From positions 4,259,507 through 4,323,506 of the forward strand of contig NZ_CP044016.1 of assembly GCF_004337365.2 (NCBI RefSeq): a DNA stretch of 64,000 nucleotides. The letters are read 5' to 3'. The notes under the pieces are model-generated. The model was not told where the DNA came from, made no database searches, and was given only the letters and a program-made list of their open reading frames with translations. The DNA is from Rhizosphaericola mali. Its GTDB lineage: Bacteria; Bacteroidota; Bacteroidia; Chitinophagales; Chitinophagaceae. Positions 1-64,000 of this stretch are shown piece after piece. The position numbers were made by a program, and so were the translations under genes. Positions within the stretch are counted from its first letter, which is position 1. Every line of letters begins with the position of its first letter.

Positions 1-371
1 TGAGTAAGCGTGTCCGTTTAATAGGTGCGATATCTGACAACGAAAAAAATTGGTATTTAAAAAACTGTCAAGCATTACCTTTTCCATCCTTAGCAGAAGG
101 GTTTGGTTTGCCTGTTTTGGAAGCGATGCATTTTGGAAAACCTACTATATTGTCGAAGTTAACCTCTTTGCCAGAAATTGGTGGAGCTCAAGCATATTAT
201 TATGATAATTTTGAGCCAGATCACATAGCCGAAAGGACGATGGAAGTGATGGCTGATTATAATACGGATGTTTTGGGCAAATCTGATGCTATTAAAGCGC
301 ATGCAGGGCAGTTTACTTGGGAAGGCGCAGCAAAAAAATATAATGAAATATATAAAAGATTATTGGATTAG
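1..371 (+). CDS. Glycosyltransferase family 4, C-terminal fragment (5' truncated by window edge)
   Basis: The reading frame is already open at base 3 and runs to a TAG at 369-371, giving 122 visible residues of the C-terminal half of a GT-B retaining glycosyltransferase. The segment SLAEGFGLPVLEAMHFGKP followed by PEIGG is the nucleotide-sugar binding E-x7-E signature of GT4 (glycosyl transferases group 1). The N-terminal acceptor domain lies outside the window, so the sugar and acceptor cannot be inferred. It ends 8 nt before the next gene on the same strand, so it is probably co-transcribed with the polysaccharide genes that follow. An internal ATG at 108 exists but falls inside the conserved motif and is not the start. 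Confidence 0.9.
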   Translation, partial: SKRVRLIGAISDNEKNWYLKNCQALPFPSLAEGFGLPVLEAMHFGKPTILSKLTSLPEIGGAQAYYYDNFEPDHIAERTMEVMADYNTDVLGKSDAIKAHAGQFTWEGAAKKYNEIYKRLLD

Positions 372-379
372 AGAATATA

Positions 380-1219
380 ATGAAGAAGATAATTAATTTA
401 ATAAAATCATTATTTTTTTTTAAGGCAAAAAAAATAGACAATTGCTATATTTCCATTTGTTGCATTCAAAAGGATGAAAATGAATATTTATTAGAATGGA
501 TAGATTACCATCAGAAAATAGGTGTTGAACATTTCTATATTTATAATAATGATAGTCAAATATCTCCCAAACCACTTTTAAGAAAACATCTTAAAAGTGG
601 TTTGGTTACGTTAATTAACATTCCAGGGAAGAATCAGCAATTAAATGCTTATAATTTGTGTATTCAAAAATATGGCAGTTTGTCAAAATGGATTGCATTT
701 ATTGATATTGATGAATTTATAGTGCCAAAAAGTACTAATGGAAATTTAAGAGAATTTTTAGAAAAATTTGAAGATTATGGAGCAGTGGGTGTTAATTGGT
801 TAATTTTTGGATCCAATGGCCATAAAGTCAGGAATGGAGAATCCGTTATTAATAAGTTTTTAAAGCGAAGTGCGGGCTCTACATTAATTAATACACACAT
901 TAAATCAATTGTGCAGCCTAAATACGTTTTGAGAAATGACAATCCCCATTTTTTCTGGTATTTAGATGATAAATTTTGTGTTAATGAGAATTATGAAAAG
1001 ATAAATGGGCCATTTTCACCACATAGTTCAGAAAAAATACAGATTAACCATTATCAATGCAAGTCTGAGGAAGAGTATATGGATAGGATTAAAAGGGGAT
1101 GTGCTGATGGACGCCCCGATGTATATAAAATGCAGAGTTTTTTTGATGTTGATAAGATCGCAAACGAAGTAATTGATGAGTCTGCAGTTAATATCTATAA
1201 TAAATTGAAGAAGTTATAA
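380..1219 (+). CDS. GT92-like / GT2_4-type glycosyltransferase
   Basis: 279 residues with no signal peptide. The N-terminal block CCIQKDENEYLLEW (about residues 27-40) followed by DYHQKIGVEHFYIYNN is typical of the glycosyltransferase 92 / Glyco_tranf_2_4 group, which has a GT-A fold. The DxD metal site is visible as FIDIDEF (D109 and D111). Family members add a sugar, often galactose, to surface glycans; donor and acceptor cannot be read from sequence. The gene lies 8 nt after the GT4 fragment and 6 nt before the large fusion gene, so one operon is likely. The DNA is very A+T-rich. A perfect 16-bp inverted repeat sits inside the gene at 567-605, which is unusual for coding sequence. Confidence 0.8.
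   Translation: MKKIINLIKSLFFFKAKKIDNCYISICCIQKDENEYLLEWIDYHQKIGVEHFYIYNNDSQISPKPLLRKHLKSGLVTLINIPGKNQQLNAYNLCIQKYGSLSKWIAFIDIDEFIVPKSTNGNLREFLEKFEDYGAVGVNWLIFGSNGHKVRNGESVINKFLKRSAGSTLINTHIKSIVQPKYVLRNDNPHFFWYLDDKFCVNENYEKINGPFSPHSSEKIQINHYQCKSEEEYMDRIKRGCADGRPDVYKMQSFFDVDKIANEVIDESAVNIYNKLKKL
567..605. repeat. Perfect inverted repeat inside the GT92-like gene
   Basis: Arm CCAAACCACTTTTAAG (567-582) is followed by a 7-nt loop and the exact reverse complement at 590-605. There is no T-run after it, so it does not look like a rho-independent terminator. In the mRNA it would form a strong hairpin within the first quarter of the coding sequence. Confidence 0.9.
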
Positions 1220-1225
1220 TTATAT

Positions 1226-4200
1226 ATGAACAAAACTAATACATCGCAAATATTGAACTTAGAAAACAGTGATGCGATTTTTTGGGAGCCTATTAGAAAT
1301 TTGAAAGATTCTGCTTGGGCAGGACACATACCATTTGCACATTGGATAATGTCCATATTTCACCCTAATATATTTGTAGAATTAGGTACGCATTCTGGAG
1401 TGTCTTACAGTGCATTCTGTAATAGTGTAAAAAAAAATAAATTTGACACTAAATGCTTCGCTATAGACACCTGGTTAGGGGATAGTCAAGCTGGACTATA
1501 TTCAAAAGATATATTTGGAGAACTTGATGAATTTAATAAGAATAATTTTGCGAATTTCTCCACTCTTATTAGATCTACATTTGATGATGCAGTAAAGAGC
1601 TTCGACGATGATTCAATAGACTTGCTTCATATAGATGGTTTTCATAGTTATGATGCTGTAAACCACGATTTTGAAACATGGCTACCTAAAATGAAGGAAA
1701 ATGGAATTGTAATACTTCATGACACAAATGAAACTCAAGAAGGTTTTGGGGTATGGAAGTTTTGGAAAGAATTAGAAAATAAATATGTCAATCATTTTCA
1801 TTTCTTACATTGCCACGGTTTAGGTATAGTATATTTAGGGTCTGAATTGCCATTTAATCTCCTATCTTTTTTTCAAAATAGTGAATATGATACAGAATTA
1901 ATTAGAAACATATTTTCGACTGTTGGAGGTAAATATGAAAAAGAACTACAATTAATTTTGGAACAAGATAATTTTCAACATATTAATTTAGAACAAAAAA
2001 ATCAATATGAAGAAAAAATATTATCACTTGAAAATCATTTTGAAGACGTAAAGCATTATTGGGAGGAGAATGAAAAGGAAATAATTGAAGAAAAAAATAA
2101 TCAACTTCAAATTTTAAAAGACTCTTTTAAAAGCGAATTAAATGGTAAGACAAAAGAAATTAATAGTCTTTATAGCAATATTTGGTTATTTAATACACAA
2201 GTTCAATCTTTAGAAAAAGACTCTCTATGGAGATATCTGAGGAAACATCCTGGATTAAAAAGGTTTTTGACTAAATATATAGGTTATATAAGAGCTAGTT
2301 TAAAAGGTCGATTAAAACAAGAAAGAAAGCGTTATAAAAGAGCCCAAAGACATGTACCTATAATCGAAAATTCTTCTTTTTTTGATCAAGATTGGTATAA
2401 AAGAAAATATTTTGATGTAGTTTATTCTGGTTTTTCGCCTGCCATGCATTATGCCTTGTTTGGCAAAGACGGAAGACTGCCTAGTCCTTTGTTTAATGCA
2501 CAGATGTATCAAGATCAATATCATGATGTTAAAAATTCTGATTTTGTGCCATTAGTTCATTATGAATTACATGGAAAATTAGAAAACAGATATTTTCAAG
2601 ATTGTAAGGATATCGATCAAAGTCATATAAAAATAGATGCATTAGCCCAAAATACACTTGTAATTGAAGAAAATAGACTTTATGAGAATTGGCAGGAAAT
2701 AATAGAAAAACCCCATAACGAGGGATTATTGCAACGACTAGAAGTTATAAATGATTTCGATAAAAAAGATGCTAATTATGTTCCACTATTTTCAATAATA
2801 GTTCCTACATATAATACACCTAAAAAATTGTTAGAGAAGTGTATTAATTCTGTATTGAATCAAACATTTCAAAATTGGGAGTTATGTATAGCAGATGATG
2901 CATCAACCAATAAATCGACAATTTCCACTTTAAAATATTTTGAGAAAAAGGATTCAAGAATTAAAGTTGATTATAGAAAAGAGAATGGACATATTTCTGC
3001 TGCTAGCAACTCAGCATTAAAGTTTGCTAATGGTCAGTTTATTGTTTTGTTAGATCATGATGATGAATTAGTTCATACTGCCCTACAAGAGGTTGCAATG
3101 TCGATTTCTGAAAATCCCGATGCTAAAATTTTTTATTCTGATGAGGATAAGTATGATAGAGATGGTAATAGAATTCATCCTTATTTTAAACCGGACTTCT
3201 CTTTAGACTTATTATTTTCTCAAAATTATATCTGCCATTTAGCAGTCTATCAGAAAAAAATAATTGAAAAAATTGGTGGATTCAGAGTTGGATTTGAGGG
3301 TAGTCAAGACTACGATTTGATACTTAGAGCTGTTCGTGAAGTTGGAGATGAAAAACTTATAATACACATTCCAAGAATATTATATCATTGGAGAATGACT
3401 GATAGCTCAACTGCTAGCAGCCATGAAAATAAACCTTATGCTGCAATAGCGGGACAAAAAGCTTTGCAATCTTATTTTGATTTTGATAATTCTGGTGTGC
3501 AGGTGAGTATGTTAACGGATGGTCGTTACAAAACGAGTTGGCCCATCCCGAATCCATCTCCTTTAATAAGTTTAATCATTGGCACAAGGGATGGGTATGA
3601 AGAACTTAAGACCTGTATTGATTCAATCTTAATAAAAACAAAATATCCAAATTTTGAAATTATAATTGTTGATAACCAATCAACGGATAAGGAGACTCTA
3701 CAATATTTTGATGCGCTTAGAAGTAACCCAAAAATTTCTGTTATTTCTTATAACGATCACTTTAATTATTCTGCAATAAATAATTTAGGCGTTCAATCTG
3801 CTAAAGGTGATATTATAGGGTTATTAAATAATGATATCGAGATTCTTAATGAAGATTGGCTTTCTGAAATGGTAAGCTTATGTTTAAGAAAAGACATTGG
3901 TTGCGTAGGAGCTAAGCTTCTTTATCCAGACGGTACTATTCAACATGCAGGTGTCGTGCTTGGACTAGGTGGCATTGCTGGACATCCTCATAAATTTAAT
4001 AGGAGTGACGCTGAGGGGTATTTTAGATTACTTAAAATCGTACATAATGTAAGTGCCGTAACAGGAGCTGCACTACTTGTAAAAAAAGAGATATTTTTAG
4101 AGGTGGGTGGTTTGGACGAAAAGGATTTAAAAGTGGCATTTAATGATGTTGATTTTTGCATTAAAGTAAGAGAAGCTGGTTATAGAAATATTTGGACTCC

Positions 4201-4387
4201 TTTTGCCACAATAAGACATCATGAATCTAAAAGTCGAGGGGAAGATAATACTCCCGAAAAATATGATAGATTTATGAATGAAATTGAAGTTATGAAAAAA
4301 AGATGGGGGCATTTGCTATTTCGAGATCCTTATTATAATCCAAATCTATCATTAGAGAATCAAGGCTATACAATTATAATTTCCTAA
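1226..4387 (+). CDS. Methyltransferase / coiled-coil / double GT2 fusion protein
   Basis: 1053 residues forming a multi-domain glycan enzyme. Residues about 45-205 are a class I SAM methyltransferase of the Methyltransf_24 type: motif I VELGTHSGVS near residue 51, then LLHIDGFHSYDAV and ILHDTNE. Residues about 260-340 are charged and predicted coiled coil. Residues about 385-460 hold two copies of the FDxxWYxxxYxDV...HYxxxG motif often found beside surface-glycan GTs. Two GT2 (GT-A) domains follow: one from FSIIVPTYNTP (about 522) with the metal site DHDDE (about 609), and one from LISLIIGTRDG (about 776) with LLNNDIE (about 866). Such proteins typically build and cap O-antigen or other surface polysaccharide, with methylation ending or modifying the chain (inference). 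It sits 6 nt from each neighbour. The full length looks intact. Confidence 0.85.
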   Translation: MNKTNTSQILNLENSDAIFWEPIRNLKDSAWAGHIPFAHWIMSIFHPNIFVELGTHSGVSYSAFCNSVKKNKFDTKCFAIDTWLGDSQAGLYSKDIFGELDEFNKNNFANFSTLIRSTFDDAVKSFDDDSIDLLHIDGFHSYDAVNHDFETWLPKMKENGIVILHDTNETQEGFGVWKFWKELENKYVNHFHFLHCHGLGIVYLGSELPFNLLSFFQNSEYDTELIRNIFSTVGGKYEKELQLILEQDNFQHINLEQKNQYEEKILSLENHFEDVKHYWEENEKEIIEEKNNQLQILKDSFKSELNGKTKEINSLYSNIWLFNTQVQSLEKDSLWRYLRKHPGLKRFLTKYIGYIRASLKGRLKQERKRYKRAQRHVPIIENSSFFDQDWYKRKYFDVVYSGFSPAMHYALFGKDGRLPSPLFNAQMYQDQYHDVKNSDFVPLVHYELHGKLENRYFQDCKDIDQSHIKIDALAQNTLVIEENRLYENWQEIIEKPHNEGLLQRLEVINDFDKKDANYVPLFSIIVPTYNTPKKLLEKCINSVLNQTFQNWELCIADDASTNKSTISTLKYFEKKDSRIKVDYRKENGHISAASNSALKFANGQFIVLLDHDDELVHTALQEVAMSISENPDAKIFYSDEDKYDRDGNRIHPYFKPDFSLDLLFSQNYICHLAVYQKKIIEKIGGFRVGFEGSQDYDLILRAVREVGDEKLIIHIPRILYHWRMTDSSTASSHENKPYAAIAGQKALQSYFDFDNSGVQVSMLTDGRYKTSWPIPNPSPLISLIIGTRDGYEELKTCIDSILIKTKYPNFEIIIVDNQSTDKETLQYFDALRSNPKISVISYNDHFNYSAINNLGVQSAKGDIIGLLNNDIEILNEDWLSEMVSLCLRKDIGCVGAKLLYPDGTIQHAGVVLGLGGIAGHPHKFNRSDAEGYFRLLKIVHNVSAVTGAALLVKKEIFLEVGGLDEKDLKVAFNDVDFCIKVREAGYRNIWTPFATIRHHESKSRGEDNTPEKYDRFMNEIEVMKKRWGHLLFRDPYYNPNLSLENQGYTIIIS

Positions 4388-4393
4388 TCAGAA

Positions 4394-5386
4394 ATGGCGA
4401 AAAAAATAGTATTGTTAGGTATGCCTGAAAGTTATGGCTTAAGCATGACAATTGTTCAAGAACTTCAAAAAATGGACTTTCTAGTAGTGGATATTAGTTT
4501 TAAGGATTATGGATTTCAATATAAAAATTGGAAGCAAAAAATTATTAGTTGGTATAATAAAAAAATAAAAGGGAATAAACATTTCAAAAATGATTTGAAG
4601 TTTGCGCCTTACAAATCTAAAATTGATTCGATCATTGATAGCTATGAAAAATTTGATTATGCTTTATTTATTAGGGCAGATATTTACCCAAAATATATTC
4701 TTGATAAAGTAAGGAGAAAAACTCGAAAATTTATTGGTTATCAGTGGGATGGTTTATCTAGATATCCACGTATCAATGAATACATTCCGCTATTTGATAA
4801 ATTTTTTGTGTTTGATAAAGAGGATGCTTTTAAAAATAATCGAGTAATACCGATTACAAATTTTTATATTGAAAAAGAATGTGACAATGTCCTAACTCCT
4901 ATTAAAAGAGCAATTTTTTTAGGTAGTTTTTTTAAAGATCGTTACGATATATTAATAACTATACAGAAGCTTTTACACGAAAAAAAAATTGATTTCGATA
5001 TTTTTCTATTAGGTGCAGAAGCAAAAAATTCAATAGCAGATAAATTAACTTTCGAAATATTAAAATCCCCTTTGCCATATAACAATTATTTGAGTACCCT
5101 TATGAAATATGATATAATTATCGATTTACCACTCTCTATTCATCATGGATTTTCATTTCGTGTATTAGAAGCATTGGGTTTAGAAAAAAAATTGATTACT
5201 ACTAATAGTTCTTTAATGCAAGCAGATTTTTATGATAAAAACAATATTTTTGTTCTAAATCAACATAATAAAGAGGATATTATTTTATTCTTAGAAAAAC
5301 CTTACAAAAAATTAGACAAATCAATCAAGGAAAAATATAATTTTAAAAATTGGATTAACACTTTATTGATGTTAGATAATGAATAA
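4394..5386 (+). CDS. Putative GT-B-like glycan biosynthesis protein (paralogue 1)
   Basis: 330 residues, cytoplasmic, no signal peptide. I do not recognise a named family with certainty. The C-terminal part (HHGFSFRVLEALGLEKKLIT, then a stretch DKNNIFVL) has the pattern of the nucleotide-sugar site of GT-B or CgeB-like transferases, where an E in a (S/G)FRxxEAL context binds the donor. The middle contains YQWDGLSRYP and LFDKFFVFD. The next gene (5415-6419) shares all of these blocks and is a tandem paralogue. The gene is very A+T-rich and starts 6 nt after the fusion gene. Function is inferred from motif layout and neighbourhood only. Confidence 0.7.
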   Translation: MAKKIVLLGMPESYGLSMTIVQELQKMDFLVVDISFKDYGFQYKNWKQKIISWYNKKIKGNKHFKNDLKFAPYKSKIDSIIDSYEKFDYALFIRADIYPKYILDKVRRKTRKFIGYQWDGLSRYPRINEYIPLFDKFFVFDKEDAFKNNRVIPITNFYIEKECDNVLTPIKRAIFLGSFFKDRYDILITIQKLLHEKKIDFDIFLLGAEAKNSIADKLTFEILKSPLPYNNYLSTLMKYDIIIDLPLSIHHGFSFRVLEALGLEKKLITTNSSLMQADFYDKNNIFVLNQHNKEDIILFLEKPYKKLDKSIKEKYNFKNWINTLLMLDNE

Positions 5387-5414
5387 TTTCTAAAATGATT
5401 AATAACGCCTAAAT

Positions 5415-6419
5415 ATGGCAAAAACTGATTCAACAATTAAAATTGTATTACTTACTCCTTTGGAATTTGGATTCAATGAAATGTTTCTGGAAAATACAAT
5501 AGAGATTGGATATGAAGTACTATCCTTGTCCGAGAAATTAAAATTTAAATATCCTTCTAATCTTCTCAAATTTTTCAACGGCGTTAGAAAACTCTTATTT
5601 AAGGATAAAAATTATAAAAAGAGACTAATTAAAAACTATCAGCTAGATGTTGTAAAAAAAATACAGAATGATAAATATTATACAATTGCAGAATATGCCT
5701 TAATTATTCGACCAGATTTATGGCATCATGAAGTAATCTCGGAAGTTGTAAAGTTGGCTAAAGTAAGTGTTTGTTATCAATGGGATGGAATAAAAAGATA
5801 TCCGGATGTTGTAAATTATTTTTCCTTGTTTACTAAAATTTATGTTTTTGATCCTAAGGACTTATATCAAACAAACTTTAACATCAAACTGCTAACAAAT
5901 TTTTATTTCGATAATTTATCATCCTTTATACAAGAGGCAACACGACAAGTTTGCTACATTGGCACATTTCAAAATAATCGGATTACAAAGTTGCTAGAGA
6001 TAAAAAAAATACTAAAACAATATGATATTTTTTTTGATATTTTTTTAGCATTTAATAGTAAAAAAGAAGCTACATCATTTGAGTATACCGAGGACGTAAA
6101 TATTTTACAGCAATCTCTTTCATATAAACAAATGATAGGATTAAGTAGCAAATACAAAGTTATTGTGGACGTCCAAAACAAATTTCATGAAGGTCTTTCA
6201 TTTCGACACTTTGAATGTCTTAAGCTGGAAAAAAAGATCATTACAGATAATGCATCAGTCAAAGGGTATGATTTTTATAAATCAAATAATGTATTCGTTT
6301 TTGGACAAGACAACCCTGCAAATTTATCTTTGTTTATTAATAGTGAATTTGAAAAGATCAATTTTAAAATAATAGAAAAGTACAGTTATCAGAATTGGCT
6401 AAGGGACATTTTTGTATAA
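5415..6419 (+). CDS. Putative GT-B-like glycan biosynthesis protein (paralogue 2)
   Basis: 334 residues, clearly homologous to the preceding gene. Shared blocks are YQWDGIKRYPDVVNYFSLF, the following KIYVFDPKD, and near the end HEGLSFRHFECLKLEKKIIT. The paralogues differ strongly at their N-termini, as expected if they recognise different acceptors. There is no signal peptide or membrane segment. It is the last gene of the A+T-rich polysaccharide block; the next gene has its own -7 box at 6490. Assignment as a glycosyltransferase is inference from context and the C-terminal motif; a capsular polysaccharide synthesis role is equally possible. Confidence 0.7.
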   Translation: MAKTDSTIKIVLLTPLEFGFNEMFLENTIEIGYEVLSLSEKLKFKYPSNLLKFFNGVRKLLFKDKNYKKRLIKNYQLDVVKKIQNDKYYTIAEYALIIRPDLWHHEVISEVVKLAKVSVCYQWDGIKRYPDVVNYFSLFTKIYVFDPKDLYQTNFNIKLLTNFYFDNLSSFIQEATRQVCYIGTFQNNRITKLLEIKKILKQYDIFFDIFLAFNSKKEATSFEYTEDVNILQQSLSYKQMIGLSSKYKVIVDVQNKFHEGLSFRHFECLKLEKKIITDNASVKGYDFYKSNNVFVFGQDNPANLSLFINSEFEKINFKIIEKYSYQNWLRDIFV

Positions 6420-6489
6420 TTTAAAAAAAACAATGTGAGTTGTATCTGTCTCTATCCAATTGAAAATAAACTTCAAAATATTTAATCGT

Positions 6490-6497
6490 TATCTTTG
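6490..6497 (+). promoter_or_regulatory. Bacteroidetes -7 box upstream of the MsbA-like gene
   Basis: TATCTTTG followed by CG matches the Bacteroidetes sigma-A -7 consensus TAnnTTTG and lies 23 nt before the ATG at 6521. The nearest upstream TTG (6460-6462) is 27 nt away, longer than usual, so the -33 element is uncertain. Confidence 0.6.
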
Positions 6498-6520
6498 CGC
6501 CCCTTATAAGATAGTATAAA

Positions 6521-8329
6521 ATGAAATTAAAAAAATTTAAGCGACTTTTTAAGTACATTGGATTATATAAAGGCAAAATTATCTTGTATTTATTGATGAC
6601 GATAATTGCGTCTGCATTATCAGTAGGTTCTATTGCTACATTAGCGCCATTGATGTCAATTATTTTTATGCCAGAAAATGGTGGTGCCCAAATTGGTGGC
6701 GATACAATGAAAGCTTTTACGGATTACTTGTCTAATGCGATGCATACACATGGTCAGCTTTATGCGGTCTTAATTTGTTGTGCCTTCATTATTGTTACCA
6801 CATTTTTGAAAAATTTGTTTCTTTATTGGTCTTCTGTCATTTCGGTTCCAGTAAGAAGTTCAATTACCATTCATTTGAAAAATGACATGTATCATAAAAT
6901 ATTATCCCTACCTGTGGGATATTTTTCAGATCAAAAAAAAGGGGATATTATGTCTAGGATGGCTAATGATGCAAATATTGTTGAGGGGTCGATTATCAAT
7001 ACCATGGAAGGTTTGATCAAAGATCCAATTATGGTGATCTCTTATTTGGTAATGATGATTTCAATCAGTCCTAAATTATCCGTATTTTTATTATTGTTAT
7101 TGCCATTGACTGCTTTTGTAATTGGAAGAATTAGCCGATCTCTAAAAAGACAATCCTCTGCCGCATCTGAAAGAACGGGGGAGATTTTATCCATCTTAGA
7201 TGAAACGCTTGGTGGTATTCGTGTGATTAAAGCTTTTTGTGCTGAGAAAATTCTGAACAATAAGTTTGTTCGAATGAATAATACCTTATTGAATATCAAT
7301 AAGAAAATGAGTCGTCGTCGTGATTTAGCTTCTCCATTAACAGAGTTATTAGGGGTTGTTGTTTTATGTATTATAATTTATTTTGGAGCAAATTTGATAA
7401 TAAAAGGTCAAGGGTTAACAGGAGGAGATTTAATTGCCTATATTGCCATGTTTGCAATGTTAATTAATCCTGCAAAATCATTATCTACTTCATTTTTTAA
7501 TGTACAACAAGGTGCTGCCGCAGTCGAAAGAATTGAGGAATTGTTAGAAACTAAAATTACTATTCCAGATGAAGGAACTAAAAGATTAGACACATTTAGT
7601 GGTGAGATTGAGTTTAAAAATGTAAGTTTTGGATATAACGAACATATTGTCCTAAAAAATATTAATCTCAGAATTCCAAAAGGTAAAACTGTCGCATTGG
7701 TTGGCAGTAGTGGCGCCGGTAAAAGTACGTTGGCAGATCTTGTAACTCGCTTTCATGAGGTTACGAGTGGAGAAGTTTTATTTGATGGAATTAATATTAA
7801 AGAATATAGTATTGAATCAGTAAGAAGAAAAGTCGGTATTGTTACTCAAGAGCCTATTTTGTTCAATGACACAATTGCCAATAATATTACTTTAGGAAAA
7901 CCAGATGCATCACAAGAAGAAATTGTTCAGGCTGCTAAAATTGCAAATGCATTTCGTTTCATAGAAAATAAACCAGAAAAATTTGATACGAATATTGGTG
8001 ATCGCGGTGGTAAATTAAGTGGTGGAGAGCGTCAACGTGTCACGATTGCTCGTGCAGTTTTAAGCAATCCTCCGATTCTAATTTTGGATGAAGCTACCTC
8101 TTCATTAGATACAGAAAGTGAAAGAGTCGTGCAAGATGCGATCAATAATATGATGCAAAACCGTACGTCACTTGTTATCGCTCATAGATTGAGTACGATC
8201 AGAAGTGCAGATGAAATCATCGTTTTGGATAAAGGAGAGATTAAAGAACGTGGTACGCACGATGATCTTATAACAATCGAAAATGGAATTTACCGTAAAT
8301 TAGTTGAATTGCAAGGTTTGGGTAAATAA
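6521..8329 (+). CDS. MsbA-like ABC exporter (permease-ATPase half transporter)
   Basis: 602 residues. An N-terminal exporter transmembrane domain (about residues 15-330, several hydrophobic segments) is fused to a C-terminal nucleotide-binding domain. Walker A is VGSSGAGKST (about 393), the ABC signature is LSGGERQR (about 499), Walker B is LILDEATSSLD, and the H-loop is IAHRLST. This is the architecture and usual length of MsbA, the lipid A-core flippase of the inner membrane, which acts as a homodimer. Lying between glycosyltransferase genes and a GT9 array supports LPS or other glycolipid export. A multidrug or peptide exporter cannot be excluded by sequence alone. Its stop codon directly abuts the stop of the convergent GT9 gene. 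Confidence 0.85.
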   Translation: MKLKKFKRLFKYIGLYKGKIILYLLMTIIASALSVGSIATLAPLMSIIFMPENGGAQIGGDTMKAFTDYLSNAMHTHGQLYAVLICCAFIIVTTFLKNLFLYWSSVISVPVRSSITIHLKNDMYHKILSLPVGYFSDQKKGDIMSRMANDANIVEGSIINTMEGLIKDPIMVISYLVMMISISPKLSVFLLLLLPLTAFVIGRISRSLKRQSSAASERTGEILSILDETLGGIRVIKAFCAEKILNNKFVRMNNTLLNINKKMSRRRDLASPLTELLGVVVLCIIIYFGANLIIKGQGLTGGDLIAYIAMFAMLINPAKSLSTSFFNVQQGAAAVERIEELLETKITIPDEGTKRLDTFSGEIEFKNVSFGYNEHIVLKNINLRIPKGKTVALVGSSGAGKSTLADLVTRFHEVTSGEVLFDGINIKEYSIESVRRKVGIVTQEPILFNDTIANNITLGKPDASQEEIVQAAKIANAFRFIENKPEKFDTNIGDRGGKLSGGERQRVTIARAVLSNPPILILDEATSSLDTESERVVQDAINNMMQNRTSLVIAHRLSTIRSADEIIVLDKGEIKERGTHDDLITIENGIYRKLVELQGLGK

Positions 8330-9517
8330 TTAATTTTTATACAGTTCAAGACATTTATCCAAAACTTCTTTTGGAAAAATTGTAGCCATGTCGACAGAGG
8401 AAACATTATAAATCCATCTGTCGGCATTTTTCATTTTAGGTAAATATTCCAAATATTGTTTACTGTATATTACCGTATAGTTTGGAGAAAACTGCCCTAA
8501 GTCAGAAAATCTAAAGGATGACTCTCCATTTGCCATGACAACAGTTGGTTTTTCATTTAAGGCAACTCGAGCATGCACGGCAAATGTATCATTTGAAATC
8601 ATTAATGATGCAGCATTGATCCATGAAAAAGACTCCATAAGATTTGTTTTGCTCACCATAGAATACAATCGCTCATCTTTAATTTCATCTAAAATTCCTT
8701 GCGCAAACTCTTCCTCTCTATTTCCTCCTAGTAAAACAATCTCCTCTTCTTTATAACAAACCAGCAACTGACCGATTAGCTCAATCCAATATCTCAATGG
8801 CCAATTTTTACTCTTTTTAGAAGAGCCAATCATGCAAAGGATATATTTTTCAGGTAAATTTAGTTTAGGTAAAAGTTTTGCATTTATTGCAGGCTTTGTT
8901 ATGGAAATATTTGTGTCTGAAACCCAATTGACAAATCGTTGATTGAATAAAAACTCGTGTGTTAATTCAAAATTTTGAGGAAATAAATGATTGAAAAATG
9001 AGTCAGAAAGAATGTTTAATTTATCATACAAATAATAATTACTACTTCCATATTTTTTAATCGCATTTGTTGCTTCAATGATAATACCGCCAAGATTTAC
9101 ATCGGAAGTTCTTTCTAATTCTACAGCAATTTCTGCATTTATATTATTGATATTGGTAAAAATCTGACTTCGGTAATTATGATCTTTTTTGAATTGCTCC
9201 TTATCAATCCATAAAAATTCATCAACGGTATCTGTATCAAGTGTCTCTGCTATATTTTTATTTAACTTATTTCCTATAAAAATTATCTTGTAATCTTTAA
9301 ATTTAGGCGCATTTTTAATGATTGAAAATGTGTTTCTAGAAAGTATATAATCGCCAATTTCATCCATTCTAACCAAAATAATGATTTTGTTTTTAGAGGG
9401 ATGATTAGGAAGATGTTGAATGGCTTCTTTATTTAGAGCAACGAAAGCAATATGCTTTTTTACGCTTTTCTTCCTTTTAAATTTTCTAAGATATACAGAA
9501 ATTAATCTTTTTAGCAT
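8330..9517 (-). CDS. Glycosyltransferase family 9 (heptosyltransferase-like)
   Basis: 395 residues, longer than its three neighbours of about 330. The N-terminal block KIIILVRMDEIGDYILSRN matches the GT9 start (xxDxIGDxxL), and the C-terminal block MGSSKKSKNWPLRYW, then SMVSKTNLMES and ISNDTFAVHARVALN, is the GT9 donor-site pattern. GT9 enzymes transfer heptose or related sugars to the LPS core from the cytoplasmic face. It is the last gene of a four-gene minus-strand array, separated by 68 nt from the one upstream. It converges with zero spacing on the MsbA-like gene. An initial basic segment before the GT9 domain is extra and unexplained. Confidence 0.8.
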   Translation of the reverse strand: MLKRLISVYLRKFKRKKSVKKHIAFVALNKEAIQHLPNHPSKNKIIILVRMDEIGDYILSRNTFSIIKNAPKFKDYKIIFIGNKLNKNIAETLDTDTVDEFLWIDKEQFKKDHNYRSQIFTNINNINAEIAVELERTSDVNLGGIIIEATNAIKKYGSSNYYLYDKLNILSDSFFNHLFPQNFELTHEFLFNQRFVNWVSDTNISITKPAINAKLLPKLNLPEKYILCMIGSSKKSKNWPLRYWIELIGQLLVCYKEEEIVLLGGNREEEFAQGILDEIKDERLYSMVSKTNLMESFSWINAASLMISNDTFAVHARVALNEKPTVVMANGESSFRFSDLGQFSPNYTVIYSKQYLEYLPKMKNADRWIYNVSSVDMATIFPKEVLDKCLELYKN

Positions 9518-9585
9518 CTAATAACTCAATGTTAAAGTATGTTTTCAGTTTAGATTGTTTGCAAAGATTTGATAAAAATATTGCA

Positions 9586-10578
9586 TTAATATTTCATAAT
9601 GAGTAATTGTACCTCTTTATTTTTTATTTCATTCAAATAAAAATTGGCATCACTTTCTAAATTGTTTTTTTCTGGAAGCAATTTTGGGCAAACGATATCG
9701 ACATTTTTGCCAATAGGTTGCCATCTTCCTGGATGCACTGGACGAATAGGAATGAAAATCCCAATAGCATGCGTGCCGACACTTGCTGCAATATGTAACG
9801 GTCCTGTACTACAAGCTACTAAGGCATCTGCCTTTTGTATAAATGCAATAAATTGTCCTAAAGGCATTTTGCCACAGATATCAGTAACCCAATTGCCAGC
9901 AGTATTGAATAAGGTATCTAATTGAGCTCTTTCCTTTTCTGTACCAGAAACGAAAATTTTATATTTATTTGGATCAAGGTTTTGAATGAGCTGAATATAT
10001 TCTTCTATCGGCCATTCTCGAGCGGAACCTTGAGATTTTGGATGTAAAATGATATTTTTTTTGTCCGAGGATAGTAGATGAGAGAAGTTGCTATCCAAAT
10101 TTTGAATGCGTGTCATGATCGGCATTTGGCTTATTTCCGATAAGGGATAATCAACTTTTTTTACCAAAGTGGATAATAATTGAATATTCAATTGAGATTC
10201 ATGCAAGTCAGAATTTTTTCTACTTAGCTTGATCAATTTGTTGCAAGTCCACCAATGATATAACCGATTTTTTGTACCGATTCTTATTGGGATTTTTAAG
10301 GATTTGGCTCTTTTTGCAATCGCACTTTTCGGTAGGACATGAATGATACAATCTATTTTTTGCCCTTTAATCGTGACTTCATTTTGCATAAAATCATCCA
10401 AATCAATAAATTGATCGACATAAGTACAAGTTTCGATAACCGGTTGCGTATATTTTTTACCCAAAAAACCAATCACCGCATTGGGATAATTTTGTTTTAA
10501 AATATAAGCCAATGGCAAAGTCAATACAACATCACCAATACTATCTGTACGACTGATTAAGATACTTTTTAGTTCCAA
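9586..10578 (-). CDS. Glycosyltransferase family 9 (heptosyltransferase-like)
   Basis: 330 residues, the usual GT9 length. The start block ILISRTDSIGDVVLTLPLA and the C-terminal CSTGPLHIAASVGTHAIG followed by HPGRWQPIG are characteristic of the WaaC/WaaF superfamily. The start codon appears to be TTG (10576-10578), 4 nt after the stop of the upstream gene; no ATG or GTG is positioned to replace it. Tight spacing implies translational coupling. The substrate is likely an ADP- or GDP-activated heptose, or a hexose, in LPS core assembly (family knowledge; exact sugar not determinable). Confidence 0.85.
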   Translation of the reverse strand: MELKSILISRTDSIGDVVLTLPLAYILKQNYPNAVIGFLGKKYTQPVIETCTYVDQFIDLDDFMQNEVTIKGQKIDCIIHVLPKSAIAKRAKSLKIPIRIGTKNRLYHWWTCNKLIKLSRKNSDLHESQLNIQLLSTLVKKVDYPLSEISQMPIMTRIQNLDSNFSHLLSSDKKNIILHPKSQGSAREWPIEEYIQLIQNLDPNKYKIFVSGTEKERAQLDTLFNTAGNWVTDICGKMPLGQFIAFIQKADALVACSTGPLHIAASVGTHAIGIFIPIRPVHPGRWQPIGKNVDIVCPKLLPEKNNLESDANFYLNEIKNKEVQLLIMKY

Positions 10579-10582
10579 TGCC

Positions 10583-11581
10583 TTATTTATTTAACCAATT
10601 CATTAAAATATTTTGCACTGTAACAGGCAAAATGGTATTCATGTCATTATCTTTTCCTTCCAACGTAAAAACATGTTTACCAACAGGTCCCCAGCGTTGT
10701 ACGTTTTTCGTAACGACATCAGTATATAATCCCAACGTATATTTACCTAAAGCGGCAGAAATATGCGCTGGTCCAGTACTCCCCGCAACCAAACCATCAC
10801 TCGCATTGATCAACGCAATGTATTTTTCTAACGAAAGAGCACCAGAATCATGGTGATATTTCCCCTGATTTTTTTGTAGGAAATCACTCATTTTTTCCAA
10901 ATCTTGTTTGCTACCTCCGATGATAATATTGAATATCGTTGGATCTAAAATATTCAATAATTGAGAAAAATTATCCAAACCCCATTCTGGTCCGTTACCT
11001 GTTGTCAAAGGATGCAATACAAGATTGAATTTGTTTGGATCGATGAGATTGCTTTGTAATTCGGATGATAATTTTGGAATATTATGCAAACCGTAATATT
11101 GCGGTAATTCATCCAAACTAGGAACTTCTTTGATTCCTAATGCGCTCAACATTTTTATATCTAATTGAGATTCATTTAGATGTGATCGACTTCGACTAAA
11201 ATTTACCCATTTATTACAAGTGGACAAATGATGAATGGAATGAAAGGTTCCAATTCTATTTTTAATGCCTGTTTTTTGGATCAATTCAGCCAAGCCTTTA
11301 TCCGCTCTCAAATGAATGGCAGTATCTATTTGCAAACCAGAAAAAAACATTTGTAATTGCGTGTCCGTCAATTTGCATATTTCATCAAAATTGACAAATG
11401 CATCAATATTTTGAGACATTGCGACGATCGGTTGGGTATAACCACGGCCCAAAAAGCTGATTTTGATATCTGGAATATGTTTTTTCAATAAACCACACAA
11501 TGGCAACGCCAAAATGGTATCGCCCAACGCATCGTTGCGACAGACTAAAATATGTTTGGGATGGATTTTTCCAAATATCAT
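10583..11581 (-). CDS. Glycosyltransferase family 9 (heptosyltransferase-like)
   Basis: 332 residues. It opens with HILVCRNDALGDTILALPL (GT9 N-terminal motif) and carries AGSTGPAHISAALGKYTLGL followed by NVQRWGPVG in the donor-binding half. It is closely related to the next downstream gene: both show SxxHLNESQLxI(K/Q)(M/L)LS in the middle. That shared block suggests tandem duplication. It starts with ATG at 11581, 9 nt after the upstream GT9 gene ends. Confidence 0.85.
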   Translation of the reverse strand: MIFGKIHPKHILVCRNDALGDTILALPLCGLLKKHIPDIKISFLGRGYTQPIVAMSQNIDAFVNFDEICKLTDTQLQMFFSGLQIDTAIHLRADKGLAELIQKTGIKNRIGTFHSIHHLSTCNKWVNFSRSRSHLNESQLDIKMLSALGIKEVPSLDELPQYYGLHNIPKLSSELQSNLIDPNKFNLVLHPLTTGNGPEWGLDNFSQLLNILDPTIFNIIIGGSKQDLEKMSDFLQKNQGKYHHDSGALSLEKYIALINASDGLVAGSTGPAHISAALGKYTLGLYTDVVTKNVQRWGPVGKHVFTLEGKDNDMNTILPVTVQNILMNWLNK

Positions 11582-11590
11582 TTGTGTAGT

Positions 11591-12583
11591 TTAAAGTATA
11601 GAAATGAGTTGACTAGCGTGTATATCCTCAGCACATTTGAAATGACCTTTTGGACAAGCTTTGAATCCATGCAAACCGCAAGGGCGACATTCCAAATCTT
11701 CTGCAACTTCTATAATATGGCTTTCATCCGACAACGGTCCAAAACCAAAAGCTGGAATCGTACTGCAATAAATCGCAGCGACTGGCGCATTGACTGAAGA
11801 TGCAAAATGCATTGGAGCTGAATCATTGACATAATTCATAGCGGCTTTTTCTTGTAACGCTACGGATTGTAAAAAATTAAATTTTCCTGCCAAATTATAT
11901 ATTTCCAATTGTGGATTGGCTTTCAAAATTGATTCGCATAAATCCTTATCCGAAGGCGCTCCCAACAAATACACGATATAATCTTGATGCAATTCTTGCA
12001 AAAATTCAATCCATTTATGTGCTGGAAATTGCTTAGTAAACCAAACCGACGCCGGAGCAACACAGATATAAGGTTTTGATTGATAACCCTTTACCAATGC
12101 ATAATCTGCTGCTTGTGGATATAATCTTGGTTTGCATGCCTGATGATCTGTAAAATCTGCGATTAATGCTTGATTGCGATTGACCTCGTGCAAAGGCTTT
12201 TCAGGTGTGCTGACAATATGTTTAACTTTTTTGGAAAAAGCAAAACTCCAAGGATTTTTGTCAAAACCAATCGTTTCTTTTGCTTTGGAAAATGCGGTGA
12301 CAAATCCCGTTGCTGCAAATCGTTGTACATTAATTACTTTATCGTATCGTTCCGCTCTGACCTCTTGTAATAATTTCCAAAGATTTTTATACTTACCATT
12401 CTTTTTATCCCAGACATACGTTTTTCTGATTTTCGGATGATGTGTAAGCAAACCTTCATTTCCTTTTCTCAAGAAAAAATCAATTTGCGCAGCGGGAAAA
12501 AATTGAGCTAATTTTTCCACCAATGCGGTTGCCAAAACAACATCGCCGATAAATGCGGTCTGTATAATCAGAAATTTTTGCAT
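11591..12583 (-). CDS. WaaF-type lipopolysaccharide heptosyltransferase
   Basis: 330 residues; the member of the array closest to classical heptosyltransferase II. N-terminal FLIIQTAFIGDVVLATALVE; C-terminal NDSAPMHFASSVNAPVAAIY, and then the cysteine-containing tail CRPCGLHGFKACPKGHFKC, which is a hallmark of WaaF/RfaF proteins. It would transfer a heptose to the growing LPS inner core at the cytoplasmic membrane. As the first gene of the minus-strand array it lies just downstream of the terminator at 12622-12651, so the array probably has its own promoter in the 12584-12621 stretch, though I cannot see a convincing -7 box there. Confidence 0.85.
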   Translation of the reverse strand: MQKFLIIQTAFIGDVVLATALVEKLAQFFPAAQIDFFLRKGNEGLLTHHPKIRKTYVWDKKNGKYKNLWKLLQEVRAERYDKVINVQRFAATGFVTAFSKAKETIGFDKNPWSFAFSKKVKHIVSTPEKPLHEVNRNQALIADFTDHQACKPRLYPQAADYALVKGYQSKPYICVAPASVWFTKQFPAHKWIEFLQELHQDYIVYLLGAPSDKDLCESILKANPQLEIYNLAGKFNFLQSVALQEKAAMNYVNDSAPMHFASSVNAPVAAIYCSTIPAFGFGPLSDESHIIEVAEDLECRPCGLHGFKACPKGHFKCAEDIHASQLISIL

Positions 12584-12621
12584 GAGGGTGCAAGTTAATC
12601 AAAAGATAGAGCTCCTATATT

Positions 12622-12651
12622 AAAAAAGGTGTAAATATTCCTATTTACACC
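12622..12651 (-). terminator. Rho-independent terminator of the enoyl-CoA hydratase gene
   Basis: Arms GGTGTAAAT (12628-12636) and ATTTACACC (12643-12651) form a perfect 9-bp stem with a 6-nt loop. Reading the minus strand, the stem is followed immediately by six T residues (12627 down to 12622). It lies 24 nt past the stop of the minus-strand hydratase gene and separates it from the GT9 array. Confidence 0.85.
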
Positions 12652-12674
12652 CATTCAAAAAGATTATTTTATGT

Positions 12675-13463
12675 TTAGAACACGACACTTTTCTTCATTT
12701 TTTCCAAATATTCGCGTGCTTGATCCATCACGACCAATTTGGAACTGATTCTCGCTTTTTCTTCCAAAAGCGTATCCCAATTTTCCGTGCCTACCCAAAG
12801 AGATTTCTTCATTTCTTCGGTCACTTTTGGATCTACTTGAGATAAAGAAGTGGAAAGGCGTGTGATAGAATCTTCCATGCTGCGTTTATTTGGATGCAAT
12901 TCTGCATATAAACCCTTTCTTCTTGCCCAATCTGCGCTTCTCCAAAGATGTGCGTCGATCGCTAATTGGCTAAATGCAGATAAGCCCATTTTTCTCTGTA
13001 TTGCCGGTCCGATGGTAAATGGTCCGAAGCCAATGCACAATTCGCTCAATCTTACATCTGCTCCTTCCAATGCAATAGCATAATCTGCTGCTGCTACCAA
13101 TCCAACGCCACCGCCAACACATTTACCGTGAACTGCTACGACGATGAATTTTGGACATTTGCGCATTGCGTTAATTACTCTTGCAAATCCACTAAAAAAT
13201 TTGAAGCCTTCTTCTGGTGTTTTCATTGGAATCAATTCTTCCAATAAAGTACCCGAACAAAAAACGTCGTGTTCGATCGAGCGAAGTACTACGACTTTCG
13301 CTTCTGCGCTGTTTCCTGCAGATTGCACTGCTATAGCCAAATCTTCCAATAATTTTCCGGGAAGAGAATTACCTTTTGGATGATAAAATTCTATCGTTGC
13401 GATGTGATTTCTCACGGATGATCTAACATATCCTTGCGTTATATCTTTATTGTCCTCTGCCAT
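12675..13463 (-). CDS. Enoyl-CoA hydratase/isomerase family protein
   Basis: 262 residues from the ATG at 13463 (MAEDNKDI...). A longer open frame reaches 13592 but would abut the divergent gene and add a non-conserved basic leader, so the internal start is preferred. The crotonase fold is indicated by RSIEHDVFCSG (first oxyanion-hole strand) and VHGKCVGGGVGLVAAADYAI (second oxyanion-hole Gly). The next block, LSELCIGFGPFTIGP, carries an acidic residue where catalytic Glu occurs in hydratases. It would act on an acyl-CoA in fatty acid or amino acid breakdown; the substrate is unknown. It is monocistronic, with a terminator just downstream, and is divergent from ggt. Confidence 0.85.
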   Translation of the reverse strand: MAEDNKDITQGYVRSSVRNHIATIEFYHPKGNSLPGKLLEDLAIAVQSAGNSAEAKVVVLRSIEHDVFCSGTLLEELIPMKTPEEGFKFFSGFARVINAMRKCPKFIVVAVHGKCVGGGVGLVAAADYAIALEGADVRLSELCIGFGPFTIGPAIQRKMGLSAFSQLAIDAHLWRSADWARRKGLYAELHPNKRSMEDSITRLSTSLSQVDPKVTEEMKKSLWVGTENWDTLLEEKARISSKLVVMDQAREYLEKMKKSVVF

Positions 13464-13592
13464 AATTATTTGTTTTGAAAGTTCTAATATAGGGTAAAAA
13501 TACAAATTTGCGTGTTTGAAAAATGTTATTAAAAAAAACTTCTCAAATGTAGCATTGGCATTTTGCCTTAACTTAGCAATAAATCGACACAC

Positions 13593-15311
13593 ATGAAAAA
13601 ATATATACTAATAATAGCTGCTTATTTGGTTCATATTCAAGCAGATGCACAGAAATCTATCGTTGGAAATGGATTGGAAATTGATCCATATCATTACACG
13701 AGCCAAAGAGAAGGAGTCTTTACAAATGGAACGGTGGTATGTGCACATCCATTAGCTGCTCAAGTCGGTGTTGCAATGATGAAACACGGAGGAAATGCAT
13801 TTGACGCGGCGATAGCGACTCAATTAGCCTTGGCGGTAGTATATCCTGGCGCCGGTAATATTGGCGGTGGTGGATTTATGACAGCAAGAAGAGCTGTAGA
13901 TGGTAAGACAATTACTTTAGATTTTAGAGAAAAAGCACCAGGGCATGCGAGTCGAGATATGTATTTGGATAAATCCGGAAATGCGAGTACTGAATTGTCC
14001 CAAAATGGACATTTATCCGTAGGTGTTCCCGGAACCGTCGCTGGATTATTCAAAACCTTACCATATGCAAAATTGACTTTTGCAGAATTGATCCAACCCG
14101 CTATTGATTTGGCAAAAAATGGATATGTAATTACAGAAAAAGAAGCCGACGGTTTGAATACCGATCGGGAAAATTTTATCAAATACAATACTTCCAAAGA
14201 AATAGCTTTCGTCAAACCAGAATTATGGAAAGCGGGCGATACGTTATTTCAGAAAGACCTAGCAGAAACGCTTGAACGAATCAAGAAAAATGGTCCTAAA
14301 GGTTTTTACGAAGGAAAAACTGCAGATTATATCGTAGAGGAAATGAAACGCGGTCATGGCTTGATTACGTTGGAAGATTTGAAAAAATATGAAGCGGTCG
14401 AAAGACCTCCATTGCATTTTATGTATAGAGGTTATGAAATCGTAAGTTTTCCTCCTCCAAGTAGCGGCGGTTTGCTATTGGCTCAAATGCTAAAAATGAT
14501 CGAACCATTTCCGGTAAAAGATTTTGGTTTTCATTCTGTTATGCAGATCCATTTAATGGCAGAAGCGGAGAGAAGAGCGTATGCTGATCGTGCAAAATAT
14601 ATGGGAGATCCTGATTTTTGGAAAGTGCCAGATTCTATTTTGATGAGCAATAAATATTTAATGCAAAGAATGAGCGATTTCAATCCCGATTCTGCAACGC
14701 CGTCGACCAATGTGACGGCAGGATTGATTCATCAAAGTGAAGAAACTACACATATCAGTATTTCGGATAAAGCAGGCAATATGGTTTCTATCACGACAAC
14801 TTTGAATAACCATTTCGGAAGTAAAACGGTTGCCGGAAAAGCTGGTTTCATTTTGAATGATGAAATGGATGATTTTAGTATCAAACCTGGCGTGCCTAAT
14901 TTGTATGGCGCAGTTGGGGGAGAAGCGAATGCGATTGCTGCGAATAAAAGAATGTTGAGCTCTATGGCGCCAACCTTGATTTTAAAAGATAGTAAACCTT
15001 TTGTTGTCGTAGGAACGCCAGGTGGTACGACGATTCCGACTTCTGTTTTCCAAAGTATTGTAGATGTTGTAGATTTTAATATGCCGTTGAGCGAAACGAT
15101 TAATTCGCCTAAATTTCACCATCAATGGGTTCCTGATTATTTGTATGTAGAAAAAGGATTTGCTGCGGACACATTAAGTGCATTACAAAAAATGGGATAT
15201 CAAATCAAAGAGCGTGGTCCAATTGGTCGTACAGAAATGATTGAATTTAAAGGTGGACAATTAATCTCGGCTTCGGATAAAAGAGGAGATGATAGCGTGG
15301 CGGGATATTAG
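13593..15311 (+). CDS. ggt: Gamma-glutamyltransferase (periplasmic)
   Basis: 572 residues, the normal GGT length. Residues 1-19 form a signal peptide (MKKYILIIAAYLVHIQADA), so the enzyme is exported. The N-terminal large-subunit block NAFDAAIATQLALAVVYPGA and the autoprocessing site EETTHISISD are present; Thr386 before His would be the new N-terminal nucleophile after self-cleavage. The C-terminal SSMAPTLILKD and VVGTPGGTTIPT are standard substrate-site blocks. It cleaves glutathione and other gamma-glutamyl compounds and can transfer the glutamyl group to amino acids. A degenerate -7 box (TAACTTAG, 13569-13576) precedes the ATG. No obvious operon partner. Confidence 0.95.
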   Translation: MKKYILIIAAYLVHIQADAQKSIVGNGLEIDPYHYTSQREGVFTNGTVVCAHPLAAQVGVAMMKHGGNAFDAAIATQLALAVVYPGAGNIGGGGFMTARRAVDGKTITLDFREKAPGHASRDMYLDKSGNASTELSQNGHLSVGVPGTVAGLFKTLPYAKLTFAELIQPAIDLAKNGYVITEKEADGLNTDRENFIKYNTSKEIAFVKPELWKAGDTLFQKDLAETLERIKKNGPKGFYEGKTADYIVEEMKRGHGLITLEDLKKYEAVERPPLHFMYRGYEIVSFPPPSSGGLLLAQMLKMIEPFPVKDFGFHSVMQIHLMAEAERRAYADRAKYMGDPDFWKVPDSILMSNKYLMQRMSDFNPDSATPSTNVTAGLIHQSEETTHISISDKAGNMVSITTTLNNHFGSKTVAGKAGFILNDEMDDFSIKPGVPNLYGAVGGEANAIAANKRMLSSMAPTLILKDSKPFVVVGTPGGTTIPTSVFQSIVDVVDFNMPLSETINSPKFHHQWVPDYLYVEKGFAADTLSALQKMGYQIKERGPIGRTEMIEFKGGQLISASDKRGDDSVAGY

Positions 15312-15368
15312 TTATATTTTGAAATAGGAAATTAGAAATGGGAAATGTGAGGAAATGAACTCTTTCTC

Positions 15369-15432
15369 GCGCCAGCATTAGCGAAGCGGTGCTGGTGTGC
15401 TCTTTCACACAAGTAACGTTCGTTCCTCACTA
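15369..15432 (+). repeat. Structured intergenic repeat, copy A
   Basis: A 64-nt element that recurs at 17592-17655 in the same orientation with 56 of 64 identical bases. It contains two hairpins: CCAGCA/TGCTGG (from 15372) and GTGTG/CACAC (from 15395). The wider segment 15365-15446 is bounded by inverted TCTCGCG/CGCGAGA ends, extended inward by AGCATTAG on each side. No coding potential is evident. Confidence 0.85.
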
Positions 15433-15476
15433 ATGCTTTCGCGAGATATGATAATATGTCAACAATTGTTTTGAAA

Positions 15477-16667
15477 ATGAAAAGATTATTACTGCTTGTT
15501 ATTTTCTTAGCCAATTCAATATTTTTATTTGCTCAAACTAAGAGTGATTCCGTCTATTTGTTTGAGAATAAAATATTAGAAAAATGTAAAATTGATTCTA
15601 ATTTTTACTTCAAGGGTGGATTTGCATCTTCAGATCTTGCTTTGATAGGTCTATATCAAGAGGGTTTGAAATTATACGATAGTGCACGGAGGAAAGAATC
15701 ATTTGAAGTTACTGATAGTCTCAAAACTGCACTATCTCAATTAAAAGCCATTGATCCAATTCTTTACATCCTTGAACAGGCAAAAAAAACTTCAATTATT
15801 ATATTTAACGAAGCGCATTACAATCCAAGAAATAGAGTATTTGTCGTGTCTTTATTGCACTCTTTGAAAAATATTGGATATTCTGTTTTTGCAGCGGAAA
15901 CTTTTTCAAATAAAAAGTCTTTTGGCAATATTCAACATCCATCTCTTGAAACGGGATATTATAGTGCTCAACCTCAGTTTGGAAACATGATAAGACTAGC
16001 CGTTAAATTAGGTTATAAATTATTGCCATATGAAGATACAACACTTTACAAAAGACATAGGGAAATGGAAGAGGCTACAAATATTGCGAATTTTCTGTCC
16101 AACAATCCAAATTCAAAAATAATTATCTACTGTGGATTGGATCATATTTTTGAAACTCCAATTGCTATGAATCAAAAGGATAGCCTTCATTTTATGGCAA
16201 ATATTTTAAAAAAGATGACTAAGGTTGATCCATTTACGGTGGATCAGGTTTATTTAAGAGAACGAAGCAATTTTCACTTGGAACGACCAGAACGTCAACT
16301 ACTTAATTCAGATAAGTATGCACTGTTTCAATACCCGAATGGTAAAATATTTTCCATGAAATATACGGATGTTTCCTTATATACACCAGCTACAAAAACA
16401 AAATACAATAGACCTTCTTGGATATTTGAAAATCATATGTTGCCATTATTCTTACCAATCAATAAGATAAAAATATCATTTCCAATAATGGTAAAAGTGT
16501 ATTTAAGATCTGATAATGTGAATAATGCAATCCCTATTGATGTCCTTGAAGTTAAAAATAAATTAGACTTAAATCGAACGGCATTGGCTGTATACCCAAA
16601 ATCTGATTATCAAATAGTAGTCAATAATGAAAAAAATGAAGTATGCTCATTTTACGTAGGTAATTAA
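15477..16667 (+). CDS. Secreted Tiki/ChaN/EreA-like protein of unknown function
   Basis: 396 residues from the ATG at 15477, which directly begins the signal peptide MKRLLLLVIFLANSIFLFAQ; an in-frame ATG at 15456 would put extra residues before it. I do not recognise a precise family. The core has IIIFNEAHYNPRNRVF (about residue 110), AAETF (about 139) and CGLDHIFE (about 218). This Glu/His...Glu...His spacing resembles the Tiki superfamily that includes ChaN (haem-binding), TraB and erythromycin esterase proteins; this is a distant match by eye. It is followed after 79 nt by a PKD lipoprotein, and the two genes are bracketed by repeat copies A and B. Confidence 0.65.
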   Translation: MKRLLLLVIFLANSIFLFAQTKSDSVYLFENKILEKCKIDSNFYFKGGFASSDLALIGLYQEGLKLYDSARRKESFEVTDSLKTALSQLKAIDPILYILEQAKKTSIIIFNEAHYNPRNRVFVVSLLHSLKNIGYSVFAAETFSNKKSFGNIQHPSLETGYYSAQPQFGNMIRLAVKLGYKLLPYEDTTLYKRHREMEEATNIANFLSNNPNSKIIIYCGLDHIFETPIAMNQKDSLHFMANILKKMTKVDPFTVDQVYLRERSNFHLERPERQLLNSDKYALFQYPNGKIFSMKYTDVSLYTPATKTKYNRPSWIFENHMLPLFLPINKIKISFPIMVKVYLRSDNVNNAIPIDVLEVKNKLDLNRTALAVYPKSDYQIVVNNEKNEVCSFYVGN

Positions 16668-16698
16668 AAAATGCACTTAGAATAAAAATGAGGCATTT

Positions 16699-16718
16699 AA
16701 TGTAAATAAAATTACATT
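16699..16718. terminator. Weak A+T-rich hairpin after the Tiki-like gene
   Basis: AATGTAA and TTACATT form a 7-bp stem with a 6-nt loop 31 nt after the stop at 16667. It has no G+C-rich core and no long T-run, so termination efficiency would be low. Confidence 0.3.
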
Positions 16719-16746
16719 TGTTAGACATTCACCTAATGTATAACAT

Positions 16747-17565
16747 ATGCGATCTTTTTCTACCCTCATGCTGATTGTAGTATTGGCTATATCTGCGTGT
16801 TCAAAAAATGAGAACTTAATATCTTCAAACAATCAAGACAAGGTTCGTGATTTTTCTTTTGTAAATAAGAATGGTGATATTATCGGAGATTCATTAACGT
16901 GGACAACTTATTTATCGATTTCCGTTCAAAATAATGATGATACTTCCTTATTTAATTATAAATGGAAAATAGGCGATGCGGATAATAATATATCTGACTA
17001 TACAAAAACTCCAAGTATAATTTACAATATGCCAGGAACGTATATTGTAAAAAGGTATGCATATAATAAATCGAATAATGATTTGGTTGATTCTACGTCC
17101 AGAACTGTTTTCGTAGCAAATAGAACGTTAAAAGATATAAAAATTGATCTCTTAGACTGGACGAAAGTTTTTGGAGAGGTTGATATTCCTGCCGATGCAA
17201 AAATTGATTTATTTGCAAGAATATATAAGGATGTCAAAAATTCAAATAATGATTATATTTTTAACAATGCAGAAGTTTTGATGGAGAGTGATACATTAAA
17301 AAATATAGCGAACAATACAACTAATATAATCTTTGAATCCAACAATCAACGCTCACTTTATATGAGCATCAATAACAGTTTGCATGCGTTATACGGAATT
17401 TATAATGGAAAAGTATATTTACTTGCGGCGGATTGGTTTAGTGGTATTGGAGGCAGTATGAGTGAAACGTATGGTCCAAATAACGCTTATATAACATCTA
17501 CTTATACTACCAGTACGGGCTCCGGTATTATGGCTTTTGATGGCGTTTTTGATTTCACGAAATAA
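16747..17565 (+). CDS. PKD-domain lipoprotein, unknown function
   Basis: 272 residues. The N-terminus ends in the lipobox AISAC with Cys18, so the mature protein would be a lipoprotein. Residues about 35-125 look like a PKD-type beta-sandwich: FNYKWKIGDADNN, then the typical PGTYIVKRYAYN turn and strand. The remainder is beta-rich without a recognised catalytic motif. PKD domains usually mediate glycan or protein contacts outside the cell. It shares the repeat-flanked segment with the Tiki-like gene and may be co-expressed with it (79-nt gap with only a weak hairpin). Confidence 0.7.
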   Translation: MRSFSTLMLIVVLAISACSKNENLISSNNQDKVRDFSFVNKNGDIIGDSLTWTTYLSISVQNNDDTSLFNYKWKIGDADNNISDYTKTPSIIYNMPGTYIVKRYAYNKSNNDLVDSTSRTVFVANRTLKDIKIDLLDWTKVFGEVDIPADAKIDLFARIYKDVKNSNNDYIFNNAEVLMESDTLKNIANNTTNIIFESNNQRSLYMSINNSLHALYGIYNGKVYLLAADWFSGIGGSMSETYGPNNAYITSTYTTSTGSGIMAFDGVFDFTK

Positions 17566-17591
17566 AATTTTTAATTTCTTACTTTGGCTCG

Positions 17592-17655
17592 GCGCCAGCA
17601 TTAGCGAAGCGCTGCTGGTGTTTTTTTTCACACTAGCATCGCTCGTTCCTCACTA
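17592..17655 (+). repeat. Structured intergenic repeat, copy B
   Basis: Same orientation as copy A (15369-15432), with the first 20 bases identical and 8 mismatches in 64 overall. The GTGT/ACAC hairpin is kept but its loop is a T-run. Outer ends are more degenerate than in copy A (GCGCCAGCATTAG on the left, reverse complement GCGCAAACATTAG on the right). Located between the converging PKD lipoprotein and TlpA-like genes. Confidence 0.85.
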
Positions 17656-17690
17656 AACTAATGTTTGCGCGCGATGAGAGAAAGTATGCT

Positions 17691-18854
17691 CTATTGCAAA
17701 TTATTGTCGAGGATTTTTTCTACTACGCCAATATCTGAGTTGCCGGCATATCGTACAATTCCATGAGTATCAATAAGAACAAGTTGAGGAAAACCATCAA
17801 CTCCATAGGCTTTTGTTACGATTCCCGTGACATCATATAATGTTCTATAATCGGGATTATGTTTTTTATAAAAAACATCTATGTCCTTTTTTGAATCGTA
17901 CCTATTTATCCCTATTAAATTCAATTTATTTTGATATTTTTTCATTAATTCATTCAGTTTTGGTACGGAAGCAATGCATGGACCGCAGTTCTTCATCCAA
18001 AAATCCAATAATATAACTTTACCTTTCAAATTTTTAAGTTGCAATGAGTCAGAACTATCATAAAATGGTAAGCTCCAATCCGGAGCGGAAACATTTGGCT
18101 TAATTAGCTCTAGTTTTTTCTTGGATATAATTTTAAAATCATTTGCATATGTCGAAAAATACCAAGATAATTCACCAGGAGCTGCAACGTTATTTTTAAT
18201 ATTCGAAAACGTTGTTGTCATAAAATCCTTTGGCTCTGCATCATTTTTTTGAATTACAGCAATTGGCAGATATGTGGTTTTGTCTATAATGATATGATAT
18301 AGAAAATCCCTTTTCAATGTGGTAGGTGTTGTTTCGTTTCCAAATCCGTTGAGTGTTTTATTGTGTAGAGTACAAGTAACTTCAAGATAGGATTTACCAG
18401 ATATTAGCGTATCTGTTATCCTTTTTTCAACACTGCTATCAGCAATAAATAAAGAAAGTCCGTTTCTAAGGGTGAAAAGAGAATTTACAAAAAAAGAAAG
18501 ATTTACAAATGAATTATAGTTGGGTTTGAAGGCAATCTCCATCGTCCTATCTTTTTTATCCATTAAAAAGGACTCATTTCCGTTATAAATTGTTTTATAG
18601 GCAGCCGTCTCTAATTGAAAAGTAGGGTTTAGTTGACTAAAATCAATGTAGGACGTACCTGAAAATTTATTGTGATAATCTTCCGAAGCATAATTAGTCT
18701 CACGAGAGTAATTATAACTTACTTTTCCTAAATGCTTAAGATTTTGAGACACTAATTGTAAAATACTATGGATTGATTCTGAATTTTGCCCGTAGGCATT
18801 ATTAGAAAGTATTTCAATAAGCATTAAGACAATTGGAAGAATGATCCTTTTCAT
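17691..18854 (-). CDS. TlpA-like thioredoxin-fold protein with N-terminal extension
   Basis: 387 residues with a signal peptide ending near SNNAYGQ, so periplasmic or outer-membrane facing. Residues about 30-240 are a beta-rich domain of the kind found before TlpA domains in Bacteroidetes. The C-terminal domain starts at APDWSLPFYDS and carries the redox site FWMKNCGPC (Cys-Gly-Pro-Cys, about residue 288) and the cis-Pro loop VDGFPQLVLID. Such proteins reduce disulfides in exported proteins or act in cytochrome maturation or stress defence. Thiol redox activity is well supported; partner proteins are not indicated by the neighbourhood. Confidence 0.85.
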   Translation of the reverse strand: MKRIILPIVLMLIEILSNNAYGQNSESIHSILQLVSQNLKHLGKVSYNYSRETNYASEDYHNKFSGTSYIDFSQLNPTFQLETAAYKTIYNGNESFLMDKKDRTMEIAFKPNYNSFVNLSFFVNSLFTLRNGLSLFIADSSVEKRITDTLISGKSYLEVTCTLHNKTLNGFGNETTPTTLKRDFLYHIIIDKTTYLPIAVIQKNDAEPKDFMTTTFSNIKNNVAAPGELSWYFSTYANDFKIISKKKLELIKPNVSAPDWSLPFYDSSDSLQLKNLKGKVILLDFWMKNCGPCIASVPKLNELMKKYQNKLNLIGINRYDSKKDIDVFYKKHNPDYRTLYDVTGIVTKAYGVDGFPQLVLIDTHGIVRYAGNSDIGVVEKILDNNLQ

Positions 18855-18946
18855 TTTGAATGAGCGTTTTGTTTAAGACATATTCAGAATAAAAAAGTTG
18901 TAACAGGCACTTGTTCTTTAATTATCAAATCATCCAAATCAAACTA

Positions 18947-20629
18947 TTACGACAAATATTTTCCAACAATTGGTACTCTTCTACCGACGCCATAAGCTTT
19001 AGGTGAAATTCGGATAATGGGGCAAAATTGATTGCGTTTGTATTCATTGGTATTCACCATTTTCAATGTACGATCGACCAATGCTGGATCGTAGCCCAAT
19101 GCTTTAATGTCGTTCGGTCCGTTACGTTTTTCAATATATTGGAATAAGATTTGATCCAAAACTTCGTAATCAGGTAAGCTGTCGCTATCTTTTTGATTGG
19201 GTCTTAACTCTGCGCTGGGAGCTTTTGTAATAATATTTTCTGGAATGATTTCTTCATTTCGATTGATGTATCTCGCCAAAGCATATACTTGCAATTTGTA
19301 ACAATCTCCTAATACGCCAAGACCGCCAGCCATGTCGCCATACAAAGTGCCATAACCGGTACTTAGCTCACTTTTATTACTGGTATTCAATAAGATATAT
19401 CCCAATTTGTTGGCAATTGCCATCAATAAATTGCCTCTTGTTCGGCTTTGAATATTCTCTTCTGCTACCGAGAAAGGACGATCTTCAAATATGGGTTGGA
19501 GTTCAGATAAAAAGGATTCGTAGATTTTATCAATATGAATAATATCGTAAGGGTTGTTCAGATTTTCACTCAAACGAACTGCATCGTCTACTGAATGGCT
19601 TGTAGAATAAGGTGATGGCATCAATACCGCACGTACATTTTCCGGACCCAAAGCCTCACATGCTAATGCAATAGTCACCGCGCTATCAATACCCCCAGAC
19701 GAACCAATAATGGCTTGCTTGAATTTCATTTTTTGGAAATAATCTCTAATTCCCAAAACTAAAGCGTCATAAATTGCTGCAATATTTAATGTCGGCTCCA
19801 ATTTTTCCAATACATTTTCCTTGTCGGCAACTTGAATCGCAGGTATTTGAATATTACCTTCTACGGAATTATTGTCTTTCAAAATAGCTCCATCCAAAAC
19901 TTCTACAAAAGATGGGAATTCTTTAATTACATTTCCCGCTTTATCAAAAATCAAAGATGCACCATCGAAGATAACTTCCGTTTGGCTACCGACCGTATTG
20001 CAATAAAACATCGGAATGCCATATTTTTTCACATTTGCTTTTACAATGGCTTTACGATTGGTGGCATGATTATAATCGAATGGCGAAGCACTTAGATTAA
20101 TCATCACATCCGGATTTTGCTTGGTCAACACATCCATCGGACATTCCGTATACAAAGGATTATCTCCCAGATTCCAAATATCTTCACAAATTGTAATTGC
20201 CAATTTTTTACCTTTAAATTCTACAACTTTCCATTCGTGTGCAGGTTCAAAATAACGATCTTCATCGAAAATATCGTAGGTGGGCAAAAGGGTTTTATGT
20301 ATTTCCGCTTTGATTTCCCCTTCGTAAAGGAAAAATGCCGCATTAAAAAGGTTTTTTCCCTGAATTTCTGGATTGCGCGCTGGTCCGCCTACCAAAACCG
20401 CAATATCGGTGGCTGCTTGTTTGATTTGCTCGATACATGCATAACTTCTATCAACAAAATCTTTGAATTCCAAAAAATCCCTAGGCGGATAACCGCAGAT
20501 GGACAATTCGCCGAATACAATTAAATCGGCATGTTGTGCTTTTGCCTCTGCGATGGCTTGTAAGATTTTTTCGGTATTAGATTCAAAATTTCCAATATGA
20601 TAATTTTGTTGCGCGAGTAGGATGTTCAT
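18947..20629 (-). CDS. nadE: Glutamine-dependent NAD+ synthetase
   Basis: 560 residues. The N-terminal nitrilase-type glutaminase domain shows the catalytic triad Glu41 (FGELSICGYP), Lys112 (HKTLLP) and Cys148 (ITICEDIW). The C-terminal NAD synthetase domain has the ATP pyrophosphatase P-loop SSGGIDSAVT (about 307) followed by LSTGYGTLYGDMAGGLGVLG. The enzyme amidates nicotinic acid adenine dinucleotide to NAD+ using ammonia channelled from glutamine and is cytoplasmic. Length and all key residues are normal. It is divergent from gldB, with 66 nt between the two starts. Confidence 0.97.
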   Translation of the reverse strand: MNILLAQQNYHIGNFESNTEKILQAIAEAKAQHADLIVFGELSICGYPPRDFLEFKDFVDRSYACIEQIKQAATDIAVLVGGPARNPEIQGKNLFNAAFFLYEGEIKAEIHKTLLPTYDIFDEDRYFEPAHEWKVVEFKGKKLAITICEDIWNLGDNPLYTECPMDVLTKQNPDVMINLSASPFDYNHATNRKAIVKANVKKYGIPMFYCNTVGSQTEVIFDGASLIFDKAGNVIKEFPSFVEVLDGAILKDNNSVEGNIQIPAIQVADKENVLEKLEPTLNIAAIYDALVLGIRDYFQKMKFKQAIIGSSGGIDSAVTIALACEALGPENVRAVLMPSPYSTSHSVDDAVRLSENLNNPYDIIHIDKIYESFLSELQPIFEDRPFSVAEENIQSRTRGNLLMAIANKLGYILLNTSNKSELSTGYGTLYGDMAGGLGVLGDCYKLQVYALARYINRNEEIIPENIITKAPSAELRPNQKDSDSLPDYEVLDQILFQYIEKRNGPNDIKALGYDPALVDRTLKMVNTNEYKRNQFCPIIRISPKAYGVGRRVPIVGKYLS

Positions 20630-20695
20630 AAATGCGTATTATTTTTCTTAAAACAGATGGTGTGTTTTTTTCGTACGAACAACTAATTTTACCGC

Positions 20696-21709
20696 ATGAA
20701 AAAAATCTTATTTTTTATCTGTCCGCTTATTTTACTTTTTGGATGTAAAGATAAAAAAAGAAATGTGCCCGATGTCTCAAATGTAAAAGCTTCGTTGAAA
20801 GTTGTCCGTTTTGAACAAGATTTATTTGCACCGGCAAATGAAAATATCGATCAAAAATTAGGACAATTGGATGCCAAATATGGCAATTTTACGAAAGATT
20901 TTTTGTACAATATTGTTGGGATTCCTCCATTTCCAGATAGCGTGAGAATGCATTTGCCCACATTTATACATGATTATCAATCCATTAATGATTCCGTGCA
21001 GGTTCATTTCAAAGATTTGAATAAAACTCTGGAACCTTTACAATTAGCTATGAAATTGATTCATGTGTATTTTCCATTTTACAAAGCGCCTGATAAATTG
21101 ATCACATTTGTTGGCCCCTTCGATGGTTATGGCAATGTGTTAACAAGCTCCGGAATGGCAGTCGGATTGCAGATGTATTTGGGTAAAGATTTCCCTGCTT
21201 ACAATACGGAATATATACAGACGATTTATCCAGCCTATATTACGAGACGATTTGAACCCGAATATTTGCCAGTGAATTGTGTCAAAAATCTTATTGAAGA
21301 CATGTATCCCAATAAATCTCAAAGTTTGCCTTTGGTACAGCAAATGATTGAAGCGGGTAAGAGGATGTATGTATTGGATCAATTGCTACCTTATGTCGCA
21401 GACACGGTAAAAATTGGTTACACAAATGATCAATTGGAAGGTAGTTACAAAAGAGAAGAAGCGATTTGGAATTATTTTACTGTAAATAATTTATTGTATT
21501 CCATTGAGTTAGATGAAACTCGGGAGTATGTTAATGATGGACCCAAAACAAACGCATTAGGAGAGGACTCGCCTGGTAATATTGGTACATTCATTGGCTG
21601 GCAGATTGTCAAGAAATGGATGGAAAAAAATGAAAAAACTACCTTAATTCACTTAATGGATACCCCTGCAGATCAAATATTTAAAGAGGCAAAATACAAA
21701 CCACATTAG
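20696..21709 (+). CDS. gldB: Gliding motility lipoprotein GldB
   Basis: 337 residues. MKKILFFICPLILLFGC gives a lipobox with Cys17. The body matches GldB: VVRFEQDLFA near the start, KYGNFTKDFLYNIVGIP, TFVGPFDGYGNVLT, and the C-terminal SPGNIGTFIGWQIVKKWM. GldB is widespread in Bacteroidetes and in Flavobacterium is needed for gliding and type IX secretion-linked functions; many non-gliding members also keep it. Its zincin-like DUF2268-type fold is reported for the family but no clear HExxH motif is visible here. It has no obvious operon partner. Confidence 0.85.
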   Translation: MKKILFFICPLILLFGCKDKKRNVPDVSNVKASLKVVRFEQDLFAPANENIDQKLGQLDAKYGNFTKDFLYNIVGIPPFPDSVRMHLPTFIHDYQSINDSVQVHFKDLNKTLEPLQLAMKLIHVYFPFYKAPDKLITFVGPFDGYGNVLTSSGMAVGLQMYLGKDFPAYNTEYIQTIYPAYITRRFEPEYLPVNCVKNLIEDMYPNKSQSLPLVQQMIEAGKRMYVLDQLLPYVADTVKIGYTNDQLEGSYKREEAIWNYFTVNNLLYSIELDETREYVNDGPKTNALGEDSPGNIGTFIGWQIVKKWMEKNEKTTLIHLMDTPADQIFKEAKYKPH

Positions 21710-21861
21710 TGGAGTGAGCCGTGAGGAAGATATCTTTATAGCTATCATTTAAGGAATACATTATTGAGAATTTAATTTTATCTATTTGATTGAATATGAA
21801 TGAAAAAACAAATTTGCACGTAAATTGTTACTATTGAAAAGTTGATAAAATAACCTACAAA

Positions 21862-22923
21862 ATGAAAAAAGTAAACATTGAAGAACTTTTGGGAAAAGAA
21901 GCCGAAAGTTTGCTCCAACACAAATGTACCACGATACCCTCCTCTTCTTTGCACTTGCCATCGCCCACTCATGTGGAAGATATTTTTGGGATTTCCGATA
22001 GGAATGTACAGACTTTGCGTAATATAGAAGCTTTGTACAGCAGTCGAGGTAGACTAGCCAATACAGGTTATGTATCTATTTTACCTGTGGATCAAGGGAT
22101 TGAGCATAGCGCAGCCGCTTCATTTGCACCAAATCCTATATATTTTGATAGTGAAAATATTGTCAAGTTAGCCATTGAAGGTGGATGTAATGCTGTAGCT
22201 TCCACCTTCGGCGTATTGGGTTCTGTCGCTCGAAAATATGCACATAAAATACCCTTTATCGTAAAGATTAATCACAATGAATTATTGACTTATCCAACCA
22301 AATATGATCAGATTATGTTTGGTACGATTAAAGAAGCTTGGAATATGGGGGCGGCCGCAATTGGTGCAACGATTTATTTTGGTTCGGATAATAGCGATAG
22401 GCAGATTGTGGAAGTTTCACAGGCATTTGAATACGCGCATGAACTAGGTATGGCGACGGTGTTGTGGTGCTATTTGCGTAATAATGATTTTACAAAAGAC
22501 AAAATAAATTACGAAACTTCGGCGGATCTTACTGGACAGGCTAACCACATCGGTGTGACGATCAAAGCGGATATTATTAAGCAAAAGCAACCTACCAATA
22601 ACGGAGGGTTCACTGCTATTGGTTTTGGAAAAACAAATCCATTGGTATATTCCAAATTAACAACAGAAAATCCAATCGATCTTACCAGGTATCAATTAGC
22701 CAATTGTTATATGGGAAGATTAGGATTGATCAATTCGGGTGGAGAATCTAAAGGGGATAGCGATCTTGCAGAGGCGGTACGAACTGCTGTAATTAATAAG
22801 AGGGCAGGAGGTACTGGCTTAATTAGTGGTAGAAAAGCATTCCAAAAATCTATGAAAGATGGGGTTGCTCTATTGAACGCCATTCAAGATGTGTATTTGG
22901 ATGCGAATATTACGATTGCATAA
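21862..22923 (+). CDS. fbaB: Class I fructose-bisphosphate aldolase (FbaB/DhnA type)
   Basis: 353 residues. [20 protein letters not shown] near residue 70 is the conserved DQGIEH block of DhnA-type class I aldolases, followed by [35 protein letters not shown] and [16 protein letters not shown]. The candidate Schiff-base lysine lies in [12 protein letters not shown]. The C-terminal [15 protein letters not shown] contains the phosphate-binding residues. The enzyme splits fructose 1,6-bisphosphate into triose phosphates in glycolysis or the reverse in gluconeogenesis. Followed 16 nt later by a strong terminator. Confidence 0.95.
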
Positions 22924-22938
22924 TACATTAAGAACTTA

Positions 22939-22981
22939 TCCAAAAGCCCTTCAAATTTTCTGAATTTGAAGGGCTTTTGGA
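22939..22981 (+). terminator. Strong terminator hairpin after fbaB
   Basis: A perfect 19-bp stem (22939-22957 with 22963-22981; core CCAAAAGCCCTTCAAATT) closes a 5-nt loop, starting 16 nt after the fbaB stop. The T-run is inside the stem's descending arm rather than after it, so it could act in both directions. Confidence 0.75.
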
Positions 22982-23009
22982 TGTCTAAGGTTGAGGCAAA
23001 TCTTTTTAA

Positions 23010-23102
23010 TTAATTTCCATTTTGATTTTCTTTATTTCCATAATAAATGGCAATGATAAGACATAACAAAACTGGAATTAAATCTACAATATGATGAAGC
23101 AT
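23010..23102 (-). CDS. Possible small single-span membrane protein
   Basis: A 30-codon frame with ATG at 23102 and TAA at 23010. The product has an aspartate/proline-containing hydrophobic helix (HHIVDLIPVLLCLIIAIYYG) and an Asn/Lys-rich tail, the usual look of a small inner-membrane peptide. It lies in the 293-nt gap between fbaB and the GH2 gene, on the same strand as GH2 and about 110 nt after its stop. No ribosome binding site is visible, as normal here. It could be chance; the amphipathic start, clean hydrophobic helix and polar tail are the only support. Confidence 0.35.
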   Translation of the reverse strand: MLHHIVDLIPVLLCLIIAIYYGNKENQNGN

Positions 23103-23216
23103 GGTATATTTATTTGTTTAAAGCAAATGTCTAAAATACCTATAACTTCTTAAAAAGACTTCTATAATCGGCATATAATGAAGGGGATTTGGTCAATTAT
23201 TCATGTTTTTTAGCTT

Positions 23217-25961
23217 TTAATTCAATTCTAATTTAGTAACGTTTCCATTTACATCTGTTACCTCTAACTCCAATTTTTGAAAGGATTGTTTTTTAAAATG
23301 AACTGCAATATTTTCCGATGAGCCAGATAATAAAGAAATGTAATTGTCGCTCCATTTAGCAGAATGAATTTCTTCGCCATCTGCAATTAATTGAAGATTA
23401 AGGAAAAATGCCAAGTTCGACCCAGCATTTTTTACAGTAAAATCAAATGAATTTACATCTGACTTGTTTTGGGTTATTGTAATATTTGGTGCCGGCAACT
23501 TTTCAATATCTCCGTAATTATTCTGCTCATTTAACCAATATACATTTTTAGAAATGCTATTTCCATGAGCGTCATTTAATTGCAAAAAAACGTATTGCAA
23601 ATTATTTTTACCTACCATCCATTTAGATAAATTACCCAAAATCTTTACAGCAGAAGAATCCGAATTAAACTTGGAAAAGGATTGCTTTTTAATTTCTTTT
23701 CCCAATGCATCAATTAAACTCACATTCGCAGTAAATGATTGATTTTCATAAGATTTATTAATAATTTCAATATCCGAATTTTTTGGATTTAACTGGATGT
23801 GAATAGGTGCACAAGCATTTTGCATCGCATAAAAACCCGCATTTGGTTGCAAATACCAATCATAAATTTGCCAAATTACGCTTGGGAAAGCGGCATTTAA
23901 TTTCCACAACATGACACCGCCGTTTTCATTCAATTTGTGTTGTGCTGCTTCAAATATACCTTGATAACCCACCCAATTCATCAGTTGCATTTTAGTAGAA
24001 AAATCATTCAGAGAACTAGGCTGGCCATAATATTGAACCATTTTATTATAATAGTCATCATATTTTCCCGCCCCTGTTGCGGCGTCATGATAACCCCAAG
24101 TATGGTTGAGTGGATAAGGTAAGGTAGTATCCCAAGTAAGATTAGGAATTATTTTGGGCAAAGTACTCATCGGCGGTTGAGATGGAATTCCCGTCTCATC
24201 TTTAAATACCCAATCTCTCGCAGTGTCCGCCAACCAGAAATAATCACTTGGCTTTTTCCATGCGTAAGGTCCACCACTATATACACCAGAAGGCTGATTA
24301 TCTGGGTATGAGCCTTGCCAACCTTTGGGTAAATGTGCAAAACCGGACGAACTAGGGATAAAAGGTCTAGTACCATCCAACGTAATTACATTATTACGCA
24401 TCACATCATATAATTCTTTGCGCGCGTGACCTTCATTTCCTCCTGTCCAAACCAATAAGGATGGATGATTACGAATGCGATAAATCGTGCTAATGACATT
24501 TTGGGTAAATACATTGCCTTGCAAAGGCCAGTCGGATGAACCTTTAAATTCTCCTTGTGTATCGCCAGTTATCCAAAAATCACTCCATACAAGCAAACCA
24601 AGACGATCTGCAATATTCCAAAAATTGTCAGGAGGAGTAATGCCGCCGCCCCAAATACGAACTAAATTAACATTGGCAGTTTTACATAATTGTAATTCTT
24701 CTTCATAACGCATAGAATCTCGGTTGACCAGTAAATCAGGCACCCAAGCACCACCAACTAAGTACACTCTTTTGCCATTTACATAAAAATCCCTGCGGGT
24801 AACTCCTCTTTCGAGTTTAGCTGTAGATGATACGGTACGAATGCCAAATTGAATATGATTGGTATCCGAAATTGCATTGTCATAGGTGACTTTAGCAGTG
24901 ATATTATATAGATTAGGATTACCGTAACCAACTGGCCACCAGAGTTTTGGATGGGAGATATGTAATTGAGCAAATTTTTCGGGTGAGAAATTTAGCTCTT
25001 GTGTTTGATTTTTATCTAAATGAAAATTTCGGGTTAGATGAATGGTGTTACCAGCGAATTTTTCTGGTGAAATGATAATTTCTAATATCCCATTTACCTC
25101 TTTTTCCGAGTGATTTGCAAGGGTGTAAGCTGCATTTACCAATGCTTTAGTCGTATCATTGTTCTCAAATTTTGTAGTTATATGTGGTTTTTCTAATGAA
25201 ATTGCCCCTATTGTTTTTACAAATACCGGTTGCCAGATGCCCATATTGCGATCACGTACTGGAGGCATCCAGTCCCAACCAACAGAGGATAACATAGTTA
25301 CATTTTTTCCAATATCTCCGGTTGGTCCGCCATTTAAAAAGAAAGGTCCAAGTGCTTTCAGTTGTTCCGAATCGGGTTCGCCAGGATAATCCAATGGATA
25401 AATTTTAACGGCTAAATAATTCATTTGCCCAGCGTGGGCTGCTTTGGTGATGTTAATTTCATACTCGGCAAACATGCCCACCATTTGCGAACTATCAGCG
25501 ACTTTTTCACCATTTACCCAAACCTCTGCACGATAATTAATTCCTTTAAAATCGAGTAAATAAGTTTTATTCGATGCTTTTTCAAGCGTAAAACTCGTTC
25601 GATACCAATAAGGCTTTTTCCAGGGATTTTCCTCATTTGGTAAATACGAATATTGGGATAAGCTGTACTTGGTATTAAAGGAATCAGATGCGTCTGGAAT
25701 ATACATATTATTCATTCCTATATATGGATTGGGGTAAATATGATTGTCTACTAATCCTTTTAAAACGGTAGATGGTACATTCACGGGAAACCAATAACTA
25801 GAAGATTTGCAATCTCGAGAAGATAAAAGTATGCCATCTTGCTTCACTTGAGAGGATGATTGCATATAAAAGTGCGTCAATTTTTGAATTTGCTGTGCAT
25901 TAGTTTTGGATAAAAAACACAAACAAAGGATTCCTGATAAGAAGTTAGAGACTTTATGCAT
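23217..25961 (-). CDS. Glycoside hydrolase family 2, beta-mannosidase / exo-glucosaminidase-like
   Basis: 914 residues with an N-terminal signal peptide ending near SKTNAQQ. Domain order is GH2 sugar-binding jelly roll (YRTSFTLEKAS ... VWVNGEKVADS), immunoglobulin-like domain, then the TIM barrel with WGGGITPPDNFWNIADRLGL. The acid/base Glu lies in LLVWTGGNEGHARKE and the probable nucleophile Glu in VFKDETGIPSQPP, the arrangement seen in CsxA-type exo-beta-D-glucosaminidases and some beta-mannosidases. C-terminal beta domains follow. It would act in the periplasm on glycan non-reducing ends. There are no SusC/SusD genes nearby, so it is an isolated glycosidase rather than part of a visible utilisation locus. 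Confidence 0.85.
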   Translation of the reverse strand: MHKVSNFLSGILCLCFLSKTNAQQIQKLTHFYMQSSSQVKQDGILLSSRDCKSSSYWFPVNVPSTVLKGLVDNHIYPNPYIGMNNMYIPDASDSFNTKYSLSQYSYLPNEENPWKKPYWYRTSFTLEKASNKTYLLDFKGINYRAEVWVNGEKVADSSQMVGMFAEYEINITKAAHAGQMNYLAVKIYPLDYPGEPDSEQLKALGPFFLNGGPTGDIGKNVTMLSSVGWDWMPPVRDRNMGIWQPVFVKTIGAISLEKPHITTKFENNDTTKALVNAAYTLANHSEKEVNGILEIIISPEKFAGNTIHLTRNFHLDKNQTQELNFSPEKFAQLHISHPKLWWPVGYGNPNLYNITAKVTYDNAISDTNHIQFGIRTVSSTAKLERGVTRRDFYVNGKRVYLVGGAWVPDLLVNRDSMRYEEELQLCKTANVNLVRIWGGGITPPDNFWNIADRLGLLVWSDFWITGDTQGEFKGSSDWPLQGNVFTQNVISTIYRIRNHPSLLVWTGGNEGHARKELYDVMRNNVITLDGTRPFIPSSSGFAHLPKGWQGSYPDNQPSGVYSGGPYAWKKPSDYFWLADTARDWVFKDETGIPSQPPMSTLPKIIPNLTWDTTLPYPLNHTWGYHDAATGAGKYDDYYNKMVQYYGQPSSLNDFSTKMQLMNWVGYQGIFEAAQHKLNENGGVMLWKLNAAFPSVIWQIYDWYLQPNAGFYAMQNACAPIHIQLNPKNSDIEIINKSYENQSFTANVSLIDALGKEIKKQSFSKFNSDSSAVKILGNLSKWMVGKNNLQYVFLQLNDAHGNSISKNVYWLNEQNNYGDIEKLPAPNITITQNKSDVNSFDFTVKNAGSNLAFFLNLQLIADGEEIHSAKWSDNYISLLSGSSENIAVHFKKQSFQKLELEVTDVNGNVTKLELN

Positions 25962-26124
25962 AATGTAGTAGAATAGAAAATATGAGCTCTAAAGTTACAA
26001 ATAAAAATGTGTGCCACAATTTGATTATCTTCGCTAGATAAGTTCTTAGATTGTCAAAATCTGGATAAAAAAGGTGAAATATTAAAATAATCCACAATTT
26101 TTTCAAAAAAAGTGGAAAAATAAT

Positions 26125-26154
26125 TTGCTTATTCGAAAACTAGGTTTACCTTTG
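26125..26154 (+). promoter_or_regulatory. Promoter of the S10-spc ribosomal protein operon
   Basis: TTG (26125-26127), 19 nt of spacer, and TACCTTTG (26147-26154) match both elements of the Bacteroidetes housekeeping promoter (-33 TTG, -7 TAnnTTTG) at the expected distance. The rpsJ ATG is 30 nt downstream. Confidence 0.85.
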
Positions 26155-26184
26155 CGCTCCCAATGACAAAATTGGGTTTACGCT

Positions 26185-26490
26185 ATGTCTCAAAGAATCA
26201 GAATTAAATTACAGTCTTACGATCACAATTTGGTAGATAAATCTGCTGAAAAAATCGTTAAAACAGTTCGTGGTACAGGTGCAGCCGTAACAGGTCCTAT
26301 TCCTTTACCTACTCACAAAAGAATTTTCACTGTATTGCGTTCTCCACACGTAAACAAAAAGAGTCGCGAGCAGTTCCAATTAGCTACACACAAACGCTTG
26401 TTGGACATTTACACTTCTTCTTCTCGTACAGTAGATGCATTGTCTAAATTAGACTTACCATCTGGTGTTGAGGTTGAAATCAAAGCTTAA
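26185..26490 (+). CDS. rpsJ: Small ribosomal subunit protein uS10
   Basis: 101 residues of S10: [20 protein letters not shown], then [20 protein letters not shown] and a C-terminal [12 protein letters not shown]10 sits in the 30S head and also forms part of transcription antitermination complexes with NusB. It is the first gene of the block and is followed by a 280-nt non-coding spacer instead of the usual short gap to rplC. Confidence 0.99.
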
Positions 26491-26770
26491 CAGCTTTATC
26501 TCTCCGAGATTTTAGTGTAATAAATTCTTTGTATCATCTCTCAATCAATCCGCGCATAACGGATGAAAAAAGAGCTCTGAATTGTAAACCATCCTAATTC
26601 TAAACAAAAATTAGGATACATATTAAACAGGCCCTTCGAGGTTTGTTTACTGCCGGTACTTCCAAGTTGTAGAACAAGAACGGAAAAGGTCGTCAGGAAA
26701 CAGGAGATTGAAACCCCGCAAACGCGCAGGGGTTGTCTCAACAACCTAGAGGGGCGCAAAAGCGCACGTA
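26491..26770 (+). promoter_or_regulatory. Structured rpsJ-rplC spacer, candidate ribosomal-protein RNA leader
   Basis: This 280-nt spacer has no credible gene; a 72-codon antisense frame has no protein-like features. It holds a series of hairpins: ATCTC/GAGAT (26498-26510), ATCCG/CGGAT (26548-26564), ATCCTAATT/AATTAGGAT (26591-26617), AACCCC/GGGGTT (26712-26734), GGTTGT/ACAACC with a CTCA loop (26731-26746) and GCGC/GCGC with an AAAA loop (26754-26765) just before the rplC ATG. The fourth and fifth share bases 26731-26734 and cannot form together. That is the layout of an autoregulated leader, by L3, L4 or another product of the operon (inference). Confidence 0.6.
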
Positions 26771-27388
26771 ATGAAAGGTATTATTGGAAAAAAATTGGGG
26801 ATGACCAGCATCTACGGACCAGAAGGCCGTCAGATTGCCGTTACCATCATTGAAGCTGGTCCCAATGTTGTAACTCAAGTTAAAACTAAAGACTCTGATG
26901 GTTACAACGCTTTACAACTTGCATTTGGTGACAAGAAAGAAAAAAATGCTACCAAAGCTGCTATCCAACACTTCGCAAAAGCCAACACTTCGGCTAAAAA
27001 AGTTGTAAAAGAATTTCGTGATTATTTTGAAGAAAAAACACTTGGTGATACTATCACAACTGAAATATTCGCAGAAGGCGAATCTGTTGACGTTGTAGGT
27101 ATATCCAAAGGTAAAGGATTTCAAGGTGTCGTTAAACGTCATGGATTCCATGGTGTAGGTGAAGCTACACACGGACAACATGATCGTGATCGTGCGCCTG
27201 GTTCTATTGGTGCATCATCTACTCCTTCTCGTGTATTGAAAGGTATGCGTATGGGCGGTCGTATGGGTAACGACAGAGTTAAAATGAAAGGCCTTAAAGT
27301 CGTAAAAATATTCCCTGAGAAAAATTATATCTTGGTAAGCGGATCAGTACCAGGTCATATTGGTTCTATCGTTTTCATCCAGAAATAA
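26771..27388 (+). CDS. rplC: Large ribosomal subunit protein uL3
   Basis: 205 residues. [20 protein letters not shown] and the loop [20 protein letters not shown] (which reaches toward the peptidyl transferase centre) identify L3; [20 protein letters not shown] follows. An early 50S assembly protein. The initiation codon lies 5 nt after the last small hairpin of the upstream spacer, so its translation could be controlled by that structure. Confidence 0.99.
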
Positions 27389-27405
27389 TCTTAATCTGAA
27401 CAACA

Positions 27406-28041
27406 ATGCAATTAGAAGTTTTAAATACAAAAGGAATTACCACTGGTAGATCAGTTGAATTACCAGATGAAATATTCGCAGGCGAACCTAACGATCACGT
27501 AATATACTTGGCCGTTAAACAATATTTAGCTGCACAACGTCAAGGCACTCACAAAGTGAAAACACGTGCTGAAGTTAAAGGTTCTAGCAAAAAATTACAC
27601 AAACAAAAAGGTACTGGTGGTGCTCGTAAAGGTAACATCCGTAACCCTTTATATAAAGGTGGTGGTACTGTATTCGGTCCAAAACCTCACAGCTACACTT
27701 TCAAATTAAACAAGAAAGTTAAAGATTTAGCAAAAATTGGTGCGTTGACTTACAAAGCTAAAGATAGCGCAATCCTTGTAGTAGAAGACTTCAATTATGA
27801 AGCTCCAAAAACTAAACAATTTGTTGAATTAATTAACAATTTGAAAGTAGAAGGTAAAAAAGCATATTTCGTATTCGCAGGATATGATGAAAATGTTTAC
27901 TTAAGCATGCGCAACATCCCTACTATCTTAGGTTCTAGCCTAGCAGATATCAATACTTATGACATCATCAATTCAGATGTTTTAGTATTCGTAGAAAGCG
28001 CAGCAAAAGTATTTACTGAAGTTGAAGAAGCAGTAGCTTAA
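27406..28041 (+). CDS. rplD: Large ribosomal subunit protein uL4
   Basis: 211 residues. The tip loop KGSSKKLHKQKGTGGARKGN, followed by GGGTVFGPKPHSY, is the L4 extension lining the exit tunnel. In enterobacteria L4 also represses its own operon through the S10 leader; whether that happens here is unknown, but the structured spacer at 26491-26770 is an obvious candidate target. Confidence 0.99.
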   Translation: MQLEVLNTKGITTGRSVELPDEIFAGEPNDHVIYLAVKQYLAAQRQGTHKVKTRAEVKGSSKKLHKQKGTGGARKGNIRNPLYKGGGTVFGPKPHSYTFKLNKKVKDLAKIGALTYKAKDSAILVVEDFNYEAPKTKQFVELINNLKVEGKKAYFVFAGYDENVYLSMRNIPTILGSSLADINTYDIINSDVLVFVESAAKVFTEVEEAVA

Positions 28042-28066
28042 TTTACCATCTTTTAAAGCAATTAAA

Positions 28067-28366
28067 ATGAAAATTACTGATATTTTAATCAAGCCAATTC
28101 TTACAGAAAAAGCTAATGCTCAGCAAGAAACGCTTCGCAGATACGCTTTCAAAGTAAACAGAAAAGCAAATAAGCTTGAAATTAAATCTGCCGTTGAATC
28201 TTTCTACGGAGTGAATGTAATTGCTGTAAATACAGTAGTCGTTCCAGGAAAAAATAAAACACGTTACACAAAAGCTGGATTTATCAAAGGTGTAAAACCT
28301 GCATATAAAAAAGCTTATGTAACTGTAGCTGAAGGCGAAGCAATCGATCTTTACGCTAGCATTTAA
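28067..28366 (+). CDS. rplW: Large ribosomal subunit protein uL23
   Basis: 99 residues: ILIKPILTEKANAQQETLRR followed by YAFKVNRKANKLEIKSAVE and the NTVVVPGKNK loop. L23 sits at the exit-tunnel opening and is a docking point for trigger factor and SRP. It is 25 nt after rplD. Confidence 0.98.
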   Translation: MKITDILIKPILTEKANAQQETLRRYAFKVNRKANKLEIKSAVESFYGVNVIAVNTVVVPGKNKTRYTKAGFIKGVKPAYKKAYVTVAEGEAIDLYASI

Positions 28367-28421
28367 TTTAAACTGATTTTATAGTACGCGGAGCTGAAAA
28401 ATCTGCACAAAAGAATATAAA

Positions 28422-29258
28422 ATGGCATTAAAAAAATACAGACCAATGACAGCAGGTACCCGTTGGAAAATCGGGAATGCCTATGCTGAAATTACAACTA
28501 ACAAACCTGAAAAAAGTTTGTTAGCTCCAAAAAAGAAAACTGGTGGTCGTAACAGTTCCGGTCGTAGATCTATGCGCTATATCGGTGGCGGTCACAAACA
28601 ACATTATCGTATCATAGATTTCAAAAGAGACAAGAGAGAAATCGAAGCAAAAGTTGTATCTATTGAATACGATCCAAACCGTACAGCATTCATCGCATTG
28701 TTGGAATACACTGATGGTGAAAAAAGATATATCATTGCTCCTCAAGGTCTTCAAGTAGGTACTACTCTTATCGCAGGTGACGCAGTTGCTCCAGAATTGG
28801 GTAATGCTTTGAAATTGAAAAATATTCCTTTAGGTACTGTAGTTTATAATATCGAATTACAACCAGGAGCAGGTGCTAAATTGGCTAGAAGTGCAGGTGC
28901 TTCTGCTCAATTAGCTGGTAAAGAATCAAAATATGCGGTTATCAAAATGCCTTCTGGTGAGTTGAGACGTGTATTGATCGAATGTTATGCAACTGTTGGT
29001 ATTGCTTCCAATGGAGATCATCAATTGATCAAACAAGGTAAAGCAGGTGCTAACCGTTGGAAAGGTATCCGTCCTCGTGTTCGTGGTGTTGCCATGAACC
29101 CAGTAGATCACCCAATGGGTGGTGGTGAAGGTAAATCTTCAGGTGGACACCCTCGTAGCCGTACTGGTAAATATGCTAAAGGTGAAATTACTCGTAAGAA
29201 GAAAGGATCCGATAAGCTAATTATACAAAGAAGAAACGGTAAGAAATTAGCAAAATAA
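28422..29258 (+). CDS. rplB: Large ribosomal subunit protein uL2
   Basis: 278 residues, normal length. [20 protein letters not shown] near the N-terminus and the C-terminal [20 protein letters not shown] (containing the histidine near the peptidyl transferase centre) identify L2. It binds 23S rRNA and helps join the subunits. Confidence 0.99.
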
Positions 29259-29324
29259 TTCAATCATTGTTAAAATTGCCCAATTTGAATAAGTTGGATA
29301 AATAAACAAAAAGCAAAATAGAAT

Positions 29325-29594
29325 ATGCCTCGTTCAATTAAAAAAGGTCCTTACATTGATTTTAACTTAGAAGCAAAAGTTATTGCAATCAACGAAGGAA
29401 CTGCAAAAAAATCTGTTATCAAGACTTGGAGCCGTAGATCTACTATTTCTCCTGACTTTGTAGGACACACATTTGCAGTACACAACGGCAACAAATTTAT
29501 TCCTGTATACGTTACAGAATTTATGGTTGGCCACAAATTAGGTGAATTTGCTCCAACAAGAAACTTCAGAGGTCACGCTGGTAGCAAAAAATAG
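29325..29594 (+). CDS. rpsS: Small ribosomal subunit protein uS19
   Basis: 89 residues beginning [19 protein letters not shown] and ending with the conserved [20 protein letters not shown]. It forms part of the 30S head with S13, contacting the A-site tRNA. Confidence 0.99.
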
Positions 29595-29639
29595 TTTTAA
29601 GTAAATCGCCTTTTTTAAGAAGGCATACAACTAAAGAAA

Positions 29640-29996
29640 ATGGAAGCAGTAGCTAAATTAAGAAATTATCCTACAGGTCCTCGCAAAATGCGTTTGTTGG
29701 CTGATGTAATCCGCGGAATGGAAGTGGAAAAAGCACTTAACATTTTGGAATTCCATCCTCAAACGAATTCAGTGCCTTTAGCAAAATTGCTAAAGAGTGC
29801 AATTGCCAATTGGGAACAAAAAAACAATGGTGAAAGCGCAGCTGATGCAAACCTTATTGTTAAAACTGTATTTGTAGATGGTGGTCGTACATTGAAACGT
29901 ATGCGTCCAGCACCTCAAGGTCGTGGTTACAGAGTACGTAAACGTAGCAACCACGTTACTTTAGCAGTAGACAAAAAAGCTGTAGATAATAAATAA
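29640..29996 (+). CDS. rplV: Large ribosomal subunit protein uL22
   Basis: 118 residues: [20 protein letters not shown] at the start and the tunnel hairpin [20 protein letters not shown] near the end, where macrolide-resistance mutations occur in other bacteria. No unusual residue stands out. Confidence 0.98.
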
Positions 29997-30053
29997 ATAA
30001 TTATAACCAGTGTGTATGTCACATGAGATACACACTATTATCAAACTTACGAA

Positions 30054-30812
30054 ATGGGTCAAAAAGCAAATCCAATTGGTAACAGGTTAGGTATCATCCG
30101 TGGATGGGAAAGTAACTGGTATGGTAGCAAAAAAGAATATGCTAACCGTTTGATCGAGGATAACAAAATCAGAAAATACCTTACTGCTCGTATCAGCAAA
30201 GGTGGTATCGCTAGAATTGTTATCGAACGTACTTTAGGTAAATTGATCGTTACTATACATACTTCTAAACCAGGTATTATCATTGGTAAAGGTGGTAGTG
30301 AAGTGGATCGTATCAAAGAAGAATTGAAAAAATTGACTGGCAAGTCTGATGTTCAAATCAACATTCTTGAAATACGTCGTCCAGAAACTGATGCAGCTAT
30401 CGTAGCAGATACAATCGCTCGTCAAATCGAAAACCGTATTAATTACAAACGTGCTATTAAAATGGCGATCGCTTCTGCATTACGTATGGGTGCTGAAGGT
30501 ATCAAAGTTAAAGTTGGCGGCCGTCTAGGTGGTGCTGAAATAGCTCGTCGCGAAGAAATTAAGCAAGGTCGTGTACCTCTACATACTTTCCGTATGGATA
30601 TTGATTATTCTAACGTATATGCAATGACTGTATATGGAAAAATCGGTATTAAAGTTTGGATTTGTAAAGGTGAAGTTCTTGGAAAAAGAGATTTAAACCC
30701 TAATATCTTAAGTGGTAAAGATGCTGCTAACGATAGAAGAGGTGGATTCGAAGATCGTCGCGGTAACAATGATCGCCGTGGTGATAGAAGAGAACGTAGA
30801 CATAACAATTAA
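30054..30812 (+). CDS. rpsC: Small ribosomal subunit protein uS3
   Basis: 252 residues. [20 protein letters not shown] and the KH domain [20 protein letters not shown] identify S3, which helps form the mRNA entry site and helicase. The C-terminus carries an Arg/Asp/Gly-rich tail with repeated DRRG units (about residues 230-250), an extension common in Bacteroidetes S3 proteins; it is low complexity, not a separate domain. Confidence 0.98.
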
Positions 30813-30818
30813 TATCTG

Positions 30819-30894
30819 ATTCAGTCGAAAGACTGGATTATGAAATTAAATATTACTTAATCGAACGTATTAAAATGTCTTTTTCATTAAAGAC
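30819..30894 (+). other. Two hairpins in the rpsC-rplP spacer
   Basis: The first (30819-30838) is an 8-bp stem capped by a GAAA tetraloop: ATTCAGTC, GAAA, GACTGGAT with one wobble pair. The second (30877-30894) is GTCTTT/AAAGAC with a 6-nt loop and ends 2 nt before the Shine-Dalgarno of rplP. They could gate access to that site. Confidence 0.6.
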
Positions 30895-30896
30895 TA

Positions 30897-30903
30897 AGGA
30901 GGG
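30897..30903 (+). promoter_or_regulatory. Strong Shine-Dalgarno of rplP
   Basis: AGGAGGG ends 6 nt before the rplP ATG at 30910. Most genes in this window lack any such motif, as is usual in Bacteroidetes. Confidence 0.8.
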
Positions 30904-30909
30904 CTAATA

Positions 30910-31332
30910 ATGTTACAGCCAAAAAGAACAAAACACAGAAAATCACAAAAAGGACATCCTCGCAATGTTACCAAGAGAGGAGCTACCATCGAATTTGGTT
31001 CTTATGCCTTAAAAGCAATTGAGCCAATTTGGATGAATAACCGTCAATTGGAGGCAGCTCGTCAGTCTTTGACACGTGCTATGAACCGTGAAGGTAACGT
31101 TTGGATTAGAATATTTCCTGATAAACCTATTACTCGTAAACCAGCTGCGGTACGTATGGGTAAAGGTAAAGGTAACCCTGAATTTTGGGCTGCTGTAGTC
31201 GATCCAGGTCGTATCATATTTGAAGTGGATGGCGTATCTCTTGAGGTAGCTAAAGAAGCTTTCAGATTAGCTTCTCAAAAACTTCCAATTAAAACCAAAA
31301 TGGTTATTAGAAGAGACTTGGTAACTGATTAA
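30910..31332 (+). CDS. rplP: Large ribosomal subunit protein uL16
   Basis: 140 residues: [19 protein letters not shown], then [20 protein letters not shown] (the loop that contacts tRNA in the A site). It is one of few genes here with a good Shine-Dalgarno (30897-30903), preceded by two hairpins. Confidence 0.98.
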
Positions 31333-31391
31333 TAAAAAAGTTCATTTACCCTCAAAAGTAAGTGACAGAACAATATTCAAATATAAATACC

Positions 31392-31601
31392 ATGGCAAAT
31401 AAAGCTGTAGAATTTAATAAAAGCCTTCAAGGATTAAGCGCTGAAGATTTGAATGCAAGACTTGTTGAAGAAGAATTGCGTTTGAAAAAAGTAGAATTTG
31501 CACATGCAATTTCTCCTTTGGAAAATCCAATGACGATCCGTAGCCTTAGAAGGGATATTGCCCGTATAAAAACTGCCTTGGCTGCGAAGTCAAAAGCTTA
31601 A
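31392..31601 (+). CDS. rpmC: Large ribosomal subunit protein uL29
   Basis: 69 residues from the ATG at 31392 (MANKAVEFNKSLQGLSAEDL). A GTG at 31362 is in frame but would add ten non-conserved residues, so the ATG is preferred. The C-terminal half MTIRSLRRDIARIKTALAAK is the second L29 helix. L29 sits beside L23 at the tunnel exit. Confidence 0.95.
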   Translation: MANKAVEFNKSLQGLSAEDLNARLVEEELRLKKVEFAHAISPLENPMTIRSLRRDIARIKTALAAKSKA

Positions 31602-31614
31602 TTTTAAAGAAGAA

Positions 31615-31636
31615 CGAGCGCATTTTTCTGCGCTTG
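31615..31636 (+). other. Hairpin in the rpmC-rpsQ spacer
   Basis: AGCGCA (31617-31622) pairs with TGCGCT (31629-31634) around a T-rich 6-nt loop, extendable to 8 bp with one wobble. It has no T-tail and is unlikely to terminate. Confidence 0.5.
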
Positions 31637-31691
31637 CATAGGCAAAGAAAAAATAGTGCTCGACAGAGCGTAAAGCTTAAAATATAGTATA

Positions 31692-31949
31692 ATGGCTGAA
31701 AGAAATTTGCGTAAAACAAGAATAGGTGTTGTTAGCAGCAACAAAATGACAAAATCAATCACAGTTGCTGTTGAAAGAAAAGTAAAACACCCTATTTATG
31801 GTAAGTTCCTTAAAAAAACTACCAAATTCCATGCTCACGATGAAAACAATGAATGTAACATCGGAGATACTGTAAAGATCATGGAAACTCGTCCTCTTTC
31901 TAAAACGAAACGTTGGAGATTGGTGGAAATCGTTGAAAAAGCTAAATAG
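31692..31949 (+). CDS. rpsQ: Small ribosomal subunit protein uS17
   Basis: 85 residues: [20 protein letters not shown] and [13 protein letters not shown], then [20 protein letters not shown]. This OB-fold protein binds 16S rRNA early in 30S assembly. Confidence 0.98.
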
Positions 31950-32057
31950 TTTTTACAACACATGCTGTTGCAGATTCAAATACATTGTGACAGCCTCTGA
32001 ATAAAGTTAATCATTGCTCGACGATACATAGTATCAGAGAGCTAAAAGTAAAATAAA

Positions 32058-32426
32058 ATGATTCAGCAAGAAAGTAGGCTAAATGTAGCCGACAATAGTG
32101 GAGCAAAAGAAGTACTTTGTATTCGTGTTCTTGGCAACTCTGGTCAAGATTATGCTCATATTGGAGACAAAATAGTTGTTACTATTAAGTCTGCTATACC
32201 AGCAGGTAACGTAAAAAAAGGTACTGTTTCCAAAGCTGTAATTGTACGTACCAAAAACAAATTGCGTCGTAAAGATGGATCTTATATCCGTTTCGATGAC
32301 AATGCAGTAGTATTATTGAATGCTTCTGATGAACCTCGTGGTACACGTATCTTCGGACCAGTAGCGCGTGAATTGCGTGATAAAGGTTATATGAAGATTA
32401 TATCTTTGGCTCCAGAAGTATTGTAG
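32058..32426 (+). CDS. rplN: Large ribosomal subunit protein uL14
   Basis: 122 residues: [39 protein letters not shown] (starting VIVR) and [21 protein letters not shown]14 helps form intersubunit bridge contacts and is the binding site of RsfS. The 108-nt spacer before it contains no obvious strong hairpin. Confidence 0.98.
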
Positions 32427-32492
32427 TATCAATGAAACTACGCTAAATAATATTTTTCATTTTTTTAAATTATCCCATAAGGGATCCAGGGT

Positions 32493-32831
32493 ATGAGTAA
32501 TAGATTTAAACCCAAATACAATATAAAAAAAGGCGATCAAGTTGTAATCATCGCAGGTGATGATAAAGATTTGAAAAAACCACGTACTGTATTGGAAGTA
32601 ATTTTGGATAAAGGTCGTGTATTAGTTGAAGGAGCTAATATCGTAACTAAACATACTAAACCTTCTGCTCAAAATACTAAAGGTGGTATTGTAAAAGTAG
32701 AAGCTCCAATTGCCATCAGCAATGTCCAACTGTGGGATGCTAAAGCTGGTGCTCCGACTAAAGTTAAACGTACACGCCAAGACGGTAAAGTAATTCGTAT
32801 TTCTAAAAAATCAGGGGAGGCTATAAAATAA
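32493..32831 (+). CDS. rplX: Large ribosomal subunit protein uL24
   Basis: 112 residues with the KOW motif [20 protein letters not shown] and [21 protein letters not shown]24 starts 50S assembly near the tunnel exit. Its stop codon overlaps the rplE start (TAATG), implying translational coupling. Confidence 0.98.
32814..32820 (+). promoter_or_regulatory. Strong Shine-Dalgarno of rplE
   Basis: GGGGAGG near the 3' end of rplX lies 10 nt before the rplE ATG at 32831 and forms the binding site for coupled re-initiation. Confidence 0.75.
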
Positions 32832-33406
32832 TGAGTACTGTAACTTACATTCCAAGGTTAGCAACTAAGTACAAAAATGAAGTTGTACCTGCCTTGGCTA
32901 AAAAATTCGAATACAAAAGCACCATGCAGGTTCCTAAATTGGAAAAAATCTGTATTAATCGTGGTGTTAATGGTGCAGTGGCTGATAAGAAATTAGTAGA
33001 AGTTTCTGTAGAAGAATTGACTTCTATTTCTGGTCAAAAAGCTGTACAAACTTTAAGTAAAAAAGATATTTCTAACTTTAAATTACGTAAAGGAATGCCA
33101 ATCGGCGCTCGTGTAACTTTACGTGGCGTTAAGATGTATGAGTTCTTAGATCGTTTGATCTCTGTAGCTTTACCTCGTGTACGTGATTTTAAAGGTGTGA
33201 GTGATAAAGCATTCGACGGTAGAGGTAACTATACACTTGGTGTTACTGAACAAATCATTTTCCCAGAAATTGATATTGATAAAGTAACTAAGATTTCTGG
33301 TATGGATATCACTTTCGTTACTTCTGCTGCAAATAACGAAGAAGCATACGAATTGCTTAAAGCATTAGGTATGCCATTCAAAAATGCAAAGAAAGATAAC
33401 AATTAA
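32831..33406 (+). CDS. rplE: Large ribosomal subunit protein uL5
   Basis: 191 residues: [40 protein letters not shown] and [13 protein letters not shown] are L5 signatures. It binds 5S rRNA in the central protuberance. The start overlaps the rplX stop by one base. Confidence 0.99.
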
Positions 33407-33420
33407 TCATTTCATTTATT

Positions 33421-33439
33421 AGTGCCTTTCAAGGGCACT
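33421..33439 (+). other. Hairpin in the rplE-rpsN spacer
   Basis: AGTGCC (33421-33426) pairs with GGCACT (33434-33439) around TTTCAAG. No T-run follows. Confidence 0.5.
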
Positions 33440-33466
33440 GATAATATTTAAATAGTGTAATTTATT

Positions 33467-33736
33467 ATGGCTAGAAAATCAATTATCGCCAGACAAAAGA
33501 AAAGAGAAGAACTTGTAGCTAAGTTTGCTGATAAACGTGCAGCTCTTAAAGAAGCAGGTGATTACGCAGCTTTGGACAAATTACCTCGTAATGCGTCTCC
33601 AGTAAGATTGAAAAATCGTTGTCAATTGACTGGTCGTCCAAAAGGATATATGCGTTATTTTGGCTTAGCTCGTGTTATGTTCCGTGACATGGCTCTAGAT
33701 GGTAAAATCCCAGGCGTTAAAAAAGCAAGCTGGTAA
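33467..33736 (+). CDS. rpsN: Small ribosomal subunit protein uS14 (zinc-free form)
   Basis: 89 residues, the long zinc-free S14: [20 protein letters not shown] at the start, [20 protein letters not shown] at the C-terminus. The CxxC...CxxC zinc motif of the short paralogue is absent (only one Cys), so function does not depend on zinc supply. Confidence 0.98.
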
Positions 33737-33796
33737 GCTATCTTTTGAAAGATATTTCTTTCTTCATTTTTTTATTAAATTTTTATTTCCAAAATT

Positions 33797-33819
33797 CCTT
33801 CTTAAGGAAGGTTAGGAGG
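33797..33819 (+). promoter_or_regulatory. Hairpin and Shine-Dalgarno of rpsH
   Basis: CCTTC/GAAGG (33797-33801 with 33807-33811) forms a small stem directly before AGGAGG (33814-33819), which lies 8 nt before the rpsH ATG at 33828. The spacing is optimal for classical initiation. Confidence 0.75.
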
Positions 33820-33827
33820 TTTATTAT

Positions 33828-34229
33828 ATGTTAACTACAGATCCAATTGCTGATTTCCTTACTAGAATACGTAATGCTCAAATGGCAGGCCACCGTATTG
33901 TAGAAATTCCAGCGTCTAATCTAAAAAAACGTATTACTGAGATTTTGTATGATCAAGGTTACATTTTGAAATACAAATTCGAAGACGACAGCAAACAAGG
34001 TTTGATCAAAATCGCGTTGAAATATGACGTAGATACTAAACAACCTGCTATCAGAGTTTTAGAAAGAATCAGCCGTCCAGGTTTACGTCAATATTCTAAA
34101 CCAGCTGATTTCAAAGCTGTTTTCAATGGTTTAGGTATCGCTATCATCTCTACATCTAAAGGTGTGATGACTGACAAGCAAGCAAAAAAAGAAAATGTTG
34201 GTGGTGAGGTTTTGTGCCGCATTTATTAA
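33828..34229 (+). CDS. rpsH: Small ribosomal subunit protein uS8
   Basis: 133 residues: TDPIADFLTRIRNAQMAGHR and the C-terminal IAIISTSKGVMTDKQAKKEN then GGEVLCRIY. S8 is a primary 16S rRNA binder and in E. coli represses the spc operon. It has one of the few strong Shine-Dalgarno sequences in the window, which fits a regulated gene (inference). Confidence 0.99.
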   Translation: MLTTDPIADFLTRIRNAQMAGHRIVEIPASNLKKRITEILYDQGYILKYKFEDDSKQGLIKIALKYDVDTKQPAIRVLERISRPGLRQYSKPADFKAVFNGLGIAIISTSKGVMTDKQAKKENVGGEVLCRIY

Positions 34230-34243
34230 TATTTTATTTATAT

Positions 34244-34264
34244 GCGAAGATCTTGTATCTTCGC
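34244..34264 (+). other. Hairpin in the rpsH-rplF spacer
   Basis: A perfect 8-bp stem GCGAAGAT/ATCTTCGC with a 5-nt loop, 14 nt after the rpsH stop. Further on, AACTCC (from 34274) could pair with GGAGTT (near 34317), so the 121-nt spacer may fold as a two-domain structure. Confidence 0.6.
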
Positions 34265-34350
34265 GCGCTCAAAAACTCCTGATACATTAAGGTGGACATA
34301 CACATCTGATCGGTTGGGAGTTATTTTTAAATATATAAAACATATATTGT

Positions 34351-34905
34351 ATGTCTCGTATTGGTAGAAGTCCAATCGCGCTTGCAAAAGGCGTGACTGT
34401 GAATGTTGCTAAAGATAACACAATCACAGTAAAAGGTCCAAAAGGTGAATTGATTCAAACTGTTGATAGCGATATCACGGTAGAAGTTAAAGATGAGCAT
34501 ATCTATCTAACTCGTCCTACTGATCAAATTCGTCATCGTGCATTGCATGGCTTATATCGTGCATTGTTGCATAACATGGTAGTAGGTGTATCTGAAGGTT
34601 ATACAAAACAATTGGAATTGGTCGGTGTAGGTTATAAAGCCGCTAACCAAGGTAATGTTTTGGATTTATCTTTAGGTTATTCTCACAACATCATCATTGA
34701 TGTTCCTAGTGAATTGAAAGTAACTACTCTTACTGAAAAAGGTAAAAATCCTTTGATTACATTAGAAAGTTATGATAAACAATTATTAGGTCAGGTCGCT
34801 GCTAAGATCCGTAGTCTTCGTAAACCAGAACCTTACAAAGGAAAAGGTGTTAAATACGTGGGTGAATTTATCCGTCGTAAAGCTGGTAAAGCTGCTGGTA
34901 AATAA
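34351..34905 (+). CDS. rplF: Large ribosomal subunit protein uL6
   Basis: 184 residues: MSRIGRSPIALAKGVTVNV, LVGVGYKAANQGNVLDLSLG and the C-terminal RKPEPYKGKGVKYVGEFIRR followed by KAGKAAGK. L6 sits near the factor-binding centre of the 50S subunit. Confidence 0.99.
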   Translation: MSRIGRSPIALAKGVTVNVAKDNTITVKGPKGELIQTVDSDITVEVKDEHIYLTRPTDQIRHRALHGLYRALLHNMVVGVSEGYTKQLELVGVGYKAANQGNVLDLSLGYSHNIIIDVPSELKVTTLTEKGKNPLITLESYDKQLLGQVAAKIRSLRKPEPYKGKGVKYVGEFIRRKAGKAAGK

Positions 34906-34919
34906 TTTTAAAAATAGAT

Positions 34920-34941
34920 GCTTACGGCAACTTCCGTAAGC
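34920..34941 (+). other. Hairpin in the rplF-rplR spacer
   Basis: GCTTACGG/CCGTAAGC, a perfect 8-bp stem with a 6-nt loop, occupies most of the 51-nt spacer before rplR. The in-frame ATG at 34918 would place this hairpin inside the coding sequence, which argues for the later ATG. Confidence 0.65.
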
Positions 34942-34956
34942 TTTAAATATAGCATA

Positions 34957-35307
34957 ATGGCAAAAATTTCTAATAAACAAAAGATTCGTTACCGTATCCG
35001 CACTAAAATTAGCGGTACTGCAACAAGACCTCGTTTGGCTGTTTTTCGTAGTAATTCTGATATTTATCTTCAATTGATTAATGATGAAGAAGGGATCACT
35101 ATCGCTGCTGCATCTACAAGAGATAAAGATATCGCTGCTCAAAAAGTAACTAAAAGCGAAAAATCTAAATTGGCTGGTGCTGCGATCGCTCGTAAAGCAA
35201 CAGAAATTGGAATCGGTTCTATAGTTTTTGATCGTGGTGGTAATTTATATCACGGACGTGTTAAAGCTGTAGGTGATGGAGCTCGTGAAGGCGGTCTTCA
35301 ATTCTAA
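34957..35307 (+). CDS. rplR: Large ribosomal subunit protein uL18
   Basis: 116 residues from the ATG at 34957 ([20 protein letters not shown]). An ATG at 34918 is in frame but adds 13 residues not expected in L18. [20 protein letters not shown] and [20 protein letters not shown] are conserved. L18 binds 5S rRNA with L5. Confidence 0.97.
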
Positions 35308-35406
35308 AATATTTCATTTTTGATTTACGATTATCCTAGTCGTGAATCTGGAAGTAAACATTCCACATGATAGTGGATAATTCGTATATCGTAATCGTAT
35401 TAAGAA

Positions 35407-35928
35407 ATGTCTAAAGTAAACGAAAATAAAATAAAAACTACAGGCGATTTGGAATTGAAAGAGAAAGTAGTTTCCATCAATCGTGTAGTAAAAACAACTA
35501 AAGGTGGTCGTACATTTTCCTTCTCTGCATTAGTAGTAGTAGGTAATGGTAACGGTATTGTTGGTCAAGGTCTTGGTAAAGCTAAAGAAGTTCAAGAAGC
35601 TATTACTAAAGGTATTGATGATGCAAAGAAAAGCCTTATTAAAGTACCTGTACGTGGTGGTACTATCCCTCACGAACAATTAGCTAAATCTGGTGCTGCG
35701 AAAGTATTGGTTAAACCAGCTGCAACTGGTACCGGTGTAATCGCAGGAGGTAGCATGCGTGCCGTTTTGGAAAGCGCAGGTGTTACTGACGTATTGGCTA
35801 AAAGCTTAGGGTCTGCTAATCCTCAAAACGTGGTTAAAGCTACGATCAATGCATTAGCTCTTTTGCGCGAACCAATCCAAATTGCTAAAAAACGTAACAT
35901 TAAATTGAGCAAAGTATTTAACGGATAA
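35407..35928 (+). CDS. rpsE: Small ribosomal subunit protein uS5
   Basis: 173 residues: the double-stranded RNA-binding region [20 protein letters not shown] and [19 protein letters not shown], then the [19 protein letters not shown] loop. S5 lines the mRNA entry tunnel and affects accuracy. Confidence 0.99.
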
Positions 35929-35995
35929 TTTATTCTGTTGTAATATTTTACTTTATTTATAACAATATTCATACACCCTTCCAAAAGGTAACTAT

Positions 35996-36181
35996 ATGGC
36001 AAAGATTAAAGTAACTCAGGTTAAGAGCGGTATCGATCGTCCTGAGCGTCAAAAAAGAACTTTGAAGGCTTTAGGTCTTAAAAAACTTAACGCTTCTAAA
36101 GAAATTGAAGCTACTCCTCAAATTTTAGGTATGGTTAACGCAGTTAGCCATCTTGTAAAAGTTGAAAATATTGGAGAATAA
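35996..36181 (+). CDS. rpmD: Large ribosomal subunit protein uL30
   Basis: 61 residues: MAKIKVTQVKSGIDRPERQK and TLKALGLKKLNASKE match L30. It is followed by a terminator-like hairpin before rplO. Confidence 0.95.
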   Translation: MAKIKVTQVKSGIDRPERQKRTLKALGLKKLNASKEIEATPQILGMVNAVSHLVKVENIGE

Positions 36182-36202
36182 GTTTCTTTAAATGTTTTTT
36201 AT

Positions 36203-36234
36203 AGCTAATATGCATTTTTTGCGTATTAGCTTTT
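36203..36234 (+). terminator. Terminator-like hairpin between rpmD and rplO
   Basis: An 11-bp stem (36203-36213 with 36221-36231, one wobble; arm AGCTAATATGC) with an A/T-rich 7-nt loop, followed by TTTT. A second small stem GGGGA/TCCCC lies at 36260-36272 just before rplO. In the middle of an operon this suggests partial termination or an attenuator. Confidence 0.5.
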
Positions 36235-36291
36235 CTAGTTTTATATTTTTTAATCGCGAGGGGAGATTCCCCGTTAGTAAAAATCAAGGTA

Positions 36292-36741
36292 ATGAAATTA
36301 CACAATTTACAACCTGCAAAAGGTTCAATCCAAAAGAAAAAACGTTTAGGTAAAGGTGAAGCATCTGGTAAAGGTGGTACATCTACGAAAGGTAACAAAG
36401 GTGCACAAAGCCACGCTAGCTGGAAAATCAAAATTGGTTTCGAAGGTGGTCAAATGCCAATCCAACGTCGTACACCAAAACGTGGTTTCAAAAATCCAAA
36501 TCATATTGAGTATAAAGTGTTCAACTTATCTCAAATTGAATCTTTGGTTGAAAAATATGGAATTAAAGAATTCACTTTGGACAACTTGTATGCTAATGCA
36601 TTAATTAGCCGTACTGACAAAGTTAAAATTCTTGCAAACGGAGAAATCGCTTCTGCAGTAACCTTCAAAGTACACGCAGCAAGTGAAAAAGCTAAAGCAG
36701 CTGTTGAAGCAGCTGGAGGAAGTATTGAAATTATTAAATAA
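36292..36741 (+). CDS. rplO: Large ribosomal subunit protein uL15
   Basis: 149 residues: MKLHNLQPAKGSIQKKKRLG, GKGGTSTKGNKGAQSH and GFEGGQMPIQRRTPKRGFKN. L15 is a late 50S assembly protein. It is flanked by terminator-like hairpins on both sides. Confidence 0.98.
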   Translation: MKLHNLQPAKGSIQKKKRLGKGEASGKGGTSTKGNKGAQSHASWKIKIGFEGGQMPIQRRTPKRGFKNPNHIEYKVFNLSQIESLVEKYGIKEFTLDNLYANALISRTDKVKILANGEIASAVTFKVHAASEKAKAAVEAAGGSIEIIK

Positions 36742-36758
36742 TTTTTCCGATATTCGCC

Positions 36759-36789
36759 GGGCGCAAGCAAGATTTGCCTGCGTCCTTTT
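36759..36789 (+). terminator. Terminator-like hairpin between rplO and secY
   Basis: A 12-position stem (36759-36770 with 36774-36785; left arm GGGCGCAAGCAA) with one mismatch, one wobble and a 3-nt loop, followed by TTTT. It lies 17 nt after the rplO stop and 36 nt before the secY start and could lower transcription into secY. Confidence 0.6.
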
Positions 36790-36824
36790 AGCTTAATGGT
36801 ATTTATACTTTCAAAACCACTTCA

Positions 36825-38192
36825 GTGAAAAAATTTATTCAAAATATTAAAAACATTTGGGATATCGAGGAATTAAGAAGCAAAATCCTTGTTACCCTTG
36901 TTTTGGTTTTAGTTTATCGTTTTGGGACTCAGATTGTACTACCAGGTATTGATCCTAATAAAATACAAGCTGCAGCAGCTAATACGCGTAACAACGGTCT
37001 TTTAGGACTATTTGATACGTTTGCTGGTGGTGCATTTGCACAAGCTTCTATTTTGGCTTTAGGTGTGATGCCTTATATTTCGGCTTCTATTTTTATGCAA
37101 TTAATGACCGTCTTGGTTCCTCAATTGCAAAAAATTCAAAAAGAAGGTGCTAGTGGTCAGAAAAAAATCAATCAATGGACGCGTTATTTAACAGTAATCG
37201 TTACGATTTTTCAAGCGGGAGCTTATGTAGCTTATTTGAAAAGTCCTGGTTATGCTGATGCATTGATTCCTGCATATTCTTCTTATTTCTTTGTTTCTAC
37301 TATTATCATTTTAACTGCAGGTACATTATTTGTAATGTGGTTAGGTGAAAGAATACAAGATAAAGGTTTGGGTAATGGTACTTCTATCATTATCATGGTA
37401 GGTATCTTAGCTCGTTTACCACAAGCAATAATTCAAGAATTCCAAGCTAAGCAAGTTAAAGGTGCCGGTGGATTGTTAGTATTCTTGATTGAAGTTGGTA
37501 TTTTGGTTGCAATTATTATGGGTTTGATCATCTTAGTTCAAGGTGTAAGAAAAGTGCCTGTAACGTATGCAAAACAAATTACTGGTAATAAACAAGTTGG
37601 TGGTGCTAGACAATTTTTACCATTGAAAGTAAATAGTGCTGGTGTAATGCCGATCATATTTGCGCAAGCGATTATGTTCTTACCTACATTGGTTTCTTTT
37701 ACTAATTTGGATGCAAAATCAGGTATCATCGCAATATTCAGTGATCATAGTAATCCTTGGTATATGGTTATCTATGCGGTTATGGTGATTGGTTTTACCT
37801 TCCTTTATACTGCATTGATATTCAATCCTAAGCAAATGAGTGAAGATCTTAGAAGAAGCAATGGTTTTATTCCTGGTATTCAACCTGGTCAACCAACTGC
37901 CGATTTTATTGGAGCGATTATGGATAGAATTACATTCCCAGGTGCTGTATTTCTAGCCTTGGTGGGTATTCTTCCTGGATTTGCACAAAAATTGGGAGTT
38001 ACGCAAGCATTCAGTTCTTTCTTCGGAGGTACTTCTTTATTGATTATGGTTGGTGTTGTTTTGGATACATTACAACAAATCGAAACACATTTGTTAATGC
38101 GCCAATACGACGGATTGATGAAAGGTGGTTCTCGTATCCATGGAAGACAGTCAATGACAACAGGCATTGCTGCTGGTATCGATAACAATTAG
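36825..38192 (+). CDS. secY: Protein translocase subunit SecY
   Basis: 455 residues with ten hydrophobic spans. LRSKILVTLVLVLVYRFGTQ near the start, IMQ-containing PYISASIFMQLMTVLVPQLQ, LGNGTSIIIMVGILARLP and the C-terminal MRQYDGLMKGGSRIHGRQ identify SecY, the channel of the inner-membrane Sec translocase. The start appears to be GTG (36825); the nearest ATG (36796) is out of frame. A strong terminator follows the gene. Confidence 0.98.
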   Translation: MKKFIQNIKNIWDIEELRSKILVTLVLVLVYRFGTQIVLPGIDPNKIQAAAANTRNNGLLGLFDTFAGGAFAQASILALGVMPYISASIFMQLMTVLVPQLQKIQKEGASGQKKINQWTRYLTVIVTIFQAGAYVAYLKSPGYADALIPAYSSYFFVSTIIILTAGTLFVMWLGERIQDKGLGNGTSIIIMVGILARLPQAIIQEFQAKQVKGAGGLLVFLIEVGILVAIIMGLIILVQGVRKVPVTYAKQITGNKQVGGARQFLPLKVNSAGVMPIIFAQAIMFLPTLVSFTNLDAKSGIIAIFSDHSNPWYMVIYAVMVIGFTFLYTALIFNPKQMSEDLRRSNGFIPGIQPGQPTADFIGAIMDRITFPGAVFLALVGILPGFAQKLGVTQAFSSFFGGTSLLIMVGVVLDTLQQIETHLLMRQYDGLMKGGSRIHGRQSMTTGIAAGIDNN

Positions 38193-38213
38193 TATTTAAT
38201 ATTTGTAATTATA

Positions 38214-38253
38214 AACAACCTGTTAGGAGTATTCTAACAGGTTGTTGTTTTTT
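38214..38253 (+). terminator. Rho-independent terminator after secY
   Basis: A perfect 13-bp stem AACAACCTGTTAG/CTAACAGGTTGTT (38214-38226 with 38234-38246) with a 7-nt loop, followed by GTTTTTT. It ends directly before the Shine-Dalgarno of map, so any transcript reaching map must read through it or start anew. Confidence 0.9.
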
Positions 38254-38260
38254 AGGAGGT
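38254..38260 (+). promoter_or_regulatory. Strong Shine-Dalgarno of map
   Basis: AGGAGGT lies 9 nt before the map ATG at 38270 and immediately follows the T-run of the secY terminator. Confidence 0.8.
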
Positions 38261-38269
38261 AAGTTTATC

Positions 38270-39097
38270 ATGTTGATAATAAAAAAAGATGAAGAAGTTG
38301 CTATAATGCAACAGAATGCAAGATTGGTAAGTTCGATGTTAGGTGAGGTTGCAAGTGTATTGAAACCTGGTATGACAACGATGCAGATTGATAAAATGTG
38401 TGCAGATATGATTGCAGACTTGAAGGGTGTGCCTACATTTTTGCATTATGGTGGATATCCGCATAATTGTTGTGCGTCAGTCAATGATGTGGTTGTTCAT
38501 GGTTTTCCTAATGATGTAGAATTAAAAGATGGAGATATTGTATCCATCGACCTCGGTATTACCAAAGATGGTTATGTTGGCGAACATGCCTATTCTTTCA
38601 TCATTGGTGAAGTGAGCGATGAAATCTTACAATTGGTGCGTGTGACTAAAGAATCCCTTTATATGGGTATTGCAAAAGCGATTAATGGAAATCGTGTGGG
38701 AGATATTTCGTATGCAATTGAAGAGCATACGCAAAAAAAATATGGTTACGGTGTTGTACGTGAATTAGTTGGTCATGGATTGGGTAAAACCATGCATGAA
38801 GATCCTTATGTACCAAATTATGGAAGGAGAGGAACTGGACCTAAATTGAAAGAAAATTTAACCATTGCGATTGAGCCAATGATTAATTTGGGAACAAGAC
38901 AAGTGTACACGGATAAAGATGGTTGGACAATTAGAACGGCTGATGGAATGCCATCTGTACATTTTGAACACGATGTCTGTGTTAAAAAGAATCATCCATT
39001 AATTCTTTCTGATTATTCTTTGATTGAAGAGAAAGAAGTTAAGAATCCTAATTTGAATACCTCTTATTTCAAAGATTTCAAAATGCCTGTATTGTAA
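38270..39097 (+). CDS. map: Type I methionine aminopeptidase
   Basis: 275 residues, cytoplasmic. The metal ligands are visible in the family blocks: DGDIVSIDLGITKDGYVGEH (first Asp pair region), VGHGLGKTMHEDPYVPNYG (His), IEPMINLG (Glu) and SVHFEHDVCV (Glu). It removes the initiator Met from nascent proteins. Downstream of secY as usual, but here between two terminators and not followed by infA. Confidence 0.96.
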   Translation: MLIIKKDEEVAIMQQNARLVSSMLGEVASVLKPGMTTMQIDKMCADMIADLKGVPTFLHYGGYPHNCCASVNDVVVHGFPNDVELKDGDIVSIDLGITKDGYVGEHAYSFIIGEVSDEILQLVRVTKESLYMGIAKAINGNRVGDISYAIEEHTQKKYGYGVVRELVGHGLGKTMHEDPYVPNYGRRGTGPKLKENLTIAIEPMINLGTRQVYTDKDGWTIRTADGMPSVHFEHDVCVKKNHPLILSDYSLIEEKEVKNPNLNTSYFKDFKMPVL

Positions 39098-39115
39098 TTT
39101 GATAAATATTTATAC

Positions 39116-39156
39116 AAATGCAGAATATTTTACGCAATATTCTGCATTTTTGTTTT
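39116..39156 (+). terminator. Rho-independent terminator after map
   Basis: A perfect 14-bp stem (39116-39129 with 39136-39149; core ATGCAGAATATT) with a 6-nt loop, followed by TTGTTTT. It ends a few nt before the start of the next gene at 39161. Confidence 0.9.
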
Positions 39157-39160
39157 ACGT

Positions 39161-40387
39161 ATGTCTGTATATTCTGCAATTGTAATTGGTGGTGGTGCGG
39201 CTGGTTTTTTTACAGCAATCAATATTGTTGAAAATCAACCAGATGCAAAAGTTTTGATTATTGAAAAATCGACCAAATTGCTTTCTAAAGTTAAAGTGAG
39301 TGGTGGTGGTCGTTGTAATGTAACACATTTCGGTTTGGATTTACCTGAATTAGTGAAACGTTATCCGCGAGGAAAGAATTTTTTGAAAAAAGCATTTCAT
39401 CAATTTAATACTTTAGATACGGAAAAATGGTTTGGAAATCATAGCGTAAAGTTACATGCCGAAAAAGATGGGCGAATGTTCCCAAGTACAAATGATTCTC
39501 AAACGATTATTGATTGTTTTTTAGCTGCGGTCAATAAATTACAAATTGAGATTAGAATAAATGTTGCGGTAGAATCCATAGTAAAAGAGGCAGAATATTT
39601 TAGTCTATTCACGTCCAAAGGCGAATTTAGAGCAAAAAATGTAGTTCTAGCATGTGGTGGATTTCCTAAAAAAGAACAGTTTGGATGGATTGAAAAATTG
39701 GGTTTGAAAATCAACGCTCCTGTTCCTTCACTATTTACCTTCAACATTCCTAATAATTCCCTTTCCAAATTAATGGGATTAAGTGTTCCGAATGCTAGAG
39801 TAAAAATTGCGGGTTCCAAATTAGTAGAAAATGGTCCATTGCTTATTACGCATTGGGGATTGAGCGGCCCTGTTGTGTTGAGACTTTCAGCTTGGGGGGC
39901 GCGAGAATTAGCAGAAAAGAATTATACATTTTCTATTGGAGTAAATTGGTTGGGAGAGATTAATGAAAATGAACTAAGAGAAAATTGGGTGGATCTCCGC
40001 AATCAATTTGCAAAGCAAAATATTGGCAAACATAATCCTTGGGAAATACCCAATCGGCTTTGGTTATATTTCTTGGAAACTGCGGATATTTCTCTTAATT
40101 CCAATTGGGCAGAATTAAAATCTGCACAACAAAATAAATTAATCCAAATACTTACCAATCAATCATTTGAAATCAAAGGTAAAACAACTTTCAAAGAAGA
40201 ATTTGTTACTTGCGGAGGGGTTGATTTGCAAGAAATTGATGCCAATACGATGCAATCCAAAAAAATCGAAGGGCTATATTTTGCTGGTGAAATTATGGAC
40301 ATTGATGGGATTACTGGAGGCTTTAATTTCCAAAATGCATGGACAACTGGATGGATTGCTGCGAAGAATATAAGTAATCATATATAG
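39161..40387 (+). CDS. BaiN/HI0933-family FAD-dependent oxidoreductase
   Basis: 408 residues. IVIGGGAAGFFTAINIVENQ is the dinucleotide-binding motif, and KVSGGGRCNVTH is the hallmark of the HI0933/BaiN family. The C-terminus EIMDIDGITGGFNFQNAWTT completes FAD binding. BaiN-like proteins are flavoproteins, one of which reduces bile-acid intermediates; for most, including this one, the physiological substrate is unknown. The start lies 5 nt after the map terminator, and the gene occupies the position where infA and the alpha operon would normally be. Confidence 0.88.
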   Translation: MSVYSAIVIGGGAAGFFTAINIVENQPDAKVLIIEKSTKLLSKVKVSGGGRCNVTHFGLDLPELVKRYPRGKNFLKKAFHQFNTLDTEKWFGNHSVKLHAEKDGRMFPSTNDSQTIIDCFLAAVNKLQIEIRINVAVESIVKEAEYFSLFTSKGEFRAKNVVLACGGFPKKEQFGWIEKLGLKINAPVPSLFTFNIPNNSLSKLMGLSVPNARVKIAGSKLVENGPLLITHWGLSGPVVLRLSAWGARELAEKNYTFSIGVNWLGEINENELRENWVDLRNQFAKQNIGKHNPWEIPNRLWLYFLETADISLNSNWAELKSAQQNKLIQILTNQSFEIKGKTTFKEEFVTCGGVDLQEIDANTMQSKKIEGLYFAGEIMDIDGITGGFNFQNAWTTGWIAAKNISNHI

Positions 40388-40422
40388 CGTAGTTCATACT
40401 ATATTAAACTTGCTAGAGATGC

Positions 40423-40450
40423 AAATGTCAAATCGTGAATACTGACATTT
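40423..40450. other. Short inverted repeat before the tandem-repeat lipoprotein gene
   Basis: AAATGTCA (40423-40430) and TGACATTT (40443-40450) form an 8-bp stem with a 12-nt loop, ending 1 nt before the next ATG. It could be a weak terminator for the upstream gene or an operator-like site; there is no way to tell from sequence. Confidence 0.35.
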
Positions 40451-40451
40451 T

Positions 40452-41636
40452 ATGAAAATCCCCGGACTATTTAAAACCTTTATTTTTCTTTGTTTAATAT
40501 TTTGTAGTTGTGCCCGAGAGTTAAGTCTTGAGACGAATAATAACAAAGCGTCTGGATATCTAACCTCTGTCAATGTTCATGGAGATTATACTTTAGGTAC
40601 GAATCTGACGGACAGTAATTATCTTACCGTATCAGCAATGTTTAATTCTCCAGGTAATTATAATATTGGGACGGATACGGTCTATGGTTATTGGTTTGCA
40701 GCTAGTGGATATATTTCTCACACAGGAATTTCTGATTTTCATATACCTAGTTTTGGTACGTTTTTAAAGGATGCCAATGCTGATTTTATAATACATTTTG
40801 ATACGTCAATTTTACCTTTTTCAATTACTCCTTTATCAGCGGCATACGTCTTTGATGCTCCGTCTGGAAATTGTCCTACTATGGAAGTTTTTGGTACGTA
40901 TAAACAAGGTGTTTCTTTGGCAACATCTGATTCTGTACGTATTCCTATAATAGTTACTCGCACAGGAAAATATACGATTCAGACATCAACCGTCAACAAT
41001 ATTCAATTCCATGATAGTGGCTCATTTGTGCATCTTGGGAAAGATACGCTTACCCTATACGGTAGCGGAACTCCAGCCACTATAGGAACTTACAATATAC
41101 CCATTTCTGTGAGTAGTACTGCTTGCGATATTTCAATCCCAGTTGTTCCGAAAATTGATATGACCATGTACTGGTATTTTACAGCAGAGGGTGTGGTTCA
41201 TAATGGATATATTCCAGATAGTTTGGTTATTGGAGGTACTGCTAACGATATAGAAATGATAGGTATTTCCGGTAAGGTGTTACCAGATAGTACCAATTCT
41301 GAATATGTTTATCCTTTTACATTAGGTTTTGGGCGAATCAAGAGCGATATTATACCAGGGACATATATTCCAAGTGCCCTACCATATAGTGATTTTTTTG
41401 CGTTATTTAGTCAATCCCATGCTACTACCTCGACAACTTATACCGCAACCGTTTATCTACCAGGCTTTTCCATTCAATTGTTAGAGATTGATAAGTCTAG
41501 CGGCTTTGTTCGTGGTACATTTAGTGGACCGGTACACAAAACGGCGGATGCAAATCCGTTTTTTCCTCAGGAAGATAATAGTCCAGTCGTAAATATAACG
41601 GAGGGATATTTTCAAGGTTATCTAAAAAAGAAGTAA
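40452..41636 (+). CDS. Lipoprotein with two tandem beta-repeat domains, unknown function
   Basis: 394 residues. The N-terminus MKIPGLFKTFIFLCLIFCSC is a probable lipoprotein signal (Cys20, imperfect lipobox). Residues about 42-116 and 146-220 are two copies of one domain: each starts GxYxxGxxLxxS and contains G(N/K)YxIxT(D/S)TV, then (S)G(Y/F)xxHxG. The pattern is beta-rich and resembles surface-protein repeats seen in Chitinophagaceae. The rest has no catalytic motif I recognise. Likely exposed on the cell surface (inference). It is followed by two more small secreted proteins on the same strand. Confidence 0.75.
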   Translation: MKIPGLFKTFIFLCLIFCSCARELSLETNNNKASGYLTSVNVHGDYTLGTNLTDSNYLTVSAMFNSPGNYNIGTDTVYGYWFAASGYISHTGISDFHIPSFGTFLKDANADFIIHFDTSILPFSITPLSAAYVFDAPSGNCPTMEVFGTYKQGVSLATSDSVRIPIIVTRTGKYTIQTSTVNNIQFHDSGSFVHLGKDTLTLYGSGTPATIGTYNIPISVSSTACDISIPVVPKIDMTMYWYFTAEGVVHNGYIPDSLVIGGTANDIEMIGISGKVLPDSTNSEYVYPFTLGFGRIKSDIIPGTYIPSALPYSDFFALFSQSHATTSTTYTATVYLPGFSIQLLEIDKSSGFVRGTFSGPVHKTADANPFFPQEDNSPVVNITEGYFQGYLKKK

Positions 41637-41675
41637 AAATTATAAATGTCTTTTAGAAATTTTAAATATAAAAAA

Positions 41676-42013
41676 ATGAAAAAGACCTTCTTACTCGTTG
41701 TGCTTATTCAATTATTCCTACTTAAAGGAATGGCGCAGTCAAAAGTTACAAGGTATTGTACTGTTGACGTACAATTTTTTTTACATCTAAAATAAAAAGT
41801 GTTTTTTCTGAAGGATCAATTGATTCTTTATTTAAATTTACAGATACTACCATTGTAAATGAACTGCGGGATAAAATACCTAATATGAATTTACTGCCCG
41901 ATTTATTGAATTTTATGGCAGCGCATAAATGGGAGTTATTCAAAATAGATTCTGGATATAGGAATGTTTATATTTTCAAGCGAGAATTTGATGCGTCTGA
42001 GATCAAAAAATAA
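41676..42013 (+). pseudogene. Small secreted protein gene with a frameshift at a T8 tract
   Basis: The ATG at 41676 starts a signal peptide (MKKTFLLVVLIQLFLLKGMA) but the frame stops at 41793-41795. Just before, eight T residues (41775-41782) are read QFFLHLK-stop. Adding one T continues as QFFFTSKIKSVF and stays open for about 75 more codons to the TAA at 42011-42013, with a coherent C-terminus LPDLLNFMAAHKWELFKIDS and NVYIFKRE. That C-terminus resembles small exported Bacteroidetes proteins with an (A/N)xMxxxGWxF(V/K) motif. The gene is therefore broken by a single-base slip, phase-variable, rescued by slippage, or affected by a sequencing error. Confidence 0.75.
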
Positions 42014-42092
42014 TATCGGCTTTCCTACTCTTTAAATCTAAGTGCTATATTTTAAATAAATATTTATCCAAAATTTTAAATCACCTATTGAA

Positions 42093-42437
42093 ATGAAGAT
42101 CAAATTATTACTACTTGCCATTACAACAATGCTCATTATTTCTTGTAAAAAAGAAGTCATTACCCAGACACAGAGCCAGGTTTCTGCTAGTAACCTTGCC
42201 AAAGCTCTTGGCGTGGAGCAAAATAAATTGTACAGCGGTTATTCAATTGTCGTTACAAATTCTAGTAATAGCATGTCCAATAATGGAAGTTCGCTTATGA
42301 TAACAAGTGATGGATTTATTATTATTAGTTCTGCGACTAATGGGTCAACAAGCAGTGTTACGTATAACTTAGGAGAAATGAAATCCTACCAAATTATGAA
42401 TTTTTCTACCATAAAAGATCTCTATTTATATTATTAA
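42093..42437 (+). CDS. Small lipoprotein of unknown function
   Basis: 114 residues. MKIKLLLLAITTMLIISCKK has a clear lipobox (LIISC, Cys18). The mature part is rich in Ser, Asn and Thr with beta-strand periodicity (SSVTYNLGEMKSYQIM) and no recognised domain. It is third in a run of secreted proteins (40452, 41676, 42093). No function can be assigned. Confidence 0.65.
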   Translation: MKIKLLLLAITTMLIISCKKEVITQTQSQVSASNLAKALGVEQNKLYSGYSIVVTNSSNSMSNNGSSLMITSDGFIIISSATNGSTSSVTYNLGEMKSYQIMNFSTIKDLYLYY

Positions 42438-42498
42438 AACCTGTTCACATTTTGATATAAGATCGTCAAGATTACTAGCTTTTTTGCGCCAATTTGTA

Positions 42499-43992
42499 TT
42501 ATAATTTAAACTTCTCCATTGCTTCTGCAATCTTTCGGTCATTGCTCAATCTTGGTAATTTATTTTGCCCACCAAGTTTGCCGATTGATTTCATGTAATT
42601 GATAAAGCCATCTTTTTGAATGGGCGTAATATGCAATTTTTGCAAAATATTGCCTTTGATAAGATCGTCGTAATATTCATTTCGGCTACGCAAATGATTA
42701 TCTAAAGTTTCGACAAACGCAGTTAGGTTTTCTGGCATTTTGGTAAATTCAATAAACCATTCATGGTAGCTTTGTCCATCACCTTGTACGACCATTGGTG
42801 CAATGGTAAATTCCGTAATTTCCACATTGTGTTCTTCCGAGGCTTTTGCTATTGCCCAATCGACTTCCTCGCCAATTACATGCTCTCCAAAAGCGGAAAT
42901 AAAATGTTTTATTCTACCTGTTACATTGATTCGATAAGGTTGTAGGCTTATAAATTTGACCGTATCTCCAATCAAATAACCCCAAAGTCCAGCATTGCTA
43001 TTAATTACCAATGCATAATTTTTATCCAACTCTACCTCTCCCAGATGCAAACGTGTTGGATTTTCATCAAAAATTTCTTCTGTTGGAATAAATTCGTAAA
43101 AGATACCTGCGTTCGTATTTAAAAGTAATCCCTCATTTTCCATATTGTCCTGAAAGGCAATAAATCCTTCACTTGCTGGATAGAGTTCAACAGTATCAAC
43201 AGATTTACCAATGGAATCAAATAATTTCTTTTTATACGGATCAAAATTGACACCTCCATATACCATAACCGAAAAATTAGGGAAAATGTCCTTTATTTTT
43301 TTATCCGTTTTGGCTATTAAACGATCAAAATACATTTGCATCCAAGGTGGAATCCCACTGATTAAAGTCATGTCTTTGGAAATCGTTTCTTCTACAATTT
43401 TGTCCAATTTTTGCTCCCAATCATCGACACAATTGGTATCATAACTTGGCATTTGATTTTTGGTCAAATAGGATGGAATGTGATGATTGACTATACCACT
43501 CAAGCGCCCGGTTGGAATGCCGTTGGTATCATGCAAAATCGGCGAACCACTTAAAAATATCAGTTTGCCATCGACAAATTGTGCATTACCTGAATTGGTG
43601 ATATATGCTAATAATGCATTGCGCGCACCATTTATATGATTAGAAATAGATTCTTTTGTTATTGGGATATATTTCACGCCACTAGTCGTTCCACTTGTTT
43701 CTGCAAAATAAATCGGACGTCCCTCCCAAAGAATATTGTATTCCCCTTTTACAATGCGGTCGATGTAAGGACGTAGCCCCTCATAATCTTTGACGGGAAT
43801 GGCCTCCTTGAAATCTACATAATTACGAATGGAACTGAAATGATGATCTTTGCCAAATTGTGTGTGCATTGCTTTTCCCACCAATTCGGACATTATTTGT
43901 AATTGTATTTCTACCGCTTTGTCCGCAGCGACACGCAATTTTTTGGTTGCAAATTTTGCGTAAGGCTTTGATATCATTGATTTTAATCCCAT
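42499..43992 (-). CDS. GH3-family acyl-adenylate-forming enzyme
   Basis: 497 residues from the ATG at 43992 (MGLKSMISKPYAKF). A longer frame starts at 44037, but a promoter -7 box (44013-44020) lies inside it, so the shorter start is preferred. The ATP-binding block YFAETSGTTSGVKYIPITKE, then VYGGVNFDPYKKK, VELYPASEGFIAFQ and YRINVTGRIKHFISAFGEHV match the GH3 family, known in plants for conjugating amino acids to auxin or jasmonate. Bacterial members occur in Bacteroidetes with unknown substrates; acyl-adenylate chemistry is inferred. It is divergent from ppgK. Confidence 0.85.
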   Translation of the reverse strand: MGLKSMISKPYAKFATKKLRVAADKAVEIQLQIMSELVGKAMHTQFGKDHHFSSIRNYVDFKEAIPVKDYEGLRPYIDRIVKGEYNILWEGRPIYFAETSGTTSGVKYIPITKESISNHINGARNALLAYITNSGNAQFVDGKLIFLSGSPILHDTNGIPTGRLSGIVNHHIPSYLTKNQMPSYDTNCVDDWEQKLDKIVEETISKDMTLISGIPPWMQMYFDRLIAKTDKKIKDIFPNFSVMVYGGVNFDPYKKKLFDSIGKSVDTVELYPASEGFIAFQDNMENEGLLLNTNAGIFYEFIPTEEIFDENPTRLHLGEVELDKNYALVINSNAGLWGYLIGDTVKFISLQPYRINVTGRIKHFISAFGEHVIGEEVDWAIAKASEEHNVEITEFTIAPMVVQGDGQSYHEWFIEFTKMPENLTAFVETLDNHLRSRNEYYDDLIKGNILQKLHITPIQKDGFINYMKSIGKLGGQNKLPRLSNDRKIAEAMEKFKL

Positions 43993-44012
43993 TGTAATGC
44001 GCTTAATTGTCG

Positions 44013-44020
44013 CAAATATA
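44013..44020 (-). promoter_or_regulatory. -7 box of the GH3-family gene
   Basis: On the minus strand TATATTTG followed by CG matches TAnnTTTG and lies 20 nt before the ATG at 43992. No -33 TTG at the standard distance is visible. Confidence 0.55.
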
Positions 44021-44121
44021 AAAAATGACAATGGCAATCGAGATTTAACTTTTAGGCAAATATTAAAATAAAATCGGTCCGGAAATATTCATTACCTTTC
44101 CAATGAAACATCTTAGTTTTT

Positions 44122-44826
44122 ATGAAAACAATCAAAAAAATTCTCTCTATAGACATTGGTGGTACAAATATTAAATCTTCTGTTTTAGATGCTGATGGTA
44201 AATTACTTACAGAGTATAAAAAATTACCCACGCCTAATCCTGCCACGCCCAATGCGGTTATAAAAGTTATTAAAAAATTGACGGAAGGCTGGGATTATGA
44301 TGTTATAGCCTCTGGATTTCCTGGTTATTTAAAAGAGGGTGTCGTTTTTACTGCTCCCAATTTAGGTACAGAAGTTTGGAAGGGATGTAAATTTCAAGAT
44401 TTATTGGCCAAGTCTTTTGGGAAGCCTGCACGTGTGGTGAATGATGCAGATATGCAAGGTTTGGGTATTATGTCTGGTAAAGGTTTTGAAATTGTCGTGA
44501 CTTTGGGTACGGGATTTGGATCGGCATTTTTCTATAATGGTGTTTTGTTGCCCCACATGGAAGTGGCGCATCATCCTATAAAAAAGGATAAAACTTACGA
44601 CGAATATATCGGTCAGAAAGCATTTGATAAGGCTGGAAAAAAACGTTGGAATGAACATTTGAAATTCATTATTCAGACATTGAAAACCGTCTATAACTAT
44701 GATACGCTATATCTTGGAGGCGGTAATGCAAAGAAAATTGATTTCGAATTGGATAAAAATATTAAGATCGTAACGAATGAAGAAGGGATTGACGGTGGCG
44801 CTAAATTGTGGCAACAAAAAGCCTAA
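44122..44826 (+). CDS. ppgK: Polyphosphate glucokinase (ROK family)
   Basis: 234 residues. The ATP/polyphosphate-binding start is ILSIDIGGTNIKSSVLDADG. Further blocks are ASGFPGYLKEGVVFTAPNLG, VVNDADMQGLG with the catalytic Asp region, VTLGTGFGSAFFYNGVLLPH, and near the end KKRWNEHLK and TLYLGGGNAKK. The KRW and GGGxxKK pattern fits PpgK rather than ordinary ROK glucokinases, which carry a zinc motif absent here. It phosphorylates glucose using polyphosphate and/or ATP. No operon partner. Confidence 0.75.
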   Translation: MKTIKKILSIDIGGTNIKSSVLDADGKLLTEYKKLPTPNPATPNAVIKVIKKLTEGWDYDVIASGFPGYLKEGVVFTAPNLGTEVWKGCKFQDLLAKSFGKPARVVNDADMQGLGIMSGKGFEIVVTLGTGFGSAFFYNGVLLPHMEVAHHPIKKDKTYDEYIGQKAFDKAGKKRWNEHLKFIIQTLKTVYNYDTLYLGGGNAKKIDFELDKNIKIVTNEEGIDGGAKLWQQKA

Positions 44827-44893
44827 CGTTGCTGTCGCAAATGTTTTTTTTCACAAAATTGAAGTTTTTTTTCGTTTTATGTGGAAAACATCT

Positions 44894-44901
44894 TACTTTT
44901 G
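44894..44901 (+). promoter_or_regulatory. -7 box of the rplU-rpmA operon
   Basis: TACTTTTG followed by CA, 21 nt before the rplU ATG, matches TAnnTTTG. The region upstream is T-rich (44863-44872) and I cannot pick a clear -33 TTG. Confidence 0.6.
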
Positions 44902-44922
44902 CACTCCTAATTTTTTAAAGTC

Positions 44923-45228
44923 ATGTTTGTAGTTGTAAAAATAGCTGGTCAGCAATTTAAAGTGCAAGAAGGAGATACTTTGTATGTTCCGCACCTGACC
45001 GCAAGTAACGGTGATAATGTAGAGTTCAACGACGTATTGTTGGTAGATGCTGATGGCAAACTTACATTGGGTGCTGATATTAAAAGTATCGTAAAAGCAG
45101 AAGTTGTTAACGCCCTTGTACAGGATGATAAGGTGATCGCTTACAAACAAAAAAGACGTAAAGGTTTCCGTAAAAAAATCGGACACAGAACTCAATTTAC
45201 GCAGATCAAAATCAATAGCATCGCGTAA
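44923..45228 (+). CDS. rplU: Large ribosomal subunit protein bL21
   Basis: 101 residues: MFVVVKIAGQQFKVQEGDTL and the C-terminal KRRKGFRKKIGHRTQFTQIK identify L21. It binds 23S rRNA together with L20. It is the first gene of the conserved rplU-rpmA pair. Confidence 0.97.
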   Translation: MFVVVKIAGQQFKVQEGDTLYVPHLTASNGDNVEFNDVLLVDADGKLTLGADIKSIVKAEVVNALVQDDKVIAYKQKRRKGFRKKIGHRTQFTQIKINSIA

Positions 45229-45268
45229 TTTCAATTTTTAATTTTTAATAGTCTTAATCTAAAATATT

Positions 45269-45538
45269 ATGGCACACAAAGTTGGTGAAGGTTCCGTAAA
45301 AAACGGACGTGATTCCAGAAGCAAACGTTTAGGTGTTAAAGTGTATGGTGGTCAACCTGCATCTGCTGGTAATATTATTTTGCGCCAAAGAGGTACAGAA
45401 TATCACCCAGGTAAAAATGTAGGTATTGGTAATGATTTTACTATATATGCACTTACTGACGGTATTGTAGAATTTAAAAAAGGTCGTGAACGCAGAACTT
45501 ATGTATCTGTTGTTGCTCCTGCTACAGCAGAAGCTTAG
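45269..45538 (+). CDS. rpmA: Large ribosomal subunit protein bL27
   Basis: 89 residues: [19 protein letters not shown] and [20 protein letters not shown]. The N-terminus of L27 reaches the peptidyl transferase centre. No N-terminal cleavage extension (as in Firmicutes) is present. A terminator follows at 45578. Confidence 0.98.
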
Positions 45539-45577
45539 TTCTTCTTTTTTAATACATACAAGCTTTTAAAAAATTTT

Positions 45578-45609
45578 TAGCGACTGTACATTGTGCAGCC
45601 GCTATTTTT
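45578..45609 (+). terminator. Terminator after rpmA
   Basis: TAGCG (45578-45582) pairs with CGCTA (45600-45604) and an inner CTG/CAG stem, with one internal mismatch, followed by TTTTT. It lies 40 nt past the rpmA stop. Confidence 0.75.
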
Positions 45610-45661
45610 GTTTGTGCGAAAATTGATCTTGTGAGATACGGTTTAGATGTACATAAATGAT

Positions 45662-46165
45662 TTATTGAAAAGAAACTTCTGCTTTTAACTGCTCTACTAC
45701 GTTGTAGATAATGGGACATCGACCGTAATGCATGAAAATGGTAAATAATCTTTTTTTGAACATAGGCTTGTGTAAAGCTGGAAATTCTCTACAACCATCA
45801 AATCGATATTCATAAACCGTGCATTTATTTTCAGAGAGGAAATGACAAGGTATACAATTTACAATACGTCGATCACTATGATCACTTTTTTCAATGTATT
45901 GTGCATCAAATTTTTCTAAAGGCATATTCAAATGATCTGCTAATCTTTCTGCTTCAGACGGTTCCACATTAATCATCAATGTTTTACAGCAATTACCACA
46001 AATCGTACAATCGATTTTAGGTTCTATGATTTCATTTATTTGAAAAACCATCTTATCAAGTTCGTCTAATTCAAAACCACTTAGAAATGTTCTAAATCGC
46101 TCGTTTTCTGCTATTTTTCTTTCTGACTCTAAAGATAAATAGGTAAGATCTGTCTGTAATTGCAT
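45662..46165 (-). CDS. YkgJ-type cysteine-cluster protein
   Basis: 167 residues from the ATG at 46165 (MQLQTDLTYLSLESERK). A frame beginning at 46198 would include a -7 box (46182-46189) in its coding sequence, so the later start is chosen. Eight Cys residues in the pattern CTICGNCCKT ... CIPCHFLSENKCTVYEYR ... CREFP match the YkgJ / CxxCxxCC family, thought to bind zinc or an Fe-S cluster. The biochemical role of the family is not established. It is divergent from dgt. Confidence 0.8.
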   Translation of the reverse strand: MQLQTDLTYLSLESERKIAENERFRTFLSGFELDELDKMVFQINEIIEPKIDCTICGNCCKTLMINVEPSEAERLADHLNMPLEKFDAQYIEKSDHSDRRIVNCIPCHFLSENKCTVYEYRFDGCREFPALHKPMFKKRLFTIFMHYGRCPIIYNVVEQLKAEVSFQ

Positions 46166-46181
46166 GGAAAAATGTAAACTG

Positions 46182-46189
46182 CAAAGGTA
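46182..46189 (-). promoter_or_regulatory. -7 box of the cysteine-cluster gene
   Basis: Minus-strand TACCTTTG followed by CAG matches TAnnTTTG, 16 nt before the chosen ATG at 46165. No -33 TTG at the usual distance. Confidence 0.55.
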
Positions 46190-46203
46190 TTGAAACAATA
46201 GTA

Positions 46204-46211
46204 TATTTTTG
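46204..46211 (+). promoter_or_regulatory. -7 box of dgt
   Basis: TATTTTTG ends only 4 nt before the dgt ATG at 46216. If this is the real box, transcription would start at or within a few bases of the ATG, giving a leaderless mRNA. Confidence 0.45.
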
Positions 46212-46215
46212 TTTT

Positions 46216-47577
46216 ATGGCAATAGATTTGAATAAGTTGTATTCCGCAGCACGTACCGGCGCTGTTTCAAATAAGGTGTTGGCAGATGTGCGTTCTGATT
46301 TTCAACGTGATTACGATAGGATTATATTTTCCGCTGCATTTAGAAGATTGCAAAACAAAACGCAAGTTTTTCCATTGCCTGGAAGTGTATTTGTACATAA
46401 TCGGTTGACGCATTCATTGGAGGTTGCATCAGTTGGACGCTCTTTTGGTACGCTTGCAGGAGACTTTATTGCCTCGAAATATGCTTCAGATTTATCGGAA
46501 AATAGTAAAGAATTTTACAAATACAGTTTAAATAGTGTGATCGCGGCGGCAAGTCTTTGTCATGATATCGGCAATCCTGCATTTGGACATTCAGGAGAGG
46601 ATGCTATTGCTAGTTATTTTATCCAAAATGGTAAACAATTATCCTCTTTTTTCTCCGAAAAAGAATGGGCTGATTTTACACATTTCGAAGGAAATTCTAA
46701 TGCTATCAGAATACTGACTCAACAACAATCTGGCAAATCCGAAGGTGGGTTGATGTTGACCTATTCGACGCTTGCAGCAATTATGAAATATCCATGTGAA
46801 GCATCGGCTTCCACAAAAAAGGAAATTCATCGTAAAAAATTTGGCTTTTTTCAGGCGGAAAAGGAGATTTTTTTGAATATAGCTAGCGCTACGCAAATGA
46901 AAAAATTATCTGAAGAGCCGACCATATTTGCACGTCATCCATTTGTATGGTTGGTGGAGGCCGCAGATGATATTTGTTACAGTATTATTGATTTAGAAGA
47001 TGCGCATCGTTTAGGTATCATTGATCATTCGTCTTGTGTTGCGATTTTGTCTGATTTAATTACAGAATTAGATGCTGGAGCAAAGCAAAAAATAGATGCT
47101 AAAAGAAAAATAATTTCCGATAAAAATGATTTTGTCAGTTATCTCAGATCTAAATGCATTGGCTTGTTGATCAAGCATGCAACGGATATTTACATGCAAA
47201 ATTGGGAATCGATCGCAGAGGGTAATTATCATATTCCACTTTTGGATAGTATCAAAAATCAATGTGTTGCATTGAAACAAATCGAACAATTTTCTATCGA
47301 AAATATCTATGATTATTCTGCAGTAGTGGAGATTGAAAATGCAGGATATAATGTGATGTATGAATTATTAGATCATTTTATTCCGCCTATTTTAAAGGAA
47401 AATTTATCTAAATCAGAAGAAAAAGCATTGAAACTTTTACCCAAACAATTTCTTTACGATGATAATTATTACCAAAAAGTGCTAGGTGTTTTAGATTATA
47501 TTTCTGGAATGACCGACAATTATGCCACCGAATTATATCGCAAAATCAAAGGTATAGAGATAGGAAAGATAAGATAA
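46216..47577 (+). CDS. dgt: Deoxyguanosinetriphosphate triphosphohydrolase (dGTPase)
   Basis: 453 residues. The HD-domain metal site is visible: RLTHSLEVASVGRSFG (first His), LCHDIGNPAFGHSGEDA (His-Asp) and VEAADDICYSIIDLEDAH (last Asp). AFRRLQNKTQVFPLPG at the start is the dGTPase signature. It hydrolyses dGTP (and often other dNTPs) to the nucleoside and triphosphate, tuning nucleotide pools. All ligands are present. It is divergent from the cysteine-cluster gene, with only 50 nt between starts. Confidence 0.93.
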   Translation: MAIDLNKLYSAARTGAVSNKVLADVRSDFQRDYDRIIFSAAFRRLQNKTQVFPLPGSVFVHNRLTHSLEVASVGRSFGTLAGDFIASKYASDLSENSKEFYKYSLNSVIAAASLCHDIGNPAFGHSGEDAIASYFIQNGKQLSSFFSEKEWADFTHFEGNSNAIRILTQQQSGKSEGGLMLTYSTLAAIMKYPCEASASTKKEIHRKKFGFFQAEKEIFLNIASATQMKKLSEEPTIFARHPFVWLVEAADDICYSIIDLEDAHRLGIIDHSSCVAILSDLITELDAGAKQKIDAKRKIISDKNDFVSYLRSKCIGLLIKHATDIYMQNWESIAEGNYHIPLLDSIKNQCVALKQIEQFSIENIYDYSAVVEIENAGYNVMYELLDHFIPPILKENLSKSEEKALKLLPKQFLYDDNYYQKVLGVLDYISGMTDNYATELYRKIKGIEIGKIR

Positions 47578-47653
47578 TGTGAAAGTTATCTCCATCTACA
47601 ATTTGTACAATCTTTTGTCAAATTCGTCCACTTTTTTAATGATATTGTTGGCT

Positions 47654-47661
47654 TAGTTTTG
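47654..47661 (+). promoter_or_regulatory. -7 box of the Tat-exported SDR gene
   Basis: TAGTTTTG followed by TCG matches TAnnTTTG, 27 nt before the ATG at 47689. The nearest upstream TTG is too distant for a standard -33 element. Confidence 0.5.
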
Positions 47662-47688
47662 TCGATAGATTCATCAAAATAAAAATTT

Positions 47689-48666
47689 ATGACCGACAAT
47701 TTATCGCCAGAAAATAGTAGAAGAAAATTTGTAAAAAATGCTGCGAGTTTAGCTTCTTTAGCAGCAATTGCAGGGTTGGCTTCTAACCCATTAAGTGCAG
47801 ATGCACACACGAATTCACCTAAAGATAAGAAGACTAAAATCGCAGTAGTTACAGGTGCTGCACGTGGAATGGGACGTTCTATTTGTTTAGCATTGGCCAA
47901 AGAAGGTATGACTATTCACGGTATAGATATTTTGGATAAAGTCAGTAATGTGGTAGAATACAAACCATCTACACCTGCCGATATTTTAGAAACGCAAAAA
48001 TTGGTGGAAGCCGCTGGTCAGAAATTTACCTACTCTAAGGCGGATATAAGGGATCTCGCTGCATTGAATAAAGTTGCGGCTGAGTTGAAAGCAAAATATG
48101 GACATGTTGATGTTTTAGTTGCAGATGCAGGAGTGCAAGCTTTTAGCTCTATTGTAGATTCTACCCCAGAACATTGGAATACAATTATAGGAACAAATGT
48201 TATCGGTACGGCAAATACGATGATAGCATTCTTGCCTTTGATCATTCCTCAAAAAATGGGTAAAGTTGTTATTCTTGCTTCAACACAAGGTATGAGAGGT
48301 ATGTGGAATGGTGCAGCTTATGCAGCTTCAAAATGGGGATTGGTGGGTCTTGCTAAGTCTGTTGCTATTGAAATGGGTCCTCATCATATCAATGTAAATG
48401 TGGTCGTTCCCGGATTAGTCAATACCGAAATGACACATAATCTTAAACGTTGGCAAGTGGCAATGGGACCAGGATATGAAAATGCTCAGGTTACCGAAGC
48501 GCAAGTATCAGAAGTTTTATCCAAAAAAGATGCCTTAGGGTTACCTTGGGTAGAAGCGGACGATATCGCACCAGCAGTCGTGTTTCTAACATCTGATGCG
48601 GCAAATAAGATTACTGGTGCAGTGTACGACGTTGCAGCAGGTACAAGTACGGTATATACGTCATAA
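47689..48666 (+). CDS. Tat-exported short-chain dehydrogenase/reductase
   Basis: 325 residues. The N-terminus SRRKFVKNAASLASLAAIAG is a twin-arginine signal, so the folded protein is predicted to be exported by Tat with its cofactor. The Rossmann start VVTGAARGMGRSICLALAKE is the TGxxxGxG cofactor motif. The catalytic Tyr-Lys pair is in AAYAASKWGLVGLAKSVAIE, with the Ser upstream in VILASTQGMRG. The C-terminal KITGAVYDVAAGTSTVYT ends the SDR fold. Substrate unknown. Most SDRs are cytoplasmic, so the signal is unusual. Confidence 0.85.
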   Translation: MTDNLSPENSRRKFVKNAASLASLAAIAGLASNPLSADAHTNSPKDKKTKIAVVTGAARGMGRSICLALAKEGMTIHGIDILDKVSNVVEYKPSTPADILETQKLVEAAGQKFTYSKADIRDLAALNKVAAELKAKYGHVDVLVADAGVQAFSSIVDSTPEHWNTIIGTNVIGTANTMIAFLPLIIPQKMGKVVILASTQGMRGMWNGAAYAASKWGLVGLAKSVAIEMGPHHINVNVVVPGLVNTEMTHNLKRWQVAMGPGYENAQVTEAQVSEVLSKKDALGLPWVEADDIAPAVVFLTSDAANKITGAVYDVAAGTSTVYTS

Positions 48667-48713
48667 TCTATTTTTAAAATTACATAAGATAGCAAGGTTT
48701 TCAGGTTAATCAA

Positions 48714-48721
48714 TATCTTTG
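48714..48721 (+). promoter_or_regulatory. -7 box of lptB
   Basis: TATCTTTG matches TAnnTTTG, 20 nt before the TTG start at 48742. No clear -33 TTG. Confidence 0.55.
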
Positions 48722-48741
48722 TTTCCTAAAAATACAGGAAG

Positions 48742-49551
48742 TTGAGTTTAACCATAAAAACAAATGAATTAGTAAAGATTTATCACAATAGAACGGTGGT
48801 GAGTCACGTATCTGTTCAGGTAAGTCAAGGGGAGATCGTCGGTTTGCTTGGTCCAAATGGAGCAGGTAAAACGACGACTTTTTATATGGTCGTGGGTTTG
48901 ATACAGCCAGAAGAAGGATCTGTTTACCTAAATGAGGAAGATATCACAAAACTTCCTATGTATAAAAGAGCACAATTGGGCATTGGATATTTGCCGCAAG
49001 AAGCGTCTGTATTTCGAAAGTTGAGCGTAGAAGATAATATTATGGCGATTTTGGAAATGACCAAATTATCCAAATCTGAACGTGCTGAGAAATTAGAATC
49101 GCTGTTGAATGAATTCGGTTTGCAACACGTACGCAAAAATAATGGGGATAGTTTGAGTGGTGGTGAACGACGTCGTACGGAAATAGCGAGAGCATTAGCT
49201 ATCGATCCAAAATTTATCTTGTTAGATGAGCCATTTGCAGGAGTCGATCCCATTGCCGTAGAAGATATTCAAAGTGTGGTTGCCAAATTGAAATATAAAA
49301 ATATCGGTATTCTCATTACCGATCACAATGTAAATGAGACGCTTTCCATCTGTGATAGAGCGTATCTTTTGATTGATGGTAAAATATTTAAACACGGAAC
49401 TGCCGAACAATTAGCTGAAAACGAACAAGTTAGGCGTTTGTATTTAGGTACTAATTTTGAATTAAAACGTAAAGATTGGATTTTGGAAATGGGAAAAACC
49501 AATGGTCAGAGTTTGCATATTAAAGAAGAAGAAAAAGAATCAGAGTCTTAA
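48742..49551 (+). CDS. lptB: LPS export ABC transporter ATP-binding protein LptB
   Basis: 269 residues. Start codon is TTG (48742-48744); the next Met in frame is inside the Walker region, so TTG is required. Walker [20 protein letters not shown], the Q-loop [14 protein letters not shown], signature [15 protein letters not shown], Walker [14 protein letters not shown] and H-loop [10 protein letters not shown] are all typical of LptB. It is the ATPase of the LptBFG complex, which pulls LPS from the inner membrane to the outer membrane. The other Lpt components are not nearby. Confidence 0.94.
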
Positions 49552-49626
49552 TCGGAATTAAAAATGTGAATGTATTGGCTAAATAACTTATCATTCATAA
49601 TTCATAACTCTTTTCCTATTAACCAT

Positions 49627-49634
49627 TAACTTTG
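49627..49634 (+). promoter_or_regulatory. -7 box of dxr
   Basis: TAACTTTG followed by CG matches TAnnTTTG, 40 nt before the ATG at 49675. No TTG at the usual -33 distance. Confidence 0.5.
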
Positions 49635-49674
49635 CGTACAATCCAATATATTAGCATAAAGATTTTTATATAAA

Positions 49675-50835
49675 ATGAGTCAAACAAAAAGAATCGCTCT
49701 TTTCGGATCAACAGGATCTATCGGTAAACAAGCATTAGAAGTTGTTGAGGCACATCCTGATTTGTTTTCTGTGGCGATTTTGACTGCCGCGAGCAACGCT
49801 GACCTATTAATCAAACAAGCACTAAAATTTAATCCCAAAATTGTTGTCATCGTTGATGATAGCAAATATAATTATATCAAAGATGCTTTAAAAAGCACGG
49901 GTATCACGGTATTGGCAGGAGAGGATGCTTTGTTAGAAACAGCAGGCAATGATTGCTATGATGTCATGTTAGAAGCAATTGTAGGCTATGCAGGACTTTT
50001 ACCTACGATTAAAGCCATTGAAATAGGTAAACCTGTCGCTTTGGCAAATAAAGAAACCTTGGTCGTTGCCGGTGATTTAGTTATGCAAATGGCAGCGGCG
50101 AAACGTGTTCCAATTATTCCCGTAGATAGCGAGCATAGTGCGATTTTCCAATGTTTAATTGGAGAAGGAAAGAATAAAATTGAAAAAATTATATTGACCG
50201 CAAGTGGTGGTCCATTTTTGGGTAGAAAACCTAATTTTTTGGTCAATGTAAAAAGAGATCATGCATTGGAGCATCCCAATTGGCGTATGGGCGCTAAGAT
50301 TTCCATTGACTCTGCAACTTTGATGAATAAAGGTTTGGAAATGATTGAAGCGAAATGGCTTTTTAATCTTAAACCGGAGCAAATTGAAGTCGTTGTGCAT
50401 CCGCAAAGTATCATTCATAGTATGGTAATGTTTGAAGATGGCGCGATCAAAGCACAAATGGGATTGCCTGATATGAAATTGCCGATTCAATATGCATTGT
50501 CATTTCCCCAAAGATTACATTCCGATTTTCCAAGATACAATTTCCGTAGACCAGACACTTTAACTTTTGAAGAGCCTGATTACAAAACATTTAGAAATCT
50601 TTCTTTAGCGATTGAAGCGTTGAAAAAAGGTGGAAATCTACCTTGTATTATGAATGCAGCTAATGAGATTGCGGTATACGCATTTTTACATAACCGAATT
50701 GGATTTTTGGATATTACAGACGTGGTGGAACAAGCCATGACAAAAATCAAATTCATTGAAAAACCTTCTTTAGAAGATTATATTGACAGTGACGGAGAAG
50801 CGAGAAGTTTTGCCGCATCCATTGTAAGATTATAA
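49675..50835 (+). CDS. dxr: 1-deoxy-D-xylulose 5-phosphate reductoisomerase
   Basis: 386 residues. IALFGSTGSIGKQALEVVEA binds NADPH; IIPVDSEHSAIFQCLIGEGK, LTASGGPFLGRKP and IDSATLMNKGLEMIEAKWLF are substrate and metal-binding blocks. The enzyme makes MEP, the second step of non-mevalonate isoprenoid synthesis, in the cytoplasm. It is 32 nt upstream of rseP, a common pairing. Confidence 0.97.
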   Translation: MSQTKRIALFGSTGSIGKQALEVVEAHPDLFSVAILTAASNADLLIKQALKFNPKIVVIVDDSKYNYIKDALKSTGITVLAGEDALLETAGNDCYDVMLEAIVGYAGLLPTIKAIEIGKPVALANKETLVVAGDLVMQMAAAKRVPIIPVDSEHSAIFQCLIGEGKNKIEKIILTASGGPFLGRKPNFLVNVKRDHALEHPNWRMGAKISIDSATLMNKGLEMIEAKWLFNLKPEQIEVVVHPQSIIHSMVMFEDGAIKAQMGLPDMKLPIQYALSFPQRLHSDFPRYNFRRPDTLTFEEPDYKTFRNLSLAIEALKKGGNLPCIMNAANEIAVYAFLHNRIGFLDITDVVEQAMTKIKFIEKPSLEDYIDSDGEARSFAASIVRL

Positions 50836-50867
50836 AGCGGAAAACGATTATTTTTTAAACTATTCAA

Positions 50868-52220
50868 ATGGTATTATTAGCTATCGATTGGGCTAGCGTA
50901 GGTGTTAAAGCGCTACAGTTTATCCTTTCATTTTCGATATTGGTGACTTTACACGAATTTGGTCATTTCATAACTGCGAGAATTTTCAAATGTCGTGTGG
51001 AAAAATTTTACTTATTTTTTGATCCATGGTTTAGCTTATTCAAAAAGAAAGTTGGCGATACCGAATATGGTATTGGCTGGGTGCCCTTTGGTGGATATGT
51101 CAAAATCGCCGGAATGGTCGATGAAAGCATGGATAAAGAACAATTGAAACAAGAACCCAAACCTTGGGAATTTCGTTCTAAACCAGCTTGGCAACGTTTG
51201 ATTATCATGTGTGCGGGCGTGGTGATGAATTTATTGCTGGGATTTTTTATTTATTCCATGATGTTATTTCATTGGGGTGATGAATATTTACCTACACAAA
51301 ATTTGACTTATGGTGTAACCGCAGATTCATTAGCACAAAGTGTTGGATTTAAGAATGGTGATAAAATCTTAAGTGTTGATCATAAACCAGTTGAAAGATT
51401 TAAGAATGTTGCCATGAATGTCATTTTGGATGGAGCAACTTCTGTACAAGTTGATAGAAATGGTCAAAAGATCGATGTCGCGATTCCAAAAACATTTGCG
51501 GGCGATATTATTAAATATAAAGATATAGCCTTCTTGTCTCCAAGATATCTTATGTATCCTTTAGGAACAGTGGTAGATACGATGCCTGCGAAAATAGCAG
51601 GATTCAAAGTAGGAGATAAGATTATTGGAGTAAATGGTAACGCGGTACAATTTTTCGATCAATTTAAAGAAAGCGTTTCTAACAACAAAGGGAAATTGGT
51701 TACTGCAAAAGTTCTTCGTGGAAATGATACATTGAATTTAAGTGTAAATGTTCCTGCGGATGGAATTATTGGTATTGCTCCGAATATTCCAGATAATGCT
51801 TTGAAAACTCATTTAACAAAATACGGATTTTGGGAATCTTTCCCTGGTGGTTTTCAGAAAGGAAAAGAAACATTACGTTCTTATGTTTTACAGTTAAAAT
51901 TAATTTTTAGTGGAAAAGTAAAAGCGAATGAATCTTTGGGTGGTGTAATCAGCATGGGAAATCTTTTCCCTTCACTTTGGGATTGGCAAACTTTCTGGGG
52001 GTTGACAGCTTTTTTCTCTATGGTTTTGGCGCTGATGAATATTTTACCCATTCCAGCTTTAGATGGCGGACATGTATTGTTTTGTTTGATTGAAATGATT
52101 ACAGGACGTAAACCAAGTGACAAAACTTTGGAAGTCGCGCAAATGATCGGAATGGTCTTATTGCTTGGATTGATGGTATATGCGTTAGGTCTAGATTTCT
52201 GGCGTTTATTTAAAAAATAA
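50868..52220 (+). CDS. rseP: RIP metalloprotease RseP-type (site-2 protease)
   Basis: 450 residues. The zinc motif LVTLHEFGHFITAR (H29-E30-H33) is in the first transmembrane helix. The third ligand lies in NILPIPALDGGHVLFCLIEM near the C-terminus. Two PDZ-like regions lie between (GFKNGDKILSVDHKPVERF and AGFKVGDKIIGVNGNAVQFF). Site-2 proteases cut anti-sigma factors or signal peptides within the inner membrane. Its partner here is unknown. Confidence 0.92.
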   Translation: MVLLAIDWASVGVKALQFILSFSILVTLHEFGHFITARIFKCRVEKFYLFFDPWFSLFKKKVGDTEYGIGWVPFGGYVKIAGMVDESMDKEQLKQEPKPWEFRSKPAWQRLIIMCAGVVMNLLLGFFIYSMMLFHWGDEYLPTQNLTYGVTADSLAQSVGFKNGDKILSVDHKPVERFKNVAMNVILDGATSVQVDRNGQKIDVAIPKTFAGDIIKYKDIAFLSPRYLMYPLGTVVDTMPAKIAGFKVGDKIIGVNGNAVQFFDQFKESVSNNKGKLVTAKVLRGNDTLNLSVNVPADGIIGIAPNIPDNALKTHLTKYGFWESFPGGFQKGKETLRSYVLQLKLIFSGKVKANESLGGVISMGNLFPSLWDWQTFWGLTAFFSMVLALMNILPIPALDGGHVLFCLIEMITGRKPSDKTLEVAQMIGMVLLLGLMVYALGLDFWRLFKK

Positions 52221-52230
52221 AAATAAGCTG

Positions 52231-52286
52231 AATGCAAAAAGCTCAATGCGTAATGCAATTGTATTGTGCTTTGAGCTTTTTGCATT
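52231..52286 (+). terminator. Long inverted repeat between rseP and the GT4 gene
   Basis: A perfect 16-bp stem (52231-52246 with 52271-52286; arm AATGCAAAAAGCTCAA) with a 24-nt loop that contains an inner CAAT/ATTG stem. The U-tract is within the descending arm. It starts 11 nt after the rseP stop and probably terminates transcription. Confidence 0.6.
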
Positions 52287-52303
52287 TGGCATAGAGCTGA
52301 AAT

Positions 52304-53434
52304 ATGAACATAATAATTATTGGTCCTGCACATCCTTTGAGAGGAGGCTTAGCCTCTTTTGATGAGCGCTTGGCAAGAGCGTTCAAAGAAGCAGGACACA
52401 ATGCCAGTATTTATACATTTTCCTTACAATATCCTGGTTTTTTATTTCCAGGTACGACACAGTTTTCGGATGAACCAGCGCCGACGGATATCGATATTAA
52501 AGTTTGTATCAATTCTGTGAATCCACTCAATTGGCGTAAAGTCGGCAAGGAGTTAAAAAATCTTCGTCCTGATATAATATTGATTCGATATTGGTTGCCA
52601 TTTATGGCGCCTTGTTTGGGTACGATTTTACGGTTTGTCAAAAAGAATAAACATACGAGAACGGTTTGCTTGGCGGACAATATCATACCACATGAACATT
52701 TCCCCATGCAAACGCAATTGACCAATTATTTGGTTAAGACGGTGGATGGATTTGTTACAATGAGTGGAGCGGTTTTACAAGATTTGAAAAAATTTACCCA
52801 AAAACCTGCAGTTCAAATAGTACATCCGTTATACGACAATTTTGGTGTGCAAATTTCCAAATTAGAAGCGCGTAAGCATTTACAAATTGCTGAAAATCAG
52901 CCTTGGATTTTGTTCTTTGGATTTATCCGAAAATATAAGGGTTTGGATATTTTGTTGGAATCCATGCATTTATTGCAAGAAAAAGGTTCGGATATACAAT
53001 TAATCGTTGCTGGTGAATTTTATGGAGATCGCAAACCTTATGATGATACTATTGAAAAATATCAGTTAAAAAATGTGCATTTGCATACTAATTTCATTAC
53101 TGATAGTGAGGTCAAATATTATCTAAGTGCAGCTGATTTTGTGATACAACCTTATCGCGATGCAACACAAAGTGGCGTAACACCTTTGGCATATCATTTT
53201 GAAAAACCGATGTTGGTTACCAATGTAGGTGGTTTACCGGATATGGTTCCAGATGGAAAAGTTGGTGTCGTAACAGAACCAACCTCAGAAGCTGTAGCAA
53301 TAGGAATTGAAAAATTATATGCACAGGGAGAATCTCATTATCTTCCTTATCTTCAAATAGAAAAACAAAAATATAGCTGGGCAAAAGCTGTGGAAAGCAT
53401 GATTGTCATCAGCGGAATCTCTCAAACAAATTAA
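52304..53434 (+). CDS. Glycosyltransferase family 4
   Basis: 376 residues. The N-terminal glycine-rich start IIIGPAHPLRGGLASFDERL and the donor-binding C-terminal half AADFVIQPYRDATQSGVTPL followed by VTNVGGLPDMVPDG are GT-B/GT4 motifs. It is 2 nt upstream of the heptose kinase gene and so belongs to the heptose operon. A transferase using GDP-heptose, or one adding a sugar to the same glycan, is a reasonable inference; specificity is not visible. Confidence 0.85.
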   Translation: MNIIIIGPAHPLRGGLASFDERLARAFKEAGHNASIYTFSLQYPGFLFPGTTQFSDEPAPTDIDIKVCINSVNPLNWRKVGKELKNLRPDIILIRYWLPFMAPCLGTILRFVKKNKHTRTVCLADNIIPHEHFPMQTQLTNYLVKTVDGFVTMSGAVLQDLKKFTQKPAVQIVHPLYDNFGVQISKLEARKHLQIAENQPWILFFGFIRKYKGLDILLESMHLLQEKGSDIQLIVAGEFYGDRKPYDDTIEKYQLKNVHLHTNFITDSEVKYYLSAADFVIQPYRDATQSGVTPLAYHFEKPMLVTNVGGLPDMVPDGKVGVVTEPTSEAVAIGIEKLYAQGESHYLPYLQIEKQKYSWAKAVESMIVISGISQTN

Positions 53435-53436
53435 TT

Positions 53437-54468
53437 ATGAATATTTACAGAAGCAAAGCCCCATTACGTATCGGACTTGCGGGCGGCGGTACAGATGTAA
53501 GTCCTTATAGTGATTTGTATGGCGGTGCAATTTTAAATATTACGGTTTCCTTATTTGCACATGCCAATATTGAATTGATTGAAAGCGAACAAATTATCTT
53601 GTCTGCTATGGATCGAGGAGAGGAGGAAGTGTACGATTGGACGACAAGTCTTCCAATTAATGGAAATTTGGATTTATTAAAAGGTGTTTATAATCGTATT
53701 CAAAAAGATTACGGTATATCCAAACAAGGATTTCGATTGAACACATTTGTGGATGCACCCGCTGGAAGCGGTTTGGGTACTTCATCTACTTTGGTTGTTG
53801 CTATTTTAGGTGCATTTGTTGAAATGCTCAAATTGCCATTGGGAGATTACGATATTGCGCATTACGCTTATGATATCGAACGAAAAGATCTTGGACTTAG
53901 CGGAGGTAAACAAGATCAATACGCGGCGACTTTCGGTGGAGTGAACTATATGGAATTTTTGGCAGACGATCGCGTGATTGTCAATCCGCTTAGAATTCGC
54001 AATGAATATTTGGATGAATTGGAAAATAATTTGCTCTTATTCTACACTTCCACAAGTCGAGAAAGTGCCAAAATTATCGTCGAACAGCAAAAAAATGTGC
54101 TTCAAAAAAATGAAAAATCTATTGAAGCGATGCATCAATTAAAAGAACAATCTATCTTATTGAAAGAAGCGCTGTTGCGAGGTGAATTGTTCAAATTTGG
54201 ACAAATTTTGGATTTCGGATTTCAGCAGAAAAAGCAAATGGCTGCTAATATTTCCAATGATTTAATTGATGATATTTATAGCGCGGCGATTGAAGCTGGA
54301 GCAACTGGAGGAAAAATCTCTGGTGCTGGTGGAGGTGGATTTATGACATTTTATTGTCCTGGAAATACGCGTTATCAAGTTATTGAAGCTTTAAAGAAGT
54401 TTGGGGGAGAGGTGAAACCTTATCGATTTACACGTCATGGTTTAATTACTTGGACCGTAAAATCTTAA
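53437..54468 (+). CDS. hddA: D-glycero-alpha-D-manno-heptose 7-phosphate kinase (GHMP kinase)
   Basis: 343 residues. KAPLRIGLAGGGTDVSPYSD is the HddA-type start, GSGLGTSSTLVVAILG the phosphate-binding GHMP motif, and GATGGKISGAGGGGFMTFYC the C-terminal motif. It phosphorylates alpha-heptose 7-phosphate at C1, the step leading to GDP-heptose rather than ADP-heptose. The following two genes supply the isomerase, phosphatase and guanylyltransferase, which strongly supports this over other GHMP kinases. It starts 2 nt after the GT4 gene. Confidence 0.85.
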   Translation: MNIYRSKAPLRIGLAGGGTDVSPYSDLYGGAILNITVSLFAHANIELIESEQIILSAMDRGEEEVYDWTTSLPINGNLDLLKGVYNRIQKDYGISKQGFRLNTFVDAPAGSGLGTSSTLVVAILGAFVEMLKLPLGDYDIAHYAYDIERKDLGLSGGKQDQYAATFGGVNYMEFLADDRVIVNPLRIRNEYLDELENNLLLFYTSTSRESAKIIVEQQKNVLQKNEKSIEAMHQLKEQSILLKEALLRGELFKFGQILDFGFQQKKQMAANISNDLIDDIYSAAIEAGATGGKISGAGGGGFMTFYCPGNTRYQVIEALKKFGGEVKPYRFTRHGLITWTVKS

Positions 54469-54566
54469 AATTTGATATTTATCAATATTAAATTTTGATA
54501 TTCTAAATATATTCGGACTTTTGAACCGTATTGCTTGTATCTCATTGAACATTTCAAGGTAAAAAA

Positions 54567-55145
54567 ATGATTGAAAAAATTTCTAGTTTGGTTGCAGAAT
54601 CAATTGATGTAAAGACCAAAATACTGAAAGATGAAGCCTTTCTTTTGAATATTGAAAGGGCTGTAGCATTGGTGGTGGATGCATTTTCCAAAGATAAAAA
54701 AGTCATGTTTTGTGGTAATGGCGGTAGCGCAGCAGATGCGCAACATCTTGCGGCGGAGTTTAGTGGACGTTTTTATAAAAATAGAAAAGCATTGCCAGCA
54801 GAAGCATTGCATTGTAATACTTCCTATTTGACGGCGGTTGCTAACGATTATAGTTATGACGACATCTATGCCCGCTTGGTAGATGGTATTGGATTTGAAG
54901 GTGATGTATTGATAGGATTGAGTACCTCAGGCAATTCCAAAAATGTAGTTAAAGCTATGGAAGTGGCTAAAAACAAAGGCATAATTACACTTGGTTTAAC
55001 TGGTATAAATGGTGGCCAAATGGAGGATTTAAGTGATATCTTATTTGCCGTGCCATCCAAAGTAACGCCTAGAGTACAAGAAAGTCATATTTTGATAGGT
55101 CATATTATCTGTGAATTGGTTGAAGCAAGTTTATTTGAAGATTAA
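54567..55145 (+). CDS. gmhA: Sedoheptulose 7-phosphate isomerase
   Basis: 192 residues, SIS domain. MFCGNGGSAADAQHLAAEFS is the GmhA phosphate/metal block, LIGLSTSGNSKNVVKAMEVA the second SIS loop, and SHILIGHIICELVEASLFED the C-terminus. It converts sedoheptulose 7-phosphate to D-glycero-D-manno-heptose 7-phosphate, the first step of nucleotide-heptose synthesis. The gene starts 98 nt after hddA and ends 16 nt before the fusion gene. Confidence 0.95.
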   Translation: MIEKISSLVAESIDVKTKILKDEAFLLNIERAVALVVDAFSKDKKVMFCGNGGSAADAQHLAAEFSGRFYKNRKALPAEALHCNTSYLTAVANDYSYDDIYARLVDGIGFEGDVLIGLSTSGNSKNVVKAMEVAKNKGIITLGLTGINGGQMEDLSDILFAVPSKVTPRVQESHILIGHIICELVEASLFED

Positions 55146-55161
55146 CGAGAAACCAAACTGT

Positions 55162-56436
55162 ATGATTAAAGATTGCATAATTCTGTGTGGAGGATTGGGT
55201 ACACGACTAAAAAGTGAAGTCCCTAATGTACCCAAACCGATGGCGCCAGTGGCAGACAGACCATTTTTGTGGTATGTTGTTAAGAATTTTATTGCACAAG
55301 GTATAGAGCATTTTGTATTTGCACTTGGCTATAAAAATGAAATTATCCAACAATATTTGGCTTCTTCGGAGTCGCCTTTTGTCAAGGAAAAAGCAACTTA
55401 TACGCTGTCTTTAGAAACGGAGCCTTTAGGTACGGGTGGCGCGATTAATAAAGCTTGCGCTTTGACAAAAAGTGAAAATGCCATCATCGCTAATGGAGAC
55501 ACTTTTTACAAAGTTGACTTAAATGCATTGAGCGAAGCGCATGAAACTAAGAAGGCTGAATGTACGCTGTCTTTAAAGACAATGCATGAATTTGACCGTT
55601 ACGGTGTTGTTTCCTTAGATGCAGATAATCAAGTTGTTTCCTTTAAAGAGAAGAAATTTTATATAGAAGGATTGATTAATGGTGGAATTTATGCGCTCAA
55701 TATTCCAAAATTTCAATCTCAAAACTGGCCAGAAAAATTTTCATTTGAAACCGATTATTTGGAAAAAAATACAAATAATGGAAAATTGTTTGGCGTAATT
55801 GATGAACATTTTTTCATTGATATCGGTATTCCTGAAGATTATAAAAAAGCTATGAAAGAACTAAAAATTCATCATTTTGCTAGTTTGGATATTTCTAAAA
55901 TCGACAAAACTTGGACGCTGTTTTTGGATAGAGATGGTGTATTAAATGAAGAGATCGGAGATAGTTATGTGTTAAATACGGATCAACTGAAGGTGTATGA
56001 TTATATACCTAAAGCCCTGGGAATATTAGCAAAGAAATTTAATACAATAGTTATTGTTACCAATCAAAAAGGAATAGGTAAAAAGTTGATGACTATTCAG
56101 GATTTGACTTTAATACATAAAAAATTAAAATCTGAAATTGCTACGGAAGGCGGTCGCATCGATAGTTTCTATTTCTGTCCCGATTTGGAAGATAATAGTC
56201 CCAATCGTAAACCTCAGCCGGGCATGGCTTTTCAAGCGAAGAAGGATTATCCAAATATTGAATTTTCTAAAAGTATCATGGTGGGCAATCGGTTAAGTGA
56301 TATGAAATTTGGTAGAAATGCGGGTATGTTTACCGTTTTATTGTCTACAACACACCCAGATATTCCATATCCTAATGAAGATACGGATCTCAGATTTCCT
56401 GATTTGTTAGCATTTGCGCAATCCTTAGAAGGTTAA
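55162..56436 (+). CDS. Fused heptose-1-phosphate guanylyltransferase and heptose-bisphosphate phosphatase
   Basis: 424 residues from the ATG at 55162 (MIKDCIILCGGLGTRLKSEV); an in-frame ATG at 55111 would overlap gmhA by 35 nt and adds non-conserved residues. Residues about 1-235 are a sugar-nucleotidyltransferase (GGLGTRLKS start, ANGDTFYKVD with catalytic Asp, FIDIGIPEDY end) of HddC type. Residues about 250-424 are a HAD phosphatase of GmhB type: TLFLDRDGVLNEEIGDSYV, VTNQKGIG, and MVGNRLSDMKFGRNAGM. One protein thus covers both final-stage activities of the GDP-heptose pathway that are separate enzymes elsewhere. The HAD domain looks complete. Confidence 0.85.
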   Translation: MIKDCIILCGGLGTRLKSEVPNVPKPMAPVADRPFLWYVVKNFIAQGIEHFVFALGYKNEIIQQYLASSESPFVKEKATYTLSLETEPLGTGGAINKACALTKSENAIIANGDTFYKVDLNALSEAHETKKAECTLSLKTMHEFDRYGVVSLDADNQVVSFKEKKFYIEGLINGGIYALNIPKFQSQNWPEKFSFETDYLEKNTNNGKLFGVIDEHFFIDIGIPEDYKKAMKELKIHHFASLDISKIDKTWTLFLDRDGVLNEEIGDSYVLNTDQLKVYDYIPKALGILAKKFNTIVIVTNQKGIGKKLMTIQDLTLIHKKLKSEIATEGGRIDSFYFCPDLEDNSPNRKPQPGMAFQAKKDYPNIEFSKSIMVGNRLSDMKFGRNAGMFTVLLSTTHPDIPYPNEDTDLRFPDLLAFAQSLEG

Positions 56437-56495
56437 GAAATTATAACCAATGGTAAAAAAAATATAAATTTTGCTATTGGTTAATTTTTCTGTTG

Positions 56496-56503
56496 TATAT
56501 TTG
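56496..56503 (+). promoter_or_regulatory. -7 box of azoR
   Basis: TATATTTG matches TAnnTTTG, 41 nt before the ATG at 56545. Candidate -33 TTG triplets lie 16 nt (56477) and 22 nt (56471) upstream, both near the normal spacing. Confidence 0.6.
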
Positions 56504-56544
56504 TTTTCACAAATGTTGTTAAACGTTAAAAAATATAGATATTT

Positions 56545-57147
56545 ATGAAAAAGGTTTTAGAAGTTATTGCTAGTGCAAGAGGTGCAGAATCTTTCAGTAC
56601 AAAATTGGCTGATCACATCGTTAGCAAAATCAGCGAAAAATATGATGGTAGTTCTGTAATAAAAAAAGATATCGTTGATAGTAAAATTCCTCATCTTAAT
56701 CCAGATATTTTAGCTGCATTTTTCACTCCATTGGAAAATCAAGCAGATTCTATCAAAGGATTAGATGCTTTTTCTAACAAAGCAATCAAAGAATTACAAG
56801 AAGCAGACACTATCGTAATCGCAGTACCATTTTATAATTTCGGTATTCCTTCTGTATTGAAGGCTTATATTGATCACGTAGCAGTAGGTGGTAAAACTTT
56901 TAAATATATTGACGGAGCTCCAGTTGGTTTGTTAACTGGTAAAAAAGTTTATTTGGCAATCTCTTCTGGTGGCGTTTATTCAGAAGGCGACTATAAAGCA
57001 TATGATTTTACAGAACCATATTTGAGAACTGTATTAGGGTTTTTAGGAATGACTGATGTTACAACATTCCGTATTGAAGGTCTTAATGTTAGTGCATTGA
57101 AAGATAGAGCAGTTGAAAAAGGATTGAATTCCGTAGTTATCGACTAA
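56545..57147 (+). CDS. azoR: FMN-dependent NADH-azoreductase
   Basis: 200 residues, flavodoxin-like fold. VIASARGAESFSTKLADHIV is the FMN phosphate loop, IVIAVPFYNFGIPSVLKAYI and KVYLAISSGGVYSEG bind FMN and partner subunit. AzoR-type enzymes reduce quinones and azo dyes with NADH and protect against quinone stress. Own promoter and terminator imply a single-gene unit. Confidence 0.92.
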   Translation: MKKVLEVIASARGAESFSTKLADHIVSKISEKYDGSSVIKKDIVDSKIPHLNPDILAAFFTPLENQADSIKGLDAFSNKAIKELQEADTIVIAVPFYNFGIPSVLKAYIDHVAVGGKTFKYIDGAPVGLLTGKKVYLAISSGGVYSEGDYKAYDFTEPYLRTVLGFLGMTDVTTFRIEGLNVSALKDRAVEKGLNSVVID

Positions 57148-57171
57148 TTAGTAAGTAAGAAGTATAGATAA

Positions 57172-57203
57172 AAAAGTCCGCACTATATTTAGTGCGGACT
57201 TTT
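57172..57203. terminator. Bidirectional terminator between azoR and the M28 peptidase gene
   Basis: A perfect 14-bp stem (57172-57185 with 57190-57203; arm AAAAGTCCGCACTA) with a TATT loop, A-run on the left and T-run on the right. It serves azoR on the plus strand and, read on the minus strand, the converging peptidase gene whose stop is at 57206. Confidence 0.9.
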
Positions 57204-57205
57204 GT

Positions 57206-58498
57206 TTATTTTAAGGAGCTTGCATCTACTCTAGTTGGGGTGTCTTTTCCCGAAATTATAGTTTGAGCACTGACAGCGACGGACTTTATTATTTCTGCCA
57301 TATTTGTTAAATCAAGTGTGCTGATTTCATCACTCAATTTGTGATAGTTCGGTTCACTATCCATTTTAGATGTACTTATCGTATGTGCCGGTACGCCTTG
57401 ACGCGCAAGGGTTGCATTGTCAGAACGGTAAAATAAATTTTGTTCTGTATAAGGATCTGGATAAAATTGGAACTTGGAACCTTGCAAATTCTTTTGCAAA
57501 ATTTCGCCCATATTGGTTTTTTCAAATCCTGTAATATAAGCGGAGTTGTTGCCCCATTTACTATCAGTTCCGATCATTTCAATATTGAACATGGCAATTA
57601 CTTTGTTAGGGTCAAATTGTTGTGAAAAATATTGACTTCCGTACCCACCAATTTCTTCGGCTGTAAAGGCTGCAAAGATCAAAGTACGTTCATTGTTGTT
57701 CAGTTTTTTATAGTATTTCGCTAATTCGATTACGGCTGTAGTTCCTGATGCATCATCATTTGCACCATTGTAGATACTGTCCGTTCCTTTGCTAGGATCG
57801 ACACCTAAGTGATCATAGTGTCCGGAGAAAATAACATATTCATCGGGTTTGGTTTTTCCAGGAATAATACCAACTACATTTTGTAATTTTTGTGCTTCGA
57901 GATTTTGTTCTATATGAATATCAAATGTAGATGGAGTCTGTGTGCCTAAAATAAATATTACAGAATAAGGACTTTCAAAAGTTGCTTGTGTGAAATAAGA
58001 CAATCTTTTAAATAGTTTACTACAAGAGGTGTCGACTATAACAATTGTATTTTGTTTACTATGGATAGCTGCCATAGCTATGGAGAACAATACTTGTTTG
58101 CTTTCTATAGTCTCTATTTTGTATCCATTATTTTGGGTGACATCTATATTCTTCTGGGTAGAGACTGCAAGTATATTTTCGGAATTTATCGCTTGATTGT
58201 TGATCGTTCCTTTGACCGAACTAATGGATGTTTTATAAACGGAAAATTTTTGCAAATATGATTCTTGTCCTTTCGGATAGCTTAATCCTGTTTTTTTAAA
58301 TTCTGATGCAATGAATTCAGCGGCTCTATCAATATCTGGGGAGAATGTTTTTCTTCCTCGCATATCATCTGACGCCAATACGGAAAGTATACTCTTGACT
58401 GATGTAGGATTGATTATTTTGTCAATATTCTGTGCGTTTACTAAAGTTGTACTTGCGACACCCAATAATAAGGCTCGTATTTTTTTAGAATGGATCAT
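57206..58498 (-). CDS. M28-family zinc aminopeptidase (exported)
   Basis: 430 residues with an N-terminal signal peptide (about 22 residues, ending near STTLVNAQ). The two-zinc site is visible: ISG-type FSGHYDHLGVD (His, Asp), NGANDDASGTTAV (bridging Asp), AAFTAEEIGGYGS (catalytic Glu and ligand Glu), FNIEMIGTD (Asp) and PAHTISTSK (His). M28 enzymes release N-terminal amino acids from peptides in the periplasm or outside. Its stop is 3 nt from the shared terminator, so it ends there. Confidence 0.9.
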   Translation of the reverse strand: MIHSKKIRALLLGVASTTLVNAQNIDKIINPTSVKSILSVLASDDMRGRKTFSPDIDRAAEFIASEFKKTGLSYPKGQESYLQKFSVYKTSISSVKGTINNQAINSENILAVSTQKNIDVTQNNGYKIETIESKQVLFSIAMAAIHSKQNTIVIVDTSCSKLFKRLSYFTQATFESPYSVIFILGTQTPSTFDIHIEQNLEAQKLQNVVGIIPGKTKPDEYVIFSGHYDHLGVDPSKGTDSIYNGANDDASGTTAVIELAKYYKKLNNNERTLIFAAFTAEEIGGYGSQYFSQQFDPNKVIAMFNIEMIGTDSKWGNNSAYITGFEKTNMGEILQKNLQGSKFQFYPDPYTEQNLFYRSDNATLARQGVPAHTISTSKMDSEPNYHKLSDEISTLDLTNMAEIIKSVAVSAQTIISGKDTPTRVDASSLK

Positions 58499-58693
58499 GA
58501 ACGTGAATTTGAATTAAGTTGGAAAATTAAGCTTTTTTTAATTTTATTCGAATACCTTTCTATTGGTATATTTAAATACTTCCTATTCTACTATTGATTT
58601 TTTAATAATGTATTTCATACCAATTAAATAGTCAAAGTATAGTTAGGAATTATTCGGGGCGAAATTAAATAAGTACTATAATGCCGTAAAGTA

Positions 58694-58726
58694 ACAAAGC
58701 CTTGTATCATCGATACAAGGCTTTGT
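58694..58726 (-). terminator. Strong hairpin downstream of gltX
   Basis: A perfect 15-bp stem (58694-58708 with 58712-58726; core CAAAGCCTTGTATC) with a 3-nt loop, 24 nt past the gltX stop on the minus strand. The following bases are only moderately T-rich. The rest of the 58499-58749 gap shows no gene. Confidence 0.7.
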
Positions 58727-58749
58727 CGCTATTAGTACTTTGATATTTT

Positions 58750-60315
58750 TTAAGCTTTTTCTTCGAACGCTTTTTCGATCGCTTTCAAACCAATATTCAT
58801 TCTTTCAAGCGCTTCTTTTTTTCCTATTAATGCAGCAACATCAAATACATGTGGACCAAATTTACCACCTACCCACATAATGCGAAGCGGAAGCATCAAA
58901 TTGCCAGGTTTTTCGATGCCTGCTTTTTGCGTAGTTTCCATGAATAATTCTTCCAAATTTTGTGCAGTCCAGTTGGCGCAGTTTTCATAAACTGGAATTA
59001 ATTGCTCTTTGTAAAATTTAGCATCTTCAAGCGTCCATTTTTTAATGGCGGATGCTGTATCTAATTCTGCAGGTCTACGGAAAAAGAAATCTGCTTGTTT
59101 GACAAAATCTGGCAATAAAGTACATTTTTCTTTTACCAAATCTATCACTCCTGCCAATATTATATCGGCATCAATTTGTTTTTCTGTCACGCCATCTGCT
59201 AATAATAAAGGTTTAACTGCTGGGACTAAATCTACTCCAGGTATTTGTTTAAGCCACTCTTTGTTAAACCATAAGGCTTTTGTATAGTTGAATTTTGCAC
59301 CACCTTTGTGAACACGAGTAATGTCAAATTTTTCGATCAATTCTTTCAAAGAAAATAATTCTTGTTCTGTACCATCGTTCCAACCGATTAATGCAAGCAT
59401 ATTTACAAATGCCTCTGGCACAAATCCTCTTTCTCTAAATCCCTCCGTAAATTCATTATCTCTTGGATCTGTCCAGTTCATTGCAAATACCGGAAATCCT
59501 AGTTTCGCTCCATCACGCTTGCTTAATTTGCCTTTGCCATCAGGTTTCATAATCAATGGTAAATGCGCCCATTCTGGCATATTTTCAATGCCGAAAAGAT
59601 ATTCCCATAGTTTGATATGTATAGGCGAACTAGGAAGCCACTCTTCTCCTCTGAATGCATGTGTGATTTTCATCAAATAGTCGTCTACAACCACTGCTAA
59701 ATGATAGGTTGGCATACCATCGGCTTTCAACAAAACCTTATCATCCACATCGGACGTATTAAAACTCACTTCTCCACGAATCAAATCGGTAAAAGTGATT
59801 TTTTCGTTCGCCTCCATTTTGATACGAACGACATAAGGAATTCCGGCTTCGATTTTGGCTTTTGTTTCTTCTTCCGTTAGAGACAAAGAATTTTGCATTT
59901 TATCCCTTAATGTGAAGTCGTACTTCGGAGATGGATTGCTTTCTGATTTGAAATTTTCACGCATTGCGGTCAATTCTTCTGGAGTGTCAAATGCATAATA
60001 TGCATGACCTTCTGTGATTAATTTTTCCGCATATTCTTTATACATTGGTTTGCGCTCACTTTGTCTGTAAGGTGCGTATTGACCAGGATTGGCAGGACTT
60101 TCATCTGGATTGATTCCACTCCATTTCAATGTTTCTGTAATATATTCTTCCGCACCAGGAACAAATCTAGTTTGATCTGTATCTTCAATTCTTAAAATAA
60201 ATTCGCCGCCAAAATGTTTGGCAAATAAATAATTATATAATGCTGTCCTAACTCCACCTAAATGTAAGCCGCCGGTAGGAGAAGGCGCAAATCTGGTTCT
60301 AACTTTTTTTTCCAT
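58750..60315 (-). CDS. gltX: Glutamate-tRNA ligase
   Basis: 521 residues. RFAPSPTGGLHLGGVRTALY carries the HIGH-type motif (HLGG), ILRIEDTDQTR follows, and the KMSKS-type motif is KGKLSKRDGAKLGFP (about residue 263). It charges tRNA-Glu in the cytoplasm, and in organisms lacking GlnRS may also charge tRNA-Gln. Length and motifs are typical of Bacteroidetes GltX. It has a well-formed promoter (60323-60350) and starts 7 nt after its -7 box, leaving almost no leader. Confidence 0.97.
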   Translation of the reverse strand: MEKKVRTRFAPSPTGGLHLGGVRTALYNYLFAKHFGGEFILRIEDTDQTRFVPGAEEYITETLKWSGINPDESPANPGQYAPYRQSERKPMYKEYAEKLITEGHAYYAFDTPEELTAMRENFKSESNPSPKYDFTLRDKMQNSLSLTEEETKAKIEAGIPYVVRIKMEANEKITFTDLIRGEVSFNTSDVDDKVLLKADGMPTYHLAVVVDDYLMKITHAFRGEEWLPSSPIHIKLWEYLFGIENMPEWAHLPLIMKPDGKGKLSKRDGAKLGFPVFAMNWTDPRDNEFTEGFRERGFVPEAFVNMLALIGWNDGTEQELFSLKELIEKFDITRVHKGGAKFNYTKALWFNKEWLKQIPGVDLVPAVKPLLLADGVTEKQIDADIILAGVIDLVKEKCTLLPDFVKQADFFFRRPAELDTASAIKKWTLEDAKFYKEQLIPVYENCANWTAQNLEELFMETTQKAGIEKPGNLMLPLRIMWVGGKFGPHVFDVAALIGKKEALERMNIGLKAIEKAFEEKA

Positions 60316-60322
60316 AACGCGG

Positions 60323-60350
60323 CAAAGGTAAATCAGATTTATTATTTCAA
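60323..60350 (-). promoter_or_regulatory. Promoter of gltX
   Basis: On the minus strand TTG (60350-60348), 17 nt, TACCTTTG (60330-60323): both elements of the Bacteroidetes promoter at near-standard spacing. The ATG at 60315 is 7 nt past the box. Confidence 0.75.
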
Positions 60351-60406
60351 AAATGTAAAAAGTAAATCATTTCAGATAATCTATGCTTTAAAATGATTTA
60401 ATTTGA

Positions 60407-61660
60407 ATGATGAAAAACTATGTAGTTCTATTAATGGCACTATTTCTTTTTAGTTGCACGTCATCGAGCGAACAACAAAAAGAGACTATTTCCTCGGCAT
60501 CTGTCAATAATAAGGAACAATTAAAAATCGTAAGTTGGAATATTGAATGGTTCGGTTCGTCTTTAGAAGGTCCGAAAGATAAAGATTTGCAGGAAAAAAA
60601 TGTCTTGAAAATTTTGACGAATTTGAATGCAGATATTTATGCATTATGTGAAATTGTAGATACAGCAAGATTTGGAAATGTCGTTCGGCAATTGCCAAGT
60701 GATTATCAATATTTTATTTCTGATTATGCTAGTAATGCTAAAAATAGCAATAGCTCTTCCTGGCAACAAGCACAAAAAATGGCATTTATAGTTCGCAAAA
60801 ATTTATTGACAAATATTCAGGTAAATGGTTATTTGAGAAACAATGGTCGATTGGGATATGATTTAGCGAATGGTCGATATCCTTATTTATTAAGTGGATA
60901 TATTTCATTCAATGGTAAAAATCAATCTTTAAATGTGATGATTTTGCATGCGAAATCTGGTGCTGATCAGGAAAGTTATAACCGTAGAAAAGATGCTGCA
61001 AATATATTAGCAGAGAATATTGAAAAGGATTTTGCAAATGAACCCTTTGTTTTAGTTGGGGATTTTAACGATGAGACAACTACAACTATAACTCGAAGTG
61101 AATCACAATCTCCTTACGTTGCATTTTCAAGTGACGGATTTCATATTTTAACATCCAATGTTTCGGGTAATTATCAACAATCAACGATACATTATAGTTC
61201 TATCATCGATAATCAAATAGTGAATAATACTTTATATTCATATTATATTCCAAGTTCGACTCAGATATTAGGTGATGTACAAGATTGGATAAAAGACTAT
61301 AAACAAGGAACAACTTCCGATCACTATCCAGTAGTTTCTCTTTTTAGTTATTCAAGCGAAAATAAACCAGAAGTCGGTAGTTTAAATACTAAAGAAAATA
61401 CAAGAGATTCAAGTGCACTATTTGCGATTGAAAATACATTAGTTTCTAATGAAATTAAATTACAAGCTAGTCAAGATTTGGAAAATGTAAATTTTCAAGT
61501 TATGGATGCGCAAGGGAAAAGTTATATTCATTTTTCTAAAAGAAATGTTTCGAGTAATCGACCATTTTATGTAAAATGTAAAGAATTGCCAAACGGCGAT
61601 TATAGTTTGTTAATTACTACAAATGAAAATAAGCAAGCACTCTTATTTACGAAGCAATAG
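60407..61660 (+). CDS. Endonuclease/exonuclease/phosphatase-fold lipoprotein
   Basis: 417 residues. Lipobox LFLFSCTS (Cys17). The EEP-fold metal and catalytic residues are visible: LKIVSWNIEWFGSS (Asn), ALCEIVD (Glu), ILHAKSGADQ, LVGDFNDET (Asp/Asn) and TTSDHYPVVSLF (Asp-His). Family members are nucleases or phosphodiesterases; at the cell surface a DNase or phosphatase role is plausible. The C-terminal ~75 residues end LPNGDYSLLITTNENKQALL, a fold like type IX secretion tail domains. The 3' end overlaps the convergent gene by 14 nt. ATG at 60407 or 60410 both fit. Confidence 0.82.
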   Translation: MMKNYVVLLMALFLFSCTSSSEQQKETISSASVNNKEQLKIVSWNIEWFGSSLEGPKDKDLQEKNVLKILTNLNADIYALCEIVDTARFGNVVRQLPSDYQYFISDYASNAKNSNSSSWQQAQKMAFIVRKNLLTNIQVNGYLRNNGRLGYDLANGRYPYLLSGYISFNGKNQSLNVMILHAKSGADQESYNRRKDAANILAENIEKDFANEPFVLVGDFNDETTTTITRSESQSPYVAFSSDGFHILTSNVSGNYQQSTIHYSSIIDNQIVNNTLYSYYIPSSTQILGDVQDWIKDYKQGTTSDHYPVVSLFSYSSENKPEVGSLNTKENTRDSSALFAIENTLVSNEIKLQASQDLENVNFQVMDAQGKSYIHFSKRNVSSNRPFYVKCKELPNGDYSLLITTNENKQALLFTKQ

Positions 61661-62351
61661 ATTTGTTTTGGATGTTTTCCTCAATTGTATTTTGAGGATT
61701 GATATTCGGATACTTGTGTTCTAGGGATTGTAAAAAATTATAGTTTATAATGATATTTTTTATAGAGTCGTCGTATTCTCTTTTCTTATTTTTTATATAG
61801 TAAAGGATAGACGAATTTGTAAAAGGAAGATTGAATTTAATATAATTATTTGTCTGATTTGCCAAAATACTTAGTGTTGAATTTAAGTAATTACTGAGTT
61901 TGAAATAGGAATTTTTGATGGAAAGCTTTGCATTCGCTAATAAGTTTTTTTCTAGTTTGTAAATATAAATTTTTGAACTATTTAATTTGGGTACAAATGC
62001 ATATAGCTGATCATCACTGATTACAAAAATACATTCTGATGCTACTTCATTGCTATGCATTTTGCTTTCTTGATTATTAATAGTTGTAAGCAAGTATTCT
62101 TTCATAGAACGTTGCCAGTCCTTAGATATACTTGCGACGGCTATACTATCAATCGATTTATCGTGCATCCATGATTTTACGTAGAGTAATTTGTTATTTA
62201 ACAAATCCTCTATATATACTGGGGCGTTTTTCTTCTCGTCTTCATAGTTAATACTATCGATAAAATCTGTTTTCAGTTTTTTGGATATATTTAACCATAA
62301 TAGGCAAAGAATTATCAAAGCTACCCATAATATGAGTATCGTGTAATTCAT
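61647..62351 (-). CDS. Membrane-anchored protein of unknown function
   Basis: 234 residues. One N-terminal hydrophobic helix (YTILILWVALIILCLLWLN, about residues 3-21) is followed by a hydrophilic body, so a single-span inner-membrane protein with the bulk on one side. I find no recognised domain; a middle stretch ECIFVISDDQLYAFVPKLNS hints at a beta-rich fold. Very A+T-rich. It converges on and overlaps the nuclease-fold gene by 14 nt. No function is suggested. Confidence 0.65.
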   Translation of the reverse strand: MNYTILILWVALIILCLLWLNISKKLKTDFIDSINYEDEKKNAPVYIEDLLNNKLLYVKSWMHDKSIDSIAVASISKDWQRSMKEYLLTTINNQESKMHSNEVASECIFVISDDQLYAFVPKLNSSKIYIYKLEKNLLANAKLSIKNSYFKLSNYLNSTLSILANQTNNYIKFNLPFTNSSILYYIKNKKREYDDSIKNIIINYNFLQSLEHKYPNINPQNTIEENIQNKSIAS

Positions 62352-62428
62352 GGATATGATTTCAGAATTTTATTGAGATCTAAAATTCTAAAATCATGCC
62401 AATAAATTATGCTTTAACTTAATATATA

Positions 62429-63157
62429 CTAATTTTTAAATGACTGTGTGATTTTTTTCATCGCAATTACTTCATTCTCATCCACTAAAGTTGAAGTAAG
62501 ATTTTCATTCATTGATTCAACAATGAATTGCATTTTAGTAGTTGCTTCCATTCTTGCGGAAGAGTGACATTCAGAAGCACCGGTTTCCTCAAATAGAATT
62601 GATAATTTTTGTGCACGTACGCCACTTCCTGGGAGAATGATGATGCGATTGTCCGCTTTTTTGATTAATTGCGTAATTAAAGGTAGCGCATCATTGACAT
62701 TTGGTTTTTGACCACTTGTCAATATACGTTTACAACCAGTAGCAATTACATCTTCTAAAGATTGCAAAGGATCAATGCATCTATCAAATGCGCGGTGAAA
62801 AGTGATTTCCATGTCTGCTGCTAAATCAACTAATTCTTTTGTACGAATGGTATCGATATGCCCATCGGCGTTCAATAATCCAATGACTGCACCCTTGAAG
62901 CCAAGTGATTTGATCATAATAAGATCTTGTTTCATGACTTCAAATTCATCATCCGAATATAAAAAATCTCCACCTCTTGGGCGAATAATGGGAAATACCG
63001 GGATCTGTATTTTTTCAGAAATTGATTTTAGCGTTCCGTAGGATGGAGTCGTGCCGCCGTCAAACGGATTTTCACATAATTCTATTCTATCTGCGCCCGC
63101 AGATTGTGCTAGTAGTGCAGATTCTATATTAAAAACAGCAATTTCCAAAGTTTTCAT
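62429..63157 (-). CDS. cutC: Copper homeostasis protein CutC family
   Basis: 242 residues. LEIAVFNIESALLAQSAGAD, RIELCENPFDGGTTPSYGTL and IRPRGGDFLYSDDEFEVMKQ, then GAVIGLLNADGHID and ITFHRAFD, are the CutC blocks. The fold is a TIM barrel and the protein is cytoplasmic. Involvement in copper tolerance is reported for the family but the enzymatic role is unsettled. The start is ATG 63157, divergent from the next gene. Confidence 0.88.
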   Translation of the reverse strand: MKTLEIAVFNIESALLAQSAGADRIELCENPFDGGTTPSYGTLKSISEKIQIPVFPIIRPRGGDFLYSDDEFEVMKQDLIMIKSLGFKGAVIGLLNADGHIDTIRTKELVDLAADMEITFHRAFDRCIDPLQSLEDVIATGCKRILTSGQKPNVNDALPLITQLIKKADNRIIILPGSGVRAQKLSILFEETGASECHSSARMEATTKMQFIVESMNENLTSTLVDENEVIAMKKITQSFKN

Positions 63158-63206
63158 AAATGCGAATGTACATAGAAGAGAACTGCATTTTTTGTTTTAG
63201 GAGTTA

Positions 63207-63214
63207 TATTTTTG
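63207..63214 (+). promoter_or_regulatory. -7 box of the RsmB-like gene
   Basis: TATTTTTG followed by CA matches TAnnTTTG and lies 6 nt before the ATG at 63221, so the mRNA would be nearly leaderless. No -33 TTG at the usual distance. Confidence 0.45.
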
Positions 63215-63220
63215 CATACG

Positions 63221-64000
63221 ATGTATCCAAATAGATTTAACAGTTATTCCAATTCGGCACAGCATTTTATTGATAAATATGATGGTTCCTTGCCGTTTGC
63301 TCATTTTATAAAAGCGCAATTTGCAGAAAATAAAAAATACGGTAGCAAAGATCGCCGATGGATTGCCCATTTTTGTTATTGTTATTTTCGGGTGGCATCA
63401 GCACTACTCGGTTCGGAAAAGGAAATAGCTATTCGTATCGCCGTGTATTTGTGTTCGGATGATTTATCAGAATATGATGCAATTTTTGATAAACATTGGT
63501 TCGATGCGTCTAATCTAAATGAGCGAATTGAGATTATACAAAATCAGTTTCCTGCTTTTAATTGGGTACATAGTTTCCCATTCCTTGATAAATTGTCTGA
63601 CAAAATTGATAAAGAGACATTTCAAATATCTTTTTTGCAACAGCCGGATGTTTTTTTGCGTGTTCGTCCGCAAAAGTTGGAAATTGTCAAAAAGAAGCTA
63701 AAAAAAGTAGATTGGAATTATCATTGGGAAAATGAGTATTGTTTGCGTATTCCACCGAATATCAAAATTGAAGAATATTTTGAAATTAATAAAGAAGTTG
63801 TCGTGCAGGACTATATGTCACAATCCATTGCACAATATTTTCCGGATATACCTGTGAAATCTTATTTCGATTGTTGCGCGGCAAGTGGAGGTAAAGCAAT
63901 GCTTTTTCACGATTATTTTCCTGATGTTTTTTTAAATGTGACTGATATAAGATCCAGTATTTTAAATAATTTGAAAAAAAGATTTCATGAAGCAGGTATA
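63221..64000 (+). CDS. RsmB/NOP2-type rRNA (cytosine-5) methyltransferase, 3' truncated by window
   Basis: The frame starts at ATG 63221 and stays open for 260 codons to the window edge. The N-terminal region HFIDKYDGSLPFAHFIKAQF with KKYGSKDRRWIAHFCYCYFR is the RsmB-like RNA-binding part. The SAM motif I is visible as YFDCCAASGGKAMLFHDYF (most family members have Pro where this has Ser). Such enzymes methylate a cytosine in 16S rRNA in the cytoplasm. Catalytic cysteines lie beyond the window end, so activity cannot be checked. Divergent from cutC, 63 nt apart. Confidence 0.85.
   Translation, partial: MYPNRFNSYSNSAQHFIDKYDGSLPFAHFIKAQFAENKKYGSKDRRWIAHFCYCYFRVASALLGSEKEIAIRIAVYLCSDDLSEYDAIFDKHWFDASNLNERIEIIQNQFPAFNWVHSFPFLDKLSDKIDKETFQISFLQQPDVFLRVRPQKLEIVKKKLKKVDWNYHWENEYCLRIPPNIKIEEYFEINKEVVVQDYMSQSIAQYFPDIPVKSYFDCCAASGGKAMLFHDYFPDVFLNVTDIRSSILNNLKKRFHEAGI

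Follow-up and report, generated by a model that had tools for sequence, protein, structure and literature searches.

A probable low-copy family of dispersed extragenic palindromes in Rhizosphaericola mali, two copies of which bracket a pair of genes

Main finding

Two repeat copies, A and B, which flank two genes for apparently secreted proteins in the window (the whole 64,000-nucleotide stretch of DNA that was analysed), probably belong to a low-copy family of dispersed extragenic palindromes found so far in this genome only, the bracketed genes being bystanders; we put the chance of this reading at roughly three in four. Members of the family occur as doublets or as solitary half-units, are dispersed and intergenic, and are predicted to fold. 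Since the repeat is present at about a dozen chromosomal places, it looks more like palindromic DNA of the common dispersed sort than like the termini of a mobile cassette, and we regard the bracket around the two genes as coincidence or a result of local copying. The repeat-bounded cassette is thereby set aside as a false lead, and Bacteroidota gain a small palindrome family that has no tag and no detectable RAYT, a subject on which little was found in the open-access literature searched, with no description of this repeat itself.

Anatomy of the palindromes

According to the original prediction, two 64-nt copies at 15369-15432 and 17592-17655 share 56 bases in the same orientation and enclose exactly two genes. 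The identity of 56 of 64 bases was reproduced, with a longest exact run of 20, and two long open reading frames do lie between the copies (Table 1). This direct repeat is the longest in the window among the best 20 of 22 repeat families, and a search for its core, CGCCAGCATTAGCGAAGCG, that tolerated up to 3 mismatches found two occurrences in the window and none in 100 shuffles. The ends TCTCGCG and CGCGAGA attributed to copy A were located at 15365-15371 and 15440-15446. The unit size of 64 nt was wrong, the repeat being part of a larger imperfect palindrome in both copies. Elsewhere in the window, at 52224-52293, an inverted repeat of 35 nt, whose arms abut directly and are 80% complementary, occupies the gap between two open reading frames.

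Table 1. Positions of the repeat copies, their parts and the bracketed genes (window coordinates for A, B and the genes; genome positions for the other loci).
Feature	Start	End	Strand	Remarks
Copy A, doublet	15366	15445		Extent of palindrome
Copy A, S half-unit	15366	15399	+	34 nt; own hairpin CGCGCCAGCA..TGCTGGTGTG, GCGAAGC in loop
Copy A, tip	15400	15405	.	Variable, 6 nt
Copy A, L half-unit	15406	15445	-	40 nt; inverted relative to S
Tiki/ChaN/EreA-like gene	15456	16667	+	403 aa; signal-peptide-like start (by eye); putative bystander
PKD-domain lipoprotein-like gene (by eye)	16747	17565	+	272 aa; orphan; putative bystander
Copy B, doublet	17588	17671		Extent of palindrome
Copy B, S half-unit	17588	17622	+	One extra base near outer end; CC..GG stem change as in A
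Copy B, tip	17623	17628	.	All T; with S hairpin reads intrinsic-terminator-like (stem 17597-17622, then T)
Copy B, L half-unit	17629	17671	-	Inverted; carries small insertion
Doublet	252635			Weak
Doublet	3597253
Doublet	3599339
Doublet	3754066
Doublet	3879290
Lone L unit	723150
Lone L unit	738295
Lone L unit	2937100
Lone S unit	109388
Lone S unit	3135814

Local alignment of the arms divided each palindrome into a 34-nt half-unit, S, and a different one of 40 nt, L, which is inverted relative to it; the borders of both are common across copies, and the tip between them varies from 6 to 26 nt across the seven doublets. Copy A folds much more stably than shuffled sequences, with z = -5.8 as single-stranded DNA and -5.0 as RNA; the effect is smaller for copy B, with values of -2.5 as single-stranded DNA and -2.8 and -1.9 for RNA from its two strands.

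The S half-unit is predicted to be able to fold alone. Across nine S units 97.2% of the stem cells pair, a level reached by 5 of 500 shuffles, and for a longer stem that includes outer wobble pairs the figure is 93.5%, reached by none of 500. The number of stem pairs changed on both sides is unremarkable: two, as matched by 65 of 500 shuffles, or three with the outer wobble pairs (84 of 500). The compensated changes of the inner stem are A8:T29 to C:G in A and B and C11:G26 to T:A in 252635. Among DNA mini-hairpins, the motif GCGNAGC is one of unusual stability.

Pairing between S and L was compared with pairing within S: 34 of 51 changed S-L pairs are broken versus 2 of 7 within S, a difference that is not significant (p 0.09). 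The weak copy 252635 has an intact S hairpin, yet 9 of its 29 S-L pairs are broken. Within L, 10 of 42 stem pairs are broken in doublets versus 0 of 18 in lone units (p 0.025, from small numbers). The building block may well be the self-folding half-unit, used as S and L head to head in a doublet, or alone.

Distribution of the repeat

The genome-wide search proposed with the original prediction gave 12 loci in the 4.7 Mb genome, ten of them beyond A and B, a count that pools searches of different sensitivity and may miss weak copies; seven loci are doublets (one weak) and five are lone half-units. A and B and five others came from blastn, pattern searches added 109388, 3135814 and 2937100, and a covariance model added 3754066 and the weak 252635. 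Weak copies may have escaped because the model scored a limited set of candidates, namely 150 of 337 first-look candidates in this genome and, under stricter filters, 30 per listed genome in the family.

Judged by mechanical ORF calls, which also define the gene neighbours, every one of the 12 loci is intergenic: eight lie between codirectional and four between convergent genes, and none between divergent genes. Given the make-up of the window itself, finding none between divergent genes is not significant (P 0.38), and the convergent share is marginal (P 0.06). Outside the window the copies have alaS-, recR-, metH- and ribF-like genes as neighbours (by eye). An insertion linked to tRNA genes was considered and rejected: the window holds no tRNA, and a single tRNA-Leu lies about 0.6 kb from the lone unit 723150.

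The repeat was found in none of 38 other relatives by blastn and in none of 146 other family genomes by the covariance model (30 candidates per listed genome), and it had no match in phage and plasmid records or, by exact pattern, in IMG/VR. This restriction to one genome argues against a functional RNA or terminator element kept by vertical descent, as opposed to a once-mobile repeat, as do the strong decay of copies 252635 and 3597253 and the lack of any Rfam match near threshold in a search of 15000-18000. A stop codon does lie within 61 bases at 9 of the 12 loci (raw count), the sense strand of S as RNA gains a longer stem through G-U pairs, and the S hairpin and T run of copy B, 3' of the PKD gene, were scored as terminator-like, all of which would suit such an element. 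The same scan gave no site in copy A, and a terminator reading of B is weak because the region holds four such sites with 3.1 expected by shuffling. Overall we consider a conserved element of this type highly improbable.

On the reading that we prefer, of a dispersed palindrome family, A and B would probably be passive today, with at most a role at 3' ends. Copy B, which follows the PKD gene, could act there through its terminator-like hairpin and T run, and copy A as a stable hairpin between the GGT and Tiki-like genes (54 bases past the GGT stop codon and 10 bases ahead of the first ATG of the Tiki-like gene).

The genes between copies A and B

The Tiki-like protein itself had no fitting Pfam match up to an E-value of 1. 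Among the 15 members of its alignment, eight matched PF04187 (Tiki superfamily, ChaN) at E <= 1, the best at 9.4e-8, and one matched PF05139 (erythromycin esterase; 1.5e-4). With the N-E, E and H positions also well kept in the alignment, the earlier Tiki/EreA-like label is plausible. Solved structures searched with the alignment gave no match at E <= 1, and a single-sequence structure prediction had a mean pLDDT of 33.5. Of 116 other family genomes, 18 gave a match to the gene, nearly full-length in three of them (41-46%), and a second, distant relative lies in the same genome at 1215324.

The second gene shows a weak PKD match below the Pfam cut-off. It has no full-length relative among 146 other family genomes, and partial matches in 21 of these are weak and lie around the PKD part (best 27.9 bits). 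PHROGs and PADLOC returned nothing useful.

Neither gene was matched in the single same-genus genome (G001, 81% complete). A clean empty site could not be read there because the GGT gene stops about 240 bases short of a contig end, while NadE is carried, among different neighbours, by another contig.

The two genes had been thought to form a segment that could be inserted or deleted through recombination between its flanking direct repeats, a proposal that found no support: the repeat also occurs elsewhere, no PKD neighbour stands beside the Tiki-like gene in the stretches fetched from its three best relatives, the PKD gene is an orphan, and no duplication longer than 2 bases flanks the copies. 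Movement of the pair as a cassette is quite unlikely in our estimation. It would agree with the direct orientation of A and B, with the CC..GG stem change that they have in common, with the poor conservation of both genes, and with a fall in GC content from 0.394 in the GGT gene before A to 0.302 and 0.314 in the Tiki-like and PKD genes. The pair of copies 3597253 and 3599339 also brackets two genes over about 2 kb, though inverted. Against this, GC content steps at A and not at B, the thioredoxin-like gene that follows B being at the same level (0.316); no PKD neighbour lies in the 11-13 kb stretches fetched around the three best Tiki-like relatives; at eight other loci the repeat stands singly; and integrase and transposase are absent from the two genes of the segment. 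Repeats that match at 88%, with a longest run of 20 nt and 2.2 kb apart, would be a weak substrate for recombination. The hundreds of unrelated sites that the original prediction had set against a cassette did not appear (there are about 12), and a relative that has both genes was not found either.

Paired copies and local copying

Two pairs of copies, A with B and 3597253 with 3599339, lie no more than 2.3 kb apart. When 12 loci were placed at random 100,000 times, evenly across the chromosome rather than over intergenic space, 6.5% of the placings gave one such pair or more and 0.19% gave two or more (P 0.0019, for a distance chosen after the data had been seen). Two close pairs thus exceed what random dispersal would produce, a point that sits less well with a simply dispersed family.

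The S stems of A and B have C..G in place of A..T (the CC..GG change), which is found in none of the seven other S units. Since this compensated change is private to A and B, B most likely was copied locally from A, or A from B. The L units of A and B are not each other's closest. The simplest account of the two copies is that one was copied locally from the other, or that their S halves underwent conversion. Local copying, if real, would bear on how such repeats spread.

The second pair is inverted, with 2.1 kb between its copies (L015 3257-5421), and encloses one gene of DUF6438 together with a small one that has no family, beside an alaS-like gene (by eye); the remaining eight of the ten other loci are single. 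Five relatives were searched and matched for this locus and four were read, G009 being left out; in G001, G010, G002 and G111 the two genes do not stand beside the alaS-like gene. The comparison decides little because other neighbours differ too in those four genomes.

Possible origin of the family

Past mobility is what we infer from the dispersal by itself. The doublets could owe their spread to an enzyme, today missing or unrecognised, that copied single-stranded or hairpin DNA.

Alternatively, the doublets could be MITEs of a cut-and-paste transposase, with the half-units as terminal inverted repeats (CTCGCGCAAGC-type ends), an origin to which we give little chance. The inverted ends CTCGCG/CGCGAG would be as expected, and some copies have neighbours that make the arms look like the ends of something larger: lone L units 2937100 and 723150 and doublet 3754066 adjoin a second dispersed repeat, and lone S unit 109388 adjoins a weaker resemblance to it. 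However, in all seven doublets the longest flanking match is 2 bases, no better than in random flanks, so no target site duplication was found, and the internal hairpin of S is well kept, which terminal repeats would not need. The transposases searched were those of the Y1 type, and a donor element of another type may exist.

The second dispersed repeat is roughly 190 nt long, with the head AAAAGAAACAAAAGATCAAGGCTGT and a body containing inverted GAATATA/TATATTC stretches (by eye); it lies at L173 2350-2645, L017 3650-3960 and L165 1700-2170, and the window gave no match to its head. The linker and hairpin after lone S 109388 (L019 2600-2911) weakly resemble those after lone L 2937100. Lone arms may be the ends of a larger mosaic.

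A further reading, which we hold to be unlikely, is a Bacteroidota REP-like family of a new make, spread without a RAYT, whose two half-units differ and lack a tag; an unknown hairpin-processing enzyme would copy it, preferentially to nearby sites, and so bracket accessory genes pairwise. The S unit would there be built around a small hairpin with a GCGNAGC-type loop.

Comparison with known repeat systems

The original prediction had likened the ends of copy A to those of small non-autonomous mobile elements or REP-type palindromes and saw the two copies as bracketing a segment. The likeness to REPs holds insofar as the half-units are inverted, hairpin-forming, dispersed and intergenic; the bracketed segment was not supported. 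The layout known from REPs, BIMEs and REPINs, of short palindromic half-units in inverted pairs, extragenic and dispersed (as described in excerpts from PMC3116915, PMC3733652, PMC8266576 and PMC2817692), is present here. Inverted doublets, lone units and a placing near 3' ends also appear for REPs in the excerpts from PMC3116915 and PMC3733652.

Three other features of REPs were sought. The GTAG, GTGG or CGTC tag or its complements are absent from six of the seven doublets, and in 3599339 GTGG occurs twice, in the L arm and at the tip rather than at the hairpin foot (positions by eye). The RAYT model NF047646 had no match in this genome at E <= 1; in a control it matched in 8 of 14 genomes, above the cut-off in one. 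PF01797 (Y1_Tnp) had one match, a short IS200-type gene (L021 1429-1776) that lies 82 kb from the nearest listed copy and has no half-unit beside it. The gene matches the model's final part, starting near position 30, and a relaxase-like gene adjoins it (by eye). The copy number is not that of a high-copy REP, with 12 loci found and weaker ones perhaps missed.

The attC sites of integrons are likewise structured, imperfect palindromes beside genes. They differ in their RYYYAAC/GTTRRRY boxes, which are absent from all seven doublets, 15 bases on either side included, and attC identity was rejected.

In the excerpted text of PMC6006769, Bacteroidetes RAYTs of subclass 2.6 adjoin atypical secondary structures, further copies of which occur at other places in the genome. 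No such RAYT gene was found in this genome; the likeness, by description only, is in the phylum and in the unusual structures.

The REPINs of Pseudomonas fluorescens resemble the present family in having lone half-units as well as doublets able to form a single long hairpin (PMC3116915, in excerpt). They differ in that here the copy number is low, no RAYT was found, and the stems of lone L units are better kept than those of doublets, the reverse of what that excerpt would lead one to expect.

BIMEs, with the Y and Z REP units of Escherichia coli, have in common with the doublets unlike half-units of 29-40 nt, inverted around a variable linker, an intergenic placing, and units that also occur singly; by contrast, the present family has 12 loci, against about six hundred REPs, and no GTAG tag or RAYT gene was found (comparison with the part of PMC8266576 on these elements). 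Since tag, transposase and copy number fail but the layout resembles that of BIMEs and REPINs, we class the family as orphan REP-like, and as ordinary in kind.
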